Position numbers and translations under genes: made by a program. A stretch of DNA of 64,000 nucleotides from Thermodesulfobium sp. 4217-1. Lineage in GTDB: Bacteria > Thermodesulfobiota > Thermodesulfobiia > Thermodesulfobiales > Thermodesulfobiaceae. Shown one piece after another: positions 1-64,000 of this stretch. The notes beneath the pieces are model-generated. The model ran no database searches and was not told the DNA's origin. It was given only the letters and a program-made list of their open reading frames with translations. The stretch is from positions 1 through 64,000 of the forward strand of contig NZ_JBAGBW010000007.1 of NCBI RefSeq assembly GCF_039822205.1. The letters are read 5' to 3'. Each line of letters opens with the position of its first letter. Positions within the stretch are counted from its first letter, which is position 1.

Positions 1-102
1 TATACAAATTCAATTTTGATTTCAACGTTATATCATTTTTTCAAAAACATTGAAGAGTGGGGAAAAACCATCAAACATCTTGATGAGTCTTATCTCGCTT
101 AA
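1..102 (+). CDS. C-terminal end of a gene cut by the left edge (tentative)
   Basis: Frame 1 is open from the first base to a TAA at 100-102 and encodes 33 residues ending in ESYLA. The composition looks protein-like (FFKNIEEWGK, then HLDESYLA). If real, it is the 3' end of a plus-strand gene that begins outside the window and overlaps tail-to-tail with the exporter gene at 71-973 by about 32 bases. Convergent overlaps also occur elsewhere in this window. The piece is too short to assign a family, and an open frame of this length could arise by chance. Confidence 0.4.
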   Translation, partial: YTNSILISTLYHFFKNIEEWGKTIKHLDESYLA

Positions 103-973
103 TTTTCATCACAGAGTTTAAATAAATCAACAGAAGTGCTGTCAATATAAGAAAAATTCCAATAATCTCGTATTTCTCAGGCACCTCTCCCAGATGATAC
201 CAGGCCTCAAAAATTGAAAAGATTGGCACAAGCAATGAAGTTAAGCCCACCACTGAAGGAGAGATATTTTTCAAAAGATAAAGCCATAAAAACCATGCAA
301 ACCCGGTTGCCAAAACGCCTATAAAAAACAAAGCAAAGATGAGGGTTGGGTTAACGTCCATTGGCCTTGATACCTTTACAAAAAACATAAAAACGAAAAC
401 CCCCAGGAAGCCAAACAGCATTTGCCAGAACGAAAGAGTTATGCCGTCGATTTTCTCTCCCCTTCTCCAAATGAAAATTGCAACGATATTTGCAGCAGCC
501 CACGAGAGACCACCCAATATTGCCACAATATAGCTTAAAAGATCAGAATTAGAAGACCATGGTCTTAGAATAAAAATCAGTCCAGAAAGAGCTAAGACAA
601 AAGAAATCTTCTGCAGCAAAGATAGTTTTTCTTTGAAAAACATTACAGAAAAAAAGATGGTCCAGAATGGCATAGAATAGATTAACAAAACCACTTTGCC
701 AGCTCCACCCCGTACAAGAGCTATATTGTAAAAGATCATCAATAAAGAGTTTTGCAAAAAACCTAAAACCATAACTAACCATAGATTTTTTGGAATTGTA
801 AGTTTTTTTAGTGCAACTGCGATCAAAAATAAAAACAAAGTACCGATAAGAGTTCTTAACAAAGAAAGCTCAAATGGGTCGATATACTGCAAAGCCACCT
901 TGGTAACAATTGCCGTGTATGACCATATAATTATTAAAATAAAAAACAAAAAATTAGCAAATAGATTACTCAT
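71..973 (-). CDS. EamA/DMT-family transporter
   Basis: The 300-residue product is almost entirely hydrophobic, with about ten predicted membrane segments arranged as two repeats of five, the usual build of the drug/metabolite transporter (EamA, RhaT-like) superfamily. Features typical of the family are the N-terminal segment with WSYTAIVTKVAL, the ELSLLRTLIG stretch after the first helix, and a second-half Trp/Ala-rich helix (LGGLSWAAANIVAIF). The C-terminus is short and basic. It should be an inner-membrane exporter or permease of small metabolites, but the substrate cannot be read from sequence. No strong ribosome binding site precedes the ATG. It stands alone and diverges from the sensor gene at 1136. 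Confidence 0.85.
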   Translation of the reverse strand: MSNLFANFLFFILIIIWSYTAIVTKVALQYIDPFELSLLRTLIGTLFLFLIAVALKKLTIPKNLWLVMVLGFLQNSLLMIFYNIALVRGGAGKVVLLIYSMPFWTIFFSVMFFKEKLSLLQKISFVLALSGLIFILRPWSSNSDLLSYIVAILGGLSWAAANIVAIFIWRRGEKIDGITLSFWQMLFGFLGVFVFMFFVKVSRPMDVNPTLIFALFFIGVLATGFAWFLWLYLLKNISPSVVGLTSLLVPIFSIFEAWYHLGEVPEKYEIIGIFLILTALLLIYLNSVMKIKRDKTHQDV

Positions 974-1135
974 AGGTTAAATTTTAACACCAAAAATTTA
1001 AAATCTATAACTAAAGTATTTCTTTATTTTCTTAAATTTTAAAAATCTTAAATTGAAACTACTGAAATCCTACCAATTCATAGGTTTAATGAGAAAATTA
1101 TTAGAATTTGACAATTATGATGAGAATTATTTAAA

Positions 1136-2275
1136 ATGAGTATTATGGAATTCTTAAATTTTTCTTTCAATAAAATTAAGGGGACTGAAAGAAGACAAAA
1201 TAGATCAAATATTTTAAAATATTTTGTCATTACATATCTAATATTGGTGATAATATCAATAACAATAATATCCTCTTTAACAAAAACTGCTTTCAGCAAT
1301 TTTATGTCATATGAAAAGTCGGAAATAAGACGCCTAACTTATCAATCATACTCTTTAATACACAATTATCTAAACTATACGAACCTTGCACTATGCGAGC
1401 TTTCTGAAAATATCAATGAATCAAAAACAAATTCAGAGATAATGTCATATATGGACAAAACTCTTAGAATGACCAAAGAAATAAAATATATACTGTTTAT
1501 CGATAAAAATGGCAACACAATATCTACCTCTCCTGAATTAAATTCAGATCTCATAAAATCTTCCTCTGTCTGCCATCTGAACAGCACATATCCTTGCTAC
1601 GGAGACGTCTTCTTAAAAGATGAGGAGGAATTTTCCACGACTACAAAATTATCAAATAGTGGAAAGTTGATAATAGGACGTCTATCAATAGTAGAATTTT
1701 TAAAAAGAAGTCTTCAGGCAAACTTCAAAAACTATGAAATTTCTTTTATTGATCCAGACAGAAATATATTGAGCTCAACAGTTAAAAGTCCATACATTCC
1801 AGAAACCAATTTGAAAAATCCCTACACAGACAACCTGTTTTTTGGAAAAAATACTATTTCTTCAATTTTCCCAATGTATGAAAGAGGAAAGACCATAATA
1901 GTAACATCTTATACGAAAAGTTTGATAGGCAGGTTTATAAAACTGACCATACCATTTATCTTATTTATATTATTAGGATTTATTTTATTTACTTTAACTT
2001 TTATTGCTTTTTCTTACAATCTTTCAAATTTTCTTGCCAGGCAGCAGATAAGGCTTAGTTTTAGCGAGTCTATTAGAGAGATTAACTCAATATTGATTGA
2101 AAGGACTTATTTATATGACATAACGCAAAAAATCTGCAACATATTAACTAAAATTGAAGAAATTGAGGTTTGTGCCTTCTTATTTCAGGAGAGAAACAAG
2201 ATAAAGGTTAAGTCCATTCAAACTAAAGATGAAGACTTTAAAGATCAGTTTTTCAACTTTTTCAATTTTAGATAG
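1136..2275 (+). CDS. Membrane sensor diguanylate cyclase, N-terminal part (frameshifted)
   Basis: The 379-residue frame holds a membrane helix at about 27-49, an extracytoplasmic sensor region to about 267 containing a Cys pair (SSVCHLNSTYPCYGD), a second membrane helix at about 268-292, and the first half of a GAF-like domain from about residue 320 (DITQKICNILTKIEEIEV). It then runs out at a stop within the GAF domain. The adjoining frame at 2229-3122 supplies the rest of the GAF domain and the GGDEF domain, so the two are halves of one gene. The break lies in a T-rich stretch near 2249-2268, where removing one base restores a single frame of about 660 codons. It could be gene decay, a sequencing error in a T-run, or less likely programmed frameshifting. 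Confidence 0.75.
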   Translation: MSIMEFLNFSFNKIKGTERRQNRSNILKYFVITYLILVIISITIISSLTKTAFSNFMSYEKSEIRRLTYQSYSLIHNYLNYTNLALCELSENINESKTNSEIMSYMDKTLRMTKEIKYILFIDKNGNTISTSPELNSDLIKSSSVCHLNSTYPCYGDVFLKDEEEFSTTTKLSNSGKLIIGRLSIVEFLKRSLQANFKNYEISFIDPDRNILSSTVKSPYIPETNLKNPYTDNLFFGKNTISSIFPMYERGKTIIVTSYTKSLIGRFIKLTIPFILFILLGFILFTLTFIAFSYNLSNFLARQQIRLSFSESIREINSILIERTYLYDITQKICNILTKIEEIEVCAFLFQERNKIKVKSIQTKDEDFKDQFFNFFNFR

Positions 2276-3122
2276 CAGCAATCAAGAAATTATTCACTTT
2301 TATAAAAGTATTAAAAATAAAGAGTTCTATTTGATAGAAAAAATAAAAAATGATAAAAATTTTAATATTCTTAGAAGTTATGATAAATCTACCAAAATAT
2401 GTTCAGCTATATTTATACCTCTAAAAATTAATAATAGCTACATATGTACTCTCACTTTATGGAGCAATAAGAAAATCTTTGATAGAGAAACAATATTGCT
2501 CTTAGAAGAAATCTCAAAAAATATTTCAAATAAGTTAGAAATTACAAACCTTGAAATTGAACAGGAAAGAATAAAAAAGAGCATAAAATATCTTGCGTAT
2601 CACGACCAGTTAACTGGTCTATATAACAGATCTTTCTTAAAAGAATGTATTACAAAGATATTAAACAAAAACAAAAAAGTCCTAAATATTGCTATTTTTG
2701 AGATGGATCTGGACAAATTTAAGGCTATAAACGATACATTTGGTCACGATGCAGGGGATGAATTGCTAAAAATTGTCGCTAAAAGAATTAAATCTCTCAC
2801 AAGAACACAGGATGTTTTGGTAAGGCTTGGCGGAGATGAATTTACTTTGATAGTAGAATCATTTAATTCTGAAAATGACCTTGAATTGATTGCGTCAAGA
2901 ATAATAGAGAAAATATGCGAACCTTTTGTCATAAACGATGCAAAGGCAAAGATAGGCATTAGCATAGGTATAGCTTATTTTTCTGGTGAATACAACAAAG
3001 AAACAAACAAGCTGGAAAATATCTTATTTAAAACCGCGGATAACAATATGTATAAATCAAAAGCAAATGGAAGAAATATGTATATAATCTCAAAAATTAA
3101 TTCAGACTATCAACCATTTTGA
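2229..3122 (+). CDS. Diguanylate cyclase, GAF remainder plus GGDEF domain (frameshifted C-terminal part)
   Basis: This frame carries the second half of a GAF domain (about 10-105, including AIFIPLKIN and LTLWSNKK), a linker helix, and a complete GGDEF domain from about 115. The HDQLTGLYNR entry motif, the GGDEF signature at 201-205 and an RTQD inhibitory c-di-GMP site at 192-195, five residues before it, are all present, so the cyclase domain looks catalytically intact. The first Met lies inside the overlap with the upstream frame and has no convincing ribosome binding site, which argues that this is the displaced tail of the gene at 1136. The end overlaps the convergent lipoprotein gene by 13 bases. 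Confidence 0.75.
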   Translation: MKTLKISFSTFSILDSSNQEIIHFYKSIKNKEFYLIEKIKNDKNFNILRSYDKSTKICSAIFIPLKINNSYICTLTLWSNKKIFDRETILLLEEISKNISNKLEITNLEIEQERIKKSIKYLAYHDQLTGLYNRSFLKECITKILNKNKKVLNIAIFEMDLDKFKAINDTFGHDAGDELLKIVAKRIKSLTRTQDVLVRLGGDEFTLIVESFNSENDLELIASRIIEKICEPFVINDAKAKIGISIGIAYFSGEYNKETNKLENILFKTADNNMYKSKANGRNMYIISKINSDYQPF

Positions 3123-3658
3123 CCCTTAATAGAATTTTTATCCACATAAGGTGCCAACACAAATCCCTCTCCTGGGAATACTGAAATTGGATTGCCATCC
3201 TTTAAAAACACAACCTTTTTTACCCCAGGAAAGCTCTCGCAGGTATATACGATTTGCTTCAGTATGTTGCTAACCCTAAATGAGCCTCTTGCCTCATAAA
3301 AAGTAGCTGGCAAATCGAGCAAAACCTTATCGTCTTCCAAGATAACTTTGTTGGGACTTACCTTTGGCAATTCGGTAAAATATCCGCTCTTGCTTTCTTC
3401 CTCTGAAGGACCTCTAAACAGTGAATTCACCAGCTCAGAAATCGTTCCAACCTGTTTTCTGACAGGGACAATCTTTCCTTGTTGCTCCCAATATATCATT
3501 GCCTCATATCTTTGACTGTGATTGACAGTAGCCGTAGATTGTTGTGAAGCGTTTGTGGAACTATTTGTATTCTGCTGCGTATTATTATTTTGATTTTCAT
3601 TGCAACCAGCTAAAAAGAATAAACCAACTATAAAAACTAAGATAAGTATATTTCTCAT
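3110..3658 (-). CDS. GerM-like (GerMN domain) lipoprotein
   Basis: The 182-residue product begins with a lipoprotein signal peptide ending in the lipobox LAGC (Cys19), followed by an Asn/Gln/Thr-rich linker of about 25 residues. The C-terminal domain (about 50-175) resembles GerMN: it has the PVRKQVGTISELVNSLFRGP opening, a DDKVLLDLPATF core, and a VVFLKDGNPI strand near the end. In other bacteria this domain accompanies cell-wall amidases and spore germination proteins. Here the ATG overlaps the stop of the AMIN amidase gene by four bases and has an AAGGAG site, so the two are translationally coupled and probably act together in the periplasm. The exact role of GerMN is unknown. Confidence 0.8.
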   Translation of the reverse strand: MRNILILVFIVGLFFLAGCNENQNNNTQQNTNSSTNASQQSTATVNHSQRYEAMIYWEQQGKIVPVRKQVGTISELVNSLFRGPSEEESKSGYFTELPKVSPNKVILEDDKVLLDLPATFYEARGSFRVSNILKQIVYTCESFPGVKKVVFLKDGNPISVFPGEGFVLAPYVDKNSIKGQNG

Positions 3659-4824
3659 TGATAAATCTCCTTATAAGAATCATAAATTCCCTGGGCAATC
3701 GCCTGGGCCATTTTCTCTTGGTACTCTGAATTATATACTTGAGAAGCTACCGATGGGTTGGTAATGAAATCAGTTTCAATCAATATCGCGGGCATTGTTG
3801 TATATTTTATAACCCAAAACGGCCTTCTAATTGGCCTATCTGTGTAAACTGGGTTCACCTTTGCGATGTCATTAGTCATTATACTTGCGTATCTATAGCT
3901 CTGTGGACTATAGTAATAAACTTGTGTACCATGAACAGATGGGTCAGCACAAGCGTTGAAGTGAATGCTCAAAAAAAGAGCTGCCCCATTCTCGTTTGCT
4001 ATATTTACTCTTGCCTGAAGCTCAGACTCATCAGCATCATAACCTGGCATGTTTGGTCTACCCCACACATCTCTATCAGTATCTCTGGTCATTATGACCT
4101 TGAACCCCATCTTTTCCAATATGGGCTTCAAATGAAGAGCGACTCCCAATGTAGCGATCTTTTCCTGAACTCCATTCGCCACACATCCAGGATCCGAGCC
4201 GCCATGCCCAGGATCGATCACAATAAGCTTGGCGTTTTTTAACGGCGGATAAAGATTTGAATTTACTTGATTACTTTGGGTACTCTTAAGCTGAGATGTT
4301 TCAGGATTAGAATTGTTTGGCACTAGATTAGAGTTTCCTTGAGAATTTTGATTGCTTGCAAGTTGATTTTTCTCAGGAATATAATTGTAAGGAACCACTT
4401 TTGGAACCTCATTGGTTATTCCGTTTGCCAGGTTTATTAAAGGAGTGGTGCTTCCCACGCTTATAAGTATGCCGCCATCAATCTTTGAAACATTAAAACT
4501 TGCCTTAACATCGCTCCCGACAACCACTCTCACCATATCAGGAGTATTTTGGGCAAAATGAATGTTGGTTACTGTATTTGATGAGGGCATAATAGCACCC
4601 TTTTTAAGAATTTTAGACTGCTCTATGTTTAATACTATTCTTCCATCTTCCAGCCTAAAATAGCTAAATTTAGGCTCGCCCTGAATCTGGACAAAGACCG
4701 CTACCGCATCAGGGGAAGATTTAAAAAATACATTTTGAACAGTTGACAGATCTTGCGCATTAGAAACGCCGAGACTGGATAACAAGAAACATAACAAGAA
4801 AAGAATTATATTAAGATATCTCAT
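3655..4824 (-). CDS. N-acetylmuramoyl-L-alanine amidase with AMIN domain
   Basis: This 389-residue exported enzyme hydrolyses the bond between N-acetylmuramic acid and the stem peptide of peptidoglycan. A signal peptide covers about 1-23, an AMIN domain (peptidoglycan or division-site targeting) about 28-125, an Asn/Gln/Ser-rich linker about 150-195, and an Amidase_3 domain about 199-385. The zinc and catalytic residues are visible as His207 (DPGHGG), Glu221, His288 (SIHFNA) and Glu350 (LIETDF). The layout matches AmiC-type amidases. It lies in a tightly overlapping minus-strand run between a secreted unknown protein and the GerM-like lipoprotein, with four-base overlaps on both sides. Confidence 0.93.
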   Translation of the reverse strand: MRYLNIILFLLCFLLSSLGVSNAQDLSTVQNVFFKSSPDAVAVFVQIQGEPKFSYFRLEDGRIVLNIEQSKILKKGAIMPSSNTVTNIHFAQNTPDMVRVVVGSDVKASFNVSKIDGGILISVGSTTPLINLANGITNEVPKVVPYNYIPEKNQLASNQNSQGNSNLVPNNSNPETSQLKSTQSNQVNSNLYPPLKNAKLIVIDPGHGGSDPGCVANGVQEKIATLGVALHLKPILEKMGFKVIMTRDTDRDVWGRPNMPGYDADESELQARVNIANENGAALFLSIHFNACADPSVHGTQVYYYSPQSYRYASIMTNDIAKVNPVYTDRPIRRPFWVIKYTTMPAILIETDFITNPSVASQVYNSEYQEKMAQAIAQGIYDSYKEIYQ

Positions 4825-5552
4825 TGAAGGGTAAACTCTTTTATAAGGGTATTTATTTCCGAACCCTGATCGACATTAAAGTATATCTTAAAAGCTTTTG
4901 CATCAGGCCATTTCGGCCAAACTCTCTGACCAGTCTCTCCGTCATATAGATCGTTAAATGACAATATTGTTCCCTGTAAATCTTGTTTTGATGGAAGCTG
5001 CCTTTCATCTGAGGGATAGATTAACTTTCCGTCTTTGTTGTAGACTTCAAACCATGCATCGACTTCTACCCATCCTTGTGTCAGTCTTTTCAATCTATCT
5101 GTCATTAGATAAACATATCTCAAAGGATCCACTGGTCTCCAGCCCATAGGGCTTACAGGGTTTGTATCAAAAAAAGAAAACACATAAAGCTTGTCAGAAT
5201 TGTATTTATCCATTATATCCTTTGCGACACTTTCATCTAAAGGACCATGTGACCTATCAAGGAGAGCTTTTTTGCTAAACTCATCCACCTTTAGATCCTT
5301 ATTTACAGCCACATGCATCTTTGCCTCCCTTGGATCTACGAATTTAACTTCCCCAAAATTACTAAAAAAGCTATCTTCTTTAACTGCACTTTTAACTTCT
5401 TTTAGAAAATTATCTTTTGGACCATAAAAATCAGTCAATATTAAAACAAGAGCCTTAGAGCCTTCCCTTCCTTCCGAATAACTAATTGAAGAAAAAGAAG
5501 AAACTGTAAAAATTAAAATAATCAAGAAAAATATTTTATACTTAATATACAA
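4821..5552 (-). CDS. Secreted protein of unknown function
   Basis: The 243-residue product has a clear signal peptide (a hydrophobic run at about 6-24, with likely cleavage near SYSEG). The mature part is soluble, with no further membrane segments. Notable stretches are KALVLILTDFYGPKDN, DKLYVFSFFDTNP and the Trp-rich QRVWPKWPDAKAF near the end. I do not recognise the family. Translation appears to start at a TTG preceded by a GGTGGG site. It leads the amidase and GerM genes, with a four-base overlap into the amidase gene, which suggests a periplasmic or cell-wall role. That role is inferred from context alone. Confidence 0.75.
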   Translation of the reverse strand: MYIKYKIFFLIILIFTVSSFSSISYSEGREGSKALVLILTDFYGPKDNFLKEVKSAVKEDSFFSNFGEVKFVDPREAKMHVAVNKDLKVDEFSKKALLDRSHGPLDESVAKDIMDKYNSDKLYVFSFFDTNPVSPMGWRPVDPLRYVYLMTDRLKRLTQGWVEVDAWFEVYNKDGKLIYPSDERQLPSKQDLQGTILSFNDLYDGETGQRVWPKWPDAKAFKIYFNVDQGSEINTLIKEFTLQ

Positions 5553-5634
5553 TACCCACCAATACCAAACTTTACTTAATTATACCAACAAATATTAAAA
5601 TTTGATTAAAAACAAGCTTTATTTGTCGATATTT

Positions 5635-6114
5635 TTAAGTTAGTTCAGAGGATTTATAAATTCCAACGTGAACTATTAGCGCATCATCAGTAGAAAATGC
5701 AATGCCCTGTTTATCATACCTTGCATAGACCTCTGCAATTGGGGAACTGTCTGGATGACTATCAGATATATTTGGTGTACCAAAAACATTTAAAGCCCTC
5801 TCAATATGGTCCCCTAAACAAATACCCTCTTTTGTCACATAAAATTTGCTCAAGAACATAACTGGAAAAACATATACGTTTACCATATTTAAAACCCAAT
5901 TATCAGCAATACTTTCGTAATACATCTCCAAATTTGCGTGCTCAAATCCTTCAATTTTAAAAAACCTACGGTCAAGTTCAAAATCCTTGCTGCTTGTTGG
6001 CTCTGTATCCAAAATTTTATTAACTTCATCAGGATTCATACCCAGCCTTATATCTCCTACACCCTCACCGGGCAAGATTAACCAGGGGTTCTTTTTTCCA
6101 GGTCTATTAGCCAT
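5635..6114 (-). CDS. Conserved-looking hypothetical protein with two BamE-like half-motifs
   Basis: The 159-residue product has no signal peptide or membrane segment. Two similar segments, GVGDIRLGMNPDEVNKIL at about 18-35 and GICLGDHIERALNVFGTP at about 112-129, look like an internal repeat of the 'G-x-x-L-G-M/D-x-x-E-x-x-x-x-L-G' type seen in SmpA/BamE-like and related folds. This is a motif-level resemblance only and no function is assigned. The gene overlaps the end of the LpxL-like gene by eight bases and is the third gene of the CoA-binding protein/acyltransferase run, so co-expression is likely. Confidence 0.65.
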   Translation of the reverse strand: MANRPGKKNPWLILPGEGVGDIRLGMNPDEVNKILDTEPTSSKDFELDRRFFKIEGFEHANLEMYYESIADNWVLNMVNVYVFPVMFLSKFYVTKEGICLGDHIERALNVFGTPNISDSHPDSSPIAEVYARYDKQGIAFSTDDALIVHVGIYKSSELT

Positions 6115-6997
6115 AAAGTTCTTTGTTTACCTCCTTAGTAGGTAAAGTCTTAAATCTCTTCTGACACCAAAGCCATTGCTCAGGATAAAGCCTTATCATC
6201 CTTTCAGTTCTCTTGGCCACCTCAGTCATAGCAAGTAAAATCCACTCATCCCTAGGCAAAGATCTATCAATTTTTATTTCTGGCTCGATGATTAGGCAGT
6301 GTTTATTTCTTTCTTTTCTAAAAGTAAAGGCAGTGTAAAGATTTACATTTCCTTTATATGCAAAGAACGCAGCTCCAGGATATGTAGAAGATTTTATCCC
6401 AAAAAAATCCACGAAAACTCCATTTTTCCCAGCATCTTGATCTGACAAGAGAGCAAATAACTTATCCGTTTTAATTATTTTTAATCCCTCTCTCAGAGAA
6501 TTTTCTTTTTCTACCAGCACTATTCCTTTGGTCAGTCTAAGAAAAGAAAATAATTTGTCAATGATATCTCTAACCTGTTCTTTTACAATAACTGCTATAG
6601 GAATTCCGACACCTATAGACATTGTAGCTAAAAGCTCCCAATTGCCCAAATGGGCAGAGGCGACAATAAAAGACTTTTTCTCTTTACGTACCTGTGAAAA
6701 GTTTTCCAATCCAACTACTTCTACATTTTTCATTATTTCTTTAATATCCTTATTTCGCGCTTTTACTAACTCAATGAGGTTTAGAATATAATGCGATAAA
6801 TTTTTTACTGCTACCTCGTGTTTTTTTTCATCTGACCAATCAGGAAAAACTATAGAGAGATTTTTGAGAATCAACTCCCTTGTCCTCGGCAGCAAAAAAA
6901 ACAAAATATTACCACAAATAGATGAAAAAGCGCTATCCCAGCTATCTGGGATCCTCTCTATGAAAAAGATCAGGCAATCTATAATCTTAGATTTCAA
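6107..6997 (-). CDS. Lipid A biosynthesis-type lysophospholipid acyltransferase (LpxL/HtrB family)
   Basis: This 296-residue enzyme belongs to the LpxL/HtrB/MsbB acyltransferase family, which adds secondary acyl chains to lipid A precursors at the inner face of the cytoplasmic membrane. The catalytic HLGNWE motif (His116, Glu121) and the DQDAGKNGVFVDFFGI block near residue 190 are characteristic, as is the C-terminal MIRLYPEQWLWCQKRFK. An N-terminal hydrophobic segment should hold it at the membrane. It starts at a TTG inside the CoA-binding protein gene (11-base overlap). It is the main evidence here for an outer membrane. The acyl donor and substrate cannot be told from sequence. Confidence 0.88.
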   Translation of the reverse strand: MKSKIIDCLIFFIERIPDSWDSAFSSICGNILFFLLPRTRELILKNLSIVFPDWSDEKKHEVAVKNLSHYILNLIELVKARNKDIKEIMKNVEVVGLENFSQVRKEKKSFIVASAHLGNWELLATMSIGVGIPIAVIVKEQVRDIIDKLFSFLRLTKGIVLVEKENSLREGLKIIKTDKLFALLSDQDAGKNGVFVDFFGIKSSTYPGAAFFAYKGNVNLYTAFTFRKERNKHCLIIEPEIKIDRSLPRDEWILLAMTEVAKRTERMIRLYPEQWLWCQKRFKTLPTKEVNKELYG

Positions 6998-7400
6998 ACC
7001 TGAAGCTTTCCGGTGAAACGTCCATCATTAGACAGGCCTTTGATACAAAATTTATGTCATTTTTTTTGCAAAACTCAACAGCCTCTTCAGACTCTGAGCC
7101 AGGCTGAAACCATACGTTGTGAATATTTAGTTTAACCATATCATTTAGCACCGACAGTGTTTTTTCTGGAGGAATTATCAATACCACTGCCTCTGGTATC
7201 TCTGGTAAAGAGTTTATATTCGGATACACCTTAAAACCGTCAATCTCCTTTGCTGCCACGTGCACAGGATACACAGTAAACCCTCTTCCGACAAGAGTTT
7301 TAAAAACTTTATACCCATACTTTTCTTTTTTAGGACTTGCGCCAACCACTGCCCATTTTTTAAACTCTTCAAACATATTAATATTGTTTTCTACATACAT
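6987..7400 (-). CDS. CoA-binding protein (YccU-like)
   Basis: The 137-residue product is a single CoA_binding Rossmann-type domain of the YccU/succinyl-CoA synthetase alpha-like kind. Family features are FKKWAVVGASPKKEKYGYKVFKTLVGRGFTV split across the first strand and helix, a YPVHVAAKEIDGFKVYPNI stretch, and a NVWFQPGSESEEAVEFC segment followed by a Cys-containing SKACLMMD near the end. Proteins of this family bind CoA or a nucleotide but their physiological role is unsettled. It is the first gene of a minus-strand run leading into the acyltransferase. A second in-frame Met (MFEEFK) eight codons in is an alternative start. Confidence 0.85.
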   Translation of the reverse strand: MYVENNINMFEEFKKWAVVGASPKKEKYGYKVFKTLVGRGFTVYPVHVAAKEIDGFKVYPNINSLPEIPEAVVLIIPPEKTLSVLNDMVKLNIHNVWFQPGSESEEAVEFCKKNDINFVSKACLMMDVSPESFRFEI

Positions 7401-7624
7401 TTTATATTAATTTCTCCTTTCGAAAACTGAAAATAAAAGAGCACTAAATATAATAATATCATAATCAGACTGCCAAATAGCATCTTACTTTCAAAAGCGT
7501 TATAAAAATGTGCCAACATTGCAATGAGATAATTTCAACAGTAAAACAGTGACAAATTTTCAAATAATTACATTAATTCCTCGATAAAGCAATTTATAGC
7601 ATATACTTTTTTGCATATTTGATC

Positions 7625-7630
7625 TATAAT
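7625..7630 (+). promoter_or_regulatory. Candidate -10 box of the tmRNA gene
   Basis: A perfect TATAAT lies 17 bases before the mature tmRNA 5' end. That distance allows a short leader to be removed by RNase P. No convincing -35 hexamer lies at the usual spacing, so the promoter is only tentatively placed. Confidence 0.4.
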
Positions 7631-7646
7631 ATTATCGTAAATGAAC

Positions 7647-8004
7647 GGGGGCGAAAGGTTTCGACATAGAGTTTTATGTAAAAGCTTGCGAGTCGAGGTG
7701 GCGTTGGCCTCGTAAAAAAACGCCAAAAAATTAACTGCCAATAATAACAGTTTAGCTTTAGCAGCTTAGTCTACTCTTCGGAGTAGATGTAACACTTTGT
7801 GTGCTCCCCTTCGACACACAATTTTAGTTTAGAGGGGAAGAAGAGAAGCTTGACCTGGACTTTTCTTCTAATAAACAGGTCTTAGTCTTCAAGAACCGTG
7901 TCCAAGGCGGGTCAAGAGGATGAAATTTAAAACTTTGGACTACACTCGTAGACGGTTTTTGCATTACTTTGTGGACGTGGGTTCGATTCCCACCGCCTCC
8001 ACCA
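7647..8004 (+). ncRNA. ssrA: tmRNA (SsrA, 10Sa RNA)
   Basis: This RNA rescues stalled ribosomes and tags the unfinished protein for proteolysis. The 5' end GGGGGCG pairs with CGCCTCC at 7994-8000 (one G-U pair), followed by an A discriminator and an encoded CCA, forming the tRNA-like acceptor. The T-arm sequence GTTCGATTCCCAC sits just before the 3' acceptor strand. A reading frame at 7722-7769 begins at the likely resume codon GCC and encodes AKKLTANNNSLALAA followed by TAG. The hydrophobic ALAA ending is the usual degradation signal for ClpXP-type proteases, whose genes lie in this window. It is a one-piece, non-permuted tmRNA of about 358 nt. Confidence 0.96.
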
Positions 8005-8067
8005 AATTAGTGAGAATTTTCTCTCTGATAGTTATTTTTCTCATTTGCAAAGCCATAACAATATTAA

Positions 8068-11004
8068 TCATAAAATTAACTTAATTTTGTCTTCAAAATC
8101 GTCAAAATTATCAAACCAATATCTTTTATAATTTTCTCCCACTTTAGCAATATCATTAGTATAAAGAAGTAGTTTAGTAGAAATATTAAATTCGTTATAT
8201 AAAAAAACTTTGTTTTCAAAAATCTTTCTGTACCCATCTACTTTGTGTTGGTAATCAGCAAAATTTGTCCCTTTGGGATCAACAAACAAAATCAGGTATC
8301 GCTTATCTTTTTGCATCCAAAAAATAAAGTCCGGCTTAAAGTTTGCCATTTTATTTTCTTTTGGATTGTAATAAGGAATTGTTACATCATCCAGCGTTTG
8401 ATCAAGTTTTGAAAACATCCACCAGTCAAATTGAACAAATATATTGTTTGGTTTGGCAAGATATTCTTCCAGTTGCTCAATAAATCTTACCTCGCTATCA
8501 ACATTGATAATATGGTTGAGATAATCAATTTTTTCGGTTTCTGAAACTATCATCGGAAGGTAGTAATGGTTAGCCAAATACTTGATCTTTAATCTGTCAC
8601 ACTTAATTTCTGGCTGAAAATCCAATTCTAATTGTTTTATTGCCTTTTTATACTTTTCTTTATCCTTTGTTCTTTCAAACTCTTCATCAATTCCCTTTTC
8701 TTTAGCCACCTTCTGAGGATAATTCTTCACCTTCCCAATTGCTTCCAGTATTTTTTGATATTTTTCGCCATCGCTAAATCTAACATGCTTGAAATGTACA
8801 ATTTCATTTTTTAATTCCTTAAATTTATCAAACTCTTTGCTTTTAACACTGAAATAATCAAAAATTCGACCCAGAATTAACTCTGGCTCAAAGAGAGAGT
8901 TGCTTTCGTTAAAGTCATAGTATCGATTCTTTTTTGCAAAACTTTCTTCTGTTTTCTTTAAGATCTTCGCTTCACAATCATATTTGGCTAAAGCGATTTT
9001 ATCACCTAAAAATCCATAAAACTTCGAGGTTATATCAAAATCTTCGCGGCTGATAGGATATTTTTGCGGGTCTTTTTCTTCGGCAAAAATCCTTTCAGAG
9101 TTTTTGTAAACCGGCACCAAAAGAAGATGTTTTTGCGCTTCGGGATTTAAAATAAACGCTTCGCCCAAACTCTTGTCCTGTTTTTCCGCTTTTAGGGTTG
9201 CAATTATTTCCTTCAAGTTTTCCGCGTTAGTCCCGAAAACAAACAAGCTTTCAATCGGCAAAATCAGATTTTTGGCTTTCTCAAATAATTGCTTGTCTAC
9301 TTCATTTGCATTGTACAAATTTTGGAGTCTTTTTCTTTTGTTTTTCTGCGGTTCTATTCTTACGCCCCTGCCCACTGATTGCAAAACGAATTTTTTAGCA
9401 TCGCTTCCAACTCCGATGTTAACAAATAGAAGTAGATTGGGTCTATTAGAATCCCAGCCCTCGTAAAAAGAGCGGGAGCCCATTAAAATGTTTATATCGG
9501 AATCATCGCTATTGATTCGCCTGAAATAACTTTCGTTCTCAAAACTTTCGTTTATTTCATATCCTTCAAGTTTGTCCTTTAGCCAGCCGGAGATATCGCC
9601 GATTTTAATTAACGCAAACGGCTTTTCGGCTGTCCTAAGTTTAAAAATCAATTCATTTCTGTTGCCTGGAATTTTCAAAACTTCAATACTACCCGGAGTT
9701 TTAGCGTTCAAAGCATATTTCAAAATATCCTCGTAATCCAATTTTGAAGCCAAGTCAGCGTTGATAGTGCACTCCAACTCCTCAAATACAAATTTAGTGT
9801 TGTCGCGAAATTCTTGGACAAGTTCCTCTTTTGCTATTTTAAGTAAATCGGCTCTAATTTCGTTTCTCGCAACTCTTTCCAGTTCCCTGAAAAATAATTC
9901 TAGATCAGCTTCTTCCACATTCACAGAATTAACCAGCGTCAAAAGTAGCGGGCAATGATACAATGAGTTATCAACTTTCCTTATTTCTTCAAAATACTTA
10001 TCGATATAAGTTAATAGCAAAAGAGTTTTTAAAACGATTTTTTGCTTCTCAATTAGGGAAAAATCATCTTTACTTTTAAATGCACTAATATTTGATTGAG
10101 ACACATAAATATGCTTACCATACCCTTCTTCAACGAACCTTGAAAGATTAAAATTAAACGCACAGGTCGCAAAGTCCCTTGGATCGGTAAATGTAGCTGA
10201 AAAATTAAATAAAAATCCGTTCCTTGAGAGGATAGAATATAAGATCTGCCGTTTGCTATCTTCTTTGTCTCCTTTATGAGCTTCGTCCAGAAGAATATAC
10301 CATTTACCGCTATTGTCATAATTTTTGAAATTGACAATTTTTTCCTTATGTTCGTCAGAGATCAAATCAGAACGATAATAGAAAACAGTAATCTCGTTTT
10401 TCCCAAACGGTAAAGCGTTTTCGCGTTTTACACTCTCATAATCTCGCAAACTTTTAAGATTTATCTTCGTTTCAAAGTTAAAATTGTTAAACTCATCAAC
10501 ATGATTTTTAAATTGGTCCAAAAGGTCATCACGGTGCGTTAAAAAGAGAATATCCCGCGTCGGCAATTCTTTTTCGGCAATCAGTTTGCCCAAAAGTTCA
10601 ATCAATTTCACTATAATCAGCGTTTTGCCCGAACCTGTCGCCATCCAGAAACTCATTCTGTTGATAAAGTAGGCATATGATATCTTATTCTTAATTATCG
10701 GATAATCTTCAGGATATTCCAAAAGATATTTTGCAGTTTTACTATCCTGCTTTTTCTTTAAGTCGTAATCAAAATCTTCTTCCAAACCATTAAGCTTGTA
10801 ATGATCAAACAACTCCTTTTTATCAGCATTCCTGTCCTTAAAAAATAAATGCAAGGCTTTTAGGGCGTTTTTTAACGCATTTTGCTGAAAATCAAAGAGC
10901 GCTTTATCTTTTGAAAACCGCACAAAATCAAATCCTTGCCACTTTACCGGCAAGTTTTCAAAAGAAATATCATCTACGATGTTTTGGAGATGTAACTTAC
11001 TCAT
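8068..11004 (-). CDS. res: Type III restriction-modification system, Res (endonuclease/helicase) subunit
   Basis: This 978-residue protein is the cleavage subunit of a type III restriction system. It acts with Mod to translocate or slide on DNA and cut near unmethylated, inversely oriented sites. A DEAD-like helicase core carries Walker A MATGSGKT at 121-128 and DEAH at 240-243, with a later SVGRGVRIEP motif VI. The C-terminus holds a PD-(D/E)xK nuclease signature: Asp892 (FKPDFIFW), then Asp909 and Lys911 (VDPKG). Length and order match intact Res subunits, so it is probably active. It starts at an ATG with a GAGGAAAG site 21 bases after a remnant open frame and is co-oriented with mod. Confidence 0.93.
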   Translation of the reverse strand: MSKLHLQNIVDDISFENLPVKWQGFDFVRFSKDKALFDFQQNALKNALKALHLFFKDRNADKKELFDHYKLNGLEEDFDYDLKKKQDSKTAKYLLEYPEDYPIIKNKISYAYFINRMSFWMATGSGKTLIIVKLIELLGKLIAEKELPTRDILFLTHRDDLLDQFKNHVDEFNNFNFETKINLKSLRDYESVKRENALPFGKNEITVFYYRSDLISDEHKEKIVNFKNYDNSGKWYILLDEAHKGDKEDSKRQILYSILSRNGFLFNFSATFTDPRDFATCAFNFNLSRFVEEGYGKHIYVSQSNISAFKSKDDFSLIEKQKIVLKTLLLLTYIDKYFEEIRKVDNSLYHCPLLLTLVNSVNVEEADLELFFRELERVARNEIRADLLKIAKEELVQEFRDNTKFVFEELECTINADLASKLDYEDILKYALNAKTPGSIEVLKIPGNRNELIFKLRTAEKPFALIKIGDISGWLKDKLEGYEINESFENESYFRRINSDDSDINILMGSRSFYEGWDSNRPNLLLFVNIGVGSDAKKFVLQSVGRGVRIEPQKNKRKRLQNLYNANEVDKQLFEKAKNLILPIESLFVFGTNAENLKEIIATLKAEKQDKSLGEAFILNPEAQKHLLLVPVYKNSERIFAEEKDPQKYPISREDFDITSKFYGFLGDKIALAKYDCEAKILKKTEESFAKKNRYYDFNESNSLFEPELILGRIFDYFSVKSKEFDKFKELKNEIVHFKHVRFSDGEKYQKILEAIGKVKNYPQKVAKEKGIDEEFERTKDKEKYKKAIKQLELDFQPEIKCDRLKIKYLANHYYLPMIVSETEKIDYLNHIINVDSEVRFIEQLEEYLAKPNNIFVQFDWWMFSKLDQTLDDVTIPYYNPKENKMANFKPDFIFWMQKDKRYLILFVDPKGTNFADYQHKVDGYRKIFENKVFLYNEFNISTKLLLYTNDIAKVGENYKRYWFDNFDDFEDKIKLIL

Positions 11005-11024
11005 TGCATTCTTTCCTCATTTGA

Positions 11025-11138
11025 CTACCTTTCGCTTTTTTCTTTGTCGTTACATTCAGTATTTGCAAAAGCACAAATACACTTCAAATACTCATCCCGC
11101 CAAGATGACTTGAATTCAATAGTTTGGGATTCTTCCAT
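11025..11138 (-). pseudogene. 37-codon remnant of an AlbA_2/Schlafen-like gene between mod and res
   Basis: A minus-strand frame starts at an ATG overlapping the mod stop (TGATG) and ends at a TAG at 11025-11027. It reads MEESQTIEFKSSWRDEYLKC and continues ICAFANTE before losing family-like character. The motif 'E-S-x-T-I-E-F-K-x-S-W-x-D-E-Y-L-K-x-I-x-x-F-A-N' matches, from memory of the family, the start of AlbA_2 (Schlafen) domain putative ATP/DNA-binding proteins. Genes of this family, several hundred codons long, are often found between mod and res in type III loci. Here nearly all of the gene after that start seems to have been deleted, leaving res close behind. The stop/start overlap suggests it is still co-translated with mod, possibly as a short peptide. 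Confidence 0.65.
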
Positions 11139-13645
11139 CACTCCCACCAAATTAATGGCTTAATGAGTTTATAATCCAAATTTTTGGTATTGATTTTTGT
11201 TCCGTCTTCAAATTCTACCTTTCCATCGCTGATTTTCTTAATCCATTTTCCGGTACGATTTGATAAAGTTTCAGCAATGTCTATGCTTGTCCCGAGCGGA
11301 GCCGAGGGATTCGGATAGAGTTTTGATAGATCCACTTTGACTTTGTTGTTATCATAATCAATCTCCAAAGCTTTGAGCATTTTTTCGTCTTTCATAAAAA
11401 CATATTCCTGATAAGGCGATGCACTTGGTCTTATAAACAAGTCACCATCTTCGTATTTGCAGTTTGCCAGGGCTTCCTCGTATTGCTCAAGTTCGTAGTA
11501 TTTGAAAAATCCACCACCTTGATATTCTTTTACTTCTTTTGAAATTCCTGATTTATCATAAGCCAAAACCTTTTTCATCCTTGGCAAAATCACGCTGTAA
11601 AAATGCTCTCCCATCTCCACGCCAATCCACTTTCTTTTAAGTTTATGCGCCACTGCGGTGGTTGTGCCAGAGCCAAGGAAGAAGTCAAGGATTAAATCAG
11701 CTTCTCTAAGGGAAGAAGTCCTAATTACTCTTTCAATAACTTTTTCGTTATTTTCAGTAGTAAACCCCCATATTGAAGAGTAACCAACCCAATCGGTCCA
11801 ATTATCAGTTAATTTTTGAGTTTCTGCTTCTTCGGTTTGTGGTTCTCCTTTCTCATTCAACTTAATTTTTCCTTCTTTTTCTAACTCAAATATTGATTCT
11901 TGACTTAATGCCCAATGTCTACCCTCTGGTGGCAATAATTCTTTGCCTAAAATTATTCTTGCTCTCGTAACAAACTTTCCATTCTTCTCTTTTACATTTT
12001 CTTTTGAAAACAATTTTACATATTCATTCGGGATAGTCGACCATCGAATACCGGGTAAATGCATGCCTCTCCATTTTGGTTCTTCTCTTTTCCTTGTTGC
12101 TGGTTCAAAATCATAAATATCTGATTTTGTATAGAAGAATAAAGAATCGTGCGCACTATGATACTTGTTTATTTTTTCGGTTAACTTGGCCGATTTACTC
12201 AAAATGATTTCGTTTTTATAATTATTATCGAATATGTTATCCATTATCGGTCTTACAATCCAGTTTCCATTGTAATCGCATCTTACAAAAATGCTTCCTT
12301 TTTCATTCAGCCATTTTTTGGCAAGGCGTAATCGGTTTTCAAGTAATGTTGCCCAGTTGGCATCTTTGTAATTTGTGCGATATAAAAACTGATCGGAAGA
12401 ATCCAAATTAAACGGTGGATCAATATAAATCGTCTGCACTTTTTCTTTAAATTTCGGCAGAATGGTATTTAATGCCTGATAGTTCTCGCTTTTTATTAGC
12501 CAGCCGTCCAGAGATTTGTCTAAATCATCAAACTGGTCTAAAATCTCAAGTTCTAAATCCTTGAAATACTTTGTATCAATGGGTAAATGCTCGTATTCTT
12601 TTTTAATCTGCTTGCCTTCTAAAGTATCTTCAAATAAATCAATTTTGAATTTTGAATTGTCATTTTGACTTTTGATTTTTGCATTTTGAATTATCCCCAG
12701 CTCTTCCCACTCTTTCACCTGTTCGCCAAAATTCTTATGTTTGATAATCTTTTCAATGATAGCGGGAGTTATTTTGTCCAGCGTAATTACATAATTTGAA
12801 TTTTTAACAAACTTTGGCTTATTCCAGATTTTTACTAACTCGTCTTCAAACTGGGAGATAAAATCAATTATTTTGAAAGCAATGTCTTTGAGGATTTGCA
12901 GTTGATTGACCCTGTCCGCGCCCCACTCTTTCGCCCCCTCCCAGAAATACTGATAACTCCAAAGCTTAAATTGCTCTTGTAAAAATGCTTTGGCATTTTT
13001 GTTAATGAAGAAATCAACCTCGCTTTGTTTTTCAAAAACTCTAAAAGCGCGTTCCAATTGTTCTTCCGTAATGCTCAAGCCTTTTCTCTTTATGGCTTTT
13101 AATATCTCGTCTTGTTTTGTTTTTGTGCCCCTCTCGGAGTATTGAACGTCAAAGACAATTGTTCTGTCTTCTTTAACTTTATCTAATTCAAAAATCAACG
13201 AGCGTTTTTCATTGGCTTTTTTATGCTCTAAACTTGAAACATCAAAATAAAATTTAAAACCATCGGATTCTATCTCTAAACTTCTGAAAATACGGTCGGT
13301 CTTTACATAGTAGAGCATCTGCGTTTTCCAAAAGAGGATGACATCTTTGTTATCAGTGTAAACCTTTTCGTAGATGTTGTTATGAAATGGCGTTGAGTTG
13401 AAATAGATTGAGCCACTTTCTGTAAAATAGCGGCTGAAAAAGGAGTAGAGCTTATCAAAAAGTTCATTCTTGAATGAGGAATATCTTTCTAATGCTTTTT
13501 CTATATCTTCTTTCAGTAATTGTTCGATTTTTCTGTAGTAATTTGATTTTATGCTCATCAAATTAACAAAACCGCCAGTGCCTTCAATCCTGGCACCGAT
13601 AAAAACATCCTGTAAAGCCCTGTAAAATTTCTCTTCTTTAGTCAT
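11138..13645 (-). CDS. mod: Type III restriction-modification system, Mod (DNA adenine methyltransferase) subunit
   Basis: The 835-residue protein methylates adenine in a short asymmetric recognition site and supplies sequence specificity to the Mod-Res complex. The catalytic motif IV is DPPFN at 409-413, followed far downstream by the AdoMet-binding FFLGSGTTTAVAHKL motif I near residue 665. That order (IV before I) is the beta class typical of type III Mod proteins. The central region between them holds the target recognition domain. The N-terminal 350 residues form a long extension, partly helical. The frame is intact with no visible repeat tract for phase variation. It is the first gene of the minus-strand mod-stub-res run. 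Confidence 0.93.
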   Translation of the reverse strand: MTKEEKFYRALQDVFIGARIEGTGGFVNLMSIKSNYYRKIEQLLKEDIEKALERYSSFKNELFDKLYSFFSRYFTESGSIYFNSTPFHNNIYEKVYTDNKDVILFWKTQMLYYVKTDRIFRSLEIESDGFKFYFDVSSLEHKKANEKRSLIFELDKVKEDRTIVFDVQYSERGTKTKQDEILKAIKRKGLSITEEQLERAFRVFEKQSEVDFFINKNAKAFLQEQFKLWSYQYFWEGAKEWGADRVNQLQILKDIAFKIIDFISQFEDELVKIWNKPKFVKNSNYVITLDKITPAIIEKIIKHKNFGEQVKEWEELGIIQNAKIKSQNDNSKFKIDLFEDTLEGKQIKKEYEHLPIDTKYFKDLELEILDQFDDLDKSLDGWLIKSENYQALNTILPKFKEKVQTIYIDPPFNLDSSDQFLYRTNYKDANWATLLENRLRLAKKWLNEKGSIFVRCDYNGNWIVRPIMDNIFDNNYKNEIILSKSAKLTEKINKYHSAHDSLFFYTKSDIYDFEPATRKREEPKWRGMHLPGIRWSTIPNEYVKLFSKENVKEKNGKFVTRARIILGKELLPPEGRHWALSQESIFELEKEGKIKLNEKGEPQTEEAETQKLTDNWTDWVGYSSIWGFTTENNEKVIERVIRTSSLREADLILDFFLGSGTTTAVAHKLKRKWIGVEMGEHFYSVILPRMKKVLAYDKSGISKEVKEYQGGGFFKYYELEQYEEALANCKYEDGDLFIRPSASPYQEYVFMKDEKMLKALEIDYDNNKVKVDLSKLYPNPSAPLGTSIDIAETLSNRTGKWIKKISDGKVEFEDGTKINTKNLDYKLIKPLIWWE

Positions 13646-13823
13646 AATACCACCTTAGTTATTACAAATCCTTTTATTTTAATATATAAGTTCACCAAAA
13701 CCCACCCAAAAAAATTTAAGAATAAAATTAGTTTAACTTTCATTAAAGTAATAAGGATAATATCATTTTATTCCAATCAAATCAAGGAGCTAATAAGTTT
13801 ATTTGTTGACAAAATCAGTGTCC

Positions 13824-13843
13824 GTTAACACACGCTAACACAA
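13824..13843 (+). repeat. Pair of direct 10-bp repeats upstream of a promoter
   Basis: GTTAACACAC at 13824-13833 is followed immediately by GCTAACACAA at 13834-13843, matching at eight of ten positions. The two copies are one helical turn apart and end six bases before a TTGACA box. This is the layout expected of an activator or repressor binding site for the downstream PAS/GGDEF gene, but no regulator is known. Confidence 0.35.
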
Positions 13844-13848
13844 TGTGC

Positions 13849-13877
13849 TTGACAAAAATAAAAAAAATATTTAATCT
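13849..13877 (+). promoter_or_regulatory. Candidate sigma-70 promoter of the PAS/GGDEF gene
   Basis: TTGACA at 13849-13854 and TAATCT at 13872-13877 are separated by 17 bases. The -35 box is perfect and the -10 box is partial. It lies about 80 bases before the chosen start codon of the PAS/GGDEF gene. Confidence 0.45.
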
Positions 13878-13955
13878 AAGTCCAATTTGTTTAATAAGAT
13901 TATATGTAAGATTTTGAAGCTTTTATTTCATTTTTTTTATATTAGTAAGGAGAAA

Positions 13956-15722
13956 ATGCAAGAAAATAATAATATACCTTTAGAAAATAAATTTGATACT
14001 CTTAAAAATATAATTGATAACTTAGACATACCCATTTTACTTATAGATAAAAATCATAAAATTATTTTGCAAAATAAGAGCGCTTTTGATTTATTTGGTT
14101 CAAAAATAGGCGGACATTGCTGGTATGAATTATGGAATGCTAACTTCCTTCCTAAAGTTCAAAGGGAGTTTTTTGAAGAAGGGAAAGTTTTACCAACCAT
14201 GCAATGCTACTTTTGCCTATCCAATATAGAACTTAATTCAAAAAAATATTTGCTTAAAGAATTATATTTTAAGGATGAATACTGGCAATTGAACTGGATA
14301 TCATTAGACAAAAACAATATGTACTTGATTTATCTAATAAACTTAACTCACTCCAAAGAAAAAGAGAAAGGGCTAAAAGAAGAAAAAAATTTTTTAAGAG
14401 AAGTCATAGATCTTGTGCCAGATATGGTATGGCTAAAAGATTCTCAAAAAAGATATCTACTCGCAAATAAAGCAATATGTAATAAACTCTTACATGCAAA
14501 AAATACAAACGAGCCTGTAGGCAAAACTGACCTGTATTTTGCCCAAAGAATAAGAGCCCAAAAACCAGATGATCCAAACTTTCATACCTTTGGAGAATTG
14601 TGTATGGACTCTGATTCAGTAGTACTTGCTACTAAAAAGCGAGGTAGATTCGAAGAATACGGAAACGTAGCAGGAAAGTATCTACACCTTGATGTTATAA
14701 AAGTTCCAAGAAAAAACGAAAAAGGAGAAATAACTGCAATACTTGGAGCAGCAAGGGATGTAACAGAACAAAAGATAGCAGAAAAACAATTAAAAGAGGC
14801 CCAAGAAAGCTTAAAGCACTCACTTGCCTATTATAAAATTCTATTTGAAAAAAATGCGGCAGGTATGTTAATTATAGATAAAAACTTTACTATAATTGAT
14901 GCTAATCCAACTATTTGCAAAATGCTTCTATATACCAAAGAAGAACTTATAAACAAAAACATAAACCTTATCCATAAAGATGACAAATCAATTGAAAAGT
15001 GTAGGAAACTTATCAAGAAACTCTTTAGAAAACCGAACGAAGAAATAACTATAGAACAAAATTTTAAAAGGAAAGATGGTTCAACTATTTGGATCGAGGC
15101 TACAAGTTCCTTGATCGAACTTCCAAATAATGAAAGGGCAATTATCTGGAGTGCAATAGATACTACAAACCTATATTTACTAAAAGAAAAACTTTATTTC
15201 CAGGCACTTCACGATAATCTTACAAAACTACCAAATAGACGTTATTTAAGTTTAGAACTTGCAAAGGCAATAGAACGTGTCAAAAGGCATGATCATATCC
15301 TGGCAGTTTGCATGATAGATCTGGACGATTTTAAGCCCATAAACGATACTTATGGTCACAATATAGGCGATATAGTTTTAAAAACTATAGCTCAGCGTTT
15401 AACAAACAGACTAAGAAGGGTTGATTTTGTCGCCAGACTGGGTGGTGATGAGTTTGTAATTCTATTAGAATCTATTAAAAATCCAAAGCATTTAGAAAGG
15501 ATTTTTACAAAAATTGATGAAGCTATTAGCTCGCCTATTAAGATGACAGAAAATATTACTGCCAAGGTTGGTGCCAGTATTGGGGTATATCTATATCAAA
15601 AGGATGATTCTGCTACTCCCGATGATATCTTGAGATTTATTGATATAGCAATGTATGAAAGCAAAAAACAAAAGGGAAACAGAGAACATTTTTGGAAAAT
15701 TTATTCAAATAAAAGCTTTTAA
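13956..15722 (+). CDS. PAS-PAS-PAS-GGDEF diguanylate cyclase with Cys-containing PAS-like domain
   Basis: The 588-residue product starts at the ATG at 13956 because a strong AAGGAG site lies just before it; an upstream in-frame start at 13887 has no such site. Domains in order are a PAS-like domain (about 15-120) with Cys55 in HCWYELW and Cys84/Cys87 in CYFC, a second PAS (about 140-265), a third PAS (about 285-410), and GGDEF (about 420-585). The cyclase carries an intact GGDEF signature preceded by an RRVD inhibitory site. No membrane segment remains with this start, so it is a soluble c-di-GMP synthase sensing an internal signal, perhaps redox or metal through the cysteines. The same Cys domain recurs at 43710-45374. 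Confidence 0.88.
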   Translation: MQENNNIPLENKFDTLKNIIDNLDIPILLIDKNHKIILQNKSAFDLFGSKIGGHCWYELWNANFLPKVQREFFEEGKVLPTMQCYFCLSNIELNSKKYLLKELYFKDEYWQLNWISLDKNNMYLIYLINLTHSKEKEKGLKEEKNFLREVIDLVPDMVWLKDSQKRYLLANKAICNKLLHAKNTNEPVGKTDLYFAQRIRAQKPDDPNFHTFGELCMDSDSVVLATKKRGRFEEYGNVAGKYLHLDVIKVPRKNEKGEITAILGAARDVTEQKIAEKQLKEAQESLKHSLAYYKILFEKNAAGMLIIDKNFTIIDANPTICKMLLYTKEELINKNINLIHKDDKSIEKCRKLIKKLFRKPNEEITIEQNFKRKDGSTIWIEATSSLIELPNNERAIIWSAIDTTNLYLLKEKLYFQALHDNLTKLPNRRYLSLELAKAIERVKRHDHILAVCMIDLDDFKPINDTYGHNIGDIVLKTIAQRLTNRLRRVDFVARLGGDEFVILLESIKNPKHLERIFTKIDEAISSPIKMTENITAKVGASIGVYLYQKDDSATPDDILRFIDIAMYESKKQKGNREHFWKIYSNKSF

Positions 15723-15825
15723 ATTTAAATAACCCCATTTAAAGTTATATAAAAAACACTACTATCTTCATAAAAAATGATAAAATAGTATTTACATTGC
15801 TTTAAAATTATGTGGAGGTTTTATC

Positions 15826-16665
15826 TTGAAAATAGGTATTTTTGACTCGGGGTTGGGTGGAGTAAACATCTTAAACTCTATTATAAATAGCAATTCGCCG
15901 CTAATAGACGACATATTCTATGTCGCTGACACCATAAATGTACCTTATGGGAACAAAGATACAGAACAGCTCGAATATATAGTAAAAAATATTATTTCCT
16001 TTCTGGAGAGTAAGGGCTGCGATTTAATTATCAGCGCTTGTAACACGTCATCATCCACAGTTTTAAATAAATTAAAACAAGACACCAGCACCCCTATAAT
16101 AGGCACCATAGAGCCTACGGTAAGCTTCATAAAAGAAACCTTTCATCACAAAAACCTTATACTCCTTGCCACAAAGGCCACAATAGAGAGCCAGACCTTT
16201 GAGAGAGCGCTTGCTGCATCTGACTACGACATATATCCAGTAGCCTGTCCACAGCTTGTCGACGCTATAGAATTAAAAGATCCGTCCTTAGAAATAAAAG
16301 ATCTTATAAAAAAGTATCTTCAAATAAATATAAACCTGCACGAACCAGTAGGCATATTATTGGGCTGTACACACTATCCTATAATAAAAGATGAGATTAA
16401 CAATGTGGCATCTAAGATATTTTCAAGCAAAATAACAATTTTAGACCCCTGTACAAAGATTTCTTTTGAGGCTCTCAGTCTCTTACCGACAAGCAGCATC
16501 ACAGATAAGCCAAAAAGAATTTTTATATACGACACATTTGACATAAATCTTTTAAAGAAGAAAATAGAATATTACTTTAGATTTGATAAGGTAAACGTTT
16601 ATTTTGAAAAAATATCAAACATAACCCCATTAAATGAACTTAAAATCAGCCAACCTCAATATTAA
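15826..16665 (+). CDS. murI: Glutamate racemase
   Basis: The 279-residue cytosolic enzyme converts L-glutamate to D-glutamate for peptidoglycan precursors. The N-terminal IGIFDSGLGGVNIL and the two catalytic cysteines, Cys72 in SACNTSSS and Cys181 in LGCTHYP, are in their usual places, and VPYGNKD matches the family. Translation starts at a TTG with a GGAGG site seven bases upstream. The 3' end overlaps the glnE start by 32 bases, so the two genes are transcribed together although their functions are unrelated. Confidence 0.95.
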   Translation: MKIGIFDSGLGGVNILNSIINSNSPLIDDIFYVADTINVPYGNKDTEQLEYIVKNIISFLESKGCDLIISACNTSSSTVLNKLKQDTSTPIIGTIEPTVSFIKETFHHKNLILLATKATIESQTFERALAASDYDIYPVACPQLVDAIELKDPSLEIKDLIKKYLQININLHEPVGILLGCTHYPIIKDEINNVASKIFSSKITILDPCTKISFEALSLLPTSSITDKPKRIFIYDTFDINLLKKKIEYYFRFDKVNVYFEKISNITPLNELKISQPQY

Positions 16666-19507
16666 CCCAGAAGCTTTCTTCTCTTCGATTATCGAAAAAC
16701 ACAATCTTAAAATTACCGATATTGAGTTTACCAAAAATAATTTTTTAAGGATACTCGATCACTCACCATCCCCATATTTTCTATGCAGCGACCTGGTAAA
16801 AAGACCCCTTTTCGCATACAGACTTTTTACGATACTGTCTTCTAGCATTTATCTTACCAAAATACTTTTGCAGCATCCAAACTATATGGACTTGCTTAGC
16901 TCGGTAAATTTTGAGCTAAATCTGGACTTAGAAAGTTATATCCTTGAGGCTAAAAGAACTACTGAAATATTTAAAGGTTTTGAAAACAAGATAAATGCTC
17001 TTAAGAGGTTAAAGCTAAGAGAACATCTTAGAATTGCGACCAGAGAGATTCAGGGGAGCTTAGACCTAAAGAATTCCACCCTACAGCTAAGCGCCCTGTA
17101 TGAGGCACTTTTGAGAGAGATTTTAAATGTATGTCACAGTCATCTTGAAGAAAAGCTTGATAAGAAAATGTCCCTTTTCACCGTTTTTTCTGGAGGGAAG
17201 CTTGGCGGCAGGGAGATAAATTACTGCTCTGACGTAGATCTTGTCTTCGTTTCATCTCAGGGTATAGAGTACGAAGAGGTTAAATTGCTAAATAAATTGG
17301 CAAGATTTTATATAAAGGTTCTCTCAGATTTTACCCAGGATGGCTTTTTCTTCCACGTGGACATGAATCTTAGGCCAGAAGGACCAGATGGAGCGCTGCT
17401 GCCAAAAGAAAATGCCTCAATCGAATATTGGAAAAAATGGGCAGATCCCTGGGAGTGGCAATCATTGATAAAGTTTAGACCTGTTGCAGGAGACATTAGT
17501 CTGGGCAAAGAAATCTTAAAATCTCTAAATAAAATAATATATCCAAATTTCCCATTGGAAAATAGAATAGATCAGATAATACAAATAAAAGAAAGAATAG
17601 AAAGCCAAATCTTAGATGACTCCTCAGAATTAAAAAGATCAGCAGGAGGTATTAGAGACGTTGAATTCTTGTGCCAGCTGTTTCAGACTCTTTATGGTCA
17701 TATATACCCAGAATTACAAGAAGTAAACACAATTAAAGTTTTAGAAAAAATATTGAAATTTAGTTTTATATCAGAAGACGAATTTTATAAACTCTATAAT
17801 GGCTATATCTTTCTAAGAAGGATTGAGCATCTTCTAATGATATACAACAATCAAATTTCTCACGAGCTCAGCAAGGATTGCGAGCAAAACAATATAATTA
17901 GCAAGCTTATGAATTTATATTCTGAAAGAGACCTTATAGAGAGCATAAAAGAGCATAAAAAAAATATAAGAAGCGTATTTGATAAATATTTTAATAAATA
18001 TTCCTGGATTAAAAGAAAAAAATTAAACAAAGGCATCTCTCAAATAATCGAATTAGACGAAGATGGTTTGGAAGACGTTGAAAAGTTACTAATAGATTTT
18101 AACGACGAGATTTCAAAAGGCTTAAACACCTTTTCAGACATAAAAGAATCTTCTAAATATTTACTGTTATTAAAATTAGGCAGCACAAAATTTCAAGAGT
18201 CATTGTCCTATCAGCTCGAAGACTTGCTAATAGAAATATGCAAAACAAATCACCCAGACTACACCTTAAAAAATCTTTCTCTGTTTCTTTCGAATATGAA
18301 AGGAAAAGATACCTTCTTTCAAGTTTTTATGGACAATAAATATCTGAAAAACCTAATTCTTTCTTTCTCAAATTTTAGCCCATATCTATTGAGCAAAATT
18401 ATAAATGAGCCAGAGTATCTTGACTATCTGATAGAAACGAAAGAATCTGACTTCGAGAGCATAAAAGATAGAGAAATCATATTCAACAAGAAAAATATTA
18501 GCAGTTCAATCTTTAGAGAGGTTTTAAATTTTTCCCAAAGTTACCTAACAAATATGAGAAATGAAACCTGGGTTCAAAAAGAGATTTCATACCTTGGCCA
18601 AAAGCTATGTGAACACTGTTTTTCCCAAAATGTTCCCGAAAACTACAAGGACAAAATTGCCCTTCTGGCTCTTGGAAATTTCGCAACTGGCAGATTGACC
18701 ATAACCTCTGATTTGGATATATTGTTCGTTCACTCAGACCAGGACTCAGACGCAGATCCCTATACTTTACACAAAAATGCTCAAAAAGCTGTTATAAGCT
18801 TCCTAAATACTCACGAAAACACAAGCTTCCCTCTCTACTTCGATCCCAGACTCAGACCAGAAGGAGACAATGGAGAGGTAATAAGAAGCCTATCGGCTTA
18901 TAAATTTTATTATGAAAAATATTTGGAGCCCTGGGAAAGAATTGCCTATTCAAAATTAAAATTTATTTGTGGAAACTTTAATCTCGCAAAATCTTTGATT
19001 ATGTTAACAAGAGAATTTTGTTACAAACCGTTTTCTAAAGAAGAGTTGGAAGATCTATTGAAAATAAGAAATAGAGTAATAAATGAGAGAACAGATAAAA
19101 ACTTAGATCCAAAAATGGATATAAAACTGGGACCAGGCAGTCTAATGGATATTGATTTCTTATTACAGGTCTATAGACTGCCTCTGGCAAAAGATTATAA
19201 GCCTCTAAGGCTGTCAGATCCCTGGCTAATTCTTAAAAATATGGATAATTTCGCACCATGGTCGCCAAAAGAGCACAGCATACTAAAAGATGCGTTCATC
19301 TTTTACAACAAGATGATCTTTGCCCTGAAATTCGTAAATGGAAATTCAAACAACATCCTTTTATCTGAAAGCGAATTATCAATCATAAAAAAAATGATAA
19401 AGTATAAGGACACGACCGATATAGTTGAATATTACAAAAACCTAACAACATCTGTAAAAGAGATATTTGATAAATACTTTATCCAGGCATCAAGTTTTAA
19501 AATTTAA
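16634..19507 (+). CDS. glnE: Bifunctional glutamine synthetase adenylyltransferase/deadenylase
   Basis: The 957-residue protein attaches AMP to, and removes it from, glutamine synthetase in response to nitrogen status, normally under PII control. Two nucleotidyltransferase domains are present. The N-terminal (deadenylylating) half shows FSGGKLGGREINYCSDVDLVFV in pieces around residue 185-205, and the C-terminal (adenylylating) half shows GNFATGRLTITSDLDILFVH around 680-700. Each is followed by its helical GlnD/PII-uridylyltransferase-like bundle. Length agrees with full-length GlnE. The start lies inside murI in a different frame. No glnA or glnB lies nearby. The convergent aminopeptidase gene ends three bases after this gene. 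Confidence 0.93.
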   Translation: MNLKSANLNINPEAFFSSIIEKHNLKITDIEFTKNNFLRILDHSPSPYFLCSDLVKRPLFAYRLFTILSSSIYLTKILLQHPNYMDLLSSVNFELNLDLESYILEAKRTTEIFKGFENKINALKRLKLREHLRIATREIQGSLDLKNSTLQLSALYEALLREILNVCHSHLEEKLDKKMSLFTVFSGGKLGGREINYCSDVDLVFVSSQGIEYEEVKLLNKLARFYIKVLSDFTQDGFFFHVDMNLRPEGPDGALLPKENASIEYWKKWADPWEWQSLIKFRPVAGDISLGKEILKSLNKIIYPNFPLENRIDQIIQIKERIESQILDDSSELKRSAGGIRDVEFLCQLFQTLYGHIYPELQEVNTIKVLEKILKFSFISEDEFYKLYNGYIFLRRIEHLLMIYNNQISHELSKDCEQNNIISKLMNLYSERDLIESIKEHKKNIRSVFDKYFNKYSWIKRKKLNKGISQIIELDEDGLEDVEKLLIDFNDEISKGLNTFSDIKESSKYLLLLKLGSTKFQESLSYQLEDLLIEICKTNHPDYTLKNLSLFLSNMKGKDTFFQVFMDNKYLKNLILSFSNFSPYLLSKIINEPEYLDYLIETKESDFESIKDREIIFNKKNISSSIFREVLNFSQSYLTNMRNETWVQKEISYLGQKLCEHCFSQNVPENYKDKIALLALGNFATGRLTITSDLDILFVHSDQDSDADPYTLHKNAQKAVISFLNTHENTSFPLYFDPRLRPEGDNGEVIRSLSAYKFYYEKYLEPWERIAYSKLKFICGNFNLAKSLIMLTREFCYKPFSKEELEDLLKIRNRVINERTDKNLDPKMDIKLGPGSLMDIDFLLQVYRLPLAKDYKPLRLSDPWLILKNMDNFAPWSPKEHSILKDAFIFYNKMIFALKFVNGNSNNILLSESELSIIKKMIKYKDTTDIVEYYKNLTTSVKEIFDKYFIQASSFKI

Positions 19508-19510
19508 AAA

Positions 19511-20860
19511 TTATTTCATAGTCATAAAAGACTTGTATGCCTTATAAGTTTCATACAGATCAGCTTTTGACGATATCTCAAAAGGCGAATGCATAGAGAT
19601 CAAAGCAGGCCCACAATCAAGGGTTTCAATATTGTGCTTTGAAATATACTTCGCAATAGTGCCGCCTCCGCCCTCATCTACCTTGCCAAGCTCTGCAATC
19701 TGCCAAAGTACTTTGTCCTTATTAAAAATATCTCTGATTTTGGCAACAAACTCAGTGTTTGCGTCATTGGAACTATATTTTCCACCATGTCCTGTAAATT
19801 TTGTAATAACTATACCGTTATTTATAAATGCTGCGTTATCAGCTTCATGAACGTCTTTATACATTGGGTTGACCGCTGCGCTAACGTCAGCTGATAGGCA
19901 CTGCGAGTTTTTGAAAAAGTTTAAAATATTTATAAATGTAGGATCCATTCCCTTTCTTTTCAATATTTCTACAGCTATCTCATATATAAAGCTTGATTGT
20001 GCAGATGTATTTCCCTCGGATCCAATTTCTTCCTTGTCCACCATCAAGACTACCTGAGTTTTGTCAGATGCGTCAATATCGAAAAATGCCTTCAAAGAAG
20101 TAAAGGCGCATATCCTGTCATCCTGTCCATAGGCTCCTATCAACCCTCTATCGAATCCTATGTCGCGCGGTTCAAGGGCAGGCACCGCCTGAATCTCAGC
20201 ACTTATAAAATCCTCTTCAACGATTTTGTATTTTTCATGCAAGTAATTTAAAATATTTAATTTAATCTGATCCTTTTCTTCCTCTGAATAAGGCAAAGAG
20301 CCACATATTAGATTAAGCTTGTTAGCATCGAATGCCTCTTTTACCAGCTTCTCATCTACAGCCTTTTTTGAAAGATGAGGCAAAAGGTCTGGTATTACGA
20401 AAACTGGATCGCCATCATCTTCGCCAATGTTTATCTCTACGATATCTCCACCAGGTTTTATTAAAAATCCGTGCAAAGAAATCGGAATATTTAACCACTG
20501 ATATTTTTTAATCCCACCATAATAATGAGTATGAAATAAGCCAAAACCGCTATCCTCAAAAAGTGGATTCTGTTTTAGATCGATTCTTGGCGTGTCAATG
20601 TGACTTGTAACCATCCTCATACCAAAACCCTCTGAAAGCCTTACCAAGGCCACACTTTTATTTCTGTTTACAAGAATAAACTCTCTGTCTCTTTTGTGCT
20701 TAAGAAAGTACTCACTTACGAATTTTACAGTTTCTCTCTCAGTTTTACATATATGTAGAAATTTTTTATATTCTTGAGCAAAATCGAAAATAATTCCCTT
20801 ATCTGCATTCAGCCATGCGTTCTTTTTCTTCCTAAATAAAGAGTCTTTTAAATCTGACAT
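19511..20860 (-). CDS. M18-family aminopeptidase
   Basis: The 449-residue cytosolic metallopeptidase belongs to the M18 (aspartyl aminopeptidase) family, which removes N-terminal residues, preferentially acidic ones, from peptides using two zinc ions. Metal and catalytic residues are visible: His87 and Asp89 in TSHIDTPRID, the DKEEIGSEGNTSAQSSF block near residue 270, and the GHGGKYSSNDANTEF block near 370. The C-terminal MHSPFEISSKADLYETYKAY is also typical. A GGAGGT site precedes the ATG. It is probably the single gene of its transcript, or is transcribed after the radical SAM gene 49 bases upstream. Confidence 0.93.
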   Translation of the reverse strand: MSDLKDSLFRKKKNAWLNADKGIIFDFAQEYKKFLHICKTERETVKFVSEYFLKHKRDREFILVNRNKSVALVRLSEGFGMRMVTSHIDTPRIDLKQNPLFEDSGFGLFHTHYYGGIKKYQWLNIPISLHGFLIKPGGDIVEINIGEDDGDPVFVIPDLLPHLSKKAVDEKLVKEAFDANKLNLICGSLPYSEEEKDQIKLNILNYLHEKYKIVEEDFISAEIQAVPALEPRDIGFDRGLIGAYGQDDRICAFTSLKAFFDIDASDKTQVVLMVDKEEIGSEGNTSAQSSFIYEIAVEILKRKGMDPTFINILNFFKNSQCLSADVSAAVNPMYKDVHEADNAAFINNGIVITKFTGHGGKYSSNDANTEFVAKIRDIFNKDKVLWQIAELGKVDEGGGGTIAKYISKHNIETLDCGPALISMHSPFEISSKADLYETYKAYKSFMTMK

Positions 20861-20909
20861 ACCAACCTCCAGATATTTAAATTTTTCAATTTTGATAAAA
20901 AGTTAAAAG

Positions 20910-21830
20910 CTATTTTGTGACAATAAAATTCTTTCCCTCATAAACCTTTTGGCTAATTTTGCCCTCCTTAAACAGCTTATTTAATATTCTTGATATATCT
21001 TCATCATTTGCGCCGAACACGTCCATAAGCTCCTCTTTCGAACATGGTCTAATGCTCACCATCTTTGCAATAGAGAGCTCGAGAAACTCATGAAAATCCA
21101 TATTTTTGTCTGCAAAGGGTTTAATCAATTCCGCATTTAGATCTTTGAGCTCAGAATAGATATGCATAAGCTCATAGTTTGTCAGTCTTTTTATCTCTTC
21201 TTCCGCAGGTGGTCTATCAATCGTCCCAATTTGAAACTTGTGAGGATTTATAAACTTTACCGCCCTCTTCAGATCTTCAATATCTTTCTGACTATCGTTA
21301 AAATCTTTTACAAACAAAACCTCCAGCCATACCTCGCCATTAAACTTGTCCCTAAATTCTTTTATCCCATTTATAATGTCATCAATCTTCAAACTGCCGT
21401 GCGCCCTATTGATTTTTTTAAAGGCTTCCTGATTTGCTGCATCCAAACTTGGTATTATTACATCAGCATCCATCAAATCTTCTTGCACATCAGCTAAATT
21501 TAAAAGGCTGCCATTCGTGAGCACAGCAATCTTGGCCAGATTAAAGCTCTTCACATACCTAATAAACCTGCCAATATCTTTGTTTAGAGTGGGCTCTCCA
21601 CTGCCAGAAAATGTAATAAAATCAAATTTTCCCATTTTTTCATAATTTTCTTTAAAATCTTTTTCAATATCCTCTGGATTGTAAAAAGATCTCCTATCGT
21701 TTATAAGGCTTGTTGTCTTACCGACTTCACAGTAAACACAGTTGAAATTACATACCTTGTGTGGAATTATATTTATCCCAAGGCTCAAGCCAAGCCTTCT
21801 TGAGGGCACAGGACCAAATAAAAATTGCAT
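20910..21830 (-). CDS. Radical SAM protein with C-terminal winged-helix domain
   Basis: The start at 21830 is chosen because GGAGGT lies six bases before it; a Met four codons upstream lies on the ribosome site itself. The 306-residue product opens with FGPVPSRRLGLSLGINIIP and has the cluster-binding CxxxCxxC as Cys27, Cys31 and Cys34. A TIM-barrel-like core with SGSGEPTLNKDI and LTNGSLLN follows. The last 70 or so residues look like a winged helix (CSKEELMDVFGANDEDISRIL). It belongs to the broad group of 'molybdenum cofactor biosynthesis-like' radical SAM proteins common in anaerobes. The reaction is unknown. Confidence 0.85.
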   Translation of the reverse strand: MQFLFGPVPSRRLGLSLGINIIPHKVCNFNCVYCEVGKTTSLINDRRSFYNPEDIEKDFKENYEKMGKFDFITFSGSGEPTLNKDIGRFIRYVKSFNLAKIAVLTNGSLLNLADVQEDLMDADVIIPSLDAANQEAFKKINRAHGSLKIDDIINGIKEFRDKFNGEVWLEVLFVKDFNDSQKDIEDLKRAVKFINPHKFQIGTIDRPPAEEEIKRLTNYELMHIYSELKDLNAELIKPFADKNMDFHEFLELSIAKMVSIRPCSKEELMDVFGANDEDISRILNKLFKEGKISQKVYEGKNFIVTK

Positions 21831-22024
21831 AAGAACCTCCATAAAGATTATGTCTTGCTTATTTAAATTATATCATCAGACAAAGCGCTAAATTTTAGAT
21901 TCTTATACCAGCAAAAATTAATATAAAAATAAACCAAAAAATTTAAGGTGTGCTTTTTACTGCGTGTGGATTTTTGAAAATAATTAATTTATAATAGTTA
22001 AAAAATTTTAAGGAGTGTGTAAAT

Positions 22025-22678
22025 TTGGAATTATATTTAGATACAGCAAAAATAGAAGAAATAGAAGAAGGAGTAGAGCTTGGTGTTGTTTCAGGCGTAA
22101 CCACCAACCCATCATTGCTTGCAAAAGCCAATCCGTCAGCCCCTATTGATCACCTAAAGAAGATTTGCAGCATTGTAAACGGTCCAGTAAGCGCAGAAGT
22201 GGTATCTACCAATTTCAAGGATATGATATCAGAAGGCTTAAAAATAGCCAAGATTGCAGAAAATATAGTTGTTAAGATACCTATAACCGAAGATGGGCTA
22301 AAAGCCACAAAAGTGTTATCAAGAGAAAATATCGCAGTTAACATGACGCTTATATTTTCAGAATCTCAGGCCATCTTAGCATCACTCGTTGGAGCAGCAT
22401 ATATAAGCCCTTTTATAGGCAGATTAGATGATATTTCTTATGACGGGATGAATCTGGTAAAATCAATATCTGAGATTTTAAACATAACGAATTCAAAGTC
22501 AAAAATAATTGCTGCAAGCGTTAGACATCCTCTTCACGTAGTACAGGCTGCCAAAGCAGGAGCTCACATTGCGACAGTGCCATTTAAAACAATTAAGCAA
22601 CTTGTACAAAATCCATTGACCGACATTGGACTCGAAAAATTCCTAAAAGACTCAAAGGGGATATCTATAGTAAATTGA
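22025..22678 (+). CDS. tal: Transaldolase / fructose-6-phosphate aldolase family
   Basis: The 217-residue enzyme is of the short TalC/FSA type. The Schiff-base lysine is Lys84 in IVVKIPIT, and the family's TTNPSLLAK near residue 27 and RLDDISYDG near 140 are present. It transfers a dihydroxyacetone unit between sugar phosphates (non-oxidative pentose phosphate pathway) or cleaves fructose 6-phosphate; the two activities cannot be separated from sequence. Translation starts at a TTG after an AGGAG site. It converges on fbp, so the sugar-phosphate genes fba, fbp and tal sit together on opposite strands. Confidence 0.9.
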   Translation: MELYLDTAKIEEIEEGVELGVVSGVTTNPSLLAKANPSAPIDHLKKICSIVNGPVSAEVVSTNFKDMISEGLKIAKIAENIVVKIPITEDGLKATKVLSRENIAVNMTLIFSESQAILASLVGAAYISPFIGRLDDISYDGMNLVKSISEILNITNSKSKIIAASVRHPLHVVQAAKAGAHIATVPFKTIKQLVQNPLTDIGLEKFLKDSKGISIVN

Positions 22679-22721
22679 AGGCAAAAAGATAAAAAAGCTT
22701 CATCTATCTGCCCTCTGTTAA

Positions 22722-23687
22722 TTATTTTTTGATATAGCCCATAAGATCGTCTATATCTTCCTTACTGCCCATAAAAACAGGCGTTCTCTGGTGAAGACTG
22801 GTGGCTTTTGTATTCAATATCTCATCATTGCCATCAGTTGCCCTGCCACCAGCCTGTTCTATGAGCAAGCTCATCGGTGCAGCCTCATAAAGCAGCCTTA
22901 ATTTGCCGCAGGGATTTCGCTTGTCCCCTGGATAAGCGAAAATGCCGCCTTTAAGTAGGGTTCTGTGAACGTCTGCTACCATGGAACCAATATACCTTGC
23001 AGAATAATTATTGGACTTTATATTTTCAATATACTTTTTCAGAGAATCATCCCAACGCTGGGAATATCCCTCGTTAATAGAGTAAATTTTGCCTCTTGTA
23101 GGCATCTTCAGATTCGGATGAGAGAGAAGATATGAGCCCACCGATGGGTCGAGCGTAAACCCATGGGTGCCGTTCTTTGTAGTGTACATCATCATTGTAG
23201 AAGAACCATAGACCACATATCCTGCAGCAACCTGCTTATAACACTCCTGAAAAAAATTCTCTACCCCTTCACAATATTTTTTATATATAGAAAATATTGT
23301 CCCAACATTCACATTTACATCAATATTTGATGAGCCATCCAAAGGGTCCAGAGCAATTACGTATTTTCCATCTTTCCCCTTTTCTGGAAATATTGCATCG
23401 TCTACCTCTTCTGACGCCAGAGCATAGAATTCGCCAGAATCAGATAGGTGCTCAATTAGCCAGTTATTTGACAGTTGATCTAACTTTTGGACCTCTTCAC
23501 CCTGAACGTTTATTTTTCCCAATTTGCCCAATATATCCGAGAGCCCAGCCTTTCTAATCCTTGAAGATATTATCTTTGTAGCATTTTCAATAGACATCAA
23601 TGCTAAGCTCAGAGAACCAGTGGCCTGAGGAAATTGCCTTTCTTCTTCCAGAATAAAACGATTTAGATCGATGCCAATCTTAGACAA
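22722..23687 (-). CDS. fbp: Class I fructose-1,6-bisphosphatase
   Basis: The 321-residue enzyme removes the 1-phosphate from fructose 1,6-bisphosphate in gluconeogenesis. The metal-binding signature DPLDGSS is at 114-120, followed by NIDVNVNVGTIFS, and the substrate-loop GGIFAYPGDKRNPCGKLRLLYE and the late QAGGRATDG segment are as in class I (FBPase I) enzymes. It begins at a TTG two bases after the stop of the class II aldolase gene with a GAGGGAG site inside the aldolase end, so the two consecutive gluconeogenic enzymes are coupled. A carbon-fixing anaerobe would need this pair for hexose synthesis. Confidence 0.95.
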   Translation of the reverse strand: MSKIGIDLNRFILEEERQFPQATGSLSLALMSIENATKIISSRIRKAGLSDILGKLGKINVQGEEVQKLDQLSNNWLIEHLSDSGEFYALASEEVDDAIFPEKGKDGKYVIALDPLDGSSNIDVNVNVGTIFSIYKKYCEGVENFFQECYKQVAAGYVVYGSSTMMMYTTKNGTHGFTLDPSVGSYLLSHPNLKMPTRGKIYSINEGYSQRWDDSLKKYIENIKSNNYSARYIGSMVADVHRTLLKGGIFAYPGDKRNPCGKLRLLYEAAPMSLLIEQAGGRATDGNDEILNTKATSLHQRTPVFMGSKEDIDDLMGYIKK

Positions 23688-23689
23688 TA

Positions 23690-25105
23690 TCAGTCAGCTC
23701 CCTCTTCAAGTTTCAAAGAACGAAAATCTACATTTTTATTGGTTAAGTCGGTATTATTTTTGTACTCCACTTTAACTAATTTGATATATTTATCCGTATA
23801 TGATTTGGTATCATAAACTTTTAATTGAGAGAAAAGAAAATCAATCTTTTTCTCTAATGCATCCAATATCTTATTTTTATCTACTTCGGGCAAATTCCAC
23901 CACTTATCTTTTAGCGGACCAAATACTTTTTTCCTTGTTTTATAGATAAACTGTTCTTTTGTCATATTTTCTTTCCAATCTGACTTGAAATTCTCTTCTA
24001 TAAACTTAAAGTTGTATTCTCTAAATTCTTCAGGAGCATAATCAAACATTATATTTTGAAACCCTGTAGCTAAGTGTATCTCAGCAGTTTTGTGCTTGGG
24101 AAAATTATTAAATAGCTCATCGGGCAGCGTTGAAGCACCATGTTGTACTGCTCCGCCTATGCCATATTTTTCTCTTGCGCGCTTTCCAATGGAATCCAAA
24201 ACGCTAAAATCTAATTTCACGCTTGCTACAGAACCATCAGGCAAAGGAATTCCCCCATGGGCAGTGCCTGTTTGAACGCTTATTTTAGAAATTCCAGGCT
24301 TGGTATTCAGGTTAGAAAGGTATGCGTCCATAAAAGCTTCAAATTCATCTACTGTAGAATTTTTACCGCCAATATGACCGATCTCAGCTCCTACAGAAAC
24401 ATTTATTCCATTCGGCTGAATAGACCTAATAAAATCAGTCATCTTTGCAGTATTTATATAATTATGATATTGCTGTTCTACCAAAGTAGCTTTTGAATAG
24501 TCCACCAAGGTTGACGGATCGATATCTATATTGTAAAAACCTGCTTCAATAGCCTCCTGTGTGATTTTCTTTATCTTTTCTAATTCAGAATCCTGATCTG
24601 AAAAATAATTTTTGGAACTAAACTGAAAGTGATCTCCCTGAACGAAAATCGGACCCTTGTATCCTTCTTTAACGGCAGCCGATAAAATACAGGAAATATA
24701 TTCCAAAGGTCTCTGAAAAGTGTAGTCTATCTCAGACCTTGCAATTTCAAATATCAAGGGCGATACCTTTCTCTCAAGAGCGACCTTAAATATTCTTCTT
24801 GCAAAGTCGTAAGTCAAACACCTAATGTTTATCGCAGGAACGGTAAACTCAAGAGCTTCTCCTCTTCCCTTTGCCATATACAGATCGTGAATAGATGAAG
24901 AAATAGCACCTGTCATATTTGCGTACTCTCTAATCAGAAGAAAACAATAATTTTTTAGCTCTGGATCTTCAGAAAATATCGCTGTCTTAATAAGGTCATC
25001 TATTACATCAGTTCTTAATTTGTCTTCGTTTAAAAAAAGCTTGCCACAACTCATTAGGCCATTGTCCTCAAGACACTTTATAATTTCTTCCTTCGCTCTA
25101 AACAA
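23690..25105 (-). CDS. fba: Class II fructose-bisphosphate aldolase, long form
   Basis: The product (about 471 residues) is a class II, zinc-dependent aldolase-type TIM barrel, much longer than the usual 280-350 residues. Recognisable are the zinc ligand region FVQGDHFQFSS, the EIGHIGGKNS loop, QTGTAHGG, and the C-terminal QHGASTLPDELF and EIHLATGFQN blocks. It most likely condenses dihydroxyacetone phosphate and glyceraldehyde 3-phosphate to feed the adjacent fructose bisphosphatase. I place the start at a TTG (25105) with a GGGGAG site six bases upstream; an upstream in-frame ATG at 25156 has no such site but is possible. The extra N-terminal helical region is of unknown use. Confidence 0.83.
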   Translation of the reverse strand: MFRAKEEIIKCLEDNGLMSCGKLFLNEDKLRTDVIDDLIKTAIFSEDPELKNYCFLLIREYANMTGAISSSIHDLYMAKGRGEALEFTVPAINIRCLTYDFARRIFKVALERKVSPLIFEIARSEIDYTFQRPLEYISCILSAAVKEGYKGPIFVQGDHFQFSSKNYFSDQDSELEKIKKITQEAIEAGFYNIDIDPSTLVDYSKATLVEQQYHNYINTAKMTDFIRSIQPNGINVSVGAEIGHIGGKNSTVDEFEAFMDAYLSNLNTKPGISKISVQTGTAHGGIPLPDGSVASVKLDFSVLDSIGKRAREKYGIGGAVQHGASTLPDELFNNFPKHKTAEIHLATGFQNIMFDYAPEEFREYNFKFIEENFKSDWKENMTKEQFIYKTRKKVFGPLKDKWWNLPEVDKNKILDALEKKIDFLFSQLKVYDTKSYTDKYIKLVKVEYKNNTDLTNKNVDFRSLKLEEGAD

Positions 25106-25177
25106 GCCAATCTCCCCTTTCGCGCTTAAAATCCTTCGCATATAAATATAAAACAAATATCAAAAAATATCAAATTT

Positions 25178-26092
25178 TCAGCAGTTCTTATACAGTAAAA
25201 CGCTGTAAGAAAGGCCAAGCGATAGCCATATCAGATAGAACAAGCTGCCACTAAAAATTAATATTGTTAATGACAGGAATAAACATGAAATTACCACGTA
25301 GAAGTAATAAGGGATTTCCTTTTTCATAATAAAGTGCAATAGATTTCTAAAAATTGAATAAGAAAAAATTGAAATGCCTGGAACGCTTAATATTGACATA
25401 ATAAATAAAAAGATTACACTTAAAAAAGGTGCTTCTCTTGAAAACCAGAAGATACTCGGAACTGACAAGAAGATAAAAAATGCAAAAAATATTGCTTTCA
25501 ATGAAAATTTGTATATATAGTTATATTTGCCGATTATAACCTTTTTAAAAAATAGAAAGTATATAAAGCACATAAAGAAGATTAACACTGCGAAAAATAT
25601 CTTAGCCTCAAAGCTGTTTAACAGCGTTCTAAAATCCAAGACAACCGCACCATCGTATCTCTTAACAAAAAACGGGCTAACATTTAAAAATGGTGGAGGG
25701 GTTCTTTTCGACGAAATCTCTAAAATATCACCTGTTTTAGCTCCACTATCCTTTTTCAACGATCCATTGTGAACTATAACCTTTCCATTTACTACAGCAG
25801 AATTTTTTAAAATAACATCAGACCTATAGGCTATTAGATCGCCGTTTATCGTTCCAGCTAACCTTAAAATTGCATCGTGAACGATAAAATCCCCACTAAT
25901 CACCTGGCCCTGTTCAATGTTAATCTCTTTTTTTATCTGATCTTTTTTTAAATATCTCTCTTCATTAGGCTGATTTCCAAAACCTTGCTGACCTTGGGGC
26001 ATCATTGGATTTTGTGCTTGGGCACAAGCAAGAGAAATTGATAAAAAAGATAATGTTATAAAAGCAAAAAATAAAAATATACTCTTTTTCAA
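25178..26092 (-). CDS. Bactofilin-like domain fused to membrane segments, ECF-operon protein
   Basis: The 304-residue protein begins with a signal peptide (about 1-26, LACAQAQNP), followed by a Gln/Pro/Gly-rich linker and a beta-helical, bactofilin-like (polymer-forming) stretch at about 50-130 with repeats such as GDFIVHDAILRLAGTINGDL and GKVIVHNGSL. The C-terminal half holds about five membrane helices. It is therefore a membrane protein with an extracytoplasmic repeat domain. A TTG start overlaps the anti-sigma stop, so it is the third gene of a sigma/anti-sigma operon and could be a sensor, a target or an envelope scaffold. This is inference; the family is described only as 'polymer-forming cytoskeletal'. 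Confidence 0.75.
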   Translation of the reverse strand: MKKSIFLFFAFITLSFLSISLACAQAQNPMMPQGQQGFGNQPNEERYLKKDQIKKEINIEQGQVISGDFIVHDAILRLAGTINGDLIAYRSDVILKNSAVVNGKVIVHNGSLKKDSGAKTGDILEISSKRTPPPFLNVSPFFVKRYDGAVVLDFRTLLNSFEAKIFFAVLIFFMCFIYFLFFKKVIIGKYNYIYKFSLKAIFFAFFIFLSVPSIFWFSREAPFLSVIFLFIMSILSVPGISIFSYSIFRNLLHFIMKKEIPYYFYVVISCLFLSLTILIFSGSLFYLIWLSLGLSYSVLLYKNC

Positions 26093-26556
26093 CTTAACAG
26101 TTCCTTTCTTTTTTTATAGACAGAAAATGCGATAAACATAAAAAAGCTGGTCATTATAAGATAGACCAAAGAAATATTGTTATACAAAACTGTCCATATA
26201 ACTTCAAAAATATAGAAAACACTTTCTTCTATATCTACAGAAAATACCGAGTAATCAATGTTGCTCATAAAAATTGAGCCGATCAAGAACACAAAGAGCA
26301 TAAAAGAGGCAAACATTATAGAATTTTTTATAAATGCTTCCTTTTCAATCCTATATATTATCAACGAAAAGAGGTCATCAGGAGCACTAAGAATTGGAAG
26401 GCTTTTTAGAGATGATGTCATCATTTGTGAAGTCTGTCTTAGATAAAGACAATCAGGACATTCCCCAACATGCGCCTCCAGTTCGTATAGCTGCTTTGAT
26501 GTGATCATTCCAAGCTCTTCTAACCTTATAAGCTCTCTACATTCATCACAGCTCAT
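26089..26556 (-). CDS. Anti-sigma factor with zinc-finger (zf-HC2) domain
   Basis: The 155-residue membrane protein starts with a ZAS-type zinc finger: Cys3, Cys6, His29, Cys33 and Cys36 (HVGECPDC), the fold that holds ECF sigma factors inactive. Two membrane helices follow at about 78-97 and 122-146. It overlaps the sigma factor gene by 11 bases, the standard arrangement for a sigma/anti-sigma pair, and overlaps the downstream bactofilin-like gene by four. Release of the sigma factor in response to an envelope or redox signal is the expected mechanism. Confidence 0.88.
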   Translation of the reverse strand: MSCDECRELIRLEELGMITSKQLYELEAHVGECPDCLYLRQTSQMMTSSLKSLPILSAPDDLFSLIIYRIEKEAFIKNSIMFASFMLFVFLIGSIFMSNIDYSVFSVDIEESVFYIFEVIWTVLYNNISLVYLIMTSFFMFIAFSVYKKRKELLS

Positions 26557-27100
26557 AATCGCTCAACTCCTTATAAAGTTTTTTTCTACCTCTTGAAATT
26601 CTCATTTTAACTGTTCCCTCATCAACTGATAAAATATTTGAAATTTCCTTTATACTCAGGTCTTCTTGATAAAAAAGAACTATAGCTACCCTATAAATTT
26701 CAGGAATCTTTAATAGTGCTTTCTCTACAGCTTCCTTATTTTCATATCTTACAACCATATCTTCAGGTAACATAGATTCGTCAACTGGATCGAAACTCCT
26801 ATCATCGTCCTCTGAGGTCAGGTCTTCAAAGGATGTGTATTCTTTCTTTACTCTTTTTTTATCTATATATAAATTTGTCAGCACTTTCTTAGACCACGGT
26901 ATAAAAGGATAATTCGTGTCAAATTTATCCACGCTATTGTAAAACCTAATAAAGAACTCCTGTACGAGATCCTTTGCCTCTTCGGCAGATCCAGATAACC
27001 TATAAGAGAGTGTATAAATATAACTACTATACTTATTATAAAGATCTCTAAAAGCAACTTGATCTCCCGACTTTATCTTTAAAATTAAGTCTGAATCCAT
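26546..27100 (-). CDS. ECF-type RNA polymerase sigma-70 factor
   Basis: The 184-residue protein has only sigma region 2 (about 10-80, with AKDLVQEFFIRFYNSVDKF) and region 4 (about 125-180, with YREDLSIKEIS-like helix-turn-helix ending in DEGTVKMRISRGRKKL). This is the build of extracytoplasmic-function sigma factors such as SigW/RpoE. It directs transcription of a small regulon and is held by the anti-sigma factor encoded immediately downstream. The operon probably begins just upstream of this gene, after the terminator at 27203-27232. Confidence 0.92.
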   Translation of the reverse strand: MDSDLILKIKSGDQVAFRDLYNKYSSYIYTLSYRLSGSAEEAKDLVQEFFIRFYNSVDKFDTNYPFIPWSKKVLTNLYIDKKRVKKEYTSFEDLTSEDDDRSFDPVDESMLPEDMVVRYENKEAVEKALLKIPEIYRVAIVLFYQEDLSIKEISNILSVDEGTVKMRISRGRKKLYKELSDYEL

Positions 27101-27202
27101 ATTTTAGAAAGCACCTCATACAATCACCTTTATTCTATTTATATAAGTATATAACATTTACCAATGCTAAATAGAATACGATTTTAATATTAAAAAAGAA
27201 AC

Positions 27203-27232
27203 AAAAAAAGGGAGCAAACATCTGCTCCCTTT
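27203..27232 (-). terminator. Rho-independent terminator of the ferritin-like gene
   Basis: A perfect 10-base-pair stem (AAAGGGAGCA at 27207-27216 pairing with TGCTCCCTTT at 27223-27232, six-base loop) is followed on the minus strand by a run of T. It ends the ferritin-like transcript before the sigma-factor operon. Confidence 0.9.
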
Positions 27233-27252
27233 AAGAAAATTTAAGCTTAATA

Positions 27253-27684
27253 TTAATCCAAAAGATAGTTCTCAAATGACTGAAGATGTTCCATTTCTTC
27301 CAACAAGATTTTCTCAAAGAGCCTTTTGGTAGCCAGATCGTCTTGCTTCTTAGCAAAATTAATTATCTCTTTATAAAGCTTTATGGCTTCTTCTTCGGCC
27401 TTGATATCAAACTCAAGCATATCTTTCAGAGAAGAGCCCACTTCGATAGCATTTGGTTTAGTAGTAGGAGTTCCGCCAAGTGCGAAAAGATGTTCAGCAA
27501 TGTCTTCAGCGTGTTTCATCTCAGTGATAGATATTTTTTTCATATCTTCACCAACAATCTTGCCTTTAAATCCCTTAGCCTGTATATGCTGCCACATATA
27601 CTGAATACTAACCTGGATCTCACGAGCAATAGCCTGGTTTAACATTTCAAAAAGCTGTTCTTTTGCAGCCTTTTTCTCTGGCAT
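27253..27684 (-). CDS. Ferritin-like di-iron protein (bacterioferritin family)
   Basis: The 143-residue four-helix protein carries a complete ferroxidase di-iron set: Glu22, Glu55 and His58 (EMKHAE), Glu98, and Glu130 and His133 (EEMEH). It should oxidise and store iron, or detoxify oxygen or peroxide. The bacterioferritin heme ligand Met cannot be assigned with confidence, and the length is shorter than the usual 155-160 of Bfr. An AAGGAGG site precedes the ATG. It is followed by a strong terminator. The rfbC gene upstream on the same strand lies 65 bases away. Confidence 0.88.
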   Translation of the reverse strand: MPEKKAAKEQLFEMLNQAIAREIQVSIQYMWQHIQAKGFKGKIVGEDMKKISITEMKHAEDIAEHLFALGGTPTTKPNAIEVGSSLKDMLEFDIKAEEEAIKLYKEIINFAKKQDDLATKRLFEKILLEEMEHLQSFENYLLD

Positions 27685-27749
27685 CTTATTACCTCCTTGA
27701 ATTCAATATAATATATTATATTACAAAATTCATAAAGTAATAATAGAAA

Positions 27750-28295
27750 TTATTTTAGAAATTCTTCTTTAAAAGACTTTAATTTTTCATCCTGGGGCGA
27801 AATAATTGGCGTTTCCACTGGCCAGGGTATGGCTAAGAACTGATCGTTATATATCACGCCGCTGGAATTTTCGGGGGAATATTCTGAAGAAGTTTTATAA
27901 AGTACTATCGCAAAATCGCTCAACACACAAAATCCATGTAAAAATCCATCAGGTACAAAAAATAGATAATCATCGCTGTCGTGCAAAATAATAGTAAAAT
28001 ATTTGCCAAAGGTTTTTGATTCTCTTCTAACATCTACAACAGCATCAAATATACTTCCAGAAACGCATTTTACAAGCTTTGCCTGACCGTATGGCGCTTT
28101 TTGATAGTGCATTCCTCTTATAACGTCTTTTTTAGAAAAAGACAGGTTATCCTGAGAAAACTCCAGCTCGATTCCCATTTCCTTAAAATCAGAACTCTTG
28201 AAAGTCTCCTGAAAATATCCTCTATTATCAAAGAACTTTTTTGATTTTATTATCAGAAGGTCTTCGATCCCTGTTTCGATTTTTTCAAATGGCAT
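27750..28295 (-). CDS. rfbC: dTDP-4-dehydrorhamnose 3,5-epimerase
   Basis: The 181-residue cupin-type enzyme epimerises dTDP-4-keto-6-deoxyglucose on the way to dTDP-L-rhamnose. The catalytic His63 sits in RGMHYQ, with DNRGYFQETFK near the start, PDGFLHGFCVLSD, and the late YKTSSEYSPENSSG matching the family. The other rhamnose genes (rfbA, rfbB, rfbD) are not in the window, so it is isolated from its pathway. A GGGGAG site precedes the ATG. It diverges from leuC. Confidence 0.92.
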   Translation of the reverse strand: MPFEKIETGIEDLLIIKSKKFFDNRGYFQETFKSSDFKEMGIELEFSQDNLSFSKKDVIRGMHYQKAPYGQAKLVKCVSGSIFDAVVDVRRESKTFGKYFTIILHDSDDYLFFVPDGFLHGFCVLSDFAIVLYKTSSEYSPENSSGVIYNDQFLAIPWPVETPIISPQDEKLKSFKEEFLK

Positions 28296-28377
28296 TTTTC
28301 TCCCCTATTTAAATTATTTTTTTCATTTTATAATAAAAGTGGATTTTATAAAAGCATATTTAAGAAGGGAGTTAAAA

Positions 28378-29637
28378 ATGGGCAAAACAGTTGCGGAAAA
28401 AATTTTTTCAAAGCACTCAAACAAAGACGTAAAATCAGGTGATTATACCCTTGCTAAAGTCGATATTGTTCTCGTAAACGATATTACAGGTCCTCTTAGC
28501 GTGATGGAGTTTCAAAAATTAGGCAATACAAAGGTTTTCGATAAGGAGAAGATAGCTATAATATGCGATCACTTCACTCCAAACAAAGATATTAAATCAG
28601 CTCAAAACGTTAAGATGCTTAGAAATTTTGCAAAGGATCAAAATATAAAGCACTTCTATGAGCCAGGGCACGTAGGCATAGAACACGTGATGGTTCCAGA
28701 ATTGGGACTGGCCCGTCCTGGATATTTGATAATCGGAGCAGACTCACACACTTGTACTTACGGCGCACTAAACGCCTTTTCTACAGGAGTAGGCTCTACC
28801 GATGCTGGCATGGCAATGGCTACAGGAGACACATGGTTTAGAGTGCCGCCATCTTTTAAGGTAGAAATAGTAGGCAAACAAAAGAAATGGATTAGCGGGA
28901 AAGACGTAGTGCTTCACCTTATAGGAAAAATTGGCGTAGAAGGAGCAAACTATTTTGCTCTTGAATTTTGCGGTGAAGGGTTAAAGAATCTTTCTATAGA
29001 CGACAGGTTTACCATCTCAAATATGGCAATTGAGTGTGGAGGTAAGGCTGGCATTTTTAATTACGACAGTGTAACAGAACAGTATTTGAATGATTTGGGC
29101 ATAAAAGCACCCGATTACGTTGAAGCAGATAAAGATGCAAAATATGAAAATAGCATCACAATAGACTTAGGCAGCTTAGACTACACTGTTTCTCTTCCAT
29201 TTTCTCCTGATAATACTACCAATATAAACAAGTTAGAAAAAACTTATGTGGATCAAGTAGTAATCGGTTCTTGTACAAATGGCAGAATTTCAGATCTAAG
29301 AATTGCAGCAGAAATAATTTCTAACAACAAAGTGAAGGATGGCCTCAGAGTAATCGTCTTGCCAGGAAGTCCAAAGGTCTATCTTGAAGCTCTAAGAGAA
29401 GGTTTGATAGAAAAGTTTATTTTAGCTGGCGCAGCAGTTTCTACGCCAACATGTGGTCCTTGTTTGGGCGGGCATATGGGCATCCTTGCAGAAGATGAAG
29501 TGTGCGTCTCCACCACCAATAGAAATTTCATAGGCAGAATGGGACACCCAAAGAGCAAGGTAGTTCTCGCTTCGCCTGCTGTTGCAGCGGCGTCTGCCCT
29601 AACTGGATACATAACTTCACCAGAGGAGGTAATATAA
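28378..29637 (+). CDS. leuC: 3-isopropylmalate dehydratase large subunit (HacA/LeuC type)
   Basis: The start at 28378 has an AAGGGAG site; an in-frame GTG at 28339 does not. The 419-residue aconitase-family subunit isomerises 2-isopropylmalate to 3-isopropylmalate with a 4Fe-4S cluster. The cluster Cys are in GSCTNGR and in CGPCLGGHMG near the C-terminus, and GADSHTCTYGALNAF is also characteristic. The short 419-residue form is the archaeal/anaerobe type related to homoaconitase. It is followed directly by leuD and leuB, so the role in leucine synthesis is well supported; no leuA is present here. Confidence 0.94.
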   Translation: MGKTVAEKIFSKHSNKDVKSGDYTLAKVDIVLVNDITGPLSVMEFQKLGNTKVFDKEKIAIICDHFTPNKDIKSAQNVKMLRNFAKDQNIKHFYEPGHVGIEHVMVPELGLARPGYLIIGADSHTCTYGALNAFSTGVGSTDAGMAMATGDTWFRVPPSFKVEIVGKQKKWISGKDVVLHLIGKIGVEGANYFALEFCGEGLKNLSIDDRFTISNMAIECGGKAGIFNYDSVTEQYLNDLGIKAPDYVEADKDAKYENSITIDLGSLDYTVSLPFSPDNTTNINKLEKTYVDQVVIGSCTNGRISDLRIAAEIISNNKVKDGLRVIVLPGSPKVYLEALREGLIEKFILAGAAVSTPTCGPCLGGHMGILAEDEVCVSTTNRNFIGRMGHPKSKVVLASPAVAAASALTGYITSPEEVI

Positions 29638-30147
29638 ATGATTTTAGAAGGCGCGGCAAGACTTTTTGGAAACAATATCGATACAGATTTGATAATAGCA
29701 GCAAGATATTTAGCAGAAACCGATCAGACAGAGCTTGGTAAGAATTTATTTAGAGATCTTAGGCCAAATTTTCTAAATGAAATGAAAAAAGGCGACATAA
29801 TAGTAGCAGGGAATAATTTTGGCTGTGGATCTTCAAGAGAGCACGCGCCATTGGCCATCAAAGGTGCTGGAATTAGCGCAGTCGTTGCCAATTCTTTTGC
29901 AAGAATATTTTTCAGAAATGCCATAAATGTGGGCCTGCCAATTTTTGTCACAAGTGAGAATTTAGACTCCATAGAAGAAGGAAACGTAATCTCAGTAAAC
30001 GCATTAGAGGGCACGTTGATAAATAAGACGAAAAACAAGACATATAAATTCGACCCCTATCCAGAGTTCTTATTAAACCTTGTTGAAATTGGCGGACTCT
30101 TCAATTTCACGAAAAATCGTTTAGAGGCAGGTGCAAAAAATGCATAA
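29638..30147 (+). CDS. leuD: 3-isopropylmalate dehydratase small subunit
   Basis: The 169-residue 'swivel' subunit pairs with LeuC. The GNNFGCGSSREHAPLAIKGAG-type motif (around residue 60), VVANSFARIFFRNAINVGLP and the opening NNIDTDLIIAARYL are diagnostic. The ATG follows the leuC stop with no gap, and the stop overlaps the leuB start by eight bases, so leuCDB are translationally coupled. Confidence 0.95.
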   Translation: MILEGAARLFGNNIDTDLIIAARYLAETDQTELGKNLFRDLRPNFLNEMKKGDIIVAGNNFGCGSSREHAPLAIKGAGISAVVANSFARIFFRNAINVGLPIFVTSENLDSIEEGNVISVNALEGTLINKTKNKTYKFDPYPEFLLNLVEIGGLFNFTKNRLEAGAKNA

Positions 30148-31207
30148 AGTAGCATTCTTACCGGGAGATGGAATTGGTCAGGATTTAAAAGAAATTGTTA
30201 AACTATTTAGAGATAAGATTGAAGAAAAATACAGTTTTTCTTTTACGTTAAACGAGCTGCCAATAGGAGGAAACGCCATTGATTCTTTTGGGGATCCTTT
30301 GCCATCTGATACCCTGAAGGAGTGCAAGAACTCTGATGCAGTTTTATTAATCGCTGTTGGAGGCCCAAAGTGGGACAACAATCCTCCAAACCTTAGACCA
30401 GAAGCAGGACTATTGAAATTAAGAAAAAGTCTGGATGTTTTTTGCAATATCAGACCCATAAAGCTTTCAAAGCATCTAATACACCTGTCCTGTTTAAAAT
30501 GTGAAACGGTAGACAAGGGCTTAGATATAGTTATATTGAGAGAGCTAACCGAGGGACTTTATTTTGGCGAACCAAGAGGAATTTATACTCAGCCAGATGG
30601 TTCAAAGGTTGCAATAAATACCATGTCCTACAGTTCTACTACAATCGAAAAGTTTGCTAAGATAGGCTTCAATCTCGCATCCTCAAGAAGAAAAAACCTA
30701 ACTTCGATAGACAAAGCGAATGTTCTTGAGAATTCAAGACTCTGGCGCGAAGTAGTAGAAAATCTGTCAAAGTCTTACCCAGAAATAAGGCTAAACCACT
30801 TATACGTAGACAACGCTGCGCTTCAAATGATATACGATCCAAACCAATTTGACGTAATTATCACCGAAAATCTGTTTGGAGACATCCTTAGTGATGAGGG
30901 AGCTGCCCTGGTAGGCTCACTTGGACTTTTGCCATCTGCAAGCATAGGAGACAAAAAACCATTTCTCTATGAACCAGTTCACGGATCTGCGCCATCCATA
31001 GCAGGCAAAAACTTAGCTAACCCTATAGCTACTATATTCTCAATTGCCCTAATGTTTAGACTTAGCTTTGAGAGAGAGGATATCGCTCTTGACTTAGAAA
31101 ATGCTGTCGAAAAGGTCTTAGAAATGAAACTTGGCACTGCAGATCTAAAAATGAAAAACACCGTCGGCACGAAAGAATTTGCAAACGAGGTTCTGAAAAA
31201 TCTATAA
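30140..31207 (+). CDS. leuB: 3-isopropylmalate dehydrogenase
   Basis: The product of about 355 residues oxidises and decarboxylates 3-isopropylmalate with NAD+. The sequence has VAFLPGDGIG at the N-terminus, GGPKWDNNPPNLRPEAGLL-type residues near 75, the RELTEGLYFGEP block, the Tyr/Lys-containing middle (NHLYVDNAALQMI), and EPVHGSAPSIAGKNLANP, all standard for LeuB. I chose the ATG at 30140 rather than the GTG at 30131 because of AGGTG spacing. The 3' end overlaps the convergent galU by six bases. Confidence 0.95.
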   Translation: MHKVAFLPGDGIGQDLKEIVKLFRDKIEEKYSFSFTLNELPIGGNAIDSFGDPLPSDTLKECKNSDAVLLIAVGGPKWDNNPPNLRPEAGLLKLRKSLDVFCNIRPIKLSKHLIHLSCLKCETVDKGLDIVILRELTEGLYFGEPRGIYTQPDGSKVAINTMSYSSTTIEKFAKIGFNLASSRRKNLTSIDKANVLENSRLWREVVENLSKSYPEIRLNHLYVDNAALQMIYDPNQFDVIITENLFGDILSDEGAALVGSLGLLPSASIGDKKPFLYEPVHGSAPSIAGKNLANPIATIFSIALMFRLSFEREDIALDLENAVEKVLEMKLGTADLKMKNTVGTKEFANEVLKNL

Positions 31208-32074
31208 ATCTACACAAATTTCTTTTAGATGTTTTTTCATATCATCCTTAAACTCAGGGTGTTGAAGTGCAAAATCGACTGTGGCTTTTAGATATCCAAT
31301 CTTTGAGCCGCAGTCATACCTCTTACCTTTAACCTCAACCCCTAACACCAACCTTCTCTCGCACAAAGTTCGAAGAGCATCGGTTAGCTGAATTTCGCCG
31401 CCCCTACCAGGTTTAGTCTCTTTTAAAATATCAAAAATTTCAGGAACAAGAATATATCTTCCAATTACCGCATAGTTTGATGGAGACTCATGAATCTCAG
31501 GTTTTTCAACTAAATCAGTAATTTTAAATACTCCGTCATCATCGGGAATTGGCTTTGCAACAGCTATCCCATAGCTGCTGACTTCTTCTTCTGGCACCCT
31601 TTCAAGGGCTAAGACTGGACTATGATATCTTTCATAAACGCTAATAAGTTGCTTCATAGCAGGAATTTCAGAACTTATAATGTCATCGCCAAGGACCACA
31701 GCAAAGGGCTCGTTGTCGATTACGGCAGATGACATAAGAACTGCATGCCCCAAACCCAATGGCTTTGGCTGTCGAACATAAATAAATTCGGCATCATCAC
31801 GAATCTTGTCTACATCGGCAAGAAGGCTTGATTTGTCCTGGTCTTTCAATATAGACTCGAGCTCCCACGAGGCATCAAAGTAATCCTCGATAGGCCTTTT
31901 GTTTCTACCAGTAACGAAAATCATATATTTAACCCCAGATTCCAAAACCTCTTCTACTACATATTGAATCAAGGGTCTGTCTACAAGTGGAAGCATTTCC
32001 TTTGGAGACGCTTTTGTAGCAGGTAAAAATCTTGTTCCCATCCCGGCAACAGGAAAAACAGCTTTTCTAATCAT
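31202..32074 (-). CDS. galU: UTP-glucose-1-phosphate uridylyltransferase
   Basis: The 290-residue enzyme makes UDP-glucose for surface polysaccharides. The start at 32074 has GGAGGT seven bases upstream, while the earlier in-frame Met lies before that site. The nucleotide-binding loop AGMGTRFLPATKASPKEML, the VLGDDIISSE block and GKRYDCGSKIGYLKA near the C-terminus identify the GalU/HasC group of the nucleotidyltransferase family. Confidence 0.95.
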   Translation of the reverse strand: MIRKAVFPVAGMGTRFLPATKASPKEMLPLVDRPLIQYVVEEVLESGVKYMIFVTGRNKRPIEDYFDASWELESILKDQDKSSLLADVDKIRDDAEFIYVRQPKPLGLGHAVLMSSAVIDNEPFAVVLGDDIISSEIPAMKQLISVYERYHSPVLALERVPEEEVSSYGIAVAKPIPDDDGVFKITDLVEKPEIHESPSNYAVIGRYILVPEIFDILKETKPGRGGEIQLTDALRTLCERRLVLGVEVKGKRYDCGSKIGYLKATVDFALQHPEFKDDMKKHLKEICVDL

Positions 32075-32149
32075 AAAAAAACCTCCATCTTTATAAGTTT
32101 TATGCATAAAGTTATATTAAATATGTTAAAATAAAGCTCAGTAATATTA

Positions 32150-32803
32150 ATGATAACATCAATGGAAATAATTTTAGAACTATTAAAAAATAGAAACTAT
32201 GAAAAAATCGTCTTGCTTTGTAATGAAGAAAGACGATTTTGGTCTTTTTTAAAATCGCGACTCTATGATCCTGATATCCTAATAAAATATAGAGCAGTTG
32301 AGGCTATTGGTATATATATGAATAATTTATGGAATAAAAATGAAGAAAAAGTTAGAACTTTTATAAGAACTCTTCTGTGGTCACTGAATGACGAATCTGG
32401 AGGGATTGGATGGAGTTCTGCGCCAGCAATAGCACAGATAATTATCCACATCCCATCTTTAAAAGATCCGTATCTCTCAATGGCTATGAACGCTCTTGAC
32501 GAAGAGCTTCTGAAAAAGCCAATTTTGTGGGCTGTCGCAAAAGTGGGCAAAAGAGCTTGGGATGATGTAGAATTTCACAAAGACAATTTTCTTAAAACCT
32601 TTTGTGCGACAGATATGGAAACAGTTGGTTATGCCACGATTGCAGCAATAAAAACTGGCTATCAAGAATCAATTGAGCATATTTTAAATTTTCAAAAAAG
32701 CGTTAAAAATCTTAATTTTCAGTTTCCTTATTTTGTGGACGGTTTTTTTGTCGAACAAGATTTGAATAGCTTAATAAATGACGCCGTCTCCCAACTCAGA
32801 TGA
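32150..32803 (+). CDS. HEAT-like repeat protein of unknown function
   Basis: The 217-residue all-helical protein has HEAT/armadillo-like helix pairs (for example DILIKYRAVEAIGIYMNNLW) and a conserved-looking ESGGIGWSSAPAIAQII loop. It resembles a small helical repeat family I associate with sulfate reducers, but the function is not known. Its stop overlaps the start of the Cys-cluster protein gene by four bases, which in turn overlaps a HAD gene by eight, so the three form a tightly coupled unit and may work together. Confidence 0.7.
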   Translation: MITSMEIILELLKNRNYEKIVLLCNEERRFWSFLKSRLYDPDILIKYRAVEAIGIYMNNLWNKNEEKVRTFIRTLLWSLNDESGGIGWSSAPAIAQIIIHIPSLKDPYLSMAMNALDEELLKKPILWAVAKVGKRAWDDVEFHKDNFLKTFCATDMETVGYATIAAIKTGYQESIEHILNFQKSVKNLNFQFPYFVDGFFVEQDLNSLINDAVSQLR

Positions 32804-33378
32804 ATAAAATATTAGATAGCTTAGAAAAACTTTATGAAGACGTAGAAAATGAATTTTCTACAATTGGCAAAAATTACGATTTTAACTGCTCTGGTTGTGC
32901 TACAAACTGTTGCACTACTCTTTTCTACCACTATACTTTTGTTGAGGAATATATGTTGCGATTCGGGTTATCGAAAGTTGATAGCGACATTAGATCGTCA
33001 ATAATTGAAAACTCAAAAAGATATATATTTAAAAAGGAAAATTTTTCTGGAAAGGGTAAGTTTAAAATGATGTGTCCGGCCAATAAAGATGGCCTTTGTA
33101 TAATATATAAATATAGGCCTATGATATGCAGAATACACGGCGTTCCATCAAAGCTCGCCTTTCCAAATGGCAGGGTTGATTTTTATAAAGGCTGTGAGGT
33201 TATGGCTTCCAAATTTTTTGAATTTCCTTATTTTTTAGACAGGACAAGGTTCTTCCAGAATTTAAGTTTAATAGAACAAAAATTCAGAAAAGAATTCGGC
33301 AAGCCCCTTGGTTACAAATTCAAAAAAACTATAGCACAGATGATTTTGAGCAAAGACTTAGATAATTTAGATGTATAA
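32800..33378 (+). CDS. YkgJ-type Cys-cluster (putative zinc or iron-chelating) protein
   Basis: The 192-residue product has the cysteine pattern of the CxxCxxxCC/YkgJ family: CSGCATNCC near residue 28-36, then MCPANKDGLCIIYKYRPMICRIH around residue 90-112. Proteins of this family are thought to chelate zinc or carry an iron-sulfur cluster, but no reaction is established. It is the middle gene of the overlapping three-gene unit at 32150-34021. Confidence 0.82.
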   Translation: MNKILDSLEKLYEDVENEFSTIGKNYDFNCSGCATNCCTTLFYHYTFVEEYMLRFGLSKVDSDIRSSIIENSKRYIFKKENFSGKGKFKMMCPANKDGLCIIYKYRPMICRIHGVPSKLAFPNGRVDFYKGCEVMASKFFEFPYFLDRTRFFQNLSLIEQKFRKEFGKPLGYKFKKTIAQMILSKDLDNLDV

Positions 33379-34021
33379 AAGTATTTTTAGAAAAAACGTT
33401 GACAACGTTTTCTTAGACTTTGATGGGACTTTGGTTCACAAGGAATTCGATCGCTACTTTTGGTCTGAATATGTCCCATTGCAGTATTCAATAAAAAATA
33501 ATTTTTCAATAGAAGATTCAAAAGAAAAACTTTATTGCCTTTACAATAGCTATAAGGGACAGCTTTGTTGGTCTGATATAGATTTTTGGTCTTCAAAGTT
33601 AAACCTTGACATAGAGAAGCTCACAATGTCCATTTCAGATCTCATAAAACCATCAAAAGGACTTTATCAATTTTTTTCTTTTGCAAAGAAACACAACAAA
33701 AAAATTTATATATTAACAAACGCACATAAAAAAACAATAAATATTAAGCTTACAAAGATTCATATTGAAAAACAAATTGATAGGATTATAACCTGTTTTG
33801 ATTTGGGATACCCAAAAGAAAATATTGAATTTTGGAAAAAGCTTAAGCTAAGAATTGAATTCGATCCAGAAAAATCTGTTTTCATCGATGACCTGGAAGA
33901 GAACTTGATACAAGCAAAGAAAATAGGCATAAAAAATGTCTGGCTGAAGGTGGAAAAAGAGGAAATAAGCGATATTTCCTCAAGCTTTTTTTACTTTGAT
34001 TCATTTGAAAATTTATTATAA
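33371..34021 (+). CDS. HAD-superfamily hydrolase
   Basis: The 216-residue protein carries the HAD motifs: motif I FLDFDGTLV near the N-terminus (nucleophile and acid Asp), motif II ILTNA around residue 115, a Lys in the YPKENIEF region, and motif IV FIDDLEENLIQAKKIGI. It should be a small phosphatase acting on a phosphorylated metabolite. The substrate is unknown. It overlaps the end of the Cys-cluster gene by eight bases and is followed after 49 bases by argC. Confidence 0.85.
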   Translation: MYKSIFRKNVDNVFLDFDGTLVHKEFDRYFWSEYVPLQYSIKNNFSIEDSKEKLYCLYNSYKGQLCWSDIDFWSSKLNLDIEKLTMSISDLIKPSKGLYQFFSFAKKHNKKIYILTNAHKKTINIKLTKIHIEKQIDRIITCFDLGYPKENIEFWKKLKLRIEFDPEKSVFIDDLEENLIQAKKIGIKNVWLKVEKEEISDISSSFFYFDSFENLL

Positions 34022-34070
34022 TCAAATATAGAATTTATAAGTCTTTAAATACCTTAAACAAGGAGGCTGT

Positions 34071-35111
34071 ATGAAAAAGATTAAAGTTGGCATATTTGGC
34101 GCAACTGGATACGCTGGTTTAAATATATTTAGAATTTTATCAAATCACCCTTTTGTCGAGCTTAAGTTTTTATCATCACACTCCAATAGCGGCGAAAGCT
34201 ATAAGAAATTGTTTCCATCCTTCGATACAAACATAGTGCTCGGACCCACCGATCCAGAGGCAGCAAAAGACTTAGACGCTTGTTTCATAGCGCTGCCAGC
34301 AGGAGAAACGTCAAAGTTTATACCAAAATTAATTCATTCGAACAAAGACATAGTAATTATCGACCTTGGAGCAGATTTTAGGTTTCAAGACAAAGAAATT
34401 TATGAAAAAACCTATTGTATAGAGCATAACTGTCCAGATGTGCTGCAGAATTCAGTTTATGGCCTGCCAGAAGTAAACAGGGAAAAGATTAAAACTGCAA
34501 AACTTATTGGAAACCCGGGCTGCTACCCTACCAGCGTGATTTTAGGACTATATCCAATAGTTGATTACTTTGGGGGAGACATAGGGACCATAATCGCTGA
34601 CTCAAAATCAGGTGTAAGCGGAGCTGGCAGAAAAATTTCTAAAGATTTCCTTTTCTGCGAGGTAAACGAGAGCGTAAAACCCTATGGAGCCAAGTTCCAC
34701 AGACATCAACCAGAAATGAACGACCAAATAAAGCTAATTTCAAAAGATGCTCCAGAATTAATCTTTACGCCGCACCTTATCCCAATGCAAAGAGGAATAC
34801 TCTCGACAATTTATGTGCTCTTCAACAAAGAGATACCAGATGAAAAGACTATAAAAGAGCTTTTTTATGAAAAATACAAAAATGAAAAGTTCGTTCAAAT
34901 ACTTGACAATGACCTGCCAAATACGTCAATGGTAAGGTCTAGCAACCTGTGTGCGATAAATATTTGTAAAACCTCAGATAATACTGTAAAAATTTTTAGC
35001 GCGATTGATAACCTGATAAAAGGCGCCGCAGGTCAAGCAGTCCAAAACCTAAATATTATTTTTGACTTCCCCGAAGAATTGTCCTTAACTAATGTCCCGG
35101 AGGTAATATAA
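34071..35111 (+). CDS. argC: N-acetyl-gamma-glutamyl-phosphate reductase
   Basis: The 346-residue enzyme reduces N-acetylglutamyl phosphate in arginine synthesis. VGIFGATGYAGLNI is the NADP-binding start, the catalytic Cys151 lies in GNPGCYPTS, and FTPHLIPMQRGILSTIYV is typical of the dimerisation domain. An AAGGAGG site precedes the ATG. It heads the argC-argJ-argB cluster and is separated from argJ by one base. Confidence 0.96.
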   Translation: MKKIKVGIFGATGYAGLNIFRILSNHPFVELKFLSSHSNSGESYKKLFPSFDTNIVLGPTDPEAAKDLDACFIALPAGETSKFIPKLIHSNKDIVIIDLGADFRFQDKEIYEKTYCIEHNCPDVLQNSVYGLPEVNREKIKTAKLIGNPGCYPTSVILGLYPIVDYFGGDIGTIIADSKSGVSGAGRKISKDFLFCEVNESVKPYGAKFHRHQPEMNDQIKLISKDAPELIFTPHLIPMQRGILSTIYVLFNKEIPDEKTIKELFYEKYKNEKFVQILDNDLPNTSMVRSSNLCAINICKTSDNTVKIFSAIDNLIKGAAGQAVQNLNIIFDFPEELSLTNVPEVI

Positions 35112-35112
35112 A

Positions 35113-36303
35113 TTGTCAAATTTCCCCGAAAATTTTAATTTTGCAGGAATTCGTTGCGGGCTAAAGCTGTCAGGCAGAAAAGACCTTGGCGCTATTGTAT
35201 GCAAGAAAGGGGCGCTGACCTTTGCAGTATTTACTCAAAATAGCGTTGCAGCAGCTCCTGTAAAAATTTCCAAAGAAAGACTGAGCAAAAACAAGCTCAT
35301 AAAGGCTATCCTTATTAATTCAGGCAATGCAAATGCAGCCACAGGAATTGACGGCTACAACGACGCCATAGAAATATCAAAGAAATTTTCACAACTGCTA
35401 AATATCAAAGAAGAAGAGATATTGTTAGCATCCACAGGTATAATTGGCGTAAGACTTGACAAAGACAAGATAATAAACAAGATGCCAGAGTTAGCGGCAA
35501 GCTTAGACAACAATAATCATAAAGATTTTATAGAGTCGATAATGACCACTGATAGCTTTGAAAAAGAATATTTTGAAACGATACCCTCAGCAGAGTCAGG
35601 TGACATACACATAAGGGCTTACGCCAAAGGCTGCGGTATGATTTGCCCAAATCTTGCCACAATGCTGGTTTTTATCACATCAGACATCAATGCTGACGAA
35701 GATATATTGAAAGAAATATTTACTGACTGTGTAAATAGAAGTTTCAACGCAATATCAGTAGATGGTGACACATCTACCAATGACTCAGTTTTTTTTATGA
35801 CAGACATGCTATATCCGAAGAATAAAATAAACAACAAAAACGATGAATTGATGTTAGCTTTTGAAAAAGCTCTAAATAGATGCTGCACAAAGTTAGCAAA
35901 CGACATAGTAAGAGATGGAGAAGGATCTACAAAAATCCTTGAAGTTAGAGCCACTGGTTTTGCCAACGAAAAGGATGCAAAAAAAGTTGCCTCAAATATT
36001 GCAAAATCAACCCTTGTGAAATGCGCCTTTTTTGGCTCTGATCCGAATTGGGGCAGAATACTATGTGCTGCAGGAAACACAAATCTGATCGATGAAGACT
36101 CTGTTTCAATAAAGATTTTTGACACTGAGGTATACAACAGAAAACCTATTGAATTTAAAAAAGATGAGCTTAGCAAAGAGATTTCAGCAAATGAAAGGGT
36201 TATAATAGAAATTCATAATAACAGTGGAGATAAAAGTTTTACTTTCTATGGTTGCGATCTAACCTTTGATTATGTTAAGTTAAATTCAGAATACTCAACG
36301 TGA
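35113..36303 (+). CDS. argJ: Glutamate N-acetyltransferase (ornithine acetyltransferase)
   Basis: The 396-residue precursor self-cleaves into alpha and beta chains before Thr183 in the NLATMLVF motif, giving the active heterotetramer that recycles acetyl groups between N-acetylornithine and glutamate. The motif VDGDTSTNDS and the late SDPNWGRILCAAG are present. Presence of argJ indicates the cyclic pathway. Translation starts at a TTG, with GGAGG of the upstream gene end as ribosome site. It is coupled to argC and argB. Confidence 0.96.
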   Translation: MSNFPENFNFAGIRCGLKLSGRKDLGAIVCKKGALTFAVFTQNSVAAAPVKISKERLSKNKLIKAILINSGNANAATGIDGYNDAIEISKKFSQLLNIKEEEILLASTGIIGVRLDKDKIINKMPELAASLDNNNHKDFIESIMTTDSFEKEYFETIPSAESGDIHIRAYAKGCGMICPNLATMLVFITSDINADEDILKEIFTDCVNRSFNAISVDGDTSTNDSVFFMTDMLYPKNKINNKNDELMLAFEKALNRCCTKLANDIVRDGEGSTKILEVRATGFANEKDAKKVASNIAKSTLVKCAFFGSDPNWGRILCAAGNTNLIDEDSVSIKIFDTEVYNRKPIEFKKDELSKEISANERVIIEIHNNSGDKSFTFYGCDLTFDYVKLNSEYST

Positions 36304-36311
36304 GGTGTAAA

Positions 36312-37178
36312 TTGTTTGACAAAAAAAATCAAGCAAAAATAATTATTGACGCACTGCCCTATTTTAAACAGTTCAACAACCAGATAATCGTAATTAAATA
36401 CGGCGGTTCTATTTTGGAATCTGAGGACGTAAACGATGCGCTCTTCCAGGACATCGTACTGCTCAGCTATCTGGGCGTAAAAATTGTACTTATTCACGGC
36501 GGAGGCCCAGAGATTTCAAGATGGCAAAAAATTCTTAATATAGAAACCAAATTTATCGAAGGACTAAGGGTCACAGATTCAAAAACTATGGAAATTACCG
36601 AGATGATACTGTCTGGTAAGGTAAATAAAAATATAGTAGCCAAGATTCAAAATTATGGCGGCAAAGCAGTGGGAATATGCGGCAAAGACGGCGGAACGAT
36701 AATGGCTAAGAAGAAATCGGAAAAATACGGCTTTGTTGGAGAAATTGTGAACATAAATCCATCTCTACTGTCTGCCCTTGTAAACTCAAACTATGTGCCA
36801 GTTATGTCGCCAATCGCTTATGATGAGGATGGTATCTCTCTAAACATAAATGCCGACTTTGTCGCAGGAAAGATCGCGTCATCGCTTGGTGCAAAGAGGC
36901 TTTTGTATCTGACAGACGTACCAGGGATACTACTAAACAAAGACGATCCATCTACAATTTTGTCCAAAGTAAAGACATCAGAAATAGACAATCTAATAGA
37001 GGAGGGAGTCCTCTCCAAGGGCATGATACCAAAAACCTTGTCTGCAAAAGAGGCGATAGAATCTGGAATTGAAGCAGTTCACGTTATCGATGGCAGAGAA
37101 CCTCACTCGCTCTTGCTCGAAGTCCTTACCCCTGAGGGAGTGGGAACCATGATAGTAGGTGAAAATTATGACAAATAA
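36312..37178 (+). CDS. argB: Acetylglutamate kinase
   Basis: The product of about 288 residues phosphorylates N-acetylglutamate, usually the step feedback-inhibited by arginine. IVIKYGGSILES, LIHGGGPEISRW, the RVTDSKTMEI block and NADFVAGKIASSLGAKRLLYLTDVPGIL fit the amino acid kinase family. I place the start at the TTG at 36312, which has a TGAGGTG site five bases upstream; an in-frame GTG at 36300 overlaps the argJ stop and is less likely. argD, argF, argG and argH are not in this window. Confidence 0.95.
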   Translation: MFDKKNQAKIIIDALPYFKQFNNQIIVIKYGGSILESEDVNDALFQDIVLLSYLGVKIVLIHGGGPEISRWQKILNIETKFIEGLRVTDSKTMEITEMILSGKVNKNIVAKIQNYGGKAVGICGKDGGTIMAKKKSEKYGFVGEIVNINPSLLSALVNSNYVPVMSPIAYDEDGISLNINADFVAGKIASSLGAKRLLYLTDVPGILLNKDDPSTILSKVKTSEIDNLIEEGVLSKGMIPKTLSAKEAIESGIEAVHVIDGREPHSLLLEVLTPEGVGTMIVGENYDK

Positions 37179-37425
37179 ACCTGTGCTTTATACCTATCCT
37201 GGAAATAAATACTGCCAAATCTTAGAAAGATATATAAATGATAAAGGCTTAGGCGTAGAGATAGTATCTGTATACGATATGTACTGCATGAATCAAAATC
37301 AGAAAGATATAAAAACAATTTTCAAAAAAGTTGGGCTTGAAACCTTGCCTATCTTAAAGTTTGAAAACAAATATTTTGCTGACTTTGATGAAATAGAAAG
37401 GATATTGAATAAAATTGACAATTAG
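37168..37425 (+). CDS. Small thioredoxin-fold (glutaredoxin-like) protein
   Basis: The product of about 85 residues looks like a glutaredoxin/thioredoxin fold: strand VLYTYPG, a single cysteine (Cys16 in GNKYC) at the position of the second active-site Cys, a cis-proline loop ETLPILKF, and a C-terminal helix. The usual CxxC is reduced to a lone Cys, so a classical dithiol reaction is unlikely. The start is the ATG at 37168, overlapping argB by 11 bases, and the 3' end overlaps groES by 11 bases. Role unknown. Confidence 0.7.
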   Translation: MTNKPVLYTYPGNKYCQILERYINDKGLGVEIVSVYDMYCMNQNQKDIKTIFKKVGLETLPILKFENKYFADFDEIERILNKIDN

Positions 37426-37678
37426 ACCCTTAGACAATATGATACTTGTGCGGGCAATGAGCCCAAGCGATAGGACATCCTCAGGAATACTCATACCAGA
37501 AACTGTTAAAGAAAGTCCAAAGGAAGGTCTTGTGATAGCAATAGGTGACTCATCAGAAATCAAAGTAAAAGTAGGCGATCAAGTAATATTTTCAAAAGAT
37601 ATGGGTTTCGAAATAACTTTCGAGGGGAATTCCTATCTTATTTTGCCAAACAAAGCTATTCTTGCGGTAATTGAATAA
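37415..37678 (+). CDS. groES: GroES-family co-chaperonin, solitary
   Basis: The 87-residue protein has the GroES fold: TIRPLDNMILVRAM start, a mobile loop SDRTSSGILIPETVKESPKEG that contacts GroEL, and the GDQVIFSKDMG strand. It is slightly shorter than the usual 94-97 residues. The start is a TTG overlapping the upstream gene. No groEL follows; the next gene, five bases away, is miaA. Either groEL is elsewhere in the genome or this is a second, unpaired copy. Confidence 0.85.
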   Translation: MTIRPLDNMILVRAMSPSDRTSSGILIPETVKESPKEGLVIAIGDSSEIKVKVGDQVIFSKDMGFEITFEGNSYLILPNKAILAVIE

Positions 37679-37683
37679 CAATT

Positions 37684-38595
37684 GTGAATAAAGTTTTTAT
37701 TTTACTTGGACAAACCTGTACTGGAAAAACAAATATTTCTGTAGAAGTTGCGCAAGAATTGCCAATAGAAATTATATCCGCTGATTCCAGACAAGTATAT
37801 AAACATATGGATATTGGAACCGCAAAGCCCACAAAAGAGGAAATGAGAGGGATAGCGCATTATCTTGTTGATATAATATATCCAACAGAAGAATTTAATG
37901 CATACATTTTTCAAACAAAGGCATTAGAGTTAATTGAAGATATAATAAATAGATCGAAGATACCCCTGATAGTAGGTGGAACTGCCCTTTACTTAAAGGG
38001 ATTAATTGAAGGTTACAACTTTGCTTGCGGAACCAAAGACAAAGAATTACGAAATAGGTTAAAAGAAATAGGAACAGAAAAAGGCTTTGAATACCTTTAC
38101 CAAAGACTTTTGGAAATAGACCCAGATTATGCCCGATCTATTTCCCCTATTGATGAAATAAGAATAATAAGGGCATTGGAAGTTTACGAGGTCTCAGGAG
38201 AAATTTTTTCAAAATCAGCAAATATATCAGAAAAGAAGTATGATTATAAAGTTTTTGGCTTAAAACTTGATAGAGGGTTGCTTTACGAAAGAATAAACAA
38301 GCGTGTCGACGTAATGATTGAACAAAACCTAATAGATGAAGTAAAATTTCTTATTGATAAGTATGATATAAATACTATGGCTTTTCAAACTTATGGATAT
38401 AAGGAAATAATAGATTATCTTGTAAACAACTTGCCCCTTGAAGAGGCAATTGAACTTATAAAGAAGAACACAAGGAATTTTGCAAAAAGACAGATGACAT
38501 GGTTTAAAAAAATAAATACAGAATGGATTGAAAACATAGATTATAATATTAGTGCAAATTGCTTATTAAAAAAAATTAAGGAGGAATTGGATTAG
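37684..38595 (+). CDS. miaA: tRNA dimethylallyltransferase
   Basis: The 303-residue enzyme adds a dimethylallyl group to A37 of tRNAs that read codons starting with U. The P-loop GQTCTGKT is at 9-16 (with Cys where many have SAV/AS), followed by SADSRQVYKHMDIGTAKP, VGGTALYLKGLI, and the C-terminal NTRNFAKRQMTWFK. It starts at a GTG and its stop overlaps the dapF start by one base (TAGTG), indicating coupling. Confidence 0.95.
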   Translation: MNKVFILLGQTCTGKTNISVEVAQELPIEIISADSRQVYKHMDIGTAKPTKEEMRGIAHYLVDIIYPTEEFNAYIFQTKALELIEDIINRSKIPLIVGGTALYLKGLIEGYNFACGTKDKELRNRLKEIGTEKGFEYLYQRLLEIDPDYARSISPIDEIRIIRALEVYEVSGEIFSKSANISEKKYDYKVFGLKLDRGLLYERINKRVDVMIEQNLIDEVKFLIDKYDINTMAFQTYGYKEIIDYLVNNLPLEEAIELIKKNTRNFAKRQMTWFKKINTEWIENIDYNISANCLLKKIKEELD

Positions 38596-39443
38596 TGAAG
38601 TTTTACAAAATGCAAGGAGCTGGTAACGATTTTGTTATGCTTTTACCAGAAGAATCCAAATACGTAGAGTCAAACGATCCTGCTGAAATTTCTGAAAAGC
38701 TGTGCGATAGACATTTTGGGATTGGCGCCGATGGCTTGATCCTTATGCTGCCGTCAGATACAGCTGATTTAAAAATGAGAATTTTCAATGCAGATGGCAG
38801 TGAAGCCGAAATGTGCGGAAACGGAATAAGATGTTTTGCTAAATTAGCAAAAGATATGAAGATAGTAAACAAGGACAAAATAAAGGTAGAAACGCTTGCT
38901 GGCATCATTGTGCCAGAAGTTGTAAAGTTCGATGGCAGAAAATCACTAGTTCGAGTAGATATGGGTACTCCAAATTTAAAGCCAGAATCAATTCCAATTT
39001 TGGGCTTTGAGGGAAAAGATGCTGTTATAAATGAAAAAATTCAAATAAATGATAAGACATTTTTAAATGTAACCTGTGTTTCAATGGGGAACCCTCATAC
39101 AGTAATTTTTATGGATTATGATATAAAGAGTTTCCCAATAGAAGGCATTGCGCCTGAAGTAGAACATTCAGCATGGTTTCCGAAAAAAACTAATGTAGAA
39201 TTTGCAAAGGTAATATCGAAAAATGATATAGAGCTCAGGGTTTGGGAAAGAGGAGTAGGAGAGACTTTGGCTTGTGGAACTGGAGCCTGTGCTACTGCTG
39301 TCGCTGCAAAATTAAATGGCTTAGTAGATTGCAACGTAAACATTCACCTTCCAGGTGGAGTGCTCTACATAGAATACAACACAGTCAATGTGTTTATGAC
39401 TGCCAACGCAACCATGGTATTCGAAGGCGAAATTGAAATATAA
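38595..39443 (+). CDS. dapF: Diaminopimelate epimerase
   Basis: The 282-residue enzyme converts LL- to meso-diaminopimelate for lysine and peptidoglycan. The two catalytic cysteines are Cys74 in EMCGNGIRC and Cys227 in ACGTGACA, with GAGNDFVML at the N-terminus and RVWERGVGET before the second Cys. It starts at a GTG overlapping the miaA stop. Its presence shows that meso-diaminopimelate is made, consistent with a Gram-negative wall. Confidence 0.96.
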   Translation: MKFYKMQGAGNDFVMLLPEESKYVESNDPAEISEKLCDRHFGIGADGLILMLPSDTADLKMRIFNADGSEAEMCGNGIRCFAKLAKDMKIVNKDKIKVETLAGIIVPEVVKFDGRKSLVRVDMGTPNLKPESIPILGFEGKDAVINEKIQINDKTFLNVTCVSMGNPHTVIFMDYDIKSFPIEGIAPEVEHSAWFPKKTNVEFAKVISKNDIELRVWERGVGETLACGTGACATAVAAKLNGLVDCNVNIHLPGGVLYIEYNTVNVFMTANATMVFEGEIEI

Positions 39444-39470
39444 ATATAAATATAAATTAGGAGGATAAAA

Positions 39471-40832
39471 TTGGACTATTCAAAGACATATGAATCAACA
39501 ACAAAAGTTGAGTTTGATGTAATATTTCCAAAAGAGGAAGTAGCAAGCGAATGGAAACAGACATTTAACGCCCTCGCAAATAGAACAAGCATAGCAGGAT
39601 TTAGAAAGGGCAAGGTGCCAAAAAATATATTAGAAAAGGTAATACAAGATGAAGAGATAGTAGAGAACCTCAAAGAAATGCTATTGAGAAAGTCATTTAA
39701 CCAGATAAAGAATGAACATAGCGATGAGCATCTTTACAACGTTTTAAAAGAAGACGAATCAGAGATCCAAAAAGATAAAGACTATAAGTTTAAGATGGTA
39801 TTTGAATACTGGCCAGACCCAGAATTGGGAGATTATAGATCGATAAGTATAAAAGCCAATGAAGTAGCAGTCTCTGATGAAGAGGTCGAAGAACAATTAA
39901 ACTTAATACTCCAAAGCTTTGCAAAGTGGAATAACGTCGAAGAGGGAGAGATTCAGTTAAAAGATGTCGTAGAGATAACTATGGACACAAAAGACGAGAA
40001 CAACGAAGATGTAAAAGAATATACTGGAGAATCAGCCATTTCTATCAATCCAGATATCAAAGATAGACTGAAACCTCTCAGGGACGTCTTAATAGGGAAA
40101 AAAGTTGGCGATGAAGTCGAATGTGATATAGAGTTAGAGTCAGAAGAAGCAAAAAAAACTGCCCATATAAAGGCAAAGATTGATTCCATAAGAAGAAAAG
40201 AGCTATCAAATTGGTCTGATATTGATTTACAAGCGAATTTTCAAGTAGACAGCATGGATGACCTTAAAGATCAACAAAAAAATATGATTCTTATGAACAA
40301 ACTCCAGCAAGAAATTGAAAATCAGAAAAATGCAATATTAGATAAGATTAGAGAAATGAGCAAGATATACATTCCAGAAACTGCCCTGCAATTAGAAAGG
40401 CAACAGTATATAAGCGATCTGGAAAAGAGACTGAAAAATAGACAGGTTTCAAAAGAAGAGGTGGAAGCCTTAAATAGCGGCAAGGATGAATTCTCAGAAT
40501 TTGCAGATGCGACGGTAAAGAAGTCAATAGAGGAGCTTCTAATAATTGAAAAGGTCTCAAAAGATTTGGGCATAATAATAGAAGATGCTGAAATTGAACA
40601 AAGGTTGAGAGCCTACAGAAAAGATATTGGAGAAGAAGATTTAGAAAAGTGGATCTTAGAGCTTAAAAATGACAAAAGGACCTGGGGACAAATAATGGCT
40701 GATGTCAGAAGAGAAAGGGTTTTCTCTGCCCTGTTGACAATGTGCATCGAAAGAGAATCCGAAGACAAAGCCACTGATAGCGCTGAGGAGGCTTCCAAGT
40801 CTGAAGGCTCAGAAAGTGAATTAAAGAGTTAA
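39471..40832 (+). CDS. tig: Trigger factor (ribosome-associated chaperone and prolyl isomerase)
   Basis: The 453-residue chaperone binds the ribosomal exit and folds nascent chains. The ribosome-binding signature [13 protein letters not shown] lies at about 42-54, a divergent FKBP-type PPIase domain covers about 160-240, and the helical chaperone arms follow to an acidic, Ser/Glu-rich tail. Translation starts at a TTG with an AGGAGG site. It directly precedes clpP and clpX, the widely conserved tig-clpP-clpX order. Confidence 0.94.
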
Positions 40833-40861
40833 ATCAAATTAACCTTAGGATGGTGAAGAAG

Positions 40862-41461
40862 ATGAATATTTCAAATAGTATTCTGATACCAACAGTTACT
40901 GAAAGAACTTCCCATGGGGAAAGAGTTTACGATATATTTTCGAAGCTATTAAACGATAGGATTATATTTTTAGGCACTGCAATAAATGAAGATGTAGCAA
41001 ATCTTGTGGTAGCGCAAATGCTCTTCTTAGAAGCAGACGACCCACAAAGAGATATCTTTCTTTACATAAATAGCCCTGGAGGTGTGGTATCTGCAGGACT
41101 TGCTATCTATGACACTATGCAATATGTAAAATCAAAAGTTAACACGATTTGTTTCGGACAGGCTGCCAGCATGGCTGCAGTCATACTTGCAGCAGGCGAA
41201 AAGGGCAAGAGGTATTGCCTTCCAAACGCAAGAGTCCTTATCCATCAGCCTTTGGGCGGAGCAGAGGGACAGGCAACTGATATTGCCATCCAGGCAAAAG
41301 AGATCTTGAAGATAAAGGATGCACTGAACTTAATATTATCCAATCACACTGGAAAAAATATATCGAAAATCAAGAACGATACAGAGAGAGATTTTTATAT
41401 GGATGCCAAGCAGGCAAAAGAATATGGAATTATTGATGAAATTCTGGAAAAGAGAGAATAA
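40862..41461 (+). CDS. clpP: ATP-dependent Clp protease proteolytic subunit
   Basis: The product of 199 residues forms the tetradecameric barrel that degrades unfolded substrates delivered by ClpX. The catalytic triad is Ser103 (GQAASMAA), His128 (LIHQPLGG) and Asp177. I chose the ATG at 40862, giving the typical N-terminus ending in [18 protein letters not shown]; an upstream ATG at 40850 sits right on the AGG site. It acts with ClpX encoded nine bases downstream and with tmRNA-tagged proteins. Confidence 0.96.
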
Positions 41462-41469
41462 TCGAAGAT

Positions 41470-42711
41470 ATGGACAATGAAAATTTACAGAAATGTTCTT
41501 TTTGCGGCAAGAACTCGAAAGAAGTCGATAAGTTTTTCTCTGGAAAAAATGGCTCTTTGATATGCAGCGATTGCATAAAAATTGCAAACAAGATACTTGA
41601 AAAAGAAGAGGAAGAAAAACTTCTTGAAAATTATAACAACACCATAAATAAGCTAAAACCAAAAGAGATATTTTCAAAGCTATCAGAATATGTGATAGGT
41701 CAAGAAGATGTAAAAAAGGTTTTATCAGTGGCAGTTTACAATCACTACAAGAGAATAATGCAAGAAAAGAGCGATAACGACGTCGAGATTTTAAAAAGCA
41801 ATATCTTATTGATTGGACCGACTGGAACAGGCAAAACCCTGCTGGCCCAGACACTTGCAAAGATATTAAACGTTCCGTTTGCAATAGCTGATGCCACTAC
41901 CCTTACAGAGGCAGGCTATGTGGGTGAAGACGTCGAAAATGTTCTCTTAAGGCTTATTCAGGCCGCTAATTATGATATTCATGCTGCTGAAAAAGGCATT
42001 ATTTACATAGATGAGATAGACAAGATCGGCAGAAAATCTGAAAATACATCCATTACCAGAGATGTATCAGGAGAAGGTGTCCAACAGGCATTGTTAAAAA
42101 TTCTTGAAGGCACGGTTGCGAATGTCCCACCCCAGGGCGGCAGAAAACACCCTCAACAAGAGTTTATACAGATAAACACTGAAAATATACTATTTATTTG
42201 CGGCGGTTCCTTCGAAAAGGTTGAAGAGATAGTATATTCAAGAATTGGCAAGAAAAATATCGGCTTTATATCCAAGAGCAATAAAGATGGAGACATCAAG
42301 CAAGAAGAGCAAAAGTGGAAGATATTACAGGAAAACATTCTGCCAGAAGACCTCATACACTTTGGACTTATTCCTGAATTGGTCGGTCGCTTGCCTATCA
42401 TATCAGTTTTGAGCCCTCTTGATGAGGCTTTATTAAAAAAGATTTTAACAGAGCCAAAAAATGCGATCCTAAAACAGTACAAGAAACTTATGGATATGGA
42501 CAATATATCTCTAAATTTCGACGATGCATCTTTGGACTTTATTGTAAAAGAAGCGATAAAAAGAAATACAGGCGCCAGAGGTCTAAGATCTATAATGGAG
42601 ACTATCATGTTAGACATTATGTTTGAAACGTCTTCGTTTACAAAAGATAGCACGCTCGACATTGATGAGGGATTTGTAAAAGATAAGCTAACCCCTAAAA
42701 AAGTTGGTTAA
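41470..42711 (+). CDS. clpX: ATP-dependent Clp protease ATP-binding subunit
   Basis: The 413-residue AAA+ unfoldase recognises substrates, including ssrA-tagged ones, and threads them into ClpP. An N-terminal zinc-binding domain has Cys9, Cys12, Cys32 and Cys35. Walker A GPTGTGKT is at 116-123, followed by the pore-loop AGYVGEDVE, Walker [11 protein letters not shown], and the [16 protein letters not shown] helix. It ends the long plus-strand run and is followed by a perfect hairpin. Confidence 0.97.
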
Positions 42712-42734
42712 TGATAATATACGTATTATCGCTT

Positions 42735-42762
42735 GCAGCCGTTAAGATATCTTAACGGCTGC
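42735..42762. terminator. Perfect palindromic hairpin between convergent genes
   Basis: GCAGCCGTTAAG and its complement CTTAACGGCTGC flank a four-base ATAT loop, forming an exact 12-base-pair stem. It lies between the 3' ends of clpX and the convergent small gene at 42775, so it probably terminates both. The plus-strand tail is A-rich and then T-rich, but there is no clean T-run on either side, so a role in RNA stability is also possible. Confidence 0.7.
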
Positions 42763-42774
42763 GATAAAAAGGAT

Positions 42775-43032
42775 TTATTTTTTGTTTTCTTCGTCAAAAA
42801 TGCTCAAATATTGATCAATAATAAACTCTAAATATATGCACTTTTCGCCTTCAATACAAGAATCAGCATCAGACTTGTCCAGATATGCATATCTCTTAAA
42901 ATTTCCCTTAAAGAAATTTATCAACCAAGCGTTTTTGTCTTCTTCGAATACGACACTGAAATTCAGTTTGTTTTCTCCCAAATTTGGGTATATCTCTCTT
43001 AACTTGTTTGCTAAGCCTACCGCAGTATACAT
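42775..43032 (-). CDS. Small acidic protein of unknown function
   Basis: The 85-residue product is compact and mixed alpha/beta in appearance, with NLGENKLNFSVVFEEDKN, WLINFFKGNFKRYAYLDKSDADSC and a C-terminal FIIDQYLSIFDEENKK. Two cysteines (CIEGEKC) lie near residue 58-64. I do not recognise the family. A very strong AAGGAGGG site precedes the ATG, which argues that it is translated. It is convergent with clpX. Confidence 0.7.
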   Translation of the reverse strand: MYTAVGLANKLREIYPNLGENKLNFSVVFEEDKNAWLINFFKGNFKRYAYLDKSDADSCIEGEKCIYLEFIIDQYLSIFDEENKK

Positions 43033-43075
43033 TGGCCCTCCTTAAATTTTGATATTTTTATCAAATATATCAAAT

Positions 43076-43447
43076 TTAGTTATTGCTATCAAGCCTTCTC
43101 GCATTAGCAGAATCTCTTTCTGAGTTTGTATAGTCACCCAATGCATAATATGCACTTGCTCTATTAAAATATGCCACAGACATATTTGAGTTAATGTCTA
43201 TTGCGCTGCTATATGCAACGACTGCCTTATTAAATTCACGCGAATCATAATAGCTAACCCCCAGATTGTTATAATAGCTTGCATTTTTCGGGTTTAAGTC
43301 TATTGCCTTTTGGTAGTCTCTTATCGAAAGATCGTAGTTTTTTGTTTTATAGTATGATATTCCCCTGCCCTCATACGCATCAGCGTTTTTTGGGTTTAGC
43401 TCTATTGCCTTTGAAAAATCTTGAATTGCTTTGTCGTATTCGTGCAA
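43076..43447 (-). CDS. TPR protein, C-terminal part (frameshifted)
   Basis: The 123-residue frame contains three to four tetratricopeptide repeats: YDKAIQDFSKAIELNPKNAD, then YDLSIRDYQKAIDLNPKNAS, FNKAVVAYSSAIDINSNMSV, and YTNSERDSANA. Reading upstream in the same frame beyond its Met continues the repeat as NRANSYFKLHEYDKAI, which joins the neighbouring frame at 43402-43707 without a gap in the TPR pattern. It is therefore the tail of a single gene broken by a one-base deletion near 43472. The repeats bind protein partners; no function is known. Confidence 0.75.
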   Translation of the reverse strand: MHEYDKAIQDFSKAIELNPKNADAYEGRGISYYKTKNYDLSIRDYQKAIDLNPKNASYYNNLGVSYYDSREFNKAVVAYSSAIDINSNMSVAYFNRASAYYALGDYTNSERDSANARRLDSNN

Positions 43448-43707
43448 TTTGAAATATGAGTTTGCCCTATTACATAAGCATCAACCAGTTTTGGATTTGA
43501 CTCTATAGCCATATTATAAAATGATATAGCCTTGAAATACTCTTTCTTATCAAAAAATGAATTTGCCGAATTTAAATACCCCCTATCACTTCCATTGAAA
43601 AATAGAAGTGGAAATAAAAATATCAAAAACAACACAAAAACGCTGATAATAAAAAATTTTTTAACTGTTAACTCTACCCCTCTGTCAAATTTTACATCTA
43701 AAATCAA
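43402..43707 (-). CDS. TPR protein, N-terminal membrane-anchored part (frameshifted)
   Basis: The frame begins at a TTG immediately after the upstream GGDEF gene and holds an N-terminal membrane anchor (KKFFIISVFVLFLIFLFPLLFF) and one TPR (YFKAISFYNMAIESNPKLVDAYV) before losing the pattern at residue about 79. The minus strand reads GTAAT where GTNAAT is needed to continue into the next frame. The intact gene would encode a protein of about 210 residues anchored to the inner membrane. The two frames are listed separately because both are visible as open frames. Confidence 0.7.
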   Translation of the reverse strand: MILDVKFDRGVELTVKKFFIISVFVLFLIFLFPLLFFNGSDRGYLNSANSFFDKKEYFKAISFYNMAIESNPKLVDAYVIGQTHISNCTNTTKQFKIFQRQ

Positions 43708-43709
43708 CC

Positions 43710-45374
43710 TTACTCTTCATAACGTACACAATTTTTTCCAACGGCTTTAGCCTCATACATCAGATTATCGGCTCTTTCTATCAATGAGTCAACGCTGTCC
43801 CATTGGCGAGATCCTGCAATGCCGCAGCTTACAGTAATGCCATTAATGTCCTCAATTTTTAAATTACTCAATCTAACCCTAATCTCTTCTGCTAATATTG
43901 AAGCTTTTTGTGGAGTGGTTTCAGGGAGCAATATTACAAATTCCTCGCCGCCCCAGCGTGCAAATATATCAATTTTTCTTATTCTATCTTTTATCGTCTC
44001 AGATAAACTTTTTAAAACTAAATCCCCTGCATTGTGACCGAACTTGTCGTTTATGCTCTTGAAATTGTCAATATCGAGCATTATTACAGAAAATTTAGAA
44101 CTCGTCCTCTTTATCCTCTCTATTTCTTCATCCAATCTTTCAAGAAAATATCGACGGTTATATATGCTTGTCAAAGGATCTGTAACTGACAGAAGATAGA
44201 GCTCTTTTTCTATATTTTTATACGCAGTAACGTCATTGGCATAATGAAGGTATATGTCACCTCCTAATGGTATCCACCAGGTATCCCATACTTTGTCTTC
44301 AAGCTCCACTTCAATGTTTATCGATTCATTTCTTAACAATGCCTCATCAGCCTTACAAAAATAGCACTTTGTATCAGGCAAAGGCACGCTTGTATTTTCA
44401 TATACATCTCTATTTGTTTTCTGTATGTAAATATTTTTGTGAATTTCTTCCCAGCAATAGCCATTAACCTTAGTATGAAATAACTTTTCAGCCATCTTGT
44501 TTTGTGCAAGAATTTTTTTGTTCTTTGTAATCAGCCAGGCAGGGGTAGGCAAACCCCCCAGCATTAATCTGGGTCGATCTTCCTTAATCTTGTTTTCTTC
44601 TTCCAACTTCTTTTGTTCACTAATATCCCTTGCAATCCCTACTGAATACCAATTATCCTTAAAATTAAAAATTGATAAAGAAACTTCTATAAAGACCTCT
44701 CTTCCATCTTTATTTCTTGCTTTCATTTCTACTGCCCTATCTAAGGAATTTCCTTTTCCTTCTAAAAAGTTATGCTTTATCGTCCCAATATGGGGCTTAT
44801 AATAACTACCAGGAACGAGAAATTGATCCAATTTCTTCCAAATAACTTCTTCCCAAGAATAGCCAAAGAGCTTTTCTGCAGCTTTATTCCAAAAGGTTAC
44901 TCTATCTTGATCGTCGATTATTACAATAGCATCCCAAACTGAGTTAATGACCACATCAAATTTTAGTTGGGCCTCTTGCATCTCATCTTCTATTAGAACT
45001 CTTTCTGTAATGTCAGAGATAAAGGCAATGCATAGGTTTTTGCCCCTGTAGCTAATAAGCTGCAAGTTCACCTCTACAGGATAAAGAGTGCCGTCTTTTC
45101 GGCGATGCTTAGTTTGAAAAGAAATACTCCCTTTTTCACCCTTTATCAAGGGTTCAAGCAGCCTCTTAAAGCGATCCACGCTCATCTCTGGATTCAAGTC
45201 AACTGGGGTCATATTACTTAAATCTTCCGATGAGAATCCTAAATTCTTCCTGGCAGCCTGATTTACAGCAAAAAATTTTAAACTCTTTGGATGGAAAATA
45301 TATATCTCATTAATAGATTTCTCAAAAAGCTGTCTCAAAAAACTCTTTTTTCTCAAGTCAATTCTGAAATCCAA
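43710..45374 (-). CDS. PAS-PAS-Cys-PAS-GGDEF diguanylate cyclase
   Basis: The 554-residue soluble protein has PAS domains at about 12-128 and 134-258, then a third PAS-like domain at about 268-385 with Cys307 (YCWEEIH) and Cys337/Cys340 (CYFC) plus a Trp pair (VWDTWWIPL), and a GGDEF domain from about 392. The cyclase signature is GGEEF at 475-479 with an RKID inhibitory site before it, so activity and product inhibition are expected. The Cys domain is a close relative of the N-terminal domain at 13956-15722. The start is a TTG with a GGAG site. It lies 44 bases downstream of the GGDEF/EAL gene and may share its transcript. Confidence 0.88.
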   Translation of the reverse strand: MDFRIDLRKKSFLRQLFEKSINEIYIFHPKSLKFFAVNQAARKNLGFSSEDLSNMTPVDLNPEMSVDRFKRLLEPLIKGEKGSISFQTKHRRKDGTLYPVEVNLQLISYRGKNLCIAFISDITERVLIEDEMQEAQLKFDVVINSVWDAIVIIDDQDRVTFWNKAAEKLFGYSWEEVIWKKLDQFLVPGSYYKPHIGTIKHNFLEGKGNSLDRAVEMKARNKDGREVFIEVSLSIFNFKDNWYSVGIARDISEQKKLEEENKIKEDRPRLMLGGLPTPAWLITKNKKILAQNKMAEKLFHTKVNGYCWEEIHKNIYIQKTNRDVYENTSVPLPDTKCYFCKADEALLRNESINIEVELEDKVWDTWWIPLGGDIYLHYANDVTAYKNIEKELYLLSVTDPLTSIYNRRYFLERLDEEIERIKRTSSKFSVIMLDIDNFKSINDKFGHNAGDLVLKSLSETIKDRIRKIDIFARWGGEEFVILLPETTPQKASILAEEIRVRLSNLKIEDINGITVSCGIAGSRQWDSVDSLIERADNLMYEAKAVGKNCVRYEE

Positions 45375-45418
45375 CCTATTCTCCAGATTAAAGTCTCCAA
45401 AAAATTTATTTATAACCC

Positions 45419-48400
45419 TTAAATGTTACCTAAAATTTCACCAAGCTCATCTCTTGGCATCGGCCTATAGAACAAATATCCCTGAAAGTAATCACAATTC
45501 ATAGATTTTAGAATATCAAACTGCTCTACAGTTTCTACTCCTTCTGCAATTGTCTTTATATTTAGCGAATGTGCAAGAAAAATAATGGAATTTATAATGT
45601 TTCTTGTTTTAGAGTTTTCTATACCTCTTATGAAAGATATATCTATCTTTAGCGTCTCAATGTCAAGCATTGACAGGTAAGACAAGGAGGAAAATCCAGT
45701 GCCAAAGTCATCCAAAGAAAAATATATGCCATATTTTTTTAACTCTCTAATAAGATCTGAAATATAATCAAAGCTGTTTATAAATGCTCTTTCAACAATC
45801 TCTATTTTCAATAAATCCATTTGCAGGTGATGAAATTTTAGTTTAGAAAATAAATCATCCCTCAAACTCCTTTGCATCAAACTTTTAGAAGAAAGGTTAA
45901 TTGATATAGGAATCGTTTTTTTAAAGGATTGCAAGTCATCAAGGACATTCTCTATGAGTTGGTGTTCTGCATCTATTATAAGAGGGGTTTTTTCTAAATA
46001 TTCTATAAAATCAATTGGAGGAATTATTTTACCATCTTTATTCCAGCGCATTAAAGCCTCTGCCCCAACAATTTTTCTATCTTTATTTACATAAGGTTGA
46101 TAAAAGGCAATAAATTCTTTGTTTGCTACCGCAAGATCTAAATCTAACTTTAGTCTTAAAGCTTTTGTAGCCTCTATTTCTAAATCCTGCCTGAAAAAAC
46201 CTATCTGGTTTTCTCCTTTTTCTTTGGCATCTGCAAGAGCTATCATGGCTTTATTTAGTAAATCTTCAGAAGTATTAGCATCCCTAGGAAACAGGCTAAG
46301 TCCTATGTTAAATGAAACAGAAATATTTTTATTCAACATCTCATAGGGTTCTATAATATCACTTAAGATCTTTGAAACTACTATAAGTATGTCCTCTTCC
46401 GCTTTTAAATCTTTAACTAGAATGCCAAATCTGTCAGATTCAAGCTTCGCTATAACATCGTATGCCTTTAGATTGTCCTTCAACCTCTGAGCTATTTTTT
46501 TTAGCATATAATCTCCAACTTCAAAACCATAGGCTTCGTTTATTCTTTTAAAGTTTAGAGGATTTATTATAGCTACTGAAAAAATCTGGTTTTCAGATTT
46601 CGCTCTTTCTAAAAGTTTTTCTAACTCCATTTTAAATGAGTTTAAATTAATTAATCCAGTTGTGCCATCATAATTAACTAATCTGTCTAATTCTCTTAAA
46701 AGCTCATCATCTTTCTCAATTTCTTTGCCTACTACTATATAATGCGTAATATTTGAACCCTCAAAAAAAGGCGTTATATTGACATAAAAATCCTTTAATA
46801 AGCCATTTTTAATTCTATATTTAATTAATCCTGAGTAAGTATTTCCAGATTTCAGAATTTTGTAAAATTTTTTTGAAAACTCTTTTGTATGCGTTCTTGG
46901 AGAAAATATAGAGTGGTGTTTACCTATAATCTCATCTTTCGAATAACCAAATATTCTAAGAGCTCTATCATTTACATATACTATGTTAAAATTACTGTCA
47001 GTAACTGCTACAAACTCAAAACCAGCATCCAAAGCACTAAGAGTTATCTTTGAGAACTTTTCATCTTCCAGTTTATTCAGGATAAATTCAATTTGTTGCT
47101 GAATTACTTTAAATAAGTTAAATATCTCATTATTGAAAAGACTTTTAGTAAAAATTAGAACAAGAGAACCAATAATATCTTCTTTAAAGGATATGCTTAG
47201 CGCAATACAAGAATTAAACCCATAAGAGCAAACAAATTCTCTAAATGGGCAAATATCCTGTGAGCAAATGTCTTCTAATAAATATATACCTTTACTGTTT
47301 AGACTCTTTATTAGAGGTTCATCTGATTGTAAAAACTTATTATTTGTAAATAGGCGACCTACCATTTTCGCCTTATCTAAATATCCTTGAAATCTATCAT
47401 CTTTAGCTGAAAAGTAGACAACTTCAAAATTTTTATTACTTTTTAAAAGTACATAAGACACTTCCATACCCAGATTTTCAACTAAAAGCATGGGTAAGGA
47501 CGATAAAAATTCTTCCTTTGTTTTTATTTTCAGAGATAAATTGCTAATTTCATACAAGGTATTATAAATCCTTGATTTCAACTCTAATCGATCTTCATAT
47601 TCTACAAGTTTTGTAACATCCATTGATAGATCAACAAAACGATAAACTTCACCATCTTGCATAACAGGTATTATTATTGAATCAAGATAAAAAATTGAAC
47701 CATCCTTTGCTTTGTTTACAAACCTACAAGTACAAGACTCTCCTGACAAGATCTTTTTCCAAAGCTTTTCATAAAAAGTTTTATCATGATGCCCTGACTT
47801 AAATATTCTTGGATTATTGCCAATGAGCGCCTCTTTAGGGTAACCTGATATATCAGAAACAGCCTTGTTTGCGTCTATTATAGTGCCATCTCTATCTGTG
47901 ATTACCGCCCACTCGTGAGACACAGAGATAGCCTGGTTTAAAACAAGAATATTTTTCTGGGATTCTATCTTTTCCAAAGCAAAAGATAGATCTAACTGCA
48001 TCTCATCCAAAAGGTGTAAATGATCTTCGTCACAAGAATTTTTTACATTATCATGGATTGACAAAATATATTCTACCTTATTATTTTTTAATATTGGAAT
48101 AGAGCAAGCAGACTGGATATCGTATTTATTGTAAAAATCATGCCAATAGAAAGTAGTTTGAAGTTTCGAGATTTGCGGGACCATGCTCACCTTTCTTGTA
48201 TGATAAGCTTTGGATACAGAACCTCTCCCATAAGGGGTAGACTCATCTACGCCTTCTATATTATTTTTAATATCATCTTGTAACTCTTTTGTTTTTGCCC
48301 TTGTATAGATTTTTTTAAAGAGATTATCTTTATCCACGTAGCCTATTGCACAATCTAAATACCCCACCTCATCGACTATTATGTCACAAGCCTTTTCCAA

Positions 48401-48838
48401 CAAATCCTGCTCATTATCTACTCTTACTATTAGTTGATTTATTTGGCTTAGAGTGAAAAAAAGCTTTTCGTATGACTTTTCCTTAGTTCTGTCTAAAATA
48501 AGCACCAAGCCAGAGGGTTTGTTTTCATACTCTATAGTATAAGCAAATAAGGCTACAGGAACAAATGTGTTTGATTTTGATAAAAGAAAGTGTTGAGAAT
48601 ACTCTACAGTAAAAAATTCTCCCTTTGTACGTCTTATTAGATTTACTTTTATTTCTTCTTTAATCGTTCTCATAGCAATATCCAATATGCTCTTACCAAT
48701 AAGCTCATCTGGGCTCTCATAACCTAAAATTTCAGCAATACGTTTATTTGCAAAAACTATCCTGCCATCTTCTCCCTGGTTTATATAAACGCCAAACAAA
48801 GAAGAGCGCAATATTGCTTCAAAAAAATCTAAACTCAT
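45419..48838 (-). CDS. Multi-PAS/GAF protein with degenerate GGDEF and EAL domains
   Basis: The 1139-residue soluble regulator has, in order, PAS (about 1-115), GAF (about 140-290), PAS (about 300-415), GAF (about 430-590), PAS (about 605-720), GGDEF (about 730-890) and EAL (about 895-1135). In the GGDEF domain the signature is replaced by ESDRF, so it should not make c-di-GMP but may bind GTP. The EAL domain has GAEALMRW, the DDFGTGFSSLSYL loop, EIVERAF and AEGVET, all expected of an active phosphodiesterase. It probably degrades c-di-GMP in response to signals from five sensor domains and balances the cyclase encoded just downstream. Confidence 0.9.
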   Translation of the reverse strand: MSLDFFEAILRSSLFGVYINQGEDGRIVFANKRIAEILGYESPDELIGKSILDIAMRTIKEEIKVNLIRRTKGEFFTVEYSQHFLLSKSNTFVPVALFAYTIEYENKPSGLVLILDRTKEKSYEKLFFTLSQINQLIVRVDNEQDLLEKACDIIVDEVGYLDCAIGYVDKDNLFKKIYTRAKTKELQDDIKNNIEGVDESTPYGRGSVSKAYHTRKVSMVPQISKLQTTFYWHDFYNKYDIQSACSIPILKNNKVEYILSIHDNVKNSCDEDHLHLLDEMQLDLSFALEKIESQKNILVLNQAISVSHEWAVITDRDGTIIDANKAVSDISGYPKEALIGNNPRIFKSGHHDKTFYEKLWKKILSGESCTCRFVNKAKDGSIFYLDSIIIPVMQDGEVYRFVDLSMDVTKLVEYEDRLELKSRIYNTLYEISNLSLKIKTKEEFLSSLPMLLVENLGMEVSYVLLKSNKNFEVVYFSAKDDRFQGYLDKAKMVGRLFTNNKFLQSDEPLIKSLNSKGIYLLEDICSQDICPFREFVCSYGFNSCIALSISFKEDIIGSLVLIFTKSLFNNEIFNLFKVIQQQIEFILNKLEDEKFSKITLSALDAGFEFVAVTDSNFNIVYVNDRALRIFGYSKDEIIGKHHSIFSPRTHTKEFSKKFYKILKSGNTYSGLIKYRIKNGLLKDFYVNITPFFEGSNITHYIVVGKEIEKDDELLRELDRLVNYDGTTGLINLNSFKMELEKLLERAKSENQIFSVAIINPLNFKRINEAYGFEVGDYMLKKIAQRLKDNLKAYDVIAKLESDRFGILVKDLKAEEDILIVVSKILSDIIEPYEMLNKNISVSFNIGLSLFPRDANTSEDLLNKAMIALADAKEKGENQIGFFRQDLEIEATKALRLKLDLDLAVANKEFIAFYQPYVNKDRKIVGAEALMRWNKDGKIIPPIDFIEYLEKTPLIIDAEHQLIENVLDDLQSFKKTIPISINLSSKSLMQRSLRDDLFSKLKFHHLQMDLLKIEIVERAFINSFDYISDLIRELKKYGIYFSLDDFGTGFSSLSYLSMLDIETLKIDISFIRGIENSKTRNIINSIIFLAHSLNIKTIAEGVETVEQFDILKSMNCDYFQGYLFYRPMPRDELGEILGNI

Positions 48839-49272
48839 AAATATTACCCCTAATTAAATAAAAATTTTAGCTTTCTACAAGCAGCAAAATTTAAAGAGTA
48901 TAGTTTGGAATTATAACATATATAATTATCAATAAGATCAATAAATAAAAACATTCTATAACATTTAACTATTAGAATCAAATTTAACTTCTGCCACCAA
49001 AAATCAACCAAAAAATATAAGAAATATGATCGCAAGCTCTGCACCTTTAAAAAAGGAGTAGTTAGAGCAAAACCATCGCAAAAGTAGTTTTATTTTTATC
49101 ATGAGATGTATATGATTATTTTTAGCAGGCGCTATCAGTGACAGTTTCAGATTTAAGAGTTTATAATTATCTTATCGAGATTTTTGAATATTTAAAATAC
49201 CAAGCTTTTTAGAATTAGAGATTTCAAATGACTAAGTTTAACGCTTGATAAATTATGACTGGAGGAAATGCG
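48839..49272. other. AT-rich divergent intergenic region with a hairpin
   Basis: This 434-base gap separates the divergent PAS/EAL gene and the alpha/beta hydrolase gene. Both promoters must lie here. The open frames in it are short, AT-rich and lack ribosome sites. The one notable structure is the hairpin at 49036-49068. I could not match the region to a known riboswitch or RNA family. Confidence 0.5.
49036..49068 (+). other. Two-tier inverted repeat in an intergenic region
   Basis: GCTCT at 49036-49040 pairs with AGAGC at 49064-49068. Inside it, CCTTT and AAAGG can form a second stem around an A-rich loop, giving a 33-base hairpin with an internal asymmetry. It lies about 200 bases before the alpha/beta hydrolase start and is not followed by a T-run, so it is not a standard terminator. 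It could be an RNA structure or protein site. Confidence 0.3.
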
Positions 49273-50091
49273 ATGGCAAACTTTAAGACGAACGACGGGG
49301 TAGAAATTTATTATGATATACAGGGCGAAGGAAAGCCTCTCTTCATGCTGCCTGGCTGGACATGTACCACGCGTTTCTGGAAGAAAAATATACCCGAGCT
49401 TTCCAAAAAGTTTAAAGTAATCAGTATGGATATGCGTGGCCACGGCGAATCAGAAAAGGTTATGCACAGTCATCGCATTTCTCGCTATGCAATGGACGTA
49501 AAAAACTTATTTGATCATTTAGATATCAATAATATTACTGTACTTGGATGGTCAATGGGCGCCTCTGTTTTGTGGAGCTATATAGAACTGTTTGGAAATT
49601 ACAGACTTAAAGGCCTTATATGTGTAGATCAATCGCCTGCACAATATACAGGTCCAGATTGGGTTTGGGGGCAGAAGGGCTGTTATGATGTAGAAATGTT
49701 TATTCATCTTTGTTGCAATATAAAATTTGACCCACGTGGTTGTGCAGAAGGATTGGCATTCGCCTGCCTTAATCATAAGCCATCTGCTGAAGAAGCTAAA
49801 TATATCGCAGATGAAATTTCCAAATGTCCACCTTATGTCCGAATAGAAATTATGCGCGACCATACAAATTTAGATTGGCGCGATTTTATTCCACACATCG
49901 AGCTTCCCACGCTTGTTTGTGTAGCAAGAAATAGTATGGTTTTTCCCTGGCAAGGCAGTGCATGGGTAGGAGAAAATATACCCAATTCACAAATAGAATT
50001 CTTCGAAAATTCAGGACATATGTTGTTCTGGGAAGAGCCTGAAAAATTTAACAAAGTTGTGCGCGATTTTGTAGAAAAAATTAATAAATAG
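49273..50091 (+). CDS. Alpha/beta-fold hydrolase
   Basis: The 272-residue protein starts at the ATG with GGAGG seven bases upstream. It has the alpha/beta hydrolase fold: an oxyanion-region GWTCTTRFW, the nucleophile elbow GWSMGAS (Ser94), and a C-terminal catalytic His in NSGHMLFWEEPEKFN. It may hydrolyse an ester, a peroxide-type or lactone substrate; nothing specific can be read. It stands alone between divergent and convergent neighbours, and its wording is richer in G+C and uses CGC/CGT arginine codons more than the surrounding genes, which is compatible with transfer. Confidence 0.88.
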   Translation: MANFKTNDGVEIYYDIQGEGKPLFMLPGWTCTTRFWKKNIPELSKKFKVISMDMRGHGESEKVMHSHRISRYAMDVKNLFDHLDINNITVLGWSMGASVLWSYIELFGNYRLKGLICVDQSPAQYTGPDWVWGQKGCYDVEMFIHLCCNIKFDPRGCAEGLAFACLNHKPSAEEAKYIADEISKCPPYVRIEIMRDHTNLDWRDFIPHIELPTLVCVARNSMVFPWQGSAWVGENIPNSQIEFFENSGHMLFWEEPEKFNKVVRDFVEKINK

Positions 50092-50178
50092 ACTTCTTTA
50101 CTCACCCATTCTTTCAGAAAAAGATTTTGATTTATTCATATCGTTTAATTCCTAAAATATTTAAATTTAGAAATAACT

Positions 50179-50874
50179 TTAATCATTGTCTCCCTCTAAT
50201 ATTCTGTCAAAATAATCTTTTATCTTTATAAATATCTCTTCTTGTTCGTCAATATTATCAACAATTTGTCTTATATATTTATGCTTATCTTGTTCTACGT
50301 TGCGCAAATTTTTCGATTCTATATAAAGAAGAATGCTTAATTTTCTTTTACCATATTTTGTAACAGAATTTAATCTACTTTTATGAAATTTACAAATAAA
50401 TGACCCTAAAAACTCCCCAATTTCATTAATTTTCTCTTTATTTTTACCTTTAAGCTTGCTGCATACATAGTCTTCTATTTCGTCGCCATCTTGAGATTCG
50501 CTTGGGATTAAACAAAAGTCAAAATTCTTTAAATCTAAATTGTTTTTTTCGTTAATCTTCTTCTTAAAACCTTCTATCTCTGCAGATGCATCTTTATCCA
50601 GTATCAAAAGAAGTGATTTTAGATTATCAAAATAAGGAACATTCGGTAATTGATTAATATAATTCTTTCCATTTAATAAATACAAATCACAAACACACTT
50701 ATTATCAAAGTATACACACTTGTCCCTATCATTATCTACATTTTCTTTAATAACATAATTATTATTTAATTTTTTTATAAGAGACTCAACTAAACAATTA
50801 ATACTTTTATCCTCAACTGCGATAAGGTGTTGAGTGTTTAAATATTTAAGGAATAATTCATTCTGCTTTTTCAT
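50179..50874 (-). CDS. Toprim-like (DUF3226-like) protein paired with an AAA ATPase
   Basis: The 231-residue product has the outline of a Toprim nuclease or primase domain: Glu21 in HLIAVEDKS, then Asp93 and Asp95 in LLLILDKDAS, and a following acidic DGDEIEDYV near residue 129-137 that resembles the 'G-x-L-E-D' block of DUF3226. The basic C-terminal part lacks a clear fold. It starts three bases after the ATPase gene, so the two are coupled. Pairs of an AAA ATPase and a Toprim protein make up several anti-phage systems (OLD-like, PARIS-like), which suggests but does not prove a defence role. Family placement is by motif only. Confidence 0.7.
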   Translation of the reverse strand: MKKQNELFLKYLNTQHLIAVEDKSINCLVESLIKKLNNNYVIKENVDNDRDKCVYFDNKCVCDLYLLNGKNYINQLPNVPYFDNLKSLLLILDKDASAEIEGFKKKINEKNNLDLKNFDFCLIPSESQDGDEIEDYVCSKLKGKNKEKINEIGEFLGSFICKFHKSRLNSVTKYGKRKLSILLYIESKNLRNVEQDKHKYIRQIVDNIDEQEEIFIKIKDYFDRILEGDND

Positions 50875-50877
50875 AAT

Positions 50878-51960
50878 TTATCTAAATTCCATATCTCCTT
50901 CTACCATCTCTTTTAGATCCTGTCCGCTAATAAGAGTAGGATAAATCTTCCCATCGTACTTTTTATTTATTCTTGTTGCACCTATAGAATCTATATCGTT
51001 ATCTTTCATAGCCTTAAAGGCTTCCTGTACAAATTCCAGGCTGTGTGTGGCTATAAAATATTGAATATTAAGATCCTTAGATAGTCTTAAGATGTATCCA
51101 AAAATTTTCTTTTGAATAGACCAGTGAAGGCCGTTCTCTATTTCATCTATAAGAATAATTCCATCCATTCGTGTTATAGAAACACCTATAATATAAAATA
51201 TCTTTAAGAAACCTTCTCCCATTTGGTTAATAGGCACAGAAACATTTTTTCTTTTAACAATGACAGTTTGCAAACCAGTTGAAATAAGATCAATATCTTC
51301 AATATCGTCTTCAACTATTTTCAGTATATCGATTAATTCTTTTTTCTTATTGGACATAACAACTTCACTATAAATTGCATTTATGTGGGTCGAGTTAAAC
51401 ATAAACATTGAAGGTATATAATAAAAACTTAATTTTTTATTAATAGTCGTTTGTGATGGTAGTACATCAAATGATAGAAAAGGATTTCTATTCATCATAT
51501 TGCTGTTATCTATTATGCTATGCTGCTGCATCTGGGGTTCTTTACTTTTTTTATCTATATATTCCCATTTAAAAACTACTTCTCGAGAACTATAATCTTT
51601 ATTAAAATCTCTAAATATTAACAAAGACAATTTATCTTTACCCTCTAAGTCGAATGATAATATCATATCCATATTCAAATTTTTAAATATTGTATTCCAC
51701 AAATCGTCAAATTTTAGCAATGTGGTTCCTAAAAGAGGATTTAAATAAGATTGATAATGCAACACCATTTGAAAATTAGCGCTTAGAACTCTGACATCAG
51801 GTTCTGAGTAACACAGAAGTAAATATATAGCTTCTAACAAAGACGTCTTGCCTACACCGTTTTCTCCATACACAAAGTTAATCCTTTTATTTAGAGATTT
51901 AACTTCCAAATCATCAAAAGTTTTAAAATTTTTAATCCTAATATTTGAAATCCTACTCAT
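50878..51960 (-). CDS. AAA_21-type (RecF/OLD-like) ATPase, putative defence component
   Basis: The 360-residue ATPase belongs to the ABC/SMC-like AAA_21 group. It begins ISNIRIKNFKTFDDLEV, has Walker A GENGVGKTS at 32-40, a QMGEG signature-like stretch at 246-250, Walker B IILIDEIENGLHW with the catalytic Glu273, and the switch His306 in IATHS. There is no fused nuclease domain; that function may be supplied by the Toprim-like protein encoded next. The pair is bounded by an alpha/beta hydrolase and an orphan HicB-like gene, an accessory-looking stretch. Confidence 0.82.
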   Translation of the reverse strand: MSRISNIRIKNFKTFDDLEVKSLNKRINFVYGENGVGKTSLLEAIYLLLCYSEPDVRVLSANFQMVLHYQSYLNPLLGTTLLKFDDLWNTIFKNLNMDMILSFDLEGKDKLSLLIFRDFNKDYSSREVVFKWEYIDKKSKEPQMQQHSIIDNSNMMNRNPFLSFDVLPSQTTINKKLSFYYIPSMFMFNSTHINAIYSEVVMSNKKKELIDILKIVEDDIEDIDLISTGLQTVIVKRKNVSVPINQMGEGFLKIFYIIGVSITRMDGIILIDEIENGLHWSIQKKIFGYILRLSKDLNIQYFIATHSLEFVQEAFKAMKDNDIDSIGATRINKKYDGKIYPTLISGQDLKEMVEGDMEFR

Positions 51961-52197
51961 AATTTCCTCACACTAAAAAGATTGAAACTACAAAAATCTA
52001 TCATAAAAAAGCCCCCTAAATAACAATCATAAATCTAATTGATAAAAACTAATTATCTAGATTATACTTATTAATAGCTCACTGTCAAATAATATATTTT
52101 AGGTAAAATTAGTGCCAAAAAATACATTGGTATATCAAGCTAAAAGTTTTAGATTAAGACAAAAATTATATATTATTAAATATTTGAGGAGGAGATT

Positions 52198-52374
52198 ATG
52201 GAAAAGATCATAAACATAAAAATAGAGAGATTACCAGAAGGGCTTTATCTTGCAACGTCTGAAGATATTCAGGGCCTTATTGCGCAAGGAAGAACAATAG
52301 AAGAAACTACTGAAATAGCCAGAGACGTAGCCAAAAACTTAATTGAGCTTCAAAATAGATCACTCTCTTCCTAA
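52198..52374 (+). CDS. Small HicB-like antitoxin-fold protein, no toxin gene seen
   Basis: A 58-codon gene with a strong GAGGAGGAG site starts at the ATG at 52198 and ends with TAA at 52372-52374. Its sequence, INIKIERLPEGLYLATSEDI followed by QGLIAQGRTIEETTEIARDVAKNLIEL, fits the HicB partial-RNase-H fold ('EGLYLAT-SxD-QGLIAQG-T-EE'). HicB proteins neutralise HicA RNases and repress their own operon, but no hicA-like gene precedes or follows, and the C-terminal DNA-binding domain is absent. It may be an orphan antitoxin or another small HicB-fold protein. Its 3' end overlaps the convergent priA by four bases. Confidence 0.78.
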   Translation: MEKIINIKIERLPEGLYLATSEDIQGLIAQGRTIEETTEIARDVAKNLIELQNRSLSS

Positions 52375-54566
52375 AAATAATACAAAGGATCTACGTCTAC
52401 AATAAATATTTTCTTATCCTTTGGAGAATATCTCTTCAGCAGTATTTCAAGAAAGTCTTTTCTTGTGGCCTTATCCTTAAATCTGATCAAAGAATACATC
52501 CTATAATTTCCATGTAGTCTTAAAATTGGACAAAACTTTGGTGGAGTTACTTTTATTTCCCTATTGTCAAAAAGGTTATATACCTCTTTTAAAATTTCTC
52601 TAAATTTTTTCGCCTCGTCCTTTACCTCTGTCAATTTTCCATTCCACCTAAATATCACTTCATAGCTAAAAGGAGGGCAAGACATATCCTTTCTTAACTC
52701 CAATTCTTCCAATAAAAAATCCCAATAGCTTATCGTCGTATACTTACGAATAATAGGTACCTGATCTTCGCTCGCCTGAATTACCACCTTACCTCCCATA
52801 GAATATCTCCCTGCCCTACCTGTTACCTGAACCAGCAATTGATATAGCTTTTCAAACGATCTAAAATCTGGCATCGATGTTAAGGGTTCCAGAAAGGGTA
52901 TGCCCACAAAGTTTATTTTCGGAAAATTTAAACCCTTTGTAATTATCTGAGTGCCAACCAAGAAGTCTATCTTGCCATCCAATATATCTTTAAGCACAGC
53001 TTTTAGCTTTGAGTAGGTATTTACGCTGTCAGAGTCTATCCTCTCCACATTAGCATCTGGAAAAAGGTTTTTTAACTCTTCGGTAATCTTTTGTGATCCA
53101 GCGCCATATTGTTTGAAATTTAAGCCCGAGCACTTCTTGCACACAGGGTCTGTAGTGAACTTATAGCCGCAATGGTGGCATACATATACCCTTTTCCCTT
53201 TTATCATGTGAACGCACATCGGCACATCACAATTTTTACACTTTACTAACTCTCCGCAGTCAGCACAACTAACGAATGGATAAAATCCCCTTCTTGGCAC
53301 GAAAACAATAGCTTGCTCTTTTTTTTCTCTTACTTCTTTCAAAGAGTTTATAAATTCTTCACTAAACGATCCATAAAAGCTCTGTCTTTTAACAATATTT
53401 ATTTTTGGCAGGCTAAAATCTCCAAACCTTTTAGAAAGAAAATAAGAAGAAACCTTCCCATCCAGGATTTTTCTGCCCAGATTTACGCTTGGGGTGGCGC
53501 TTACATACAAAACTGGACAATTGTTATACTCTGCCCTCTCCCTTGCAAGGATTCTTGCATCGTATCTTATAAAGTCGTCTTGCTTGTAGTTCTCGCTTTG
53601 CTCTTCGTCTACTATAATTAGCCCTATATCGTTTATAGGGAGAAAGATCAATGACCTTGGTCCGACAAATATCTTCTCAGTCAGATTTGGAATGATATTC
53701 AAAAGTTTGTTTCTTTCAGACTTACCCAACTGACTGTGCCACACATATATAAGATTGGGAAATCTCTTTTCCAGCATATCTACAAAGTGCGTCGCAAGAG
53801 TAATCTCTGGCAAAAGAAGCACTGCATTCTTCCCATTTTGCAAAACTTCCATTATCAGCTTCAGATAGACCTCAGTCTTGCCGCTCCCGGTAGTCCCTAC
53901 TAAAGAGAGCTCACTGTACCCATTTAGATGTCCCCTGAAGTATTTAAAAGCTCTATCCTGTTCATCGTTTAGAATTGCTAAGTTTTTGCATTTCTCAATC
54001 TCATCAGTCTTTTCGCACAGATCAAAATTAGCCTTATCATTTTTTGCAGTAGTTTCATTAACTATATCTATCAGTTTCTCAGATAGAGCGTATCTAAAAG
54101 TATCCTTGTACTTACTTTTTATATATGAAAGATCATATTCTCTCTTGCTTAGCAGCTCTAAGAAGCCTTTCAGATCATCAGAAATTAGCAAAGAGTAATC
54201 TAAGACTTCCTTGCCCCTTTCAGCAATCTTAACCTTATTTTTGCTTGATAGCTTTATGTTAAATGATGGAAAAAGTCCAAGCGCACTATTAGGCATAACA
54301 AAATAATATTCGCAAACAAATTTGTATAATTTATACAGGTCATCATTAAAAAATCTCTTCTCGTAAATCGAATTAACGAATTTGAGCTCTGAAGAGTCAT
54401 CTCCTTCTGCGGCCTCTTTTACGGTTTCGACCACTCCCAAGAAATTTTTCCCACTTACTGGAACGTCTACAATGTACCCATTATCAATATCTACGTCAGA
54501 TTTGATATAATAACTCAGTCTCTTATTTATATTTGGCAGTTGAACGTCTAAAATATATTTTTTCAT
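52371..54566 (-). CDS. priA: Primosomal protein N' (replication restart helicase PriA)
   Basis: The 731-residue 3'-5' helicase reloads the replisome at stalled forks. Walker A GTTGSGKT is at 224-231, motif II is IIVDEEQ (most homologues have DEEH), and a zinc-binding cluster of Cys pairs (CADCGELVKCKNCDVPMC, then CHHCGYKF and CKKCSG) is around residue 430-480. The N-terminal 3'-DNA-binding domain is present. The gene starts 32 bases from the divergent xthA. Confidence 0.95.
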   Translation of the reverse strand: MKKYILDVQLPNINKRLSYYIKSDVDIDNGYIVDVPVSGKNFLGVVETVKEAAEGDDSSELKFVNSIYEKRFFNDDLYKLYKFVCEYYFVMPNSALGLFPSFNIKLSSKNKVKIAERGKEVLDYSLLISDDLKGFLELLSKREYDLSYIKSKYKDTFRYALSEKLIDIVNETTAKNDKANFDLCEKTDEIEKCKNLAILNDEQDRAFKYFRGHLNGYSELSLVGTTGSGKTEVYLKLIMEVLQNGKNAVLLLPEITLATHFVDMLEKRFPNLIYVWHSQLGKSERNKLLNIIPNLTEKIFVGPRSLIFLPINDIGLIIVDEEQSENYKQDDFIRYDARILARERAEYNNCPVLYVSATPSVNLGRKILDGKVSSYFLSKRFGDFSLPKINIVKRQSFYGSFSEEFINSLKEVREKKEQAIVFVPRRGFYPFVSCADCGELVKCKNCDVPMCVHMIKGKRVYVCHHCGYKFTTDPVCKKCSGLNFKQYGAGSQKITEELKNLFPDANVERIDSDSVNTYSKLKAVLKDILDGKIDFLVGTQIITKGLNFPKINFVGIPFLEPLTSMPDFRSFEKLYQLLVQVTGRAGRYSMGGKVVIQASEDQVPIIRKYTTISYWDFLLEELELRKDMSCPPFSYEVIFRWNGKLTEVKDEAKKFREILKEVYNLFDNREIKVTPPKFCPILRLHGNYRMYSLIRFKDKATRKDFLEILLKRYSPKDKKIFIVDVDPLYYF

Positions 54567-54597
54567 AATATCCTCAATTCTTCAAAAGGAGATTAAA

Positions 54598-55362
54598 TTG
54601 ATTATAACTACTTTTAATGTAAATTCTATAAGAAGCAGAACTGATATTGTCAGCTTACTTATAGAAAAGCACAATCCAGAAATAATAGCACTTCAAGAAA
54701 TAAAGTGCACTCCAGATCTCTTTCCAGAACTAATATTTCCCGACTACAAGTGTTTAGTGTCAGGCGAAAAGTCATACAATGGAGTTGCAATTTGCACAAA
54801 ACTTGACTCGATTCATTTTGAAAACGAATTTCAAGACTCTCTGGATCAGAAAAGATCCCTATTTGTAAAATTTGAAAACTTTACTCTTATGAACATATAC
54901 TTTCCTCACGGCGATCTTAGAAACAACGATAAATTTTATTATAAATTAACTTTCTATAAAAAATTACTTAAATTTCTAAACGAAAACTTTACTCCTGATG
55001 ACCCAATAGTTATGCTTGGAGACTTCAACGTAGCCTTAACAGATTTTGACGTATACGATCCAGAGCTCTTAAAGGACACTATCGGCACGATGCCCGAAGA
55101 GAGAGACGCATTAAGAGAGCTTCTAAGTTTCGGATTCGTAGACACATACAGGCACTTTCATCCGACCGATCCAGGCTTTACCTGGTTTAGTTATATAGGC
55201 GGCGAAATATGGAAAAACAACGGTATGAGAATAGATTATATATTGGTGACCAGGCCGCTTTTAGATAAAGTAAAGAGAGTAGAAGTGGACTTTTCTCTCA
55301 GAAGAAGAAGAACGCCAAAGCCATCCGATCACGCCCCTCTACTTATGGAGATTGACCTCTAA
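54598..55362 (+). CDS. xthA: Exodeoxyribonuclease III
   Basis: The 254-residue enzyme is a 3'-5' exonuclease and AP endonuclease in base excision repair. It has the Exo III family landmarks ITTFNVNSIRSR, LQEIKC with the metal-binding Glu34, YNGVAICTK, MLGDFNVAL and the final SDHAPLLMEIDL with the catalytic His. It starts at a TTG and diverges from priA, a repair-related neighbour. Confidence 0.95.
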   Translation: MIITTFNVNSIRSRTDIVSLLIEKHNPEIIALQEIKCTPDLFPELIFPDYKCLVSGEKSYNGVAICTKLDSIHFENEFQDSLDQKRSLFVKFENFTLMNIYFPHGDLRNNDKFYYKLTFYKKLLKFLNENFTPDDPIVMLGDFNVALTDFDVYDPELLKDTIGTMPEERDALRELLSFGFVDTYRHFHPTDPGFTWFSYIGGEIWKNNGMRIDYILVTRPLLDKVKRVEVDFSLRRRRTPKPSDHAPLLMEIDL

Positions 55363-55373
55363 ATACTGTATCT

Positions 55374-56156
55374 CTAAGACCTATGGAATCTAAATATTTC
55401 CCAATAAGTCTCTGGATCTATCTGACCAGGTCTCTTCTGCAACAGATCACTGTATATTTCAGAAAATACTCTTATGTACTCTTCACTTAACACATTTTTT
55501 AAAATCTTTCTTGGCTGAGAAAAAATTCTTCTCAAGAAGTTTTCAAAGTCCTCACAATATGGCTTTTTTTCGTAGAAATCATTTTTTGGAGTCAGCTTTA
55601 TCACCACAGACTTTACCTTCGGCTTAGGATAAAAGCACCCTTCTGAAACCTCAAAAAGCACCCTGCCGTCAAAAAGGTTTTGAATAAGGACGCTTAGCCT
55701 TCCATAATCCTTGATGCCTGGTGGAGCGAAGAGCCTTTGTGCCATTTCTTTTTGAATCATCAAAGTCATACCCTTCAGCCTGATATTCTCTTTTATCATC
55801 TTTACGATTATTAAAGACGCAATATTATATGGCAGGTTTGCAATTACGTTCACTCTCTTGTCTATAAATCCAAAATCAGTCCTAAGCGCATCAGATAGTA
55901 GAATGTTTTTGTTTGCCAGAGTTAAATCCTTCTCGTAATCCTCGCTCAAAAGCTCGAAGAGCCCCCTGTCGACCTCTATTCCTAAGTAATCGTTTGGAAT
56001 CCGTAAAAGATATGTTGTCAGAGCACCTTTTCCAGGCCCAATCTCAATTACAAAGTCATCCTCTTCTATCATTGCAGACTCTATAATCTTCTTGGATACG
56101 TTCTGATCTACCAGAAAATTTTGACCATATCTCTTTAAAGGTGCAAGATTTTTCAT
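55374..56156 (-). CDS. rsmA: 16S rRNA (adenine(1518)-N6/adenine(1519)-N6)-dimethyltransferase
   Basis: The 260-residue RsmA/KsgA enzyme dimethylates two adjacent adenines at the 3' end of 16S rRNA during small-subunit assembly. RYGQNFLVDQNVSKKI, the AdoMet site IEIGPGKGALTTYLL and the motif IV NLPYNIAS are diagnostic. It is downstream of pdxA, 15 bases away, and the pdxA-rsmA order is common in bacteria. Confidence 0.96.
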   Translation of the reverse strand: MKNLAPLKRYGQNFLVDQNVSKKIIESAMIEEDDFVIEIGPGKGALTTYLLRIPNDYLGIEVDRGLFELLSEDYEKDLTLANKNILLSDALRTDFGFIDKRVNVIANLPYNIASLIIVKMIKENIRLKGMTLMIQKEMAQRLFAPPGIKDYGRLSVLIQNLFDGRVLFEVSEGCFYPKPKVKSVVIKLTPKNDFYEKKPYCEDFENFLRRIFSQPRKILKNVLSEEYIRVFSEIYSDLLQKRPGQIDPETYWEIFRFHRS

Positions 56157-56171
56157 TATTTATGTAATATT

Positions 56172-57197
56172 TTAATAGCTATTGTTCTTAAAGGTGACAA
56201 ACTTTTCATAGAAATCAAATGCCAGTTTTAGCCCGCCCTCGTCTACCATTTGAGGATTGTTTGCTATGGAATATCCCACTCCGTGAGCCAGGGTACATCT
56301 TAAAAAGGGCAGCCCGGTATTTATCTCAATTATCCTTGGGAAGGAGAGCGCCTTCATAATAGACAGAAACTGATCGTGATAAAGAGATATCACAGACCTG
56401 ATATCAAGATTTTTTAAATTAAAATATATTGAATCGGGCGCAAGAGGACCAAAGATCTCAGCATAAGAGCAGCTTGATCTTGCATATTCAATAAATGGCT
56501 TAATAATAGACTCTTCTTCGCCTCCAATGCTTCCCTCTTCGCCAGCGTGAGGATTAAGGCCAGATATAGCAATCTTCAATGGCTTTATGTCTAAAATATT
56601 TGCAAGATATATGATCGACTGCAGAGAGAGATTTAGCCTTTCAAATGTAACCTGTTTTGGCACTTCACAAATGGGTATATGGTGGGAAAGAAGATTTAAG
56701 AGATAGAATCCGTCAAAGAAATTCATGCTTACATCTTTCGAATATCTCTCTTCAAGGAAGGCAGTGTGTCCTAAGAAATTTCTATTTATAGACTTTGATA
56801 TCAAACTCTTATTTATTGGCAAGGTTAAATAAAACTTACAATTTTCCTCTTCTACGAATTTTAACGACTCCACAAAACACTGATATGAAAATCTCCCCAC
56901 TCTCTCATCTGGCTTGCCCAGAACCTCTATTCCAAAACCAGAGTCAAGGTCTACAATCCCAAAGCCATTATCTTTATTATAGATGGGCATATGAACTTCA
57001 GAGCCCATAAAATGGCACAAATCATCAAAAAATGCCTTGTTTGTAAAGAGTATGACTTTTTTATCCTTATTTTTTTCCAAATATTTTATCAAAGAAATCA
57101 AGCTAATCCCAGATAGATCCCCACAGGATACCACAGGAAGGCAATCTATATCGTCAGGACAGCCTGCGCCATTATGAGAGTTATTTATATTGTTCAC
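56172..57197 (-). CDS. pdxA: 4-hydroxythreonine-4-phosphate dehydrogenase
   Basis: The 341-residue enzyme belongs to the deoxyxylulose-5-phosphate-dependent vitamin B6 pathway. It has the metal-binding motifs: the LGHTAFLEERY block, SGLNPHAGEEG, FGPLAPDSIYF and SLYHDQFLSIMKAL. The N-terminus is somewhat divergent: SCGDLSGIS replaces the usual GDPAGIG. It starts at a GTG after the ahbB stop. Pyridoxal phosphate is needed by several enzymes but no special link to heme is implied. Confidence 0.92.
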   Translation of the reverse strand: MNNINNSHNGAGCPDDIDCLPVVSCGDLSGISLISLIKYLEKNKDKKVILFTNKAFFDDLCHFMGSEVHMPIYNKDNGFGIVDLDSGFGIEVLGKPDERVGRFSYQCFVESLKFVEEENCKFYLTLPINKSLISKSINRNFLGHTAFLEERYSKDVSMNFFDGFYLLNLLSHHIPICEVPKQVTFERLNLSLQSIIYLANILDIKPLKIAISGLNPHAGEEGSIGGEEESIIKPFIEYARSSCSYAEIFGPLAPDSIYFNLKNLDIRSVISLYHDQFLSIMKALSFPRIIEINTGLPFLRCTLAHGVGYSIANNPQMVDEGGLKLAFDFYEKFVTFKNNSY

Positions 57198-57229
57198 AGA
57201 AGGGTGCCTTCACAAATAGTCATAAAAAT

Positions 57230-57706
57230 TCACTCCTTAACTTTAAACCTTACGTCAATTTTAAAGATTCTCTTGGCAGGAAGCTCCACCAGGCTTATAA
57301 TGCCCTCTTCTTTTCTTAGATCGTCGATAAATGCGTCAATTTCTTCTTTAGAAGGCATTATCAAAGTAAACCAGAGGTTATATTCATGATCCCTTAGATA
57401 ATTATGAGAAACTCCATGACACTTGTTAATTCTTTCTACTACATTTTCAATGTGATCGTTGTCAACCTTAAGTCCCACAAGGGTTCCCTTGAAGCCTAAT
57501 TTTCTTGGGTCAAATACCCCGCCTATCAATCTAATTATGCCCTCTGATTTTAACTTCTGAAGAATTTTTATTACTTCTTGTCCACTTATTCCCAATTGAG
57601 CGCCCAGCTCATCAAAGGGCTTTTCTACAATAGGAAAGTTGTGCTGAATTTTCTCTAAAAGAGTCTCTTCTACTTCGGTTAGCTTTATTGTTTTCTCATC
57701 AGGCAC
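57230..57706 (-). CDS. ahbB: Siroheme decarboxylase subunit (AhbB-like, Lrp/AsnC fold)
   Basis: The 158-residue protein has an N-terminal winged helix (EKPFDELGAQLGISGQEVIKILQKLKSEGIIRLIGG split over about 35-65) and a C-terminal RAM-like domain with the HNYLRDHEYNLWFTLIMPS stretch, the signature of AhbA/AhbB siroheme decarboxylases and the NirD/G/H/L family. AhbA and AhbB together remove two acetate carboxyls from siroheme. Only one of the two genes is visible here; the partner must be elsewhere or this may act alone. It overlaps the upstream radical SAM gene by 22 bases. Confidence 0.85.
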   Translation of the reverse strand: MPDEKTIKLTEVEETLLEKIQHNFPIVEKPFDELGAQLGISGQEVIKILQKLKSEGIIRLIGGVFDPRKLGFKGTLVGLKVDNDHIENVVERINKCHGVSHNYLRDHEYNLWFTLIMPSKEEIDAFIDDLRKEEGIISLVELPAKRIFKIDVRFKVKE

Positions 57707-58692
57707 CAGGGCTCTTCTCCTAAATAGTCTCCATTATAAAAAAGGGCTCTTGCTCTACAGCCACCGCAGATCTCATTAAAGCCGCACTTTCCACAGCTTC
57801 CCTTAAGGTTTCCCTCTCTTAATTCTTTAAATAAGGTGGCATCTCTCCAAATTTCAGAAAATTTTTCAGTCTTCACATTTCCCACTTTTATGGGCATATA
57901 TGGGCATGGCCAAATGTCGCCTTCAGGGGTGATTGAACAGTATCCTGTGCCAGCAAGACAGCCCTTTGTAAATCTTGTCTCTATGCCCAGAGTCTTTGCA
58001 ATTCTCATATATTGAGGCGCACAAGTGGGCTTAAGCTCTATATTTACAGTTTTTGATTTCAAGAGTATCTTTTTCAACAAGTCTTCATAATCGCGTGCGT
58101 TCAAACTCTCTATCTCAATATCTACTGCCCTGCCAGTAGGCACCAAAAAAAATATGTGATGGGCGTCAGCGCCAATTTCAACAGCGAAATCAGTAATATC
58201 TAAAATTTCATCAATATTTCTCCTGGTTACAGTAGTGTTTATCTGAAATGACAAGCCGATATCTTTAAGTATCTTCATAGCCTCCACAGCCCTTGACCAG
58301 GCTCCCTCTACACCTCTAAACTTATCGTGTTGCATTTGGTTTAGGCTATCCAAGCTGATGCTTATCCTTGCAGCGCCTGAGGCCTTCAGCCTCAAAGCCA
58401 TTTCTCTATCAATAAGAGTTCCGTTCGTACCAAACACAGGCCTTAGCCCAATACTACTCGCATATTCAGTTAATTCAAATATATCCTTCCTCAGCAGAGG
58501 CTCTCCCCCGCTAAACACCATAATCTTGAATCCTGCTTTTTTTATCTCATCGAGCAATGATTTCCCTTGTTCCGTAGTAAGCTCATTATATTTTTTATCG
58601 CCTGCATCGCGGTAGCAGTGAACACATTTCAAGTTACACTCCTGCGTCGTATTCCAGGAACACAAAATTGGTTGATTGTTATCCGACTTCAA
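57685..58692 (-). CDS. ahbD: Radical SAM heme synthase (AhbD/NirJ2-like)
   Basis: The 335-residue radical SAM enzyme has the cluster-binding Cys19, Cys23 and Cys26 (CNLKCVHCYRDAG), FSGGEPLLRKDIF, and a C-terminal SPASM-type Cys set (CLAGTGYCSITPEGDIWPCPY, then CGKCGFNEICGGCRARA). The start WNTTQECN and the HHIFFLVPTGRAVDIE segment match the NirJ2/AhbD group that converts iron-coproporphyrin III to heme by oxidative decarboxylation. It is part of the hemB-ahbC-ahbD-ahbB cluster. AhbD and AhbC are related, so the assignment rests on these segments. Confidence 0.82.
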   Translation of the reverse strand: MKSDNNQPILCSWNTTQECNLKCVHCYRDAGDKKYNELTTEQGKSLLDEIKKAGFKIMVFSGGEPLLRKDIFELTEYASSIGLRPVFGTNGTLIDREMALRLKASGAARISISLDSLNQMQHDKFRGVEGAWSRAVEAMKILKDIGLSFQINTTVTRRNIDEILDITDFAVEIGADAHHIFFLVPTGRAVDIEIESLNARDYEDLLKKILLKSKTVNIELKPTCAPQYMRIAKTLGIETRFTKGCLAGTGYCSITPEGDIWPCPYMPIKVGNVKTEKFSEIWRDATLFKELREGNLKGSCGKCGFNEICGGCRARALFYNGDYLGEEPWCLMRKQ

Positions 58693-58738
58693 TAGGAAGC
58701 TCCCTTCTGAAGAAGTTTAAATAAATTTTCCAAAACAC

Positions 58739-59719
58739 TTATTTATTGCTGCCAGCTAACCACTTCGCATAATCGAGTGAATGATACGATATGATTATGT
58801 CTGCTCCTGCCCTTGTAAAGGCATAGAAAATCTCTGAAATGGTGCTCATCTCATCTATCCAGCCATTTATCCCAGCCGCTTTTACCATAGAGTACTCACC
58901 GCTCACGTTATAGACTGCTACCGGCAGAAGAACCTTCTCTTTTACAGTCTTCAAAACGTCCAGATATGCAAGACCCGGTTTGACCATTAGTATATCAGCG
59001 CATTCATCTACGTCTATAAGAGACTCCTTCACGGCTTCGTTATAACCAAAATATGGGCTCATTTGATGAGTCTTTCTATTGCCAAATTTTGGTGCAGACT
59101 CCGCAGCATCTCTAAATGGCCCGTAAAAACATGAAGAATATTTAACAGAGTAGCTCATTATAATCGTGTTATAGAATCCCTTGCTGTCAAGCGCATCCCT
59201 AATGGACATGACCATTCCATCCATCATACCCGATGGAGCAATTATATCTGCGCCGCTCTCAGCATACGAAATTGCGACCTCATTAAGGACCTCCAGGGTT
59301 TCATCGTTTAAAATTTCCCCTTCTCTTACGATACCGCAATGTCCGTGATCGGTATACTCACATAGACAGGTATCTGCAGCAACTGTCATCTCAGGAAATT
59401 CCTTTTTCACCAGTCGAATGGCTTTTTGAACTTCTCCCTCACTGTTCGATGCCCAGCTCCCTATTGGGTCTTTTACATCTGAGATACCAAAAAATATTAT
59501 TGATTTTATACCACTTTTCACCGCATCTTCCACAAAGGCTAAAACCTTATCGGTCGTATACCTATATACTCCAGGCATACTGCATATCTCTTCGACCTTA
59601 TCTGACCCAGGCATTACAAATATTGGCAGCATAAGCTTTTTTACTTCTACTAAAGAATCATCCAATATCTCCCTTATTCCATCTTGCCTTATTCTTCTCG
59701 CTCTATATATAGGAAACAT
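58739..59719 (-). CDS. hemB: Porphobilinogen synthase (delta-aminolevulinic acid dehydratase)
   Basis: The 326-residue enzyme joins two 5-aminolevulinate molecules. Zinc-type active-site cysteines are Cys118, Cys120 and Cys128 (ADTCLCEYTDHGHCG), and the Schiff-base lysines are Lys193 (SYSVKYSS) and Lys247 (MVKPGLAYLD). It is the general tetrapyrrole step that feeds siroheme and, through AhbA-D, heme; here it lies between the two radical SAM genes of that route. Confidence 0.95.
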   Translation of the reverse strand: MFPIYRARRIRQDGIREILDDSLVEVKKLMLPIFVMPGSDKVEEICSMPGVYRYTTDKVLAFVEDAVKSGIKSIIFFGISDVKDPIGSWASNSEGEVQKAIRLVKKEFPEMTVAADTCLCEYTDHGHCGIVREGEILNDETLEVLNEVAISYAESGADIIAPSGMMDGMVMSIRDALDSKGFYNTIIMSYSVKYSSCFYGPFRDAAESAPKFGNRKTHQMSPYFGYNEAVKESLIDVDECADILMVKPGLAYLDVLKTVKEKVLLPVAVYNVSGEYSMVKAAGINGWIDEMSTISEIFYAFTRAGADIIISYHSLDYAKWLAGSNK

Positions 59720-59751
59720 AAACTTCCCCTTTCAAACGAATAAATTAAATA

Positions 59752-60924
59752 TCAAAATTCCAATTTATCTATATAACAGGCAGGGTCCTCTTGCATAATA
59801 TCGCCATGAACCACCTCGGCTCTTATTCTGCAGCCTCCGCAAAGATAATTGTATTTGCACTCACCGCATATTCCTTTTAGATATTTTTCTTTATTTCGAA
59901 GCTTTTTCAAGAGAGGCTCGTTTTCATCTGTCCAGATCTGTGAGAATGGTCTCTCCCTGATATTCCCAAGGTTATAATGAAGCCAGAACTGGCAGGGGTG
60001 AACGTTCCCCTCATTGTCAATATTTGCAAATTTCGTGCCAGCTGAGCATCCGCCGTGCATCTTTAAGAGCTCCTTTATCTCGTCAGCCCTATCTGGCTCA
60101 TTTGATGTAAGGTACAGATAAAGTGCAATACCATCAGCGTGATTGTCAGTAGTCAAGATTTCCAGATCTACCCCTTTTTTGTCAAACTCCTTTGTCTTCT
60201 TTACAAGAATATCAAAAAGCTCTACATTTTGATCTTTCGTCAGATCCAGCTCCAGCATCTCTTTGCCTCTTCCAGAGTAGACCAGATGATACATGCAAAA
60301 TCTTGGGATATTATTTTCAGCCACGAAATCAAGCACATCGGGCAAATCTTGGAAATTCATCTGGTTAACGGTAAATCTGACACCAGATTTTAGATCTATC
60401 TCCAGACAATTTTTTATGCCTTCAATAGATTTTCTAAAAGAGCCCTCTACACCTCGAAAATCGTCATGAACCTCTTCCAAACCGTCTAAGCTAATGCCTA
60501 CATATTGAAAATGGCTATCTTTCAGCCTTTTAGCAACATCTTTTGTTATAAGTGTCCCATTTGAAGACAGAACTGGTCTTATGCCCTTAGAAAAGGCATA
60601 TTCAGCCAATTCAAATATGTCTTCTCTCAATAATGGCTCTCCGCCAGAGAACAGTAACACAGGGGTTCCCAGAGTTGCTAAATCGTCTATCAAAACCTTT
60701 GCCTCTTCTGTGGTCAGCTCGTTTGAGGTCTTTTCGCCTGCGTTTATATAGCAGTGCTTACACTTTAGGTTACAAGCCTTTGTCACATTCCAGACGACCA
60801 AGGGTCTATTCTCAGTAGTAAACTGAAGAAGCTTGGGATCTTTTACGCCGCTTTCTTTATCTCTTTCTTTTATAACGTCAGAAACAGTAGCTTTTCCACA
60901 AAGGAGCTTGGTAAAACCAATCAT
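59752..60924 (-). CDS. ahbC: 12,18-didecarboxysiroheme deacetylase (radical SAM, AhbC-like)
   Basis: The 390-residue radical SAM enzyme carries Cys51, Cys55 and Cys58 (CNLKCKHCYI) and a C-terminal SPASM-like set (CQFWLHYNLGNI, CGECKYNYLCGGCRIR). The N-terminal IGFTKLLCGKATVSD and VVWNVTKACNLKC strongly resemble AhbC, which removes two acetyl groups to give iron-coproporphyrin III. It is the first gene of the cluster ahbC-hemB-ahbD-ahbB-pdxA-rsmA. With AhbD and AhbB it supports heme synthesis through siroheme, the route of sulfate reducers and archaea. Confidence 0.87.
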   Translation of the reverse strand: MIGFTKLLCGKATVSDVIKERDKESGVKDPKLLQFTTENRPLVVWNVTKACNLKCKHCYINAGEKTSNELTTEEAKVLIDDLATLGTPVLLFSGGEPLLREDIFELAEYAFSKGIRPVLSSNGTLITKDVAKRLKDSHFQYVGISLDGLEEVHDDFRGVEGSFRKSIEGIKNCLEIDLKSGVRFTVNQMNFQDLPDVLDFVAENNIPRFCMYHLVYSGRGKEMLELDLTKDQNVELFDILVKKTKEFDKKGVDLEILTTDNHADGIALYLYLTSNEPDRADEIKELLKMHGGCSAGTKFANIDNEGNVHPCQFWLHYNLGNIRERPFSQIWTDENEPLLKKLRNKEKYLKGICGECKYNYLCGGCRIRAEVVHGDIMQEDPACYIDKLEF

Positions 60925-60960
60925 AACTCTTCCCCTTTCAATGTTAACAAATCAACAAAA

Positions 60961-61734
60961 TTATATTTTTAAGTGTGAAAAGATCTCTTTTGAATAGCCT
61001 TCAATTTTGCCATCATCGGCCATTTGAACCATTACAGGGTCAATAGGCACTTTTGCCAGAACTTCTATACCATATTCCATAGCAATCTTCTCAACCTTGG
61101 AGGCACCAAATATATAATATTCCTTTTGATTGTCAGGACACACAAAATAACTCATATTCTCAACAATGCCAAAGAGCTTTCCATTCTTCACTCTTTTTAC
61201 CATCTTCATACTCTTTTTTACTATTAGAGAAGCTAAGTCTTGAGGAGTAGTCACCACAATTGCGCCGTCCACAGGAATTGACTGAAAAACTGTGATAAGA
61301 ACATCAGAAGTTCCAGGCGGCAAGTCTATAAACAGATAATCTAAATCTCCCCAATCAACCTGTTCCCAAAATTCTTTGATAACCTTTGAGAGCATTGGAC
61401 CACGCCAGATTACAGGATCGTCCTCTGAAGGCAAAAGCAAATTAAGAGATATTACCTTTATACCCGTTTTTGTGGTAGCTGGCTGCAATTTATCGTTTTT
61501 AACCTCTAACTTCTTATTAACGCCAAATAGCTTTGGTATGCTAGGTCCCGTCACATCAGCATCCAATATTCCCACCTTAAAGTTTCTTCTTGCGAACTCA
61601 CACGCTAAAAGTGAAGTAGTAGTGCTCTTTCCTACTCCGCCCTTCCCGCTCAATATTGCAACAACTTTTTTTACATTTGGCAAAACTAAGGGTTCCATAA
61701 TACCCGGATTGTTTTCCTGAGCTTTATCTGACAT
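60961..61734 (-). CDS. Mrp/NBP35-family iron-sulfur carrier ATPase
   Basis: The 257-residue P-loop ATPase has the deviant Walker A SGKGGVGKST near residue 29-38, the DADVTGPSIPKLFG loop, FIDLPPGTSDVLITVFQS, and a lone FVCPDNQ where many Mrp proteins have CxxC. It is thought to assemble or carry [Fe-S] clusters, for which the neighbouring radical SAM enzymes are possible clients. It lacks the N-terminal DUF59 domain of longer homologues. It lies just upstream of ahbC and downstream of the FAD gene, all on the minus strand. Confidence 0.9.
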   Translation of the reverse strand: MSDKAQENNPGIMEPLVLPNVKKVVAILSGKGGVGKSTTTSLLACEFARRNFKVGILDADVTGPSIPKLFGVNKKLEVKNDKLQPATTKTGIKVISLNLLLPSEDDPVIWRGPMLSKVIKEFWEQVDWGDLDYLFIDLPPGTSDVLITVFQSIPVDGAIVVTTPQDLASLIVKKSMKMVKRVKNGKLFGIVENMSYFVCPDNQKEYYIFGASKVEKIAMEYGIEVLAKVPIDPVMVQMADDGKIEGYSKEIFSHLKI

Positions 61735-61749
61735 AATTGTCCTCCTTAA

Positions 61750-63135
61750 TTAATTTTTTATCTTATTTATAATGCTCTTTGCTGCCAGCACACCAGATGC
61801 AGAAGCCTGTATTAGACCTCTTGTCACTCCGACTCCATCACCTGCTCCATACAATCCCTCAATCGGTGTCATCAGTTCGACATTTAATTTCAACCTTGAG
61901 GAATAGTATTTAACCTCGACAGCATAGAGTAAAGTATAGCGAGAATAAACTCCAGGTGCAAGTTTATCCAATGCCTGAAGCATTTCTATAATGCTCTTCA
62001 GATGTCTATAAGGCAATACCAAACTTATATCGCCAGGGGTAGCACCTTTTAATGTAGGAGAAACCACAGATTTTAGAAGTCTTTCTTTGGTGGATCTTCT
62101 CCCTTCCAGGAGGTCTCCCAATCTTTGAACCATCACGCCGCCGCCCAAAAGGTTTGCCAGCCTTGCAATGTATTTCCCATAAGAGATAGGATCCTTAAAG
62201 GGCTCTGTAAAAGATTTGCTGACAAGCAAGGCGAAATTTGTATTTTCGGTCTTTCTATCAGCATAGCTGTGACCATTTACGGTAATTACCCCATCGCTTT
62301 GTTCACTCACAACCTCGCCATAAGGATTCATACAAAATGTTCTTATTTTATCTTCAAAGAGCTTAGAGTAATATACTAACTTTATTTCATAGGTTATTTT
62401 TGTTAGCTCTTCCATGATAGTAGCAGGAAGCTCTACCCTCACGCCAATGTCTACAGGGTTGTTTTGCACTTCAATGCCCAATCTCTTGGCTTCATTAAAA
62501 ATCCAGTCTGCCCCATCGCGGCCAGGAGAAACTATGACATACGAACTTTTATAAACAGATCCATCTGACATCTTGATACCCTTAACGCAATTGTCTTTTA
62601 CTATGATCTCGTCCACAGTGGACGATGTAAGAATATCAATCTTTTTTTCTAAATCGTCTTTCATATTCTGTAATATAACGGGAGATTTATCTGTACCCAG
62701 ATGTCTAACCCGAAATGGTATATACTTCAAATCAGCTAAGATAGATCTCTTTTTTAATTCTGTCTCTTCTTCTTGATTTGGAGAAAATACTTGCTCTGTT
62801 CCGCCAAAATCTACCCATATTTTGTCCACATAAGACACCAGATTGCTTAAGCTTTCTTCGCCTATAATATCAGCAAGATTTCCGCCAATATCAGTAGATA
62901 ACGTTAGTTTTCCATCGCTAAATGCACCTGCACCGCCCCATCCACTCATCAGAGCACAAGGAGAGCAATTCAAACACTGAGTCTTCCTATCCCTCATTGG
63001 ACAGTGCCTGTTGGATATATCATGTCCCTTTTCCACTATTAATACTCTGCTATTTTCAAGCCTTTTTGTAAGCTCCAATGCGGCAAAAATTCCCGCAGGA
63101 CCTGCACCCACAATTATTACGTCATACTCTTTCAT
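61750..63135 (-). CDS. FAD-dependent oxidoreductase (COG2509-like)
   Basis: The 461-residue flavoprotein starts with a Rossmann FAD motif VGAGPAGIFAALEL and has a Cys-containing CLNCSPCALMSGWGGAGAFSDGK-type segment near residue 55-75, SPGRDGADWIF, and a C-terminal GAGDGVGVTRGLIQASASG that closes the FAD site. This fits the uncharacterised dehydrogenase family COG2509, distantly related to GidA/HI0933-type proteins. The substrate is unknown. A GGAGGT site precedes the ATG. It is co-directional with the Mrp gene, 15 bases away. Confidence 0.85.
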   Translation of the reverse strand: MKEYDVIIVGAGPAGIFAALELTKRLENSRVLIVEKGHDISNRHCPMRDRKTQCLNCSPCALMSGWGGAGAFSDGKLTLSTDIGGNLADIIGEESLSNLVSYVDKIWVDFGGTEQVFSPNQEEETELKKRSILADLKYIPFRVRHLGTDKSPVILQNMKDDLEKKIDILTSSTVDEIIVKDNCVKGIKMSDGSVYKSSYVIVSPGRDGADWIFNEAKRLGIEVQNNPVDIGVRVELPATIMEELTKITYEIKLVYYSKLFEDKIRTFCMNPYGEVVSEQSDGVITVNGHSYADRKTENTNFALLVSKSFTEPFKDPISYGKYIARLANLLGGGVMVQRLGDLLEGRRSTKERLLKSVVSPTLKGATPGDISLVLPYRHLKSIIEMLQALDKLAPGVYSRYTLLYAVEVKYYSSRLKLNVELMTPIEGLYGAGDGVGVTRGLIQASASGVLAAKSIINKIKN

Positions 63136-63157
63136 ATCAAACCTCCTGCTTTCTCAT

Positions 63158-63185
63158 AAAAATACCCTGGCCAAAAACCAGGGTA
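63158..63185 (-). terminator. Rho-independent terminator after pyruvate kinase
   Basis: An eight-base-pair stem (TACCCTGG at 63163-63170 pairing with CCAGGGTA at 63178-63185) with a seven-base loop is followed, on the minus strand, by five T residues. It ends the pyruvate kinase transcript before the FAD oxidoreductase gene. Confidence 0.85.
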
Positions 63186-63246
63186 ATGTGTTCAACAAAT
63201 ATTTTAAACTTCGTTATACTTTATATTTTAACATAAAATTTTAAAT

Positions 63247-64000
63247 TTATCTTACGTTTATCTCCCCTTGATAGACCAATCCCCTTTCAGCATCTACCGT
63301 TATCACAAGGCCATCTTTCAGCGTTTCCACCGCGCCATCGACTCCTATCACCACAGGAATTCCGAAGTTTATGCCCAATATCACAGCATTGGAAGTAAGA
63401 CCTCCCTCTTCTACTATTAGCGCACCCGCATCAGTAGTATATTTTGCAGATTCTTCATCAATACGTTTTGCGACCACAATGCTTCCTGGCTTCATCTTCT
63501 CCTTGAAATCTTTCAAAGTATTTGCAATACACACTTGACCAGTAAATGAGGTATGCCCCACACCGATACCCCTTAGTAAAATATTGCCTACTACGTGAAC
63601 CCTCACCATATTTGTAGTGCCAGTAGCGCCAATAGGCACTCCAGCAGTAATGACTATTAGATCTCCCTCATTTATAAGCTTGGTGGCATTCGATCTGCTA
63701 ATGGCTTCTAAAACCATCTCTTCAATATTATTTGTTCTGCTACAAATTATAGGATAAACCCCCCAAATCAATTTCATCTTTCTGACCATTTTAATATCAG
63801 AAGAAACGCCTATTATAAAAGCATTTGGTCTATATTTTGATACCATTTTAGCAGTATAGCCGCTTTGGGTAATGCTTATTATTGCAGCAGCATCGAGTTC
63901 GTGAGAAATCTGAACTGTAGCATGGCTTATAGCGTCAGTAGTTGTTTTTTGATTTAGACCTTTTGACAAAAATATTGTCTTATAATCTAATGAAGTCTCA
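63247..64000 (-). CDS. pyk: Pyruvate kinase, C-terminal part with PEP-utiliser-like domain (cut by window edge)
   Basis: The minus-strand frame stays open to the right edge, so only about the last 250 residues are seen. The first part is the pyruvate kinase C-domain (DAISHATVQISHELDAAAI, then SGYTAKMVSKYRP), and the last 80 residues are a PEP-utiliser-like mobile domain (EEGGLTSNAVILGINFGIPVVIG) as in pyruvate kinases of Bacillus and relatives. The position that is the phosphorylatable His in PEP-utilising enzymes is Asn here. The visible start-like codon near 63969 is internal. The enzyme makes pyruvate and ATP from PEP and is followed by a terminator. Confidence 0.9.
   Translation of the reverse strand, partial: ETSLDYKTIFLSKGLNQKTTTDAISHATVQISHELDAAAIISITQSGYTAKMVSKYRPNAFIIGVSSDIKMVRKMKLIWGVYPIICSRTNNIEEMVLEAISRSNATKLINEGDLIVITAGVPIGATGTTNMVRVHVVGNILLRGIGVGHTSFTGQVCIANTLKDFKEKMKPGSIVVAKRIDEESAKYTTDAGALIVEEGGLTSNAVILGINFGIPVVIGVDGAVETLKDGLVITVDAERGLVYQGEINVR

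Follow-up and report, generated by a model that had tools for sequence, protein, structure and literature searches.

The 37-codon open frame that lies between the mod and res genes of a type III restriction–modification locus in Thermodesulfobium sp. 4217-1 is probably the scar of an AlbA_2 gene. The locus would once have had the order mod – AlbA_2/HATPase_c_4 gene – res, as is still found in two related loci, L044 and L111, and we assign this reading a probability of about 0.87. All of the AlbA_2 gene but its first 28 codons would have been lost, either by deletion or by the joining-on of a res allele together with a tail of other DNA. The locus lies in a window of 64,000 nucleotides, the whole stretch of DNA that was analysed, and its features are collected in Table 1.

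Table 1. Features of the mod–res locus, in window coordinates
Feature	Position	Strand	Basis or remark
res, type III restriction subunit, 978 aa, intact	8068–11004	−	Pfam ResIII, PADLOC REase_III
51-nt filler, from the break to the res start	11005–11055	−	Not homologous to AlbA_2 or res
37-codon open frame	11025–11138	−	Remnant, then about 9 codons of unrelated sequence; ends in TAG
SLFN_AlbA_2 gene remnant, first 28 codons, 5′ start kept	11056–11138	−	PF04326 match; identity to L044 and L111
mod, type III DNA methyltransferase, 835 aa, intact	11138–13645	−	PADLOC and Pfam
Diverged mod block between two congeners, probable target-recognition domain	11700–12300	−	51–66% DNA identity, against 89–100% on either side

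The minus strand from 11138 to 11025 translates as MEESQTIEFKSSWRDEYLKCICAFANTECNDKEKSER*, a peptide of 37 residues, and its ATG uses the A of the mod stop, giving the overlap TGATG. The earlier note had described the mod–res gap in just this way and had taken the opening of the frame for the start of an AlbA_2 protein; both descriptions hold. An HMM search of the peptide, which that note had proposed, finds SLFN_AlbA_2 (Pfam PF04326) with an E-value of 4.2e-5 and 24.5 bits over profile positions 1–31 of 118, and the counterpart in L044 is 81% identical over residues 2–28. The score lies 0.8 bits below the curated cut-off of 25.3 bits. A complete SLFN_AlbA_2 domain with its catalytic acidic residues is absent from the frame, profile positions 32–118 being missing, and residues from about 29 to 37 have no AlbA_2 match. 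By these sequence measures the frame is a remnant of the family and not a member of it and, because it holds no complete domain, is not expected to act. It is the sole AlbA_2 match at E ≤ 0.001 in its own genome, where it also stays under the cut-off.

Full-length counterparts occupy the same position in related loci. The mod–res gap of L044 (1470 nt) holds a 438-aa gene, with SLFN_AlbA_2 at 69.3 bits and HATPase_c_4 at 76.6 bits; that of L111 (1434 nt) holds a 436-aa gene, at 72.0 and 78.6 bits, and both pass the PF04326 cut-off. The mod and res of L044 are 74% and 80% identical to those of the window, and the DNA of the remnant matches 70 of 77 nt in L044 and 64 of 77 in L111. Homology between the window and L044 runs across the end of mod into the AlbA_2 gene (169 of 190 alignment columns, 89%), ends at 11056, and restarts at 10986, which is codon 7 of res; an alignment with related loci, as the earlier note had suggested, thus places the ends of the loss. 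Since no AlbA_2 residue is kept past about residue 28, we infer the lost body from the relatives. Two observations had been foreseen as counting against such a loss: a peptide unlike AlbA_2, and an identical short frame in related genomes that have no longer version. The peptide matches PF04326 and the L044 and L111 proteins; an identical short frame does occur, in the congener G003, but longer versions exist elsewhere. Among viral contigs there were no exact matches to the 25-nt junction of the scar and no confirmed relative of the full AlbA_2 gene, and the best relatives of that gene on plasmids are 41–50% identical.

Might the frame be a chance open frame that merely resembles AlbA_2? Its Pfam score under the cut-off leans that way, but the identity to the L044 gene, over 27 residues and in DNA and at the same place, speaks against it. 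So does a control with all 303 short ORFs (30–60 aa) of the window, among which the frame is the best by ten orders of magnitude when compared with full-length AlbA_2 proteins (E 5e-14 to 2e-10; runner-up 0.014). The odds of a chance resemblance are negligible, and the alignment with L044 rules it out.

A simple deletion leaves the 51-nt filler unexplained. Since the filler derives from neither AlbA_2 nor res, the event may have been a replacement instead of a simple loss of DNA. The earlier proposal that the body of the gene was deleted stands as to the loss, with the break placed and full versions in L044 and L111, and plain deletion is one of two possible routes to it. In a replacement, a res allele preceded by the 3′ end of some other cargo would have been fused into the AlbA_2 gene, so that 28 codons of the one and 51 nt of the other survive. 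The foreign filler fits such an event, as do one-sided joins in the related loci L062, L082, L083, L097, and L100, and the identities of 97% for res but 80% for mod between the window and G003, which indicate that the parts move separately. On the other hand, peptides of the filler match none of the cargo C-termini compared (P 0.77–0.96); the closest locus with a full AlbA_2 gene is 80% identical in res, and the ancestral 3′ end could itself be the filler. By blastn, the filler gives short chance matches only to L044, L111, and the other collected loci. A replacement is thus a serious possibility that falls a little short of an even chance.

A perfect 7-bp inverted repeat (GTATTTG/CAAATAC, window positions 11059–11080) ends 3 nt ahead of the break, and a second 7-bp pair (ATGTAAC/GTTACAT) spans the filler. 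Such repeats near the break may have promoted a deletion.

Three other genomes of the genus were compared (G001, G002, and G003). G003 has the same locus with a 37-codon frame identical in DNA, and some 700 bp surrounding the frame are identical as well. The block from 7600 to 15700 shows mostly 85–100% DNA identity to L032, while its flanks show 70–83% on the left and about 85% over a longer alignment on the right (blastn); the higher identity of the block shows that it was exchanged between two species not long ago, apart from the diverged block within mod. This latter is a swapped piece and probably a target-recognition domain. In G001, the same site, recognised by its flanking genes, holds a HEPN-domain remnant (E 1.7e-13) followed by a res that is truncated to 181 aa and 77% identical to the res of the window; mod is absent. 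Within one genus, therefore, one and the same res has been preceded by different cargo at a single chromosomal site. G002 yielded no match to mod and no long match to the flank.

The unchanged frame in G003 could have been kept for some use. One such use would be that of a coupling or leader peptide: ribosomes starting at the mod stop would translate it and so be ferried to the start of res. The TGATG overlap is kept, the frame is identical in two species, and AGGAAAG, a possible ribosome site for res as read from the sequence, stands inside the filler directly ahead of the res ATG. Yet mod and res adjoin, with no frame in between, in 35 of 80 related loci, and the RNA fold at the junction region is not unusual (z 0.77). 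The identity with G003, moreover, tells little about selection, because it reaches far past the frame and points to recent exchange. A coupling role is accordingly improbable, and the scar of an AlbA_2 gene remains the preferred reading.

The frames of the host genes themselves are intact. mod matches the PADLOC profile MTase_III (PDLC03638) with 921 bits over residues 2–834 and is also matched by Pfam N6_N4_Mtase; res matches Pfam ResIII (E 3.5e-18) and PADLOC REase_III (78.5 bits). The locus thus holds both the Mod and the Res subunit of a type III system, each in an open frame. The pair presumably works without the AlbA_2 remnant, as it would in the many related loci where mod adjoins res.

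What may occupy the gap between mod and res was surveyed in a collection of genomes scanned by res alignment, which gave 188 relatives, the best 80 of which were kept (L042–L121). Cargo or a cargo remnant lies between mod and res in 41 of these best 80. None is present in 35, including L099 (183 nt) and L116 (145 nt), which have no recognised gene there; the remaining four are unclassed, L068, L076, and L102 lying at contig ends and L121 having 621 nt with no recognised gene. In L049, L056, L069, L092, and L105, mod lies past the contig end and only the gene preceding res is visible; L057 and L058 are near copies. AlbA_2-family genes or remnants account for 13 of the 80 res-selected loci, which makes it fair to say, as the earlier note did, that such genes are common between mod and res. 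Seven are of the type of the remnant (L044, L069, L100, L104, L105, L108, and L111), and these are whole only in L044 and L111: the gene is frameshifted in L104, reduced to a start with stops in L108, and cut by contig ends in L069, L100, and L105. Other AlbA_2 cargo is found in six loci (L057, L058, L082, L083, L087, and L097).

The remaining cargo is diverse: RhuM (eight loci; PDC-S23 by PADLOC for one tested), BRO-N (seven; PDC-S13 for one tested), ImmA/IrrE-like proteins with DUF4411/PIN, or a remnant of these (six, with the ImmA of L043 broken and cut to 120 aa), MNT with HEPN (five), a Ppl-like PHP-ATPase, here Ppl (five), DUF6119 (L051, L053, and L061), and radical-SAM/TcmP-like proteins (two). 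Single loci carry a PDC-M23 pair (L084), a Fic protein (L062), DUF3800 (L075), and a 248-aa protein to which no family was assigned (L042). The slot thus embeds more than ten kinds of cargo in the 41 loci, several of them scored as defence by PADLOC. The three DUF6119 proteins are about 500 aa long and overlap the start of res by 8 nt; the one tested matched no PADLOC family. Outside the 80, L034 carries AAA_13 cargo (PDC-S06).

Several loci show further arrangements. In an Aminicenantes MAG, a short Argonaute (pAgo_II, 652 bits) and a SIR2 protein (Aga_SIR2, 421 bits) are nested between mod and res (L052:5955-8916). Outside the 80, a CD-NTase and Cap15 (CBASS) lie between mod and res on the Rhodothermus marinus plasmid pRHOM17201 (L041:10717-12170), and on the Athalassotoga plasmid pATS2 the slot is empty and an IS256 transposase interrupts res (L040:10469-14753). 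In two more loci outside the 80 (L037:13037-14081 and L038:7109-7896), mod has collapsed to its ends or tail and the adjoining MNT/HEPN pair is kept; here cargo has outlived its restriction host. Two loci can share a genome bin: in G060 the slot of L048 is empty and that of L062 contains Fic and RhuM, and L049/L054 and L081/L105 likewise share bins, to judge from their record titles.

Turnover of cargo was compared with descent on a tree of res (86 rows, short search, without bootstrap, the placement of the long rows L033 and L034 being unsure). The 81 labelled tips, in which the window is merged with its congener and L057 with L058, require at least 43 changes of cargo state, against 43.2 ± 0.9 in 1000 shuffles, and the 40 closest tips require 26, against 24.4 when shuffled. 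Since the observed changes equal the shuffled level, cargo type has no detectable signal on the res tree, and cargo changes without regard to the descent of the host genes. Occupancy of the slot shows weak clustering, with 21 changes against 27.0 when shuffled and values as low in 10 of 1000 shuffles. We therefore take the mod–res gap to be a slot in which defence genes turn over fast, and the window locus to be one snapshot of it.

Slots that hold more than one module offer a view of how cargo may arrive. A search of 91 loci looked for displaced copies of the mod 3′ end (last 50 codons) and of the res 5′ end (first 60 codons). Eight slots hold several modules, with ten inner boundaries by our own judgement of module grouping: one each in L062, L083, L087, L097, L100, and L104, and two each in L082 and L108. 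A stray mod 3′ tail or res 5′ end is present at six of the ten (L062, L082 twice, L083, L100, and L097); the L100 boundary has both a res head and a mod tail, that of L097 a res head, and the copy in L062 is weak (E 0.048, P 0.04). No copy was found at the other four, namely L087, L104, and both boundaries of L108, including that between Ppl and AlbA_2; an IWW-stop likeness ahead of the MNT gene of L108 (P 0.065) was excluded from the count. In 29 of 30 whole genomes bearing these loci, the mod tail motif occurs in 34 copies, against none for the reversed control, and contigs with more than one copy are confined to G060, G061, and G062, the genomes of L062, L082, and L083. The stray copies at six of ten boundaries suggest that new cargo was probably joined beside old.

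The mod-tail copies vary in length from about 27 to 95 nt, as judged by eye, which favours one-sided joining with homology in res over a site-specific recombinase. An integron-like, site-specific cassette system was considered and rejected, since no fixed boundary site was found: the copies differ in length and four of the ten boundaries have none. If the mod 3′ and res 5′ ends served as recombination arms, their synonymous sites might be unusually conserved, but an alignment set of 40 res rows and 37 mod rows (without L058, L068, and L076) gave no sign of this; the share of identical codons is about 61% at the res start, compared with 52–66% elsewhere, and 48–63% at the mod end.

These observations led us to a broader and more tentative proposal, which we consider somewhat less likely to be right than wrong: that the type III mod–res junction is an open cassette slot in which modules are swapped or stacked, each bringing a foreign mod tail or landing in the 5′ end of an old res. 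One end of a module would be inserted by homologous recombination in res and the other by illegitimate joining, and the arriving module would carry part of the 3′ tail of a foreign mod (LDYKLIKPLIWWE plus stop). The modules would include Schlafen RNases, HEPN/MNT, ImmA/PIN, Ppl pairs, CBASS, short Argonaute–SIR2, and BRO and RhuM proteins, and changes in the slot would outpace divergence of the restriction genes. The 37-codon frame would then be the leftover of one such event, or of a deletion.

The function of the lost gene can be approached through its relatives. A profile of seven cargo AlbA_2 proteins matches the solved structures of SLFN5, 8, 11, 12, and 14 (E 1e-6 to 1e-3), its best match being 3lmm, a bacterial protein without assigned function. 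The predicted model of the L044 protein is of middling confidence (pLDDT 78.4) and superposes poorly on the Schlafens (TM 0.16–0.26, E about 1e-4). By its domain composition the full protein is classed as bacterial Schlafen-type, with an AlbA_2 domain, HATPase_c_4, and a C-terminal winged helix. One report describes proteins with SLFN_AlbA_2, HATPase_c_4, and wHTH as “Schlafen-family RNases” that lie within BREX loci and others akin to them, in at least 1017 taxa (PMC12839542). L044 and L111 share with these the domain set and a place inside another defence operon; the host here, unlike theirs, is a type III restriction–modification pair, and the window keeps 28 codons only. By analogy, the full protein would most likely be a second-layer, or backup, RNase effector that acts when restriction fails.

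Payne et al. reportedly catalogued, in 2024, guilt-by-embedding candidates as PDC families, and these include cargo seen here: BRO-N (PDC-S13), RhuM (PDC-S23), AAA_13 (PDC-S06), and the L084 pair (PDC-M23). That preprint may already cover the type III mod–res slot. Type I loci offer a parallel: the accessible parts of the reports on PrrC (PMC12707154), DarTG2 between hsdS and hsdR (PMC12255303), and TgvAB (PMC11411939) describe accessory defence genes placed, as here, between modification and restriction genes, and the hsdS–hsdR site is described as a potential recombination hotspot (PMC12255303). Our host is of type III and not type I, and those parts contain no description of mod-tail copies at cargo boundaries. 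A literature search that left preprints and most subscription journals outside its reach yielded no account of cargo lodged in a type III mod–res gap. The scar is thus that of a known kind of defence-gene embedding, in a type III host for which no description was found.

The frame itself is a fossil, and its value is that of a pointer to a short and easily located junction, from the end of mod to the start of res. Half of the related loci carry a second defence system at this junction, across many bacterial phyla and some archaea. The slot is a hunting ground for undescribed defence genes, such as DUF6119 and the 248-aa protein of L042. The scars that it bears reveal how defence genes become nested in one another.

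What the first reader, a model, noticed from the sequence alone, without database searches (positions are those of the whole stretch)
50179..51960. Coupled AAA ATPase and Toprim-like genes: a possible OLD/PARIS-type defence pair
Seen: an AAA_21-type ATPase (Walker A at residues 32-40, Walker B with Glu273, His306 switch) is followed three bases later by a 231-aa protein with a Toprim-like Glu21, Asp93 and Asp95. Known: OLD nucleases join these two activities in one chain, and PARIS-type anti-phage systems use an AAA ATPase and a separate Toprim protein. Inferred: this could be a split variant with a DUF3226-like effector that is not one of the commonly listed forms. The surroundings (isolated hydrolase, orphan HicB-like gene) look accessory.
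Basis: partly seen in the sequence, partly recalled or inferred. Interest (0 to 1): 0.75.

Follow-up and report, generated by a model that had tools for sequence, protein, structure and literature searches.

The report
Divergent AbiL/PDC-M38-type ATPase–Toprim defence pair
Two neighbouring bacterial genes make an ATP-driven sensor and a small, very divergent nuclease-like partner, most likely a two-gene anti-phage module of a kind already listed in defence databases but, as far as I found, never tested, so this is a divergent example and not a new principle.

Summary
The pair is real. Gene A (50878-51960, -) is an intact AAA_15/AAA_21 ABC-type ATPase. Its best PADLOC models are AbiLi (1e-52) and PDC-M38A (2e-47), far ahead of the PARIS protein AriA (1e-24). 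Gene B (50179-50874, -) has no credible match in Pfam, PADLOC, NCBIfam or PDB and no detectable homologue in 386 genomes. Nevertheless, all 82 partner proteins scanned from next to A homologues are DUF3226, PADLOC's PDC-M38B. A profile of 102 partners, made without B, ranks B first among the window's ORFs (17.3 bits; best of 2,000 shuffles 9.1). B keeps the family's conserved acidic residues E21, D93, D95 and E134. A control AlphaFold2 model of a typical DUF3226 matches OLD-nuclease Toprim domains best; B's model puts the same residues at the same places in the fold. The pair lies in a 3.1-kb stretch missing from a sister species. The same genome carries two further such pairs. Best reading: a divergent AbiL/PDC-M38-type "split OLD" defence module in which the ATPase restrains a Toprim nuclease until a phage is sensed. 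It is not a PARIS member. Mechanism and anti-phage activity are inferred, not shown.

The parts
50878..51960 (-). Gene A: 360-aa AAA_15/AAA_21 (ABC-type, OLD-like) ATPase, AbiLi / PDC-M38A family
50179..50874 (-). Gene B: 231-aa divergent DUF3226/Toprim-like partner, putative Mg-dependent nuclease effector
   Evidence: no direct family hit; profile of 102 partners without B ranks it first, 17.3 bits against 9.1 for the best of 2,000 shuffles; AF2 model pLDDT 84.7, pTM 0.80
51841..51867 (-). Walker A of gene A (GENGVGKTS, residues 32-40)
51142..51147 (-). Walker B Asp272-Glu273 of gene A
   Evidence: invariant in A1 and A5
51043..51045 (-). switch His306 of gene A
   Evidence: invariant
50881..50889 (-). 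C-terminal E-F-R tail of gene A; family-wide [E/D]-x-R carboxy terminus
   Evidence: 79 of 102 partnered ATPases end exactly in Arg, 98 of 102 have Arg in the last four residues, all six Arg codons used
50812..50814 (-). Toprim-type Glu21 of gene B (after strand 1)
   Evidence: 100% conserved in 102 partners; strand E16-20
50590..50598 (-). Toprim-type Asp93-x-Asp95 of gene B (end of strand 87-93)
   Evidence: D93 100%, D95 84% in partners
50473..50487 (-). G130-x-x-x-E134 family motif of gene B
   Evidence: G 98%, E 97% conserved in partners
52061..52088 (-). promoter-like site TTGACA-16-TATAAT about 100 bp upstream of gene A
   Evidence: 12/12 consensus, the only one in the stretch; consensus scan only
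48993..52120 (.). accessory segment (hydrolase + A-B pair) absent from sister species G003 and replaced by a chemoreceptor gene in G001
   Evidence: flanks align across the junction
49255..50091 (+). alpha/beta hydrolase co-inserted with the pair; convergent neighbour, no evidence that it belongs to the module

Best explanation
A-B is a divergent variant of the AbiL/PDC-M38 type of two-gene 'split OLD' anti-phage module. A dimerises or oligomerises as an ABC/OLD-type ATPase and holds B inactive. On infection A senses a phage cue, its nucleotide state changes, and B is released or activated. B then uses a Toprim-type acidic site (E21, D93, D95, probably E134) with Mg2+ to cut nucleic acid, most plausibly RNA such as tRNA, and stops phage growth by shutting the cell down. 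Shown here: intact ATPase motifs, coupled genes, family-level partner identity, conserved Toprim acids at the right topological places in a predicted model, accessory insertion. Inferred by analogy with PARIS and AbiL: sequestration, trigger sensing, nuclease activity, target and abortive infection.
For: A: AbiLi 1.2e-52 and PDC-M38A 2.4e-47, against AriA 1e-24. Next to A homologues in many phyla and on plasmids sits a coupled gene (gaps mostly -16 to +5), and 82 of the 82 partners scanned are DUF3226 and nearly all PDC-M38B. B is found by the partner profile built without it, ranks first in the window, and 0 of 2,000 shuffles reach its score. B keeps E21, D93, D95, P124, G130, E134 and the conserved Lys. 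B model pLDDT 84.7, pTM 0.80, acids after strands 1 and 3. The control DUF3226 model's top three PDB hits are OLD Toprim domains. The partner profile matches PDB 2p62 (4.8e-5), with AriB weakly below it, and 2p62 is also B's best full-length fold match (TM 0.45). Accessory insertion; low GC; two more pairs in the same genome. Literature: AriA hexamer sequesters AriB, which once released cuts tRNA (PMC12409363); F. nucleatum AbiLii is toxic in E. coli (PMC3985639); AAA + OLD_TOPRIM pairs including AbiL (PMC10440598).
Against: B fails every curated family threshold and shares only 11-22% identity with partners. Foldseek gave no significant Toprim hit for B itself. No other recognised defence gene was seen directly beside the pair. 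No anti-phage test of DUF3226 pairs was found in the papers held. Some OLD ATPases are not defensive (Cran1, PMC12796447).
Confidence: 0.7

Rival explanations
1. Toxin-antitoxin / addiction module: A is an antitoxin-like ATPase that neutralises the toxic nuclease B, and the pair persists by stabilising its DNA, with phage defence secondary or absent.
For: PMC10440598 places AAA + OLD_TOPRIM pairs in the core toxin-antitoxin network with experimental neutralisation; relatives of A occur on small plasmids; coupled genes.
Against: For AbiL of F. nucleatum, AbiLi gave no antitoxicity against AbiLii (PMC3985639). The pair here is chromosomal and its family is in PADLOC's phage-defence candidates.
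Confidence: 0.15
2. B is not a Toprim protein: an unrelated effector has replaced DUF3226 downstream of a conserved AbiLi-like ATPase.
For: B hits no family and Foldseek gives mostly P-loop/Rossmann-like matches with low TM; in the model a beta hairpin stands where the second helix of the control lies.
Against: Profile match with B excluded, retention of the family-conserved residues and their topological positions, and the same length class as DUF3226.
Confidence: 0.1
3. True PARIS (AriA-AriB) system.
For: Same two-gene ATPase + Toprim logic; A has a 1e-24 match to AriA models.
Against: AbiLi and PDC-M38A fit far better; B has no AriB or DUF4435 match and its partner family is DUF3226.
Confidence: 0.03
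4. Chromosome-maintenance or cell-cycle function like archaeal Cran1, not defence.
For: An OLD ATPase-nuclease with a cell-cycle role and no antiviral effect is known (PMC12796447).
Against: Patchy occurrence, absence from the same site in sister species, several divergent copies per genome and presence on plasmids and viral contigs point to an accessory role.
Confidence: 0.05

Closest known systems
PDC-M38 (PADLOC candidate module: AAA ATPase PDC-M38A + DUF3226 PDC-M38B)
   Same: ATPase passes the PDC-M38A models (2.4e-47); same gene order, spacing, effector length and conserved residues
   Different: B falls below the PDC-M38B and DUF3226 models; 11-22% identity to family members; beta hairpin in place of a helix in the model
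AbiL (AbiLi/AbiLii, Lactococcus abortive infection)
   Same: AbiLi is A's best PADLOC model (1.2e-52); two-gene ATPase + OLD/RloB-type Toprim operon
   Different: B has no AbiLii match; of 83 aligned partners only 5 hit the AbiLii model, weakly
PARIS (AriA/AriB)
   Same: Separate ATPase and Toprim genes; weaker AriA match; 21 of 83 partners show weak AriB matches
   Different: A nearer to AbiLi/M38A; DUF3226 instead of DUF4435; tRNA target and Ocr sensing unknown here
OLD nucleases (Class 1-2, Gabija GajA)
   Same: ABC-type ATPase plus Toprim; control DUF3226 model matches OLD C-terminal domains best
   Different: Two polypeptides here, no helicase gene

Membership tests
PDC-M38 (PADLOC) | ATPase matching PDC-M38A models | tested here: met
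   2.4e-47 over residues 4-360
PDC-M38 (PADLOC) | adjacent protein matching PDC-M38B / DUF3226 | tested here: not met
   B: no PDC-M38B or DUF3226 match even at E 10; only a profile made here from partners finds it
PDC-M38 (PADLOC) | coupled gene order ATPase then effector | tested here: met
   3-bp gap in the window; same order in 102 related loci
AbiL | AbiLi-type ATPase | tested here: met
   PDLC02336 1.2e-52, best of all PADLOC models
AbiL | AbiLii effector | tested here: not met
   no AbiLii match for B
AbiL | abortive infection phenotype | not testable with these tools
   needs phage assays
PARIS | AriA best match for ATPase | tested here: not met
   AriA 86 bits against AbiLi 178 bits
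PARIS | AriB / DUF4435 effector | tested here: not met
   no match
OLD-type Toprim fold (effector) | Glu after strand 1 and DxD after strand 3 in a Toprim-like core | tested here: inconclusive
   residues and order fit but Foldseek gives no significant Toprim match for B; control DUF3226 does hit OLD domains
OLD-type Toprim fold (effector) | metal-dependent nuclease activity | not testable with these tools
   needs biochemistry

The most novel reading that the evidence does not exclude
B is a distinct, so far unmodelled class of split-OLD effector, Toprim-derived but rebuilt (hairpin in place of a core helix, long helical tail), with its own target, so that AbiLi-type ATPases control a wider range of effectors than the databases list. 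Its ATPase carries the family's C-terminal [E/D]-x-R tail, which could be the element that holds or releases the effector.
Probability: 0.2. Interest if true: 0.55.

Novelty: new variant of a known kind. Interest (0 to 1): 0.36.

Why it matters
Split ATPase-Toprim systems are known to be defensive in PARIS and AbiL, but I found no experimental work on the widespread DUF3226 branch (PDC-M38) in the papers held. This case ties that branch structurally to OLD nucleases, shows an effector that has drifted below all current models while keeping its acidic site (so surveys undercount such systems), and points to a conserved C-terminal tail on the ATPase as a testable coupling element.

Tried and rejected
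Direct homologue searches with B found nothing: genome-contig scan, plasmids and phages tblastn, 41 and then 386 genomes, PDB sequences. Foldseek with B's model against PDB and BFVD gave no significant hit; the top ranks are GTPases with TM of about 0.2 and were not used. Weak chance family hits for B (Csm6 0.025, CobN 0.0034, FIP 0.034) were rejected because they cover unrelated stretches far below cut-off. PARIS membership rejected on scores. The idea that the C-terminal E-x-R tail is only a ribosome-binding site or a gene-overlap artefact was rejected because all six Arg codons occur and non-overlapping pairs show it most (51 of 55). A flanking-repeat signature of insertion was sought and not evident. 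Papers on DUF3226 or PDC-M38: none in the library.

Full report
What is there. Gene A (51960-50878, minus strand, 360 aa) and gene B (50874-50179, minus strand, 231 aa) are intact and 3 bases apart. A strong promoter-like site (TTGACA-16-TATAAT, 12/12) lies about 100 bp upstream of A on the same strand; this is a consensus match only.

Identity of A. Pfam gives AAA_15 and AAA_21 (5e-21). PADLOC ranks AbiLi (1.2e-52) and PDC-M38A (2.4e-47) first over the full length, with AriA at 1e-24 and GajA, PtuA and others lower. All 48 ATPases aligned in A5 match the same two groups. The tree of 103 family ATPases puts window A among them as a lone branch (best identity 29%), not grouped with either of the other two copies in the same genome; deep support in this tree is weak.

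Identity of B. B has no credible direct hit anywhere. The evidence comes from its partner. Homologues of A from GTDB genomes, plasmids and viral contigs are followed by a coupled gene of about 200-235 aa. Of 82 such partners scanned, all 82 are DUF3226 and nearly all are PDC-M38B; about a dozen of the most divergent partners were not scanned. Some show weak OLD-like TOPRIM (17) or DUF4435 (7) matches. The relatives were fetched with an alignment whose members were mostly already known to have such partners, so the count describes this subfamily and not all AAA_21 proteins; more distant AAA homologues (under about 40 bits) sit beside unrelated genes, some with HNH-like sequence.

Blind test of B. 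A profile of 102 partners that excludes B scores B at 17.3 bits, first among 136 window ORFs (E 2e-5; the next is 4.8 bits). None of 2,000 shuffled B sequences exceeds 9.1 bits. In an alignment with these partners B keeps the residues that are 84-100% conserved: E21, D93, D95, P124, G130, E134 and a Lys placed at 176 or 178 depending on the alignment; it departs at one, the Gly after E21 (89%), where B has Asp. hhalign of B against eight partners gives E 0.001 but only 22% probability, so pairwise evidence stays weak.

Structure. AlphaFold2 with 83 sequences models B at pLDDT 84.7 and pTM 0.80: strand 16-20, helix 23-36, strand 40-44, a hairpin 52-66, strand 87-93, helix 94-109, strand 118-123, then helices. 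E21 follows strand 1, D93/D95 end the third core strand, and G130/E134 follow the fourth, as in the control. The alignment given to AlphaFold2 holds the family, so the model is not independent of the assumption that B belongs to it. The control, a canonical DUF3226 from Desulfonema magnum (L045), folds at pLDDT 93.6, and its top three PDB matches are the C-terminal regions of OLD nucleases (6nk8, 6njv, 6njw; probability 0.96-1.00, TM 0.43-0.53, E 0.004-0.02). B's own search gave no significant match; its best full-length match is PH0156 (2p62, TM 0.45, probability 0.93, E 0.03), the same entry found by the family sequence profile (4.8e-5). Toprim identity of B is therefore probable by family, not proven by fold search.

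Context. In the sister species G003 the flanking GGDEF gene and priA are almost adjacent (about 105 bp between aligned flanks); in G001 a chemoreceptor gene occupies the slot; in the window about 3.1 kb with the hydrolase and the A-B pair is inserted. B has the lowest GC (25.6%) of the 53 long ORFs in the window and A is fifth lowest (29%), against 35% overall. The genome carries two more pairs, C31 (L010) and C38 (L011), whose effectors do pass DUF3226. The C31 pair also fills a slot that is nearly empty in G003. About 12 of 193 sampled genomes have a full-length family ATPase (over 130 bits), and this one has three.

How it probably works. PARIS is the nearest worked-out system: an AriA hexamer holds AriB, phage proteins trigger release, and dimeric AriB cuts tRNA (PMC12409363). 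AbiLii from F. nucleatum is toxic in E. coli, yet AbiLi did not neutralise it (PMC3985639). AAA + OLD_TOPRIM pairs form part of the toxin-antitoxin network (PMC10440598). PADLOC's PDC systems are unpublished candidates (PMC11811056). By analogy A is sensor and restraint, B the nuclease. Every step after 'A has intact ATPase motifs and B has a conserved acidic site' is inferred.

A family feature not in the finding. The ATPases of this family end in [E/D]-x-R: 79 of 102 stop exactly after Arg and 98 of 102 have Arg in the last four residues. All six Arg codons are used, and pairs whose genes do not overlap beyond one base show it most strongly (51 of 55), so it looks selected in the protein. 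Window A ends in EFR. It may contact the effector or the neighbouring ATPase subunit (inference).

Verdict. It is a divergent variant of the AbiL/PDC-M38 kind, not PARIS and not a new principle. B fails the formal PDC-M38B/DUF3226 criterion, so I do not file the pair as a strict member.

Noticed in passing
L010 4580-6300 and L011 4385-6149 (same genome, contigs C31 and C38): Two further AbiL/PDC-M38-type pairs with recognisable DUF3226 effectors in the same genome, from different branches of the ATPase tree.
   Followed up: partly
L010 2966-4380 (-): An AAA_21-type gene split into 97- and 341-aa frames beside the C31 pair, probably a decayed ATPase gene; it and the pair fill a slot that is nearly empty in sister species G003.
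   Followed up: partly
50881-50889 and 102 related loci: Conserved C-terminal [E/D]-x-R tail of the ATPase family, protein-level by codon variety.
   Followed up: partly
52198-52374 (+): 58-aa HicB-like (DUF1902/UPF0150, sub-threshold) ORF without a visible toxin partner; sister species G001 keeps matching DNA upstream and at its 3' end but no intact ORF.
   Followed up: partly
49255-50091 (+): Alpha/beta hydrolase co-inserted with the pair; the other species of the genus hold only distant relatives of it (25-29% identity).
   Followed up: partly
L012 (G027 contig C36): A PDC-M38-type pair embedded between a helicase-like gene (1172 aa) and large methylase-like and ATPase-like genes, looking like part of a larger defence island.
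   Followed up: no
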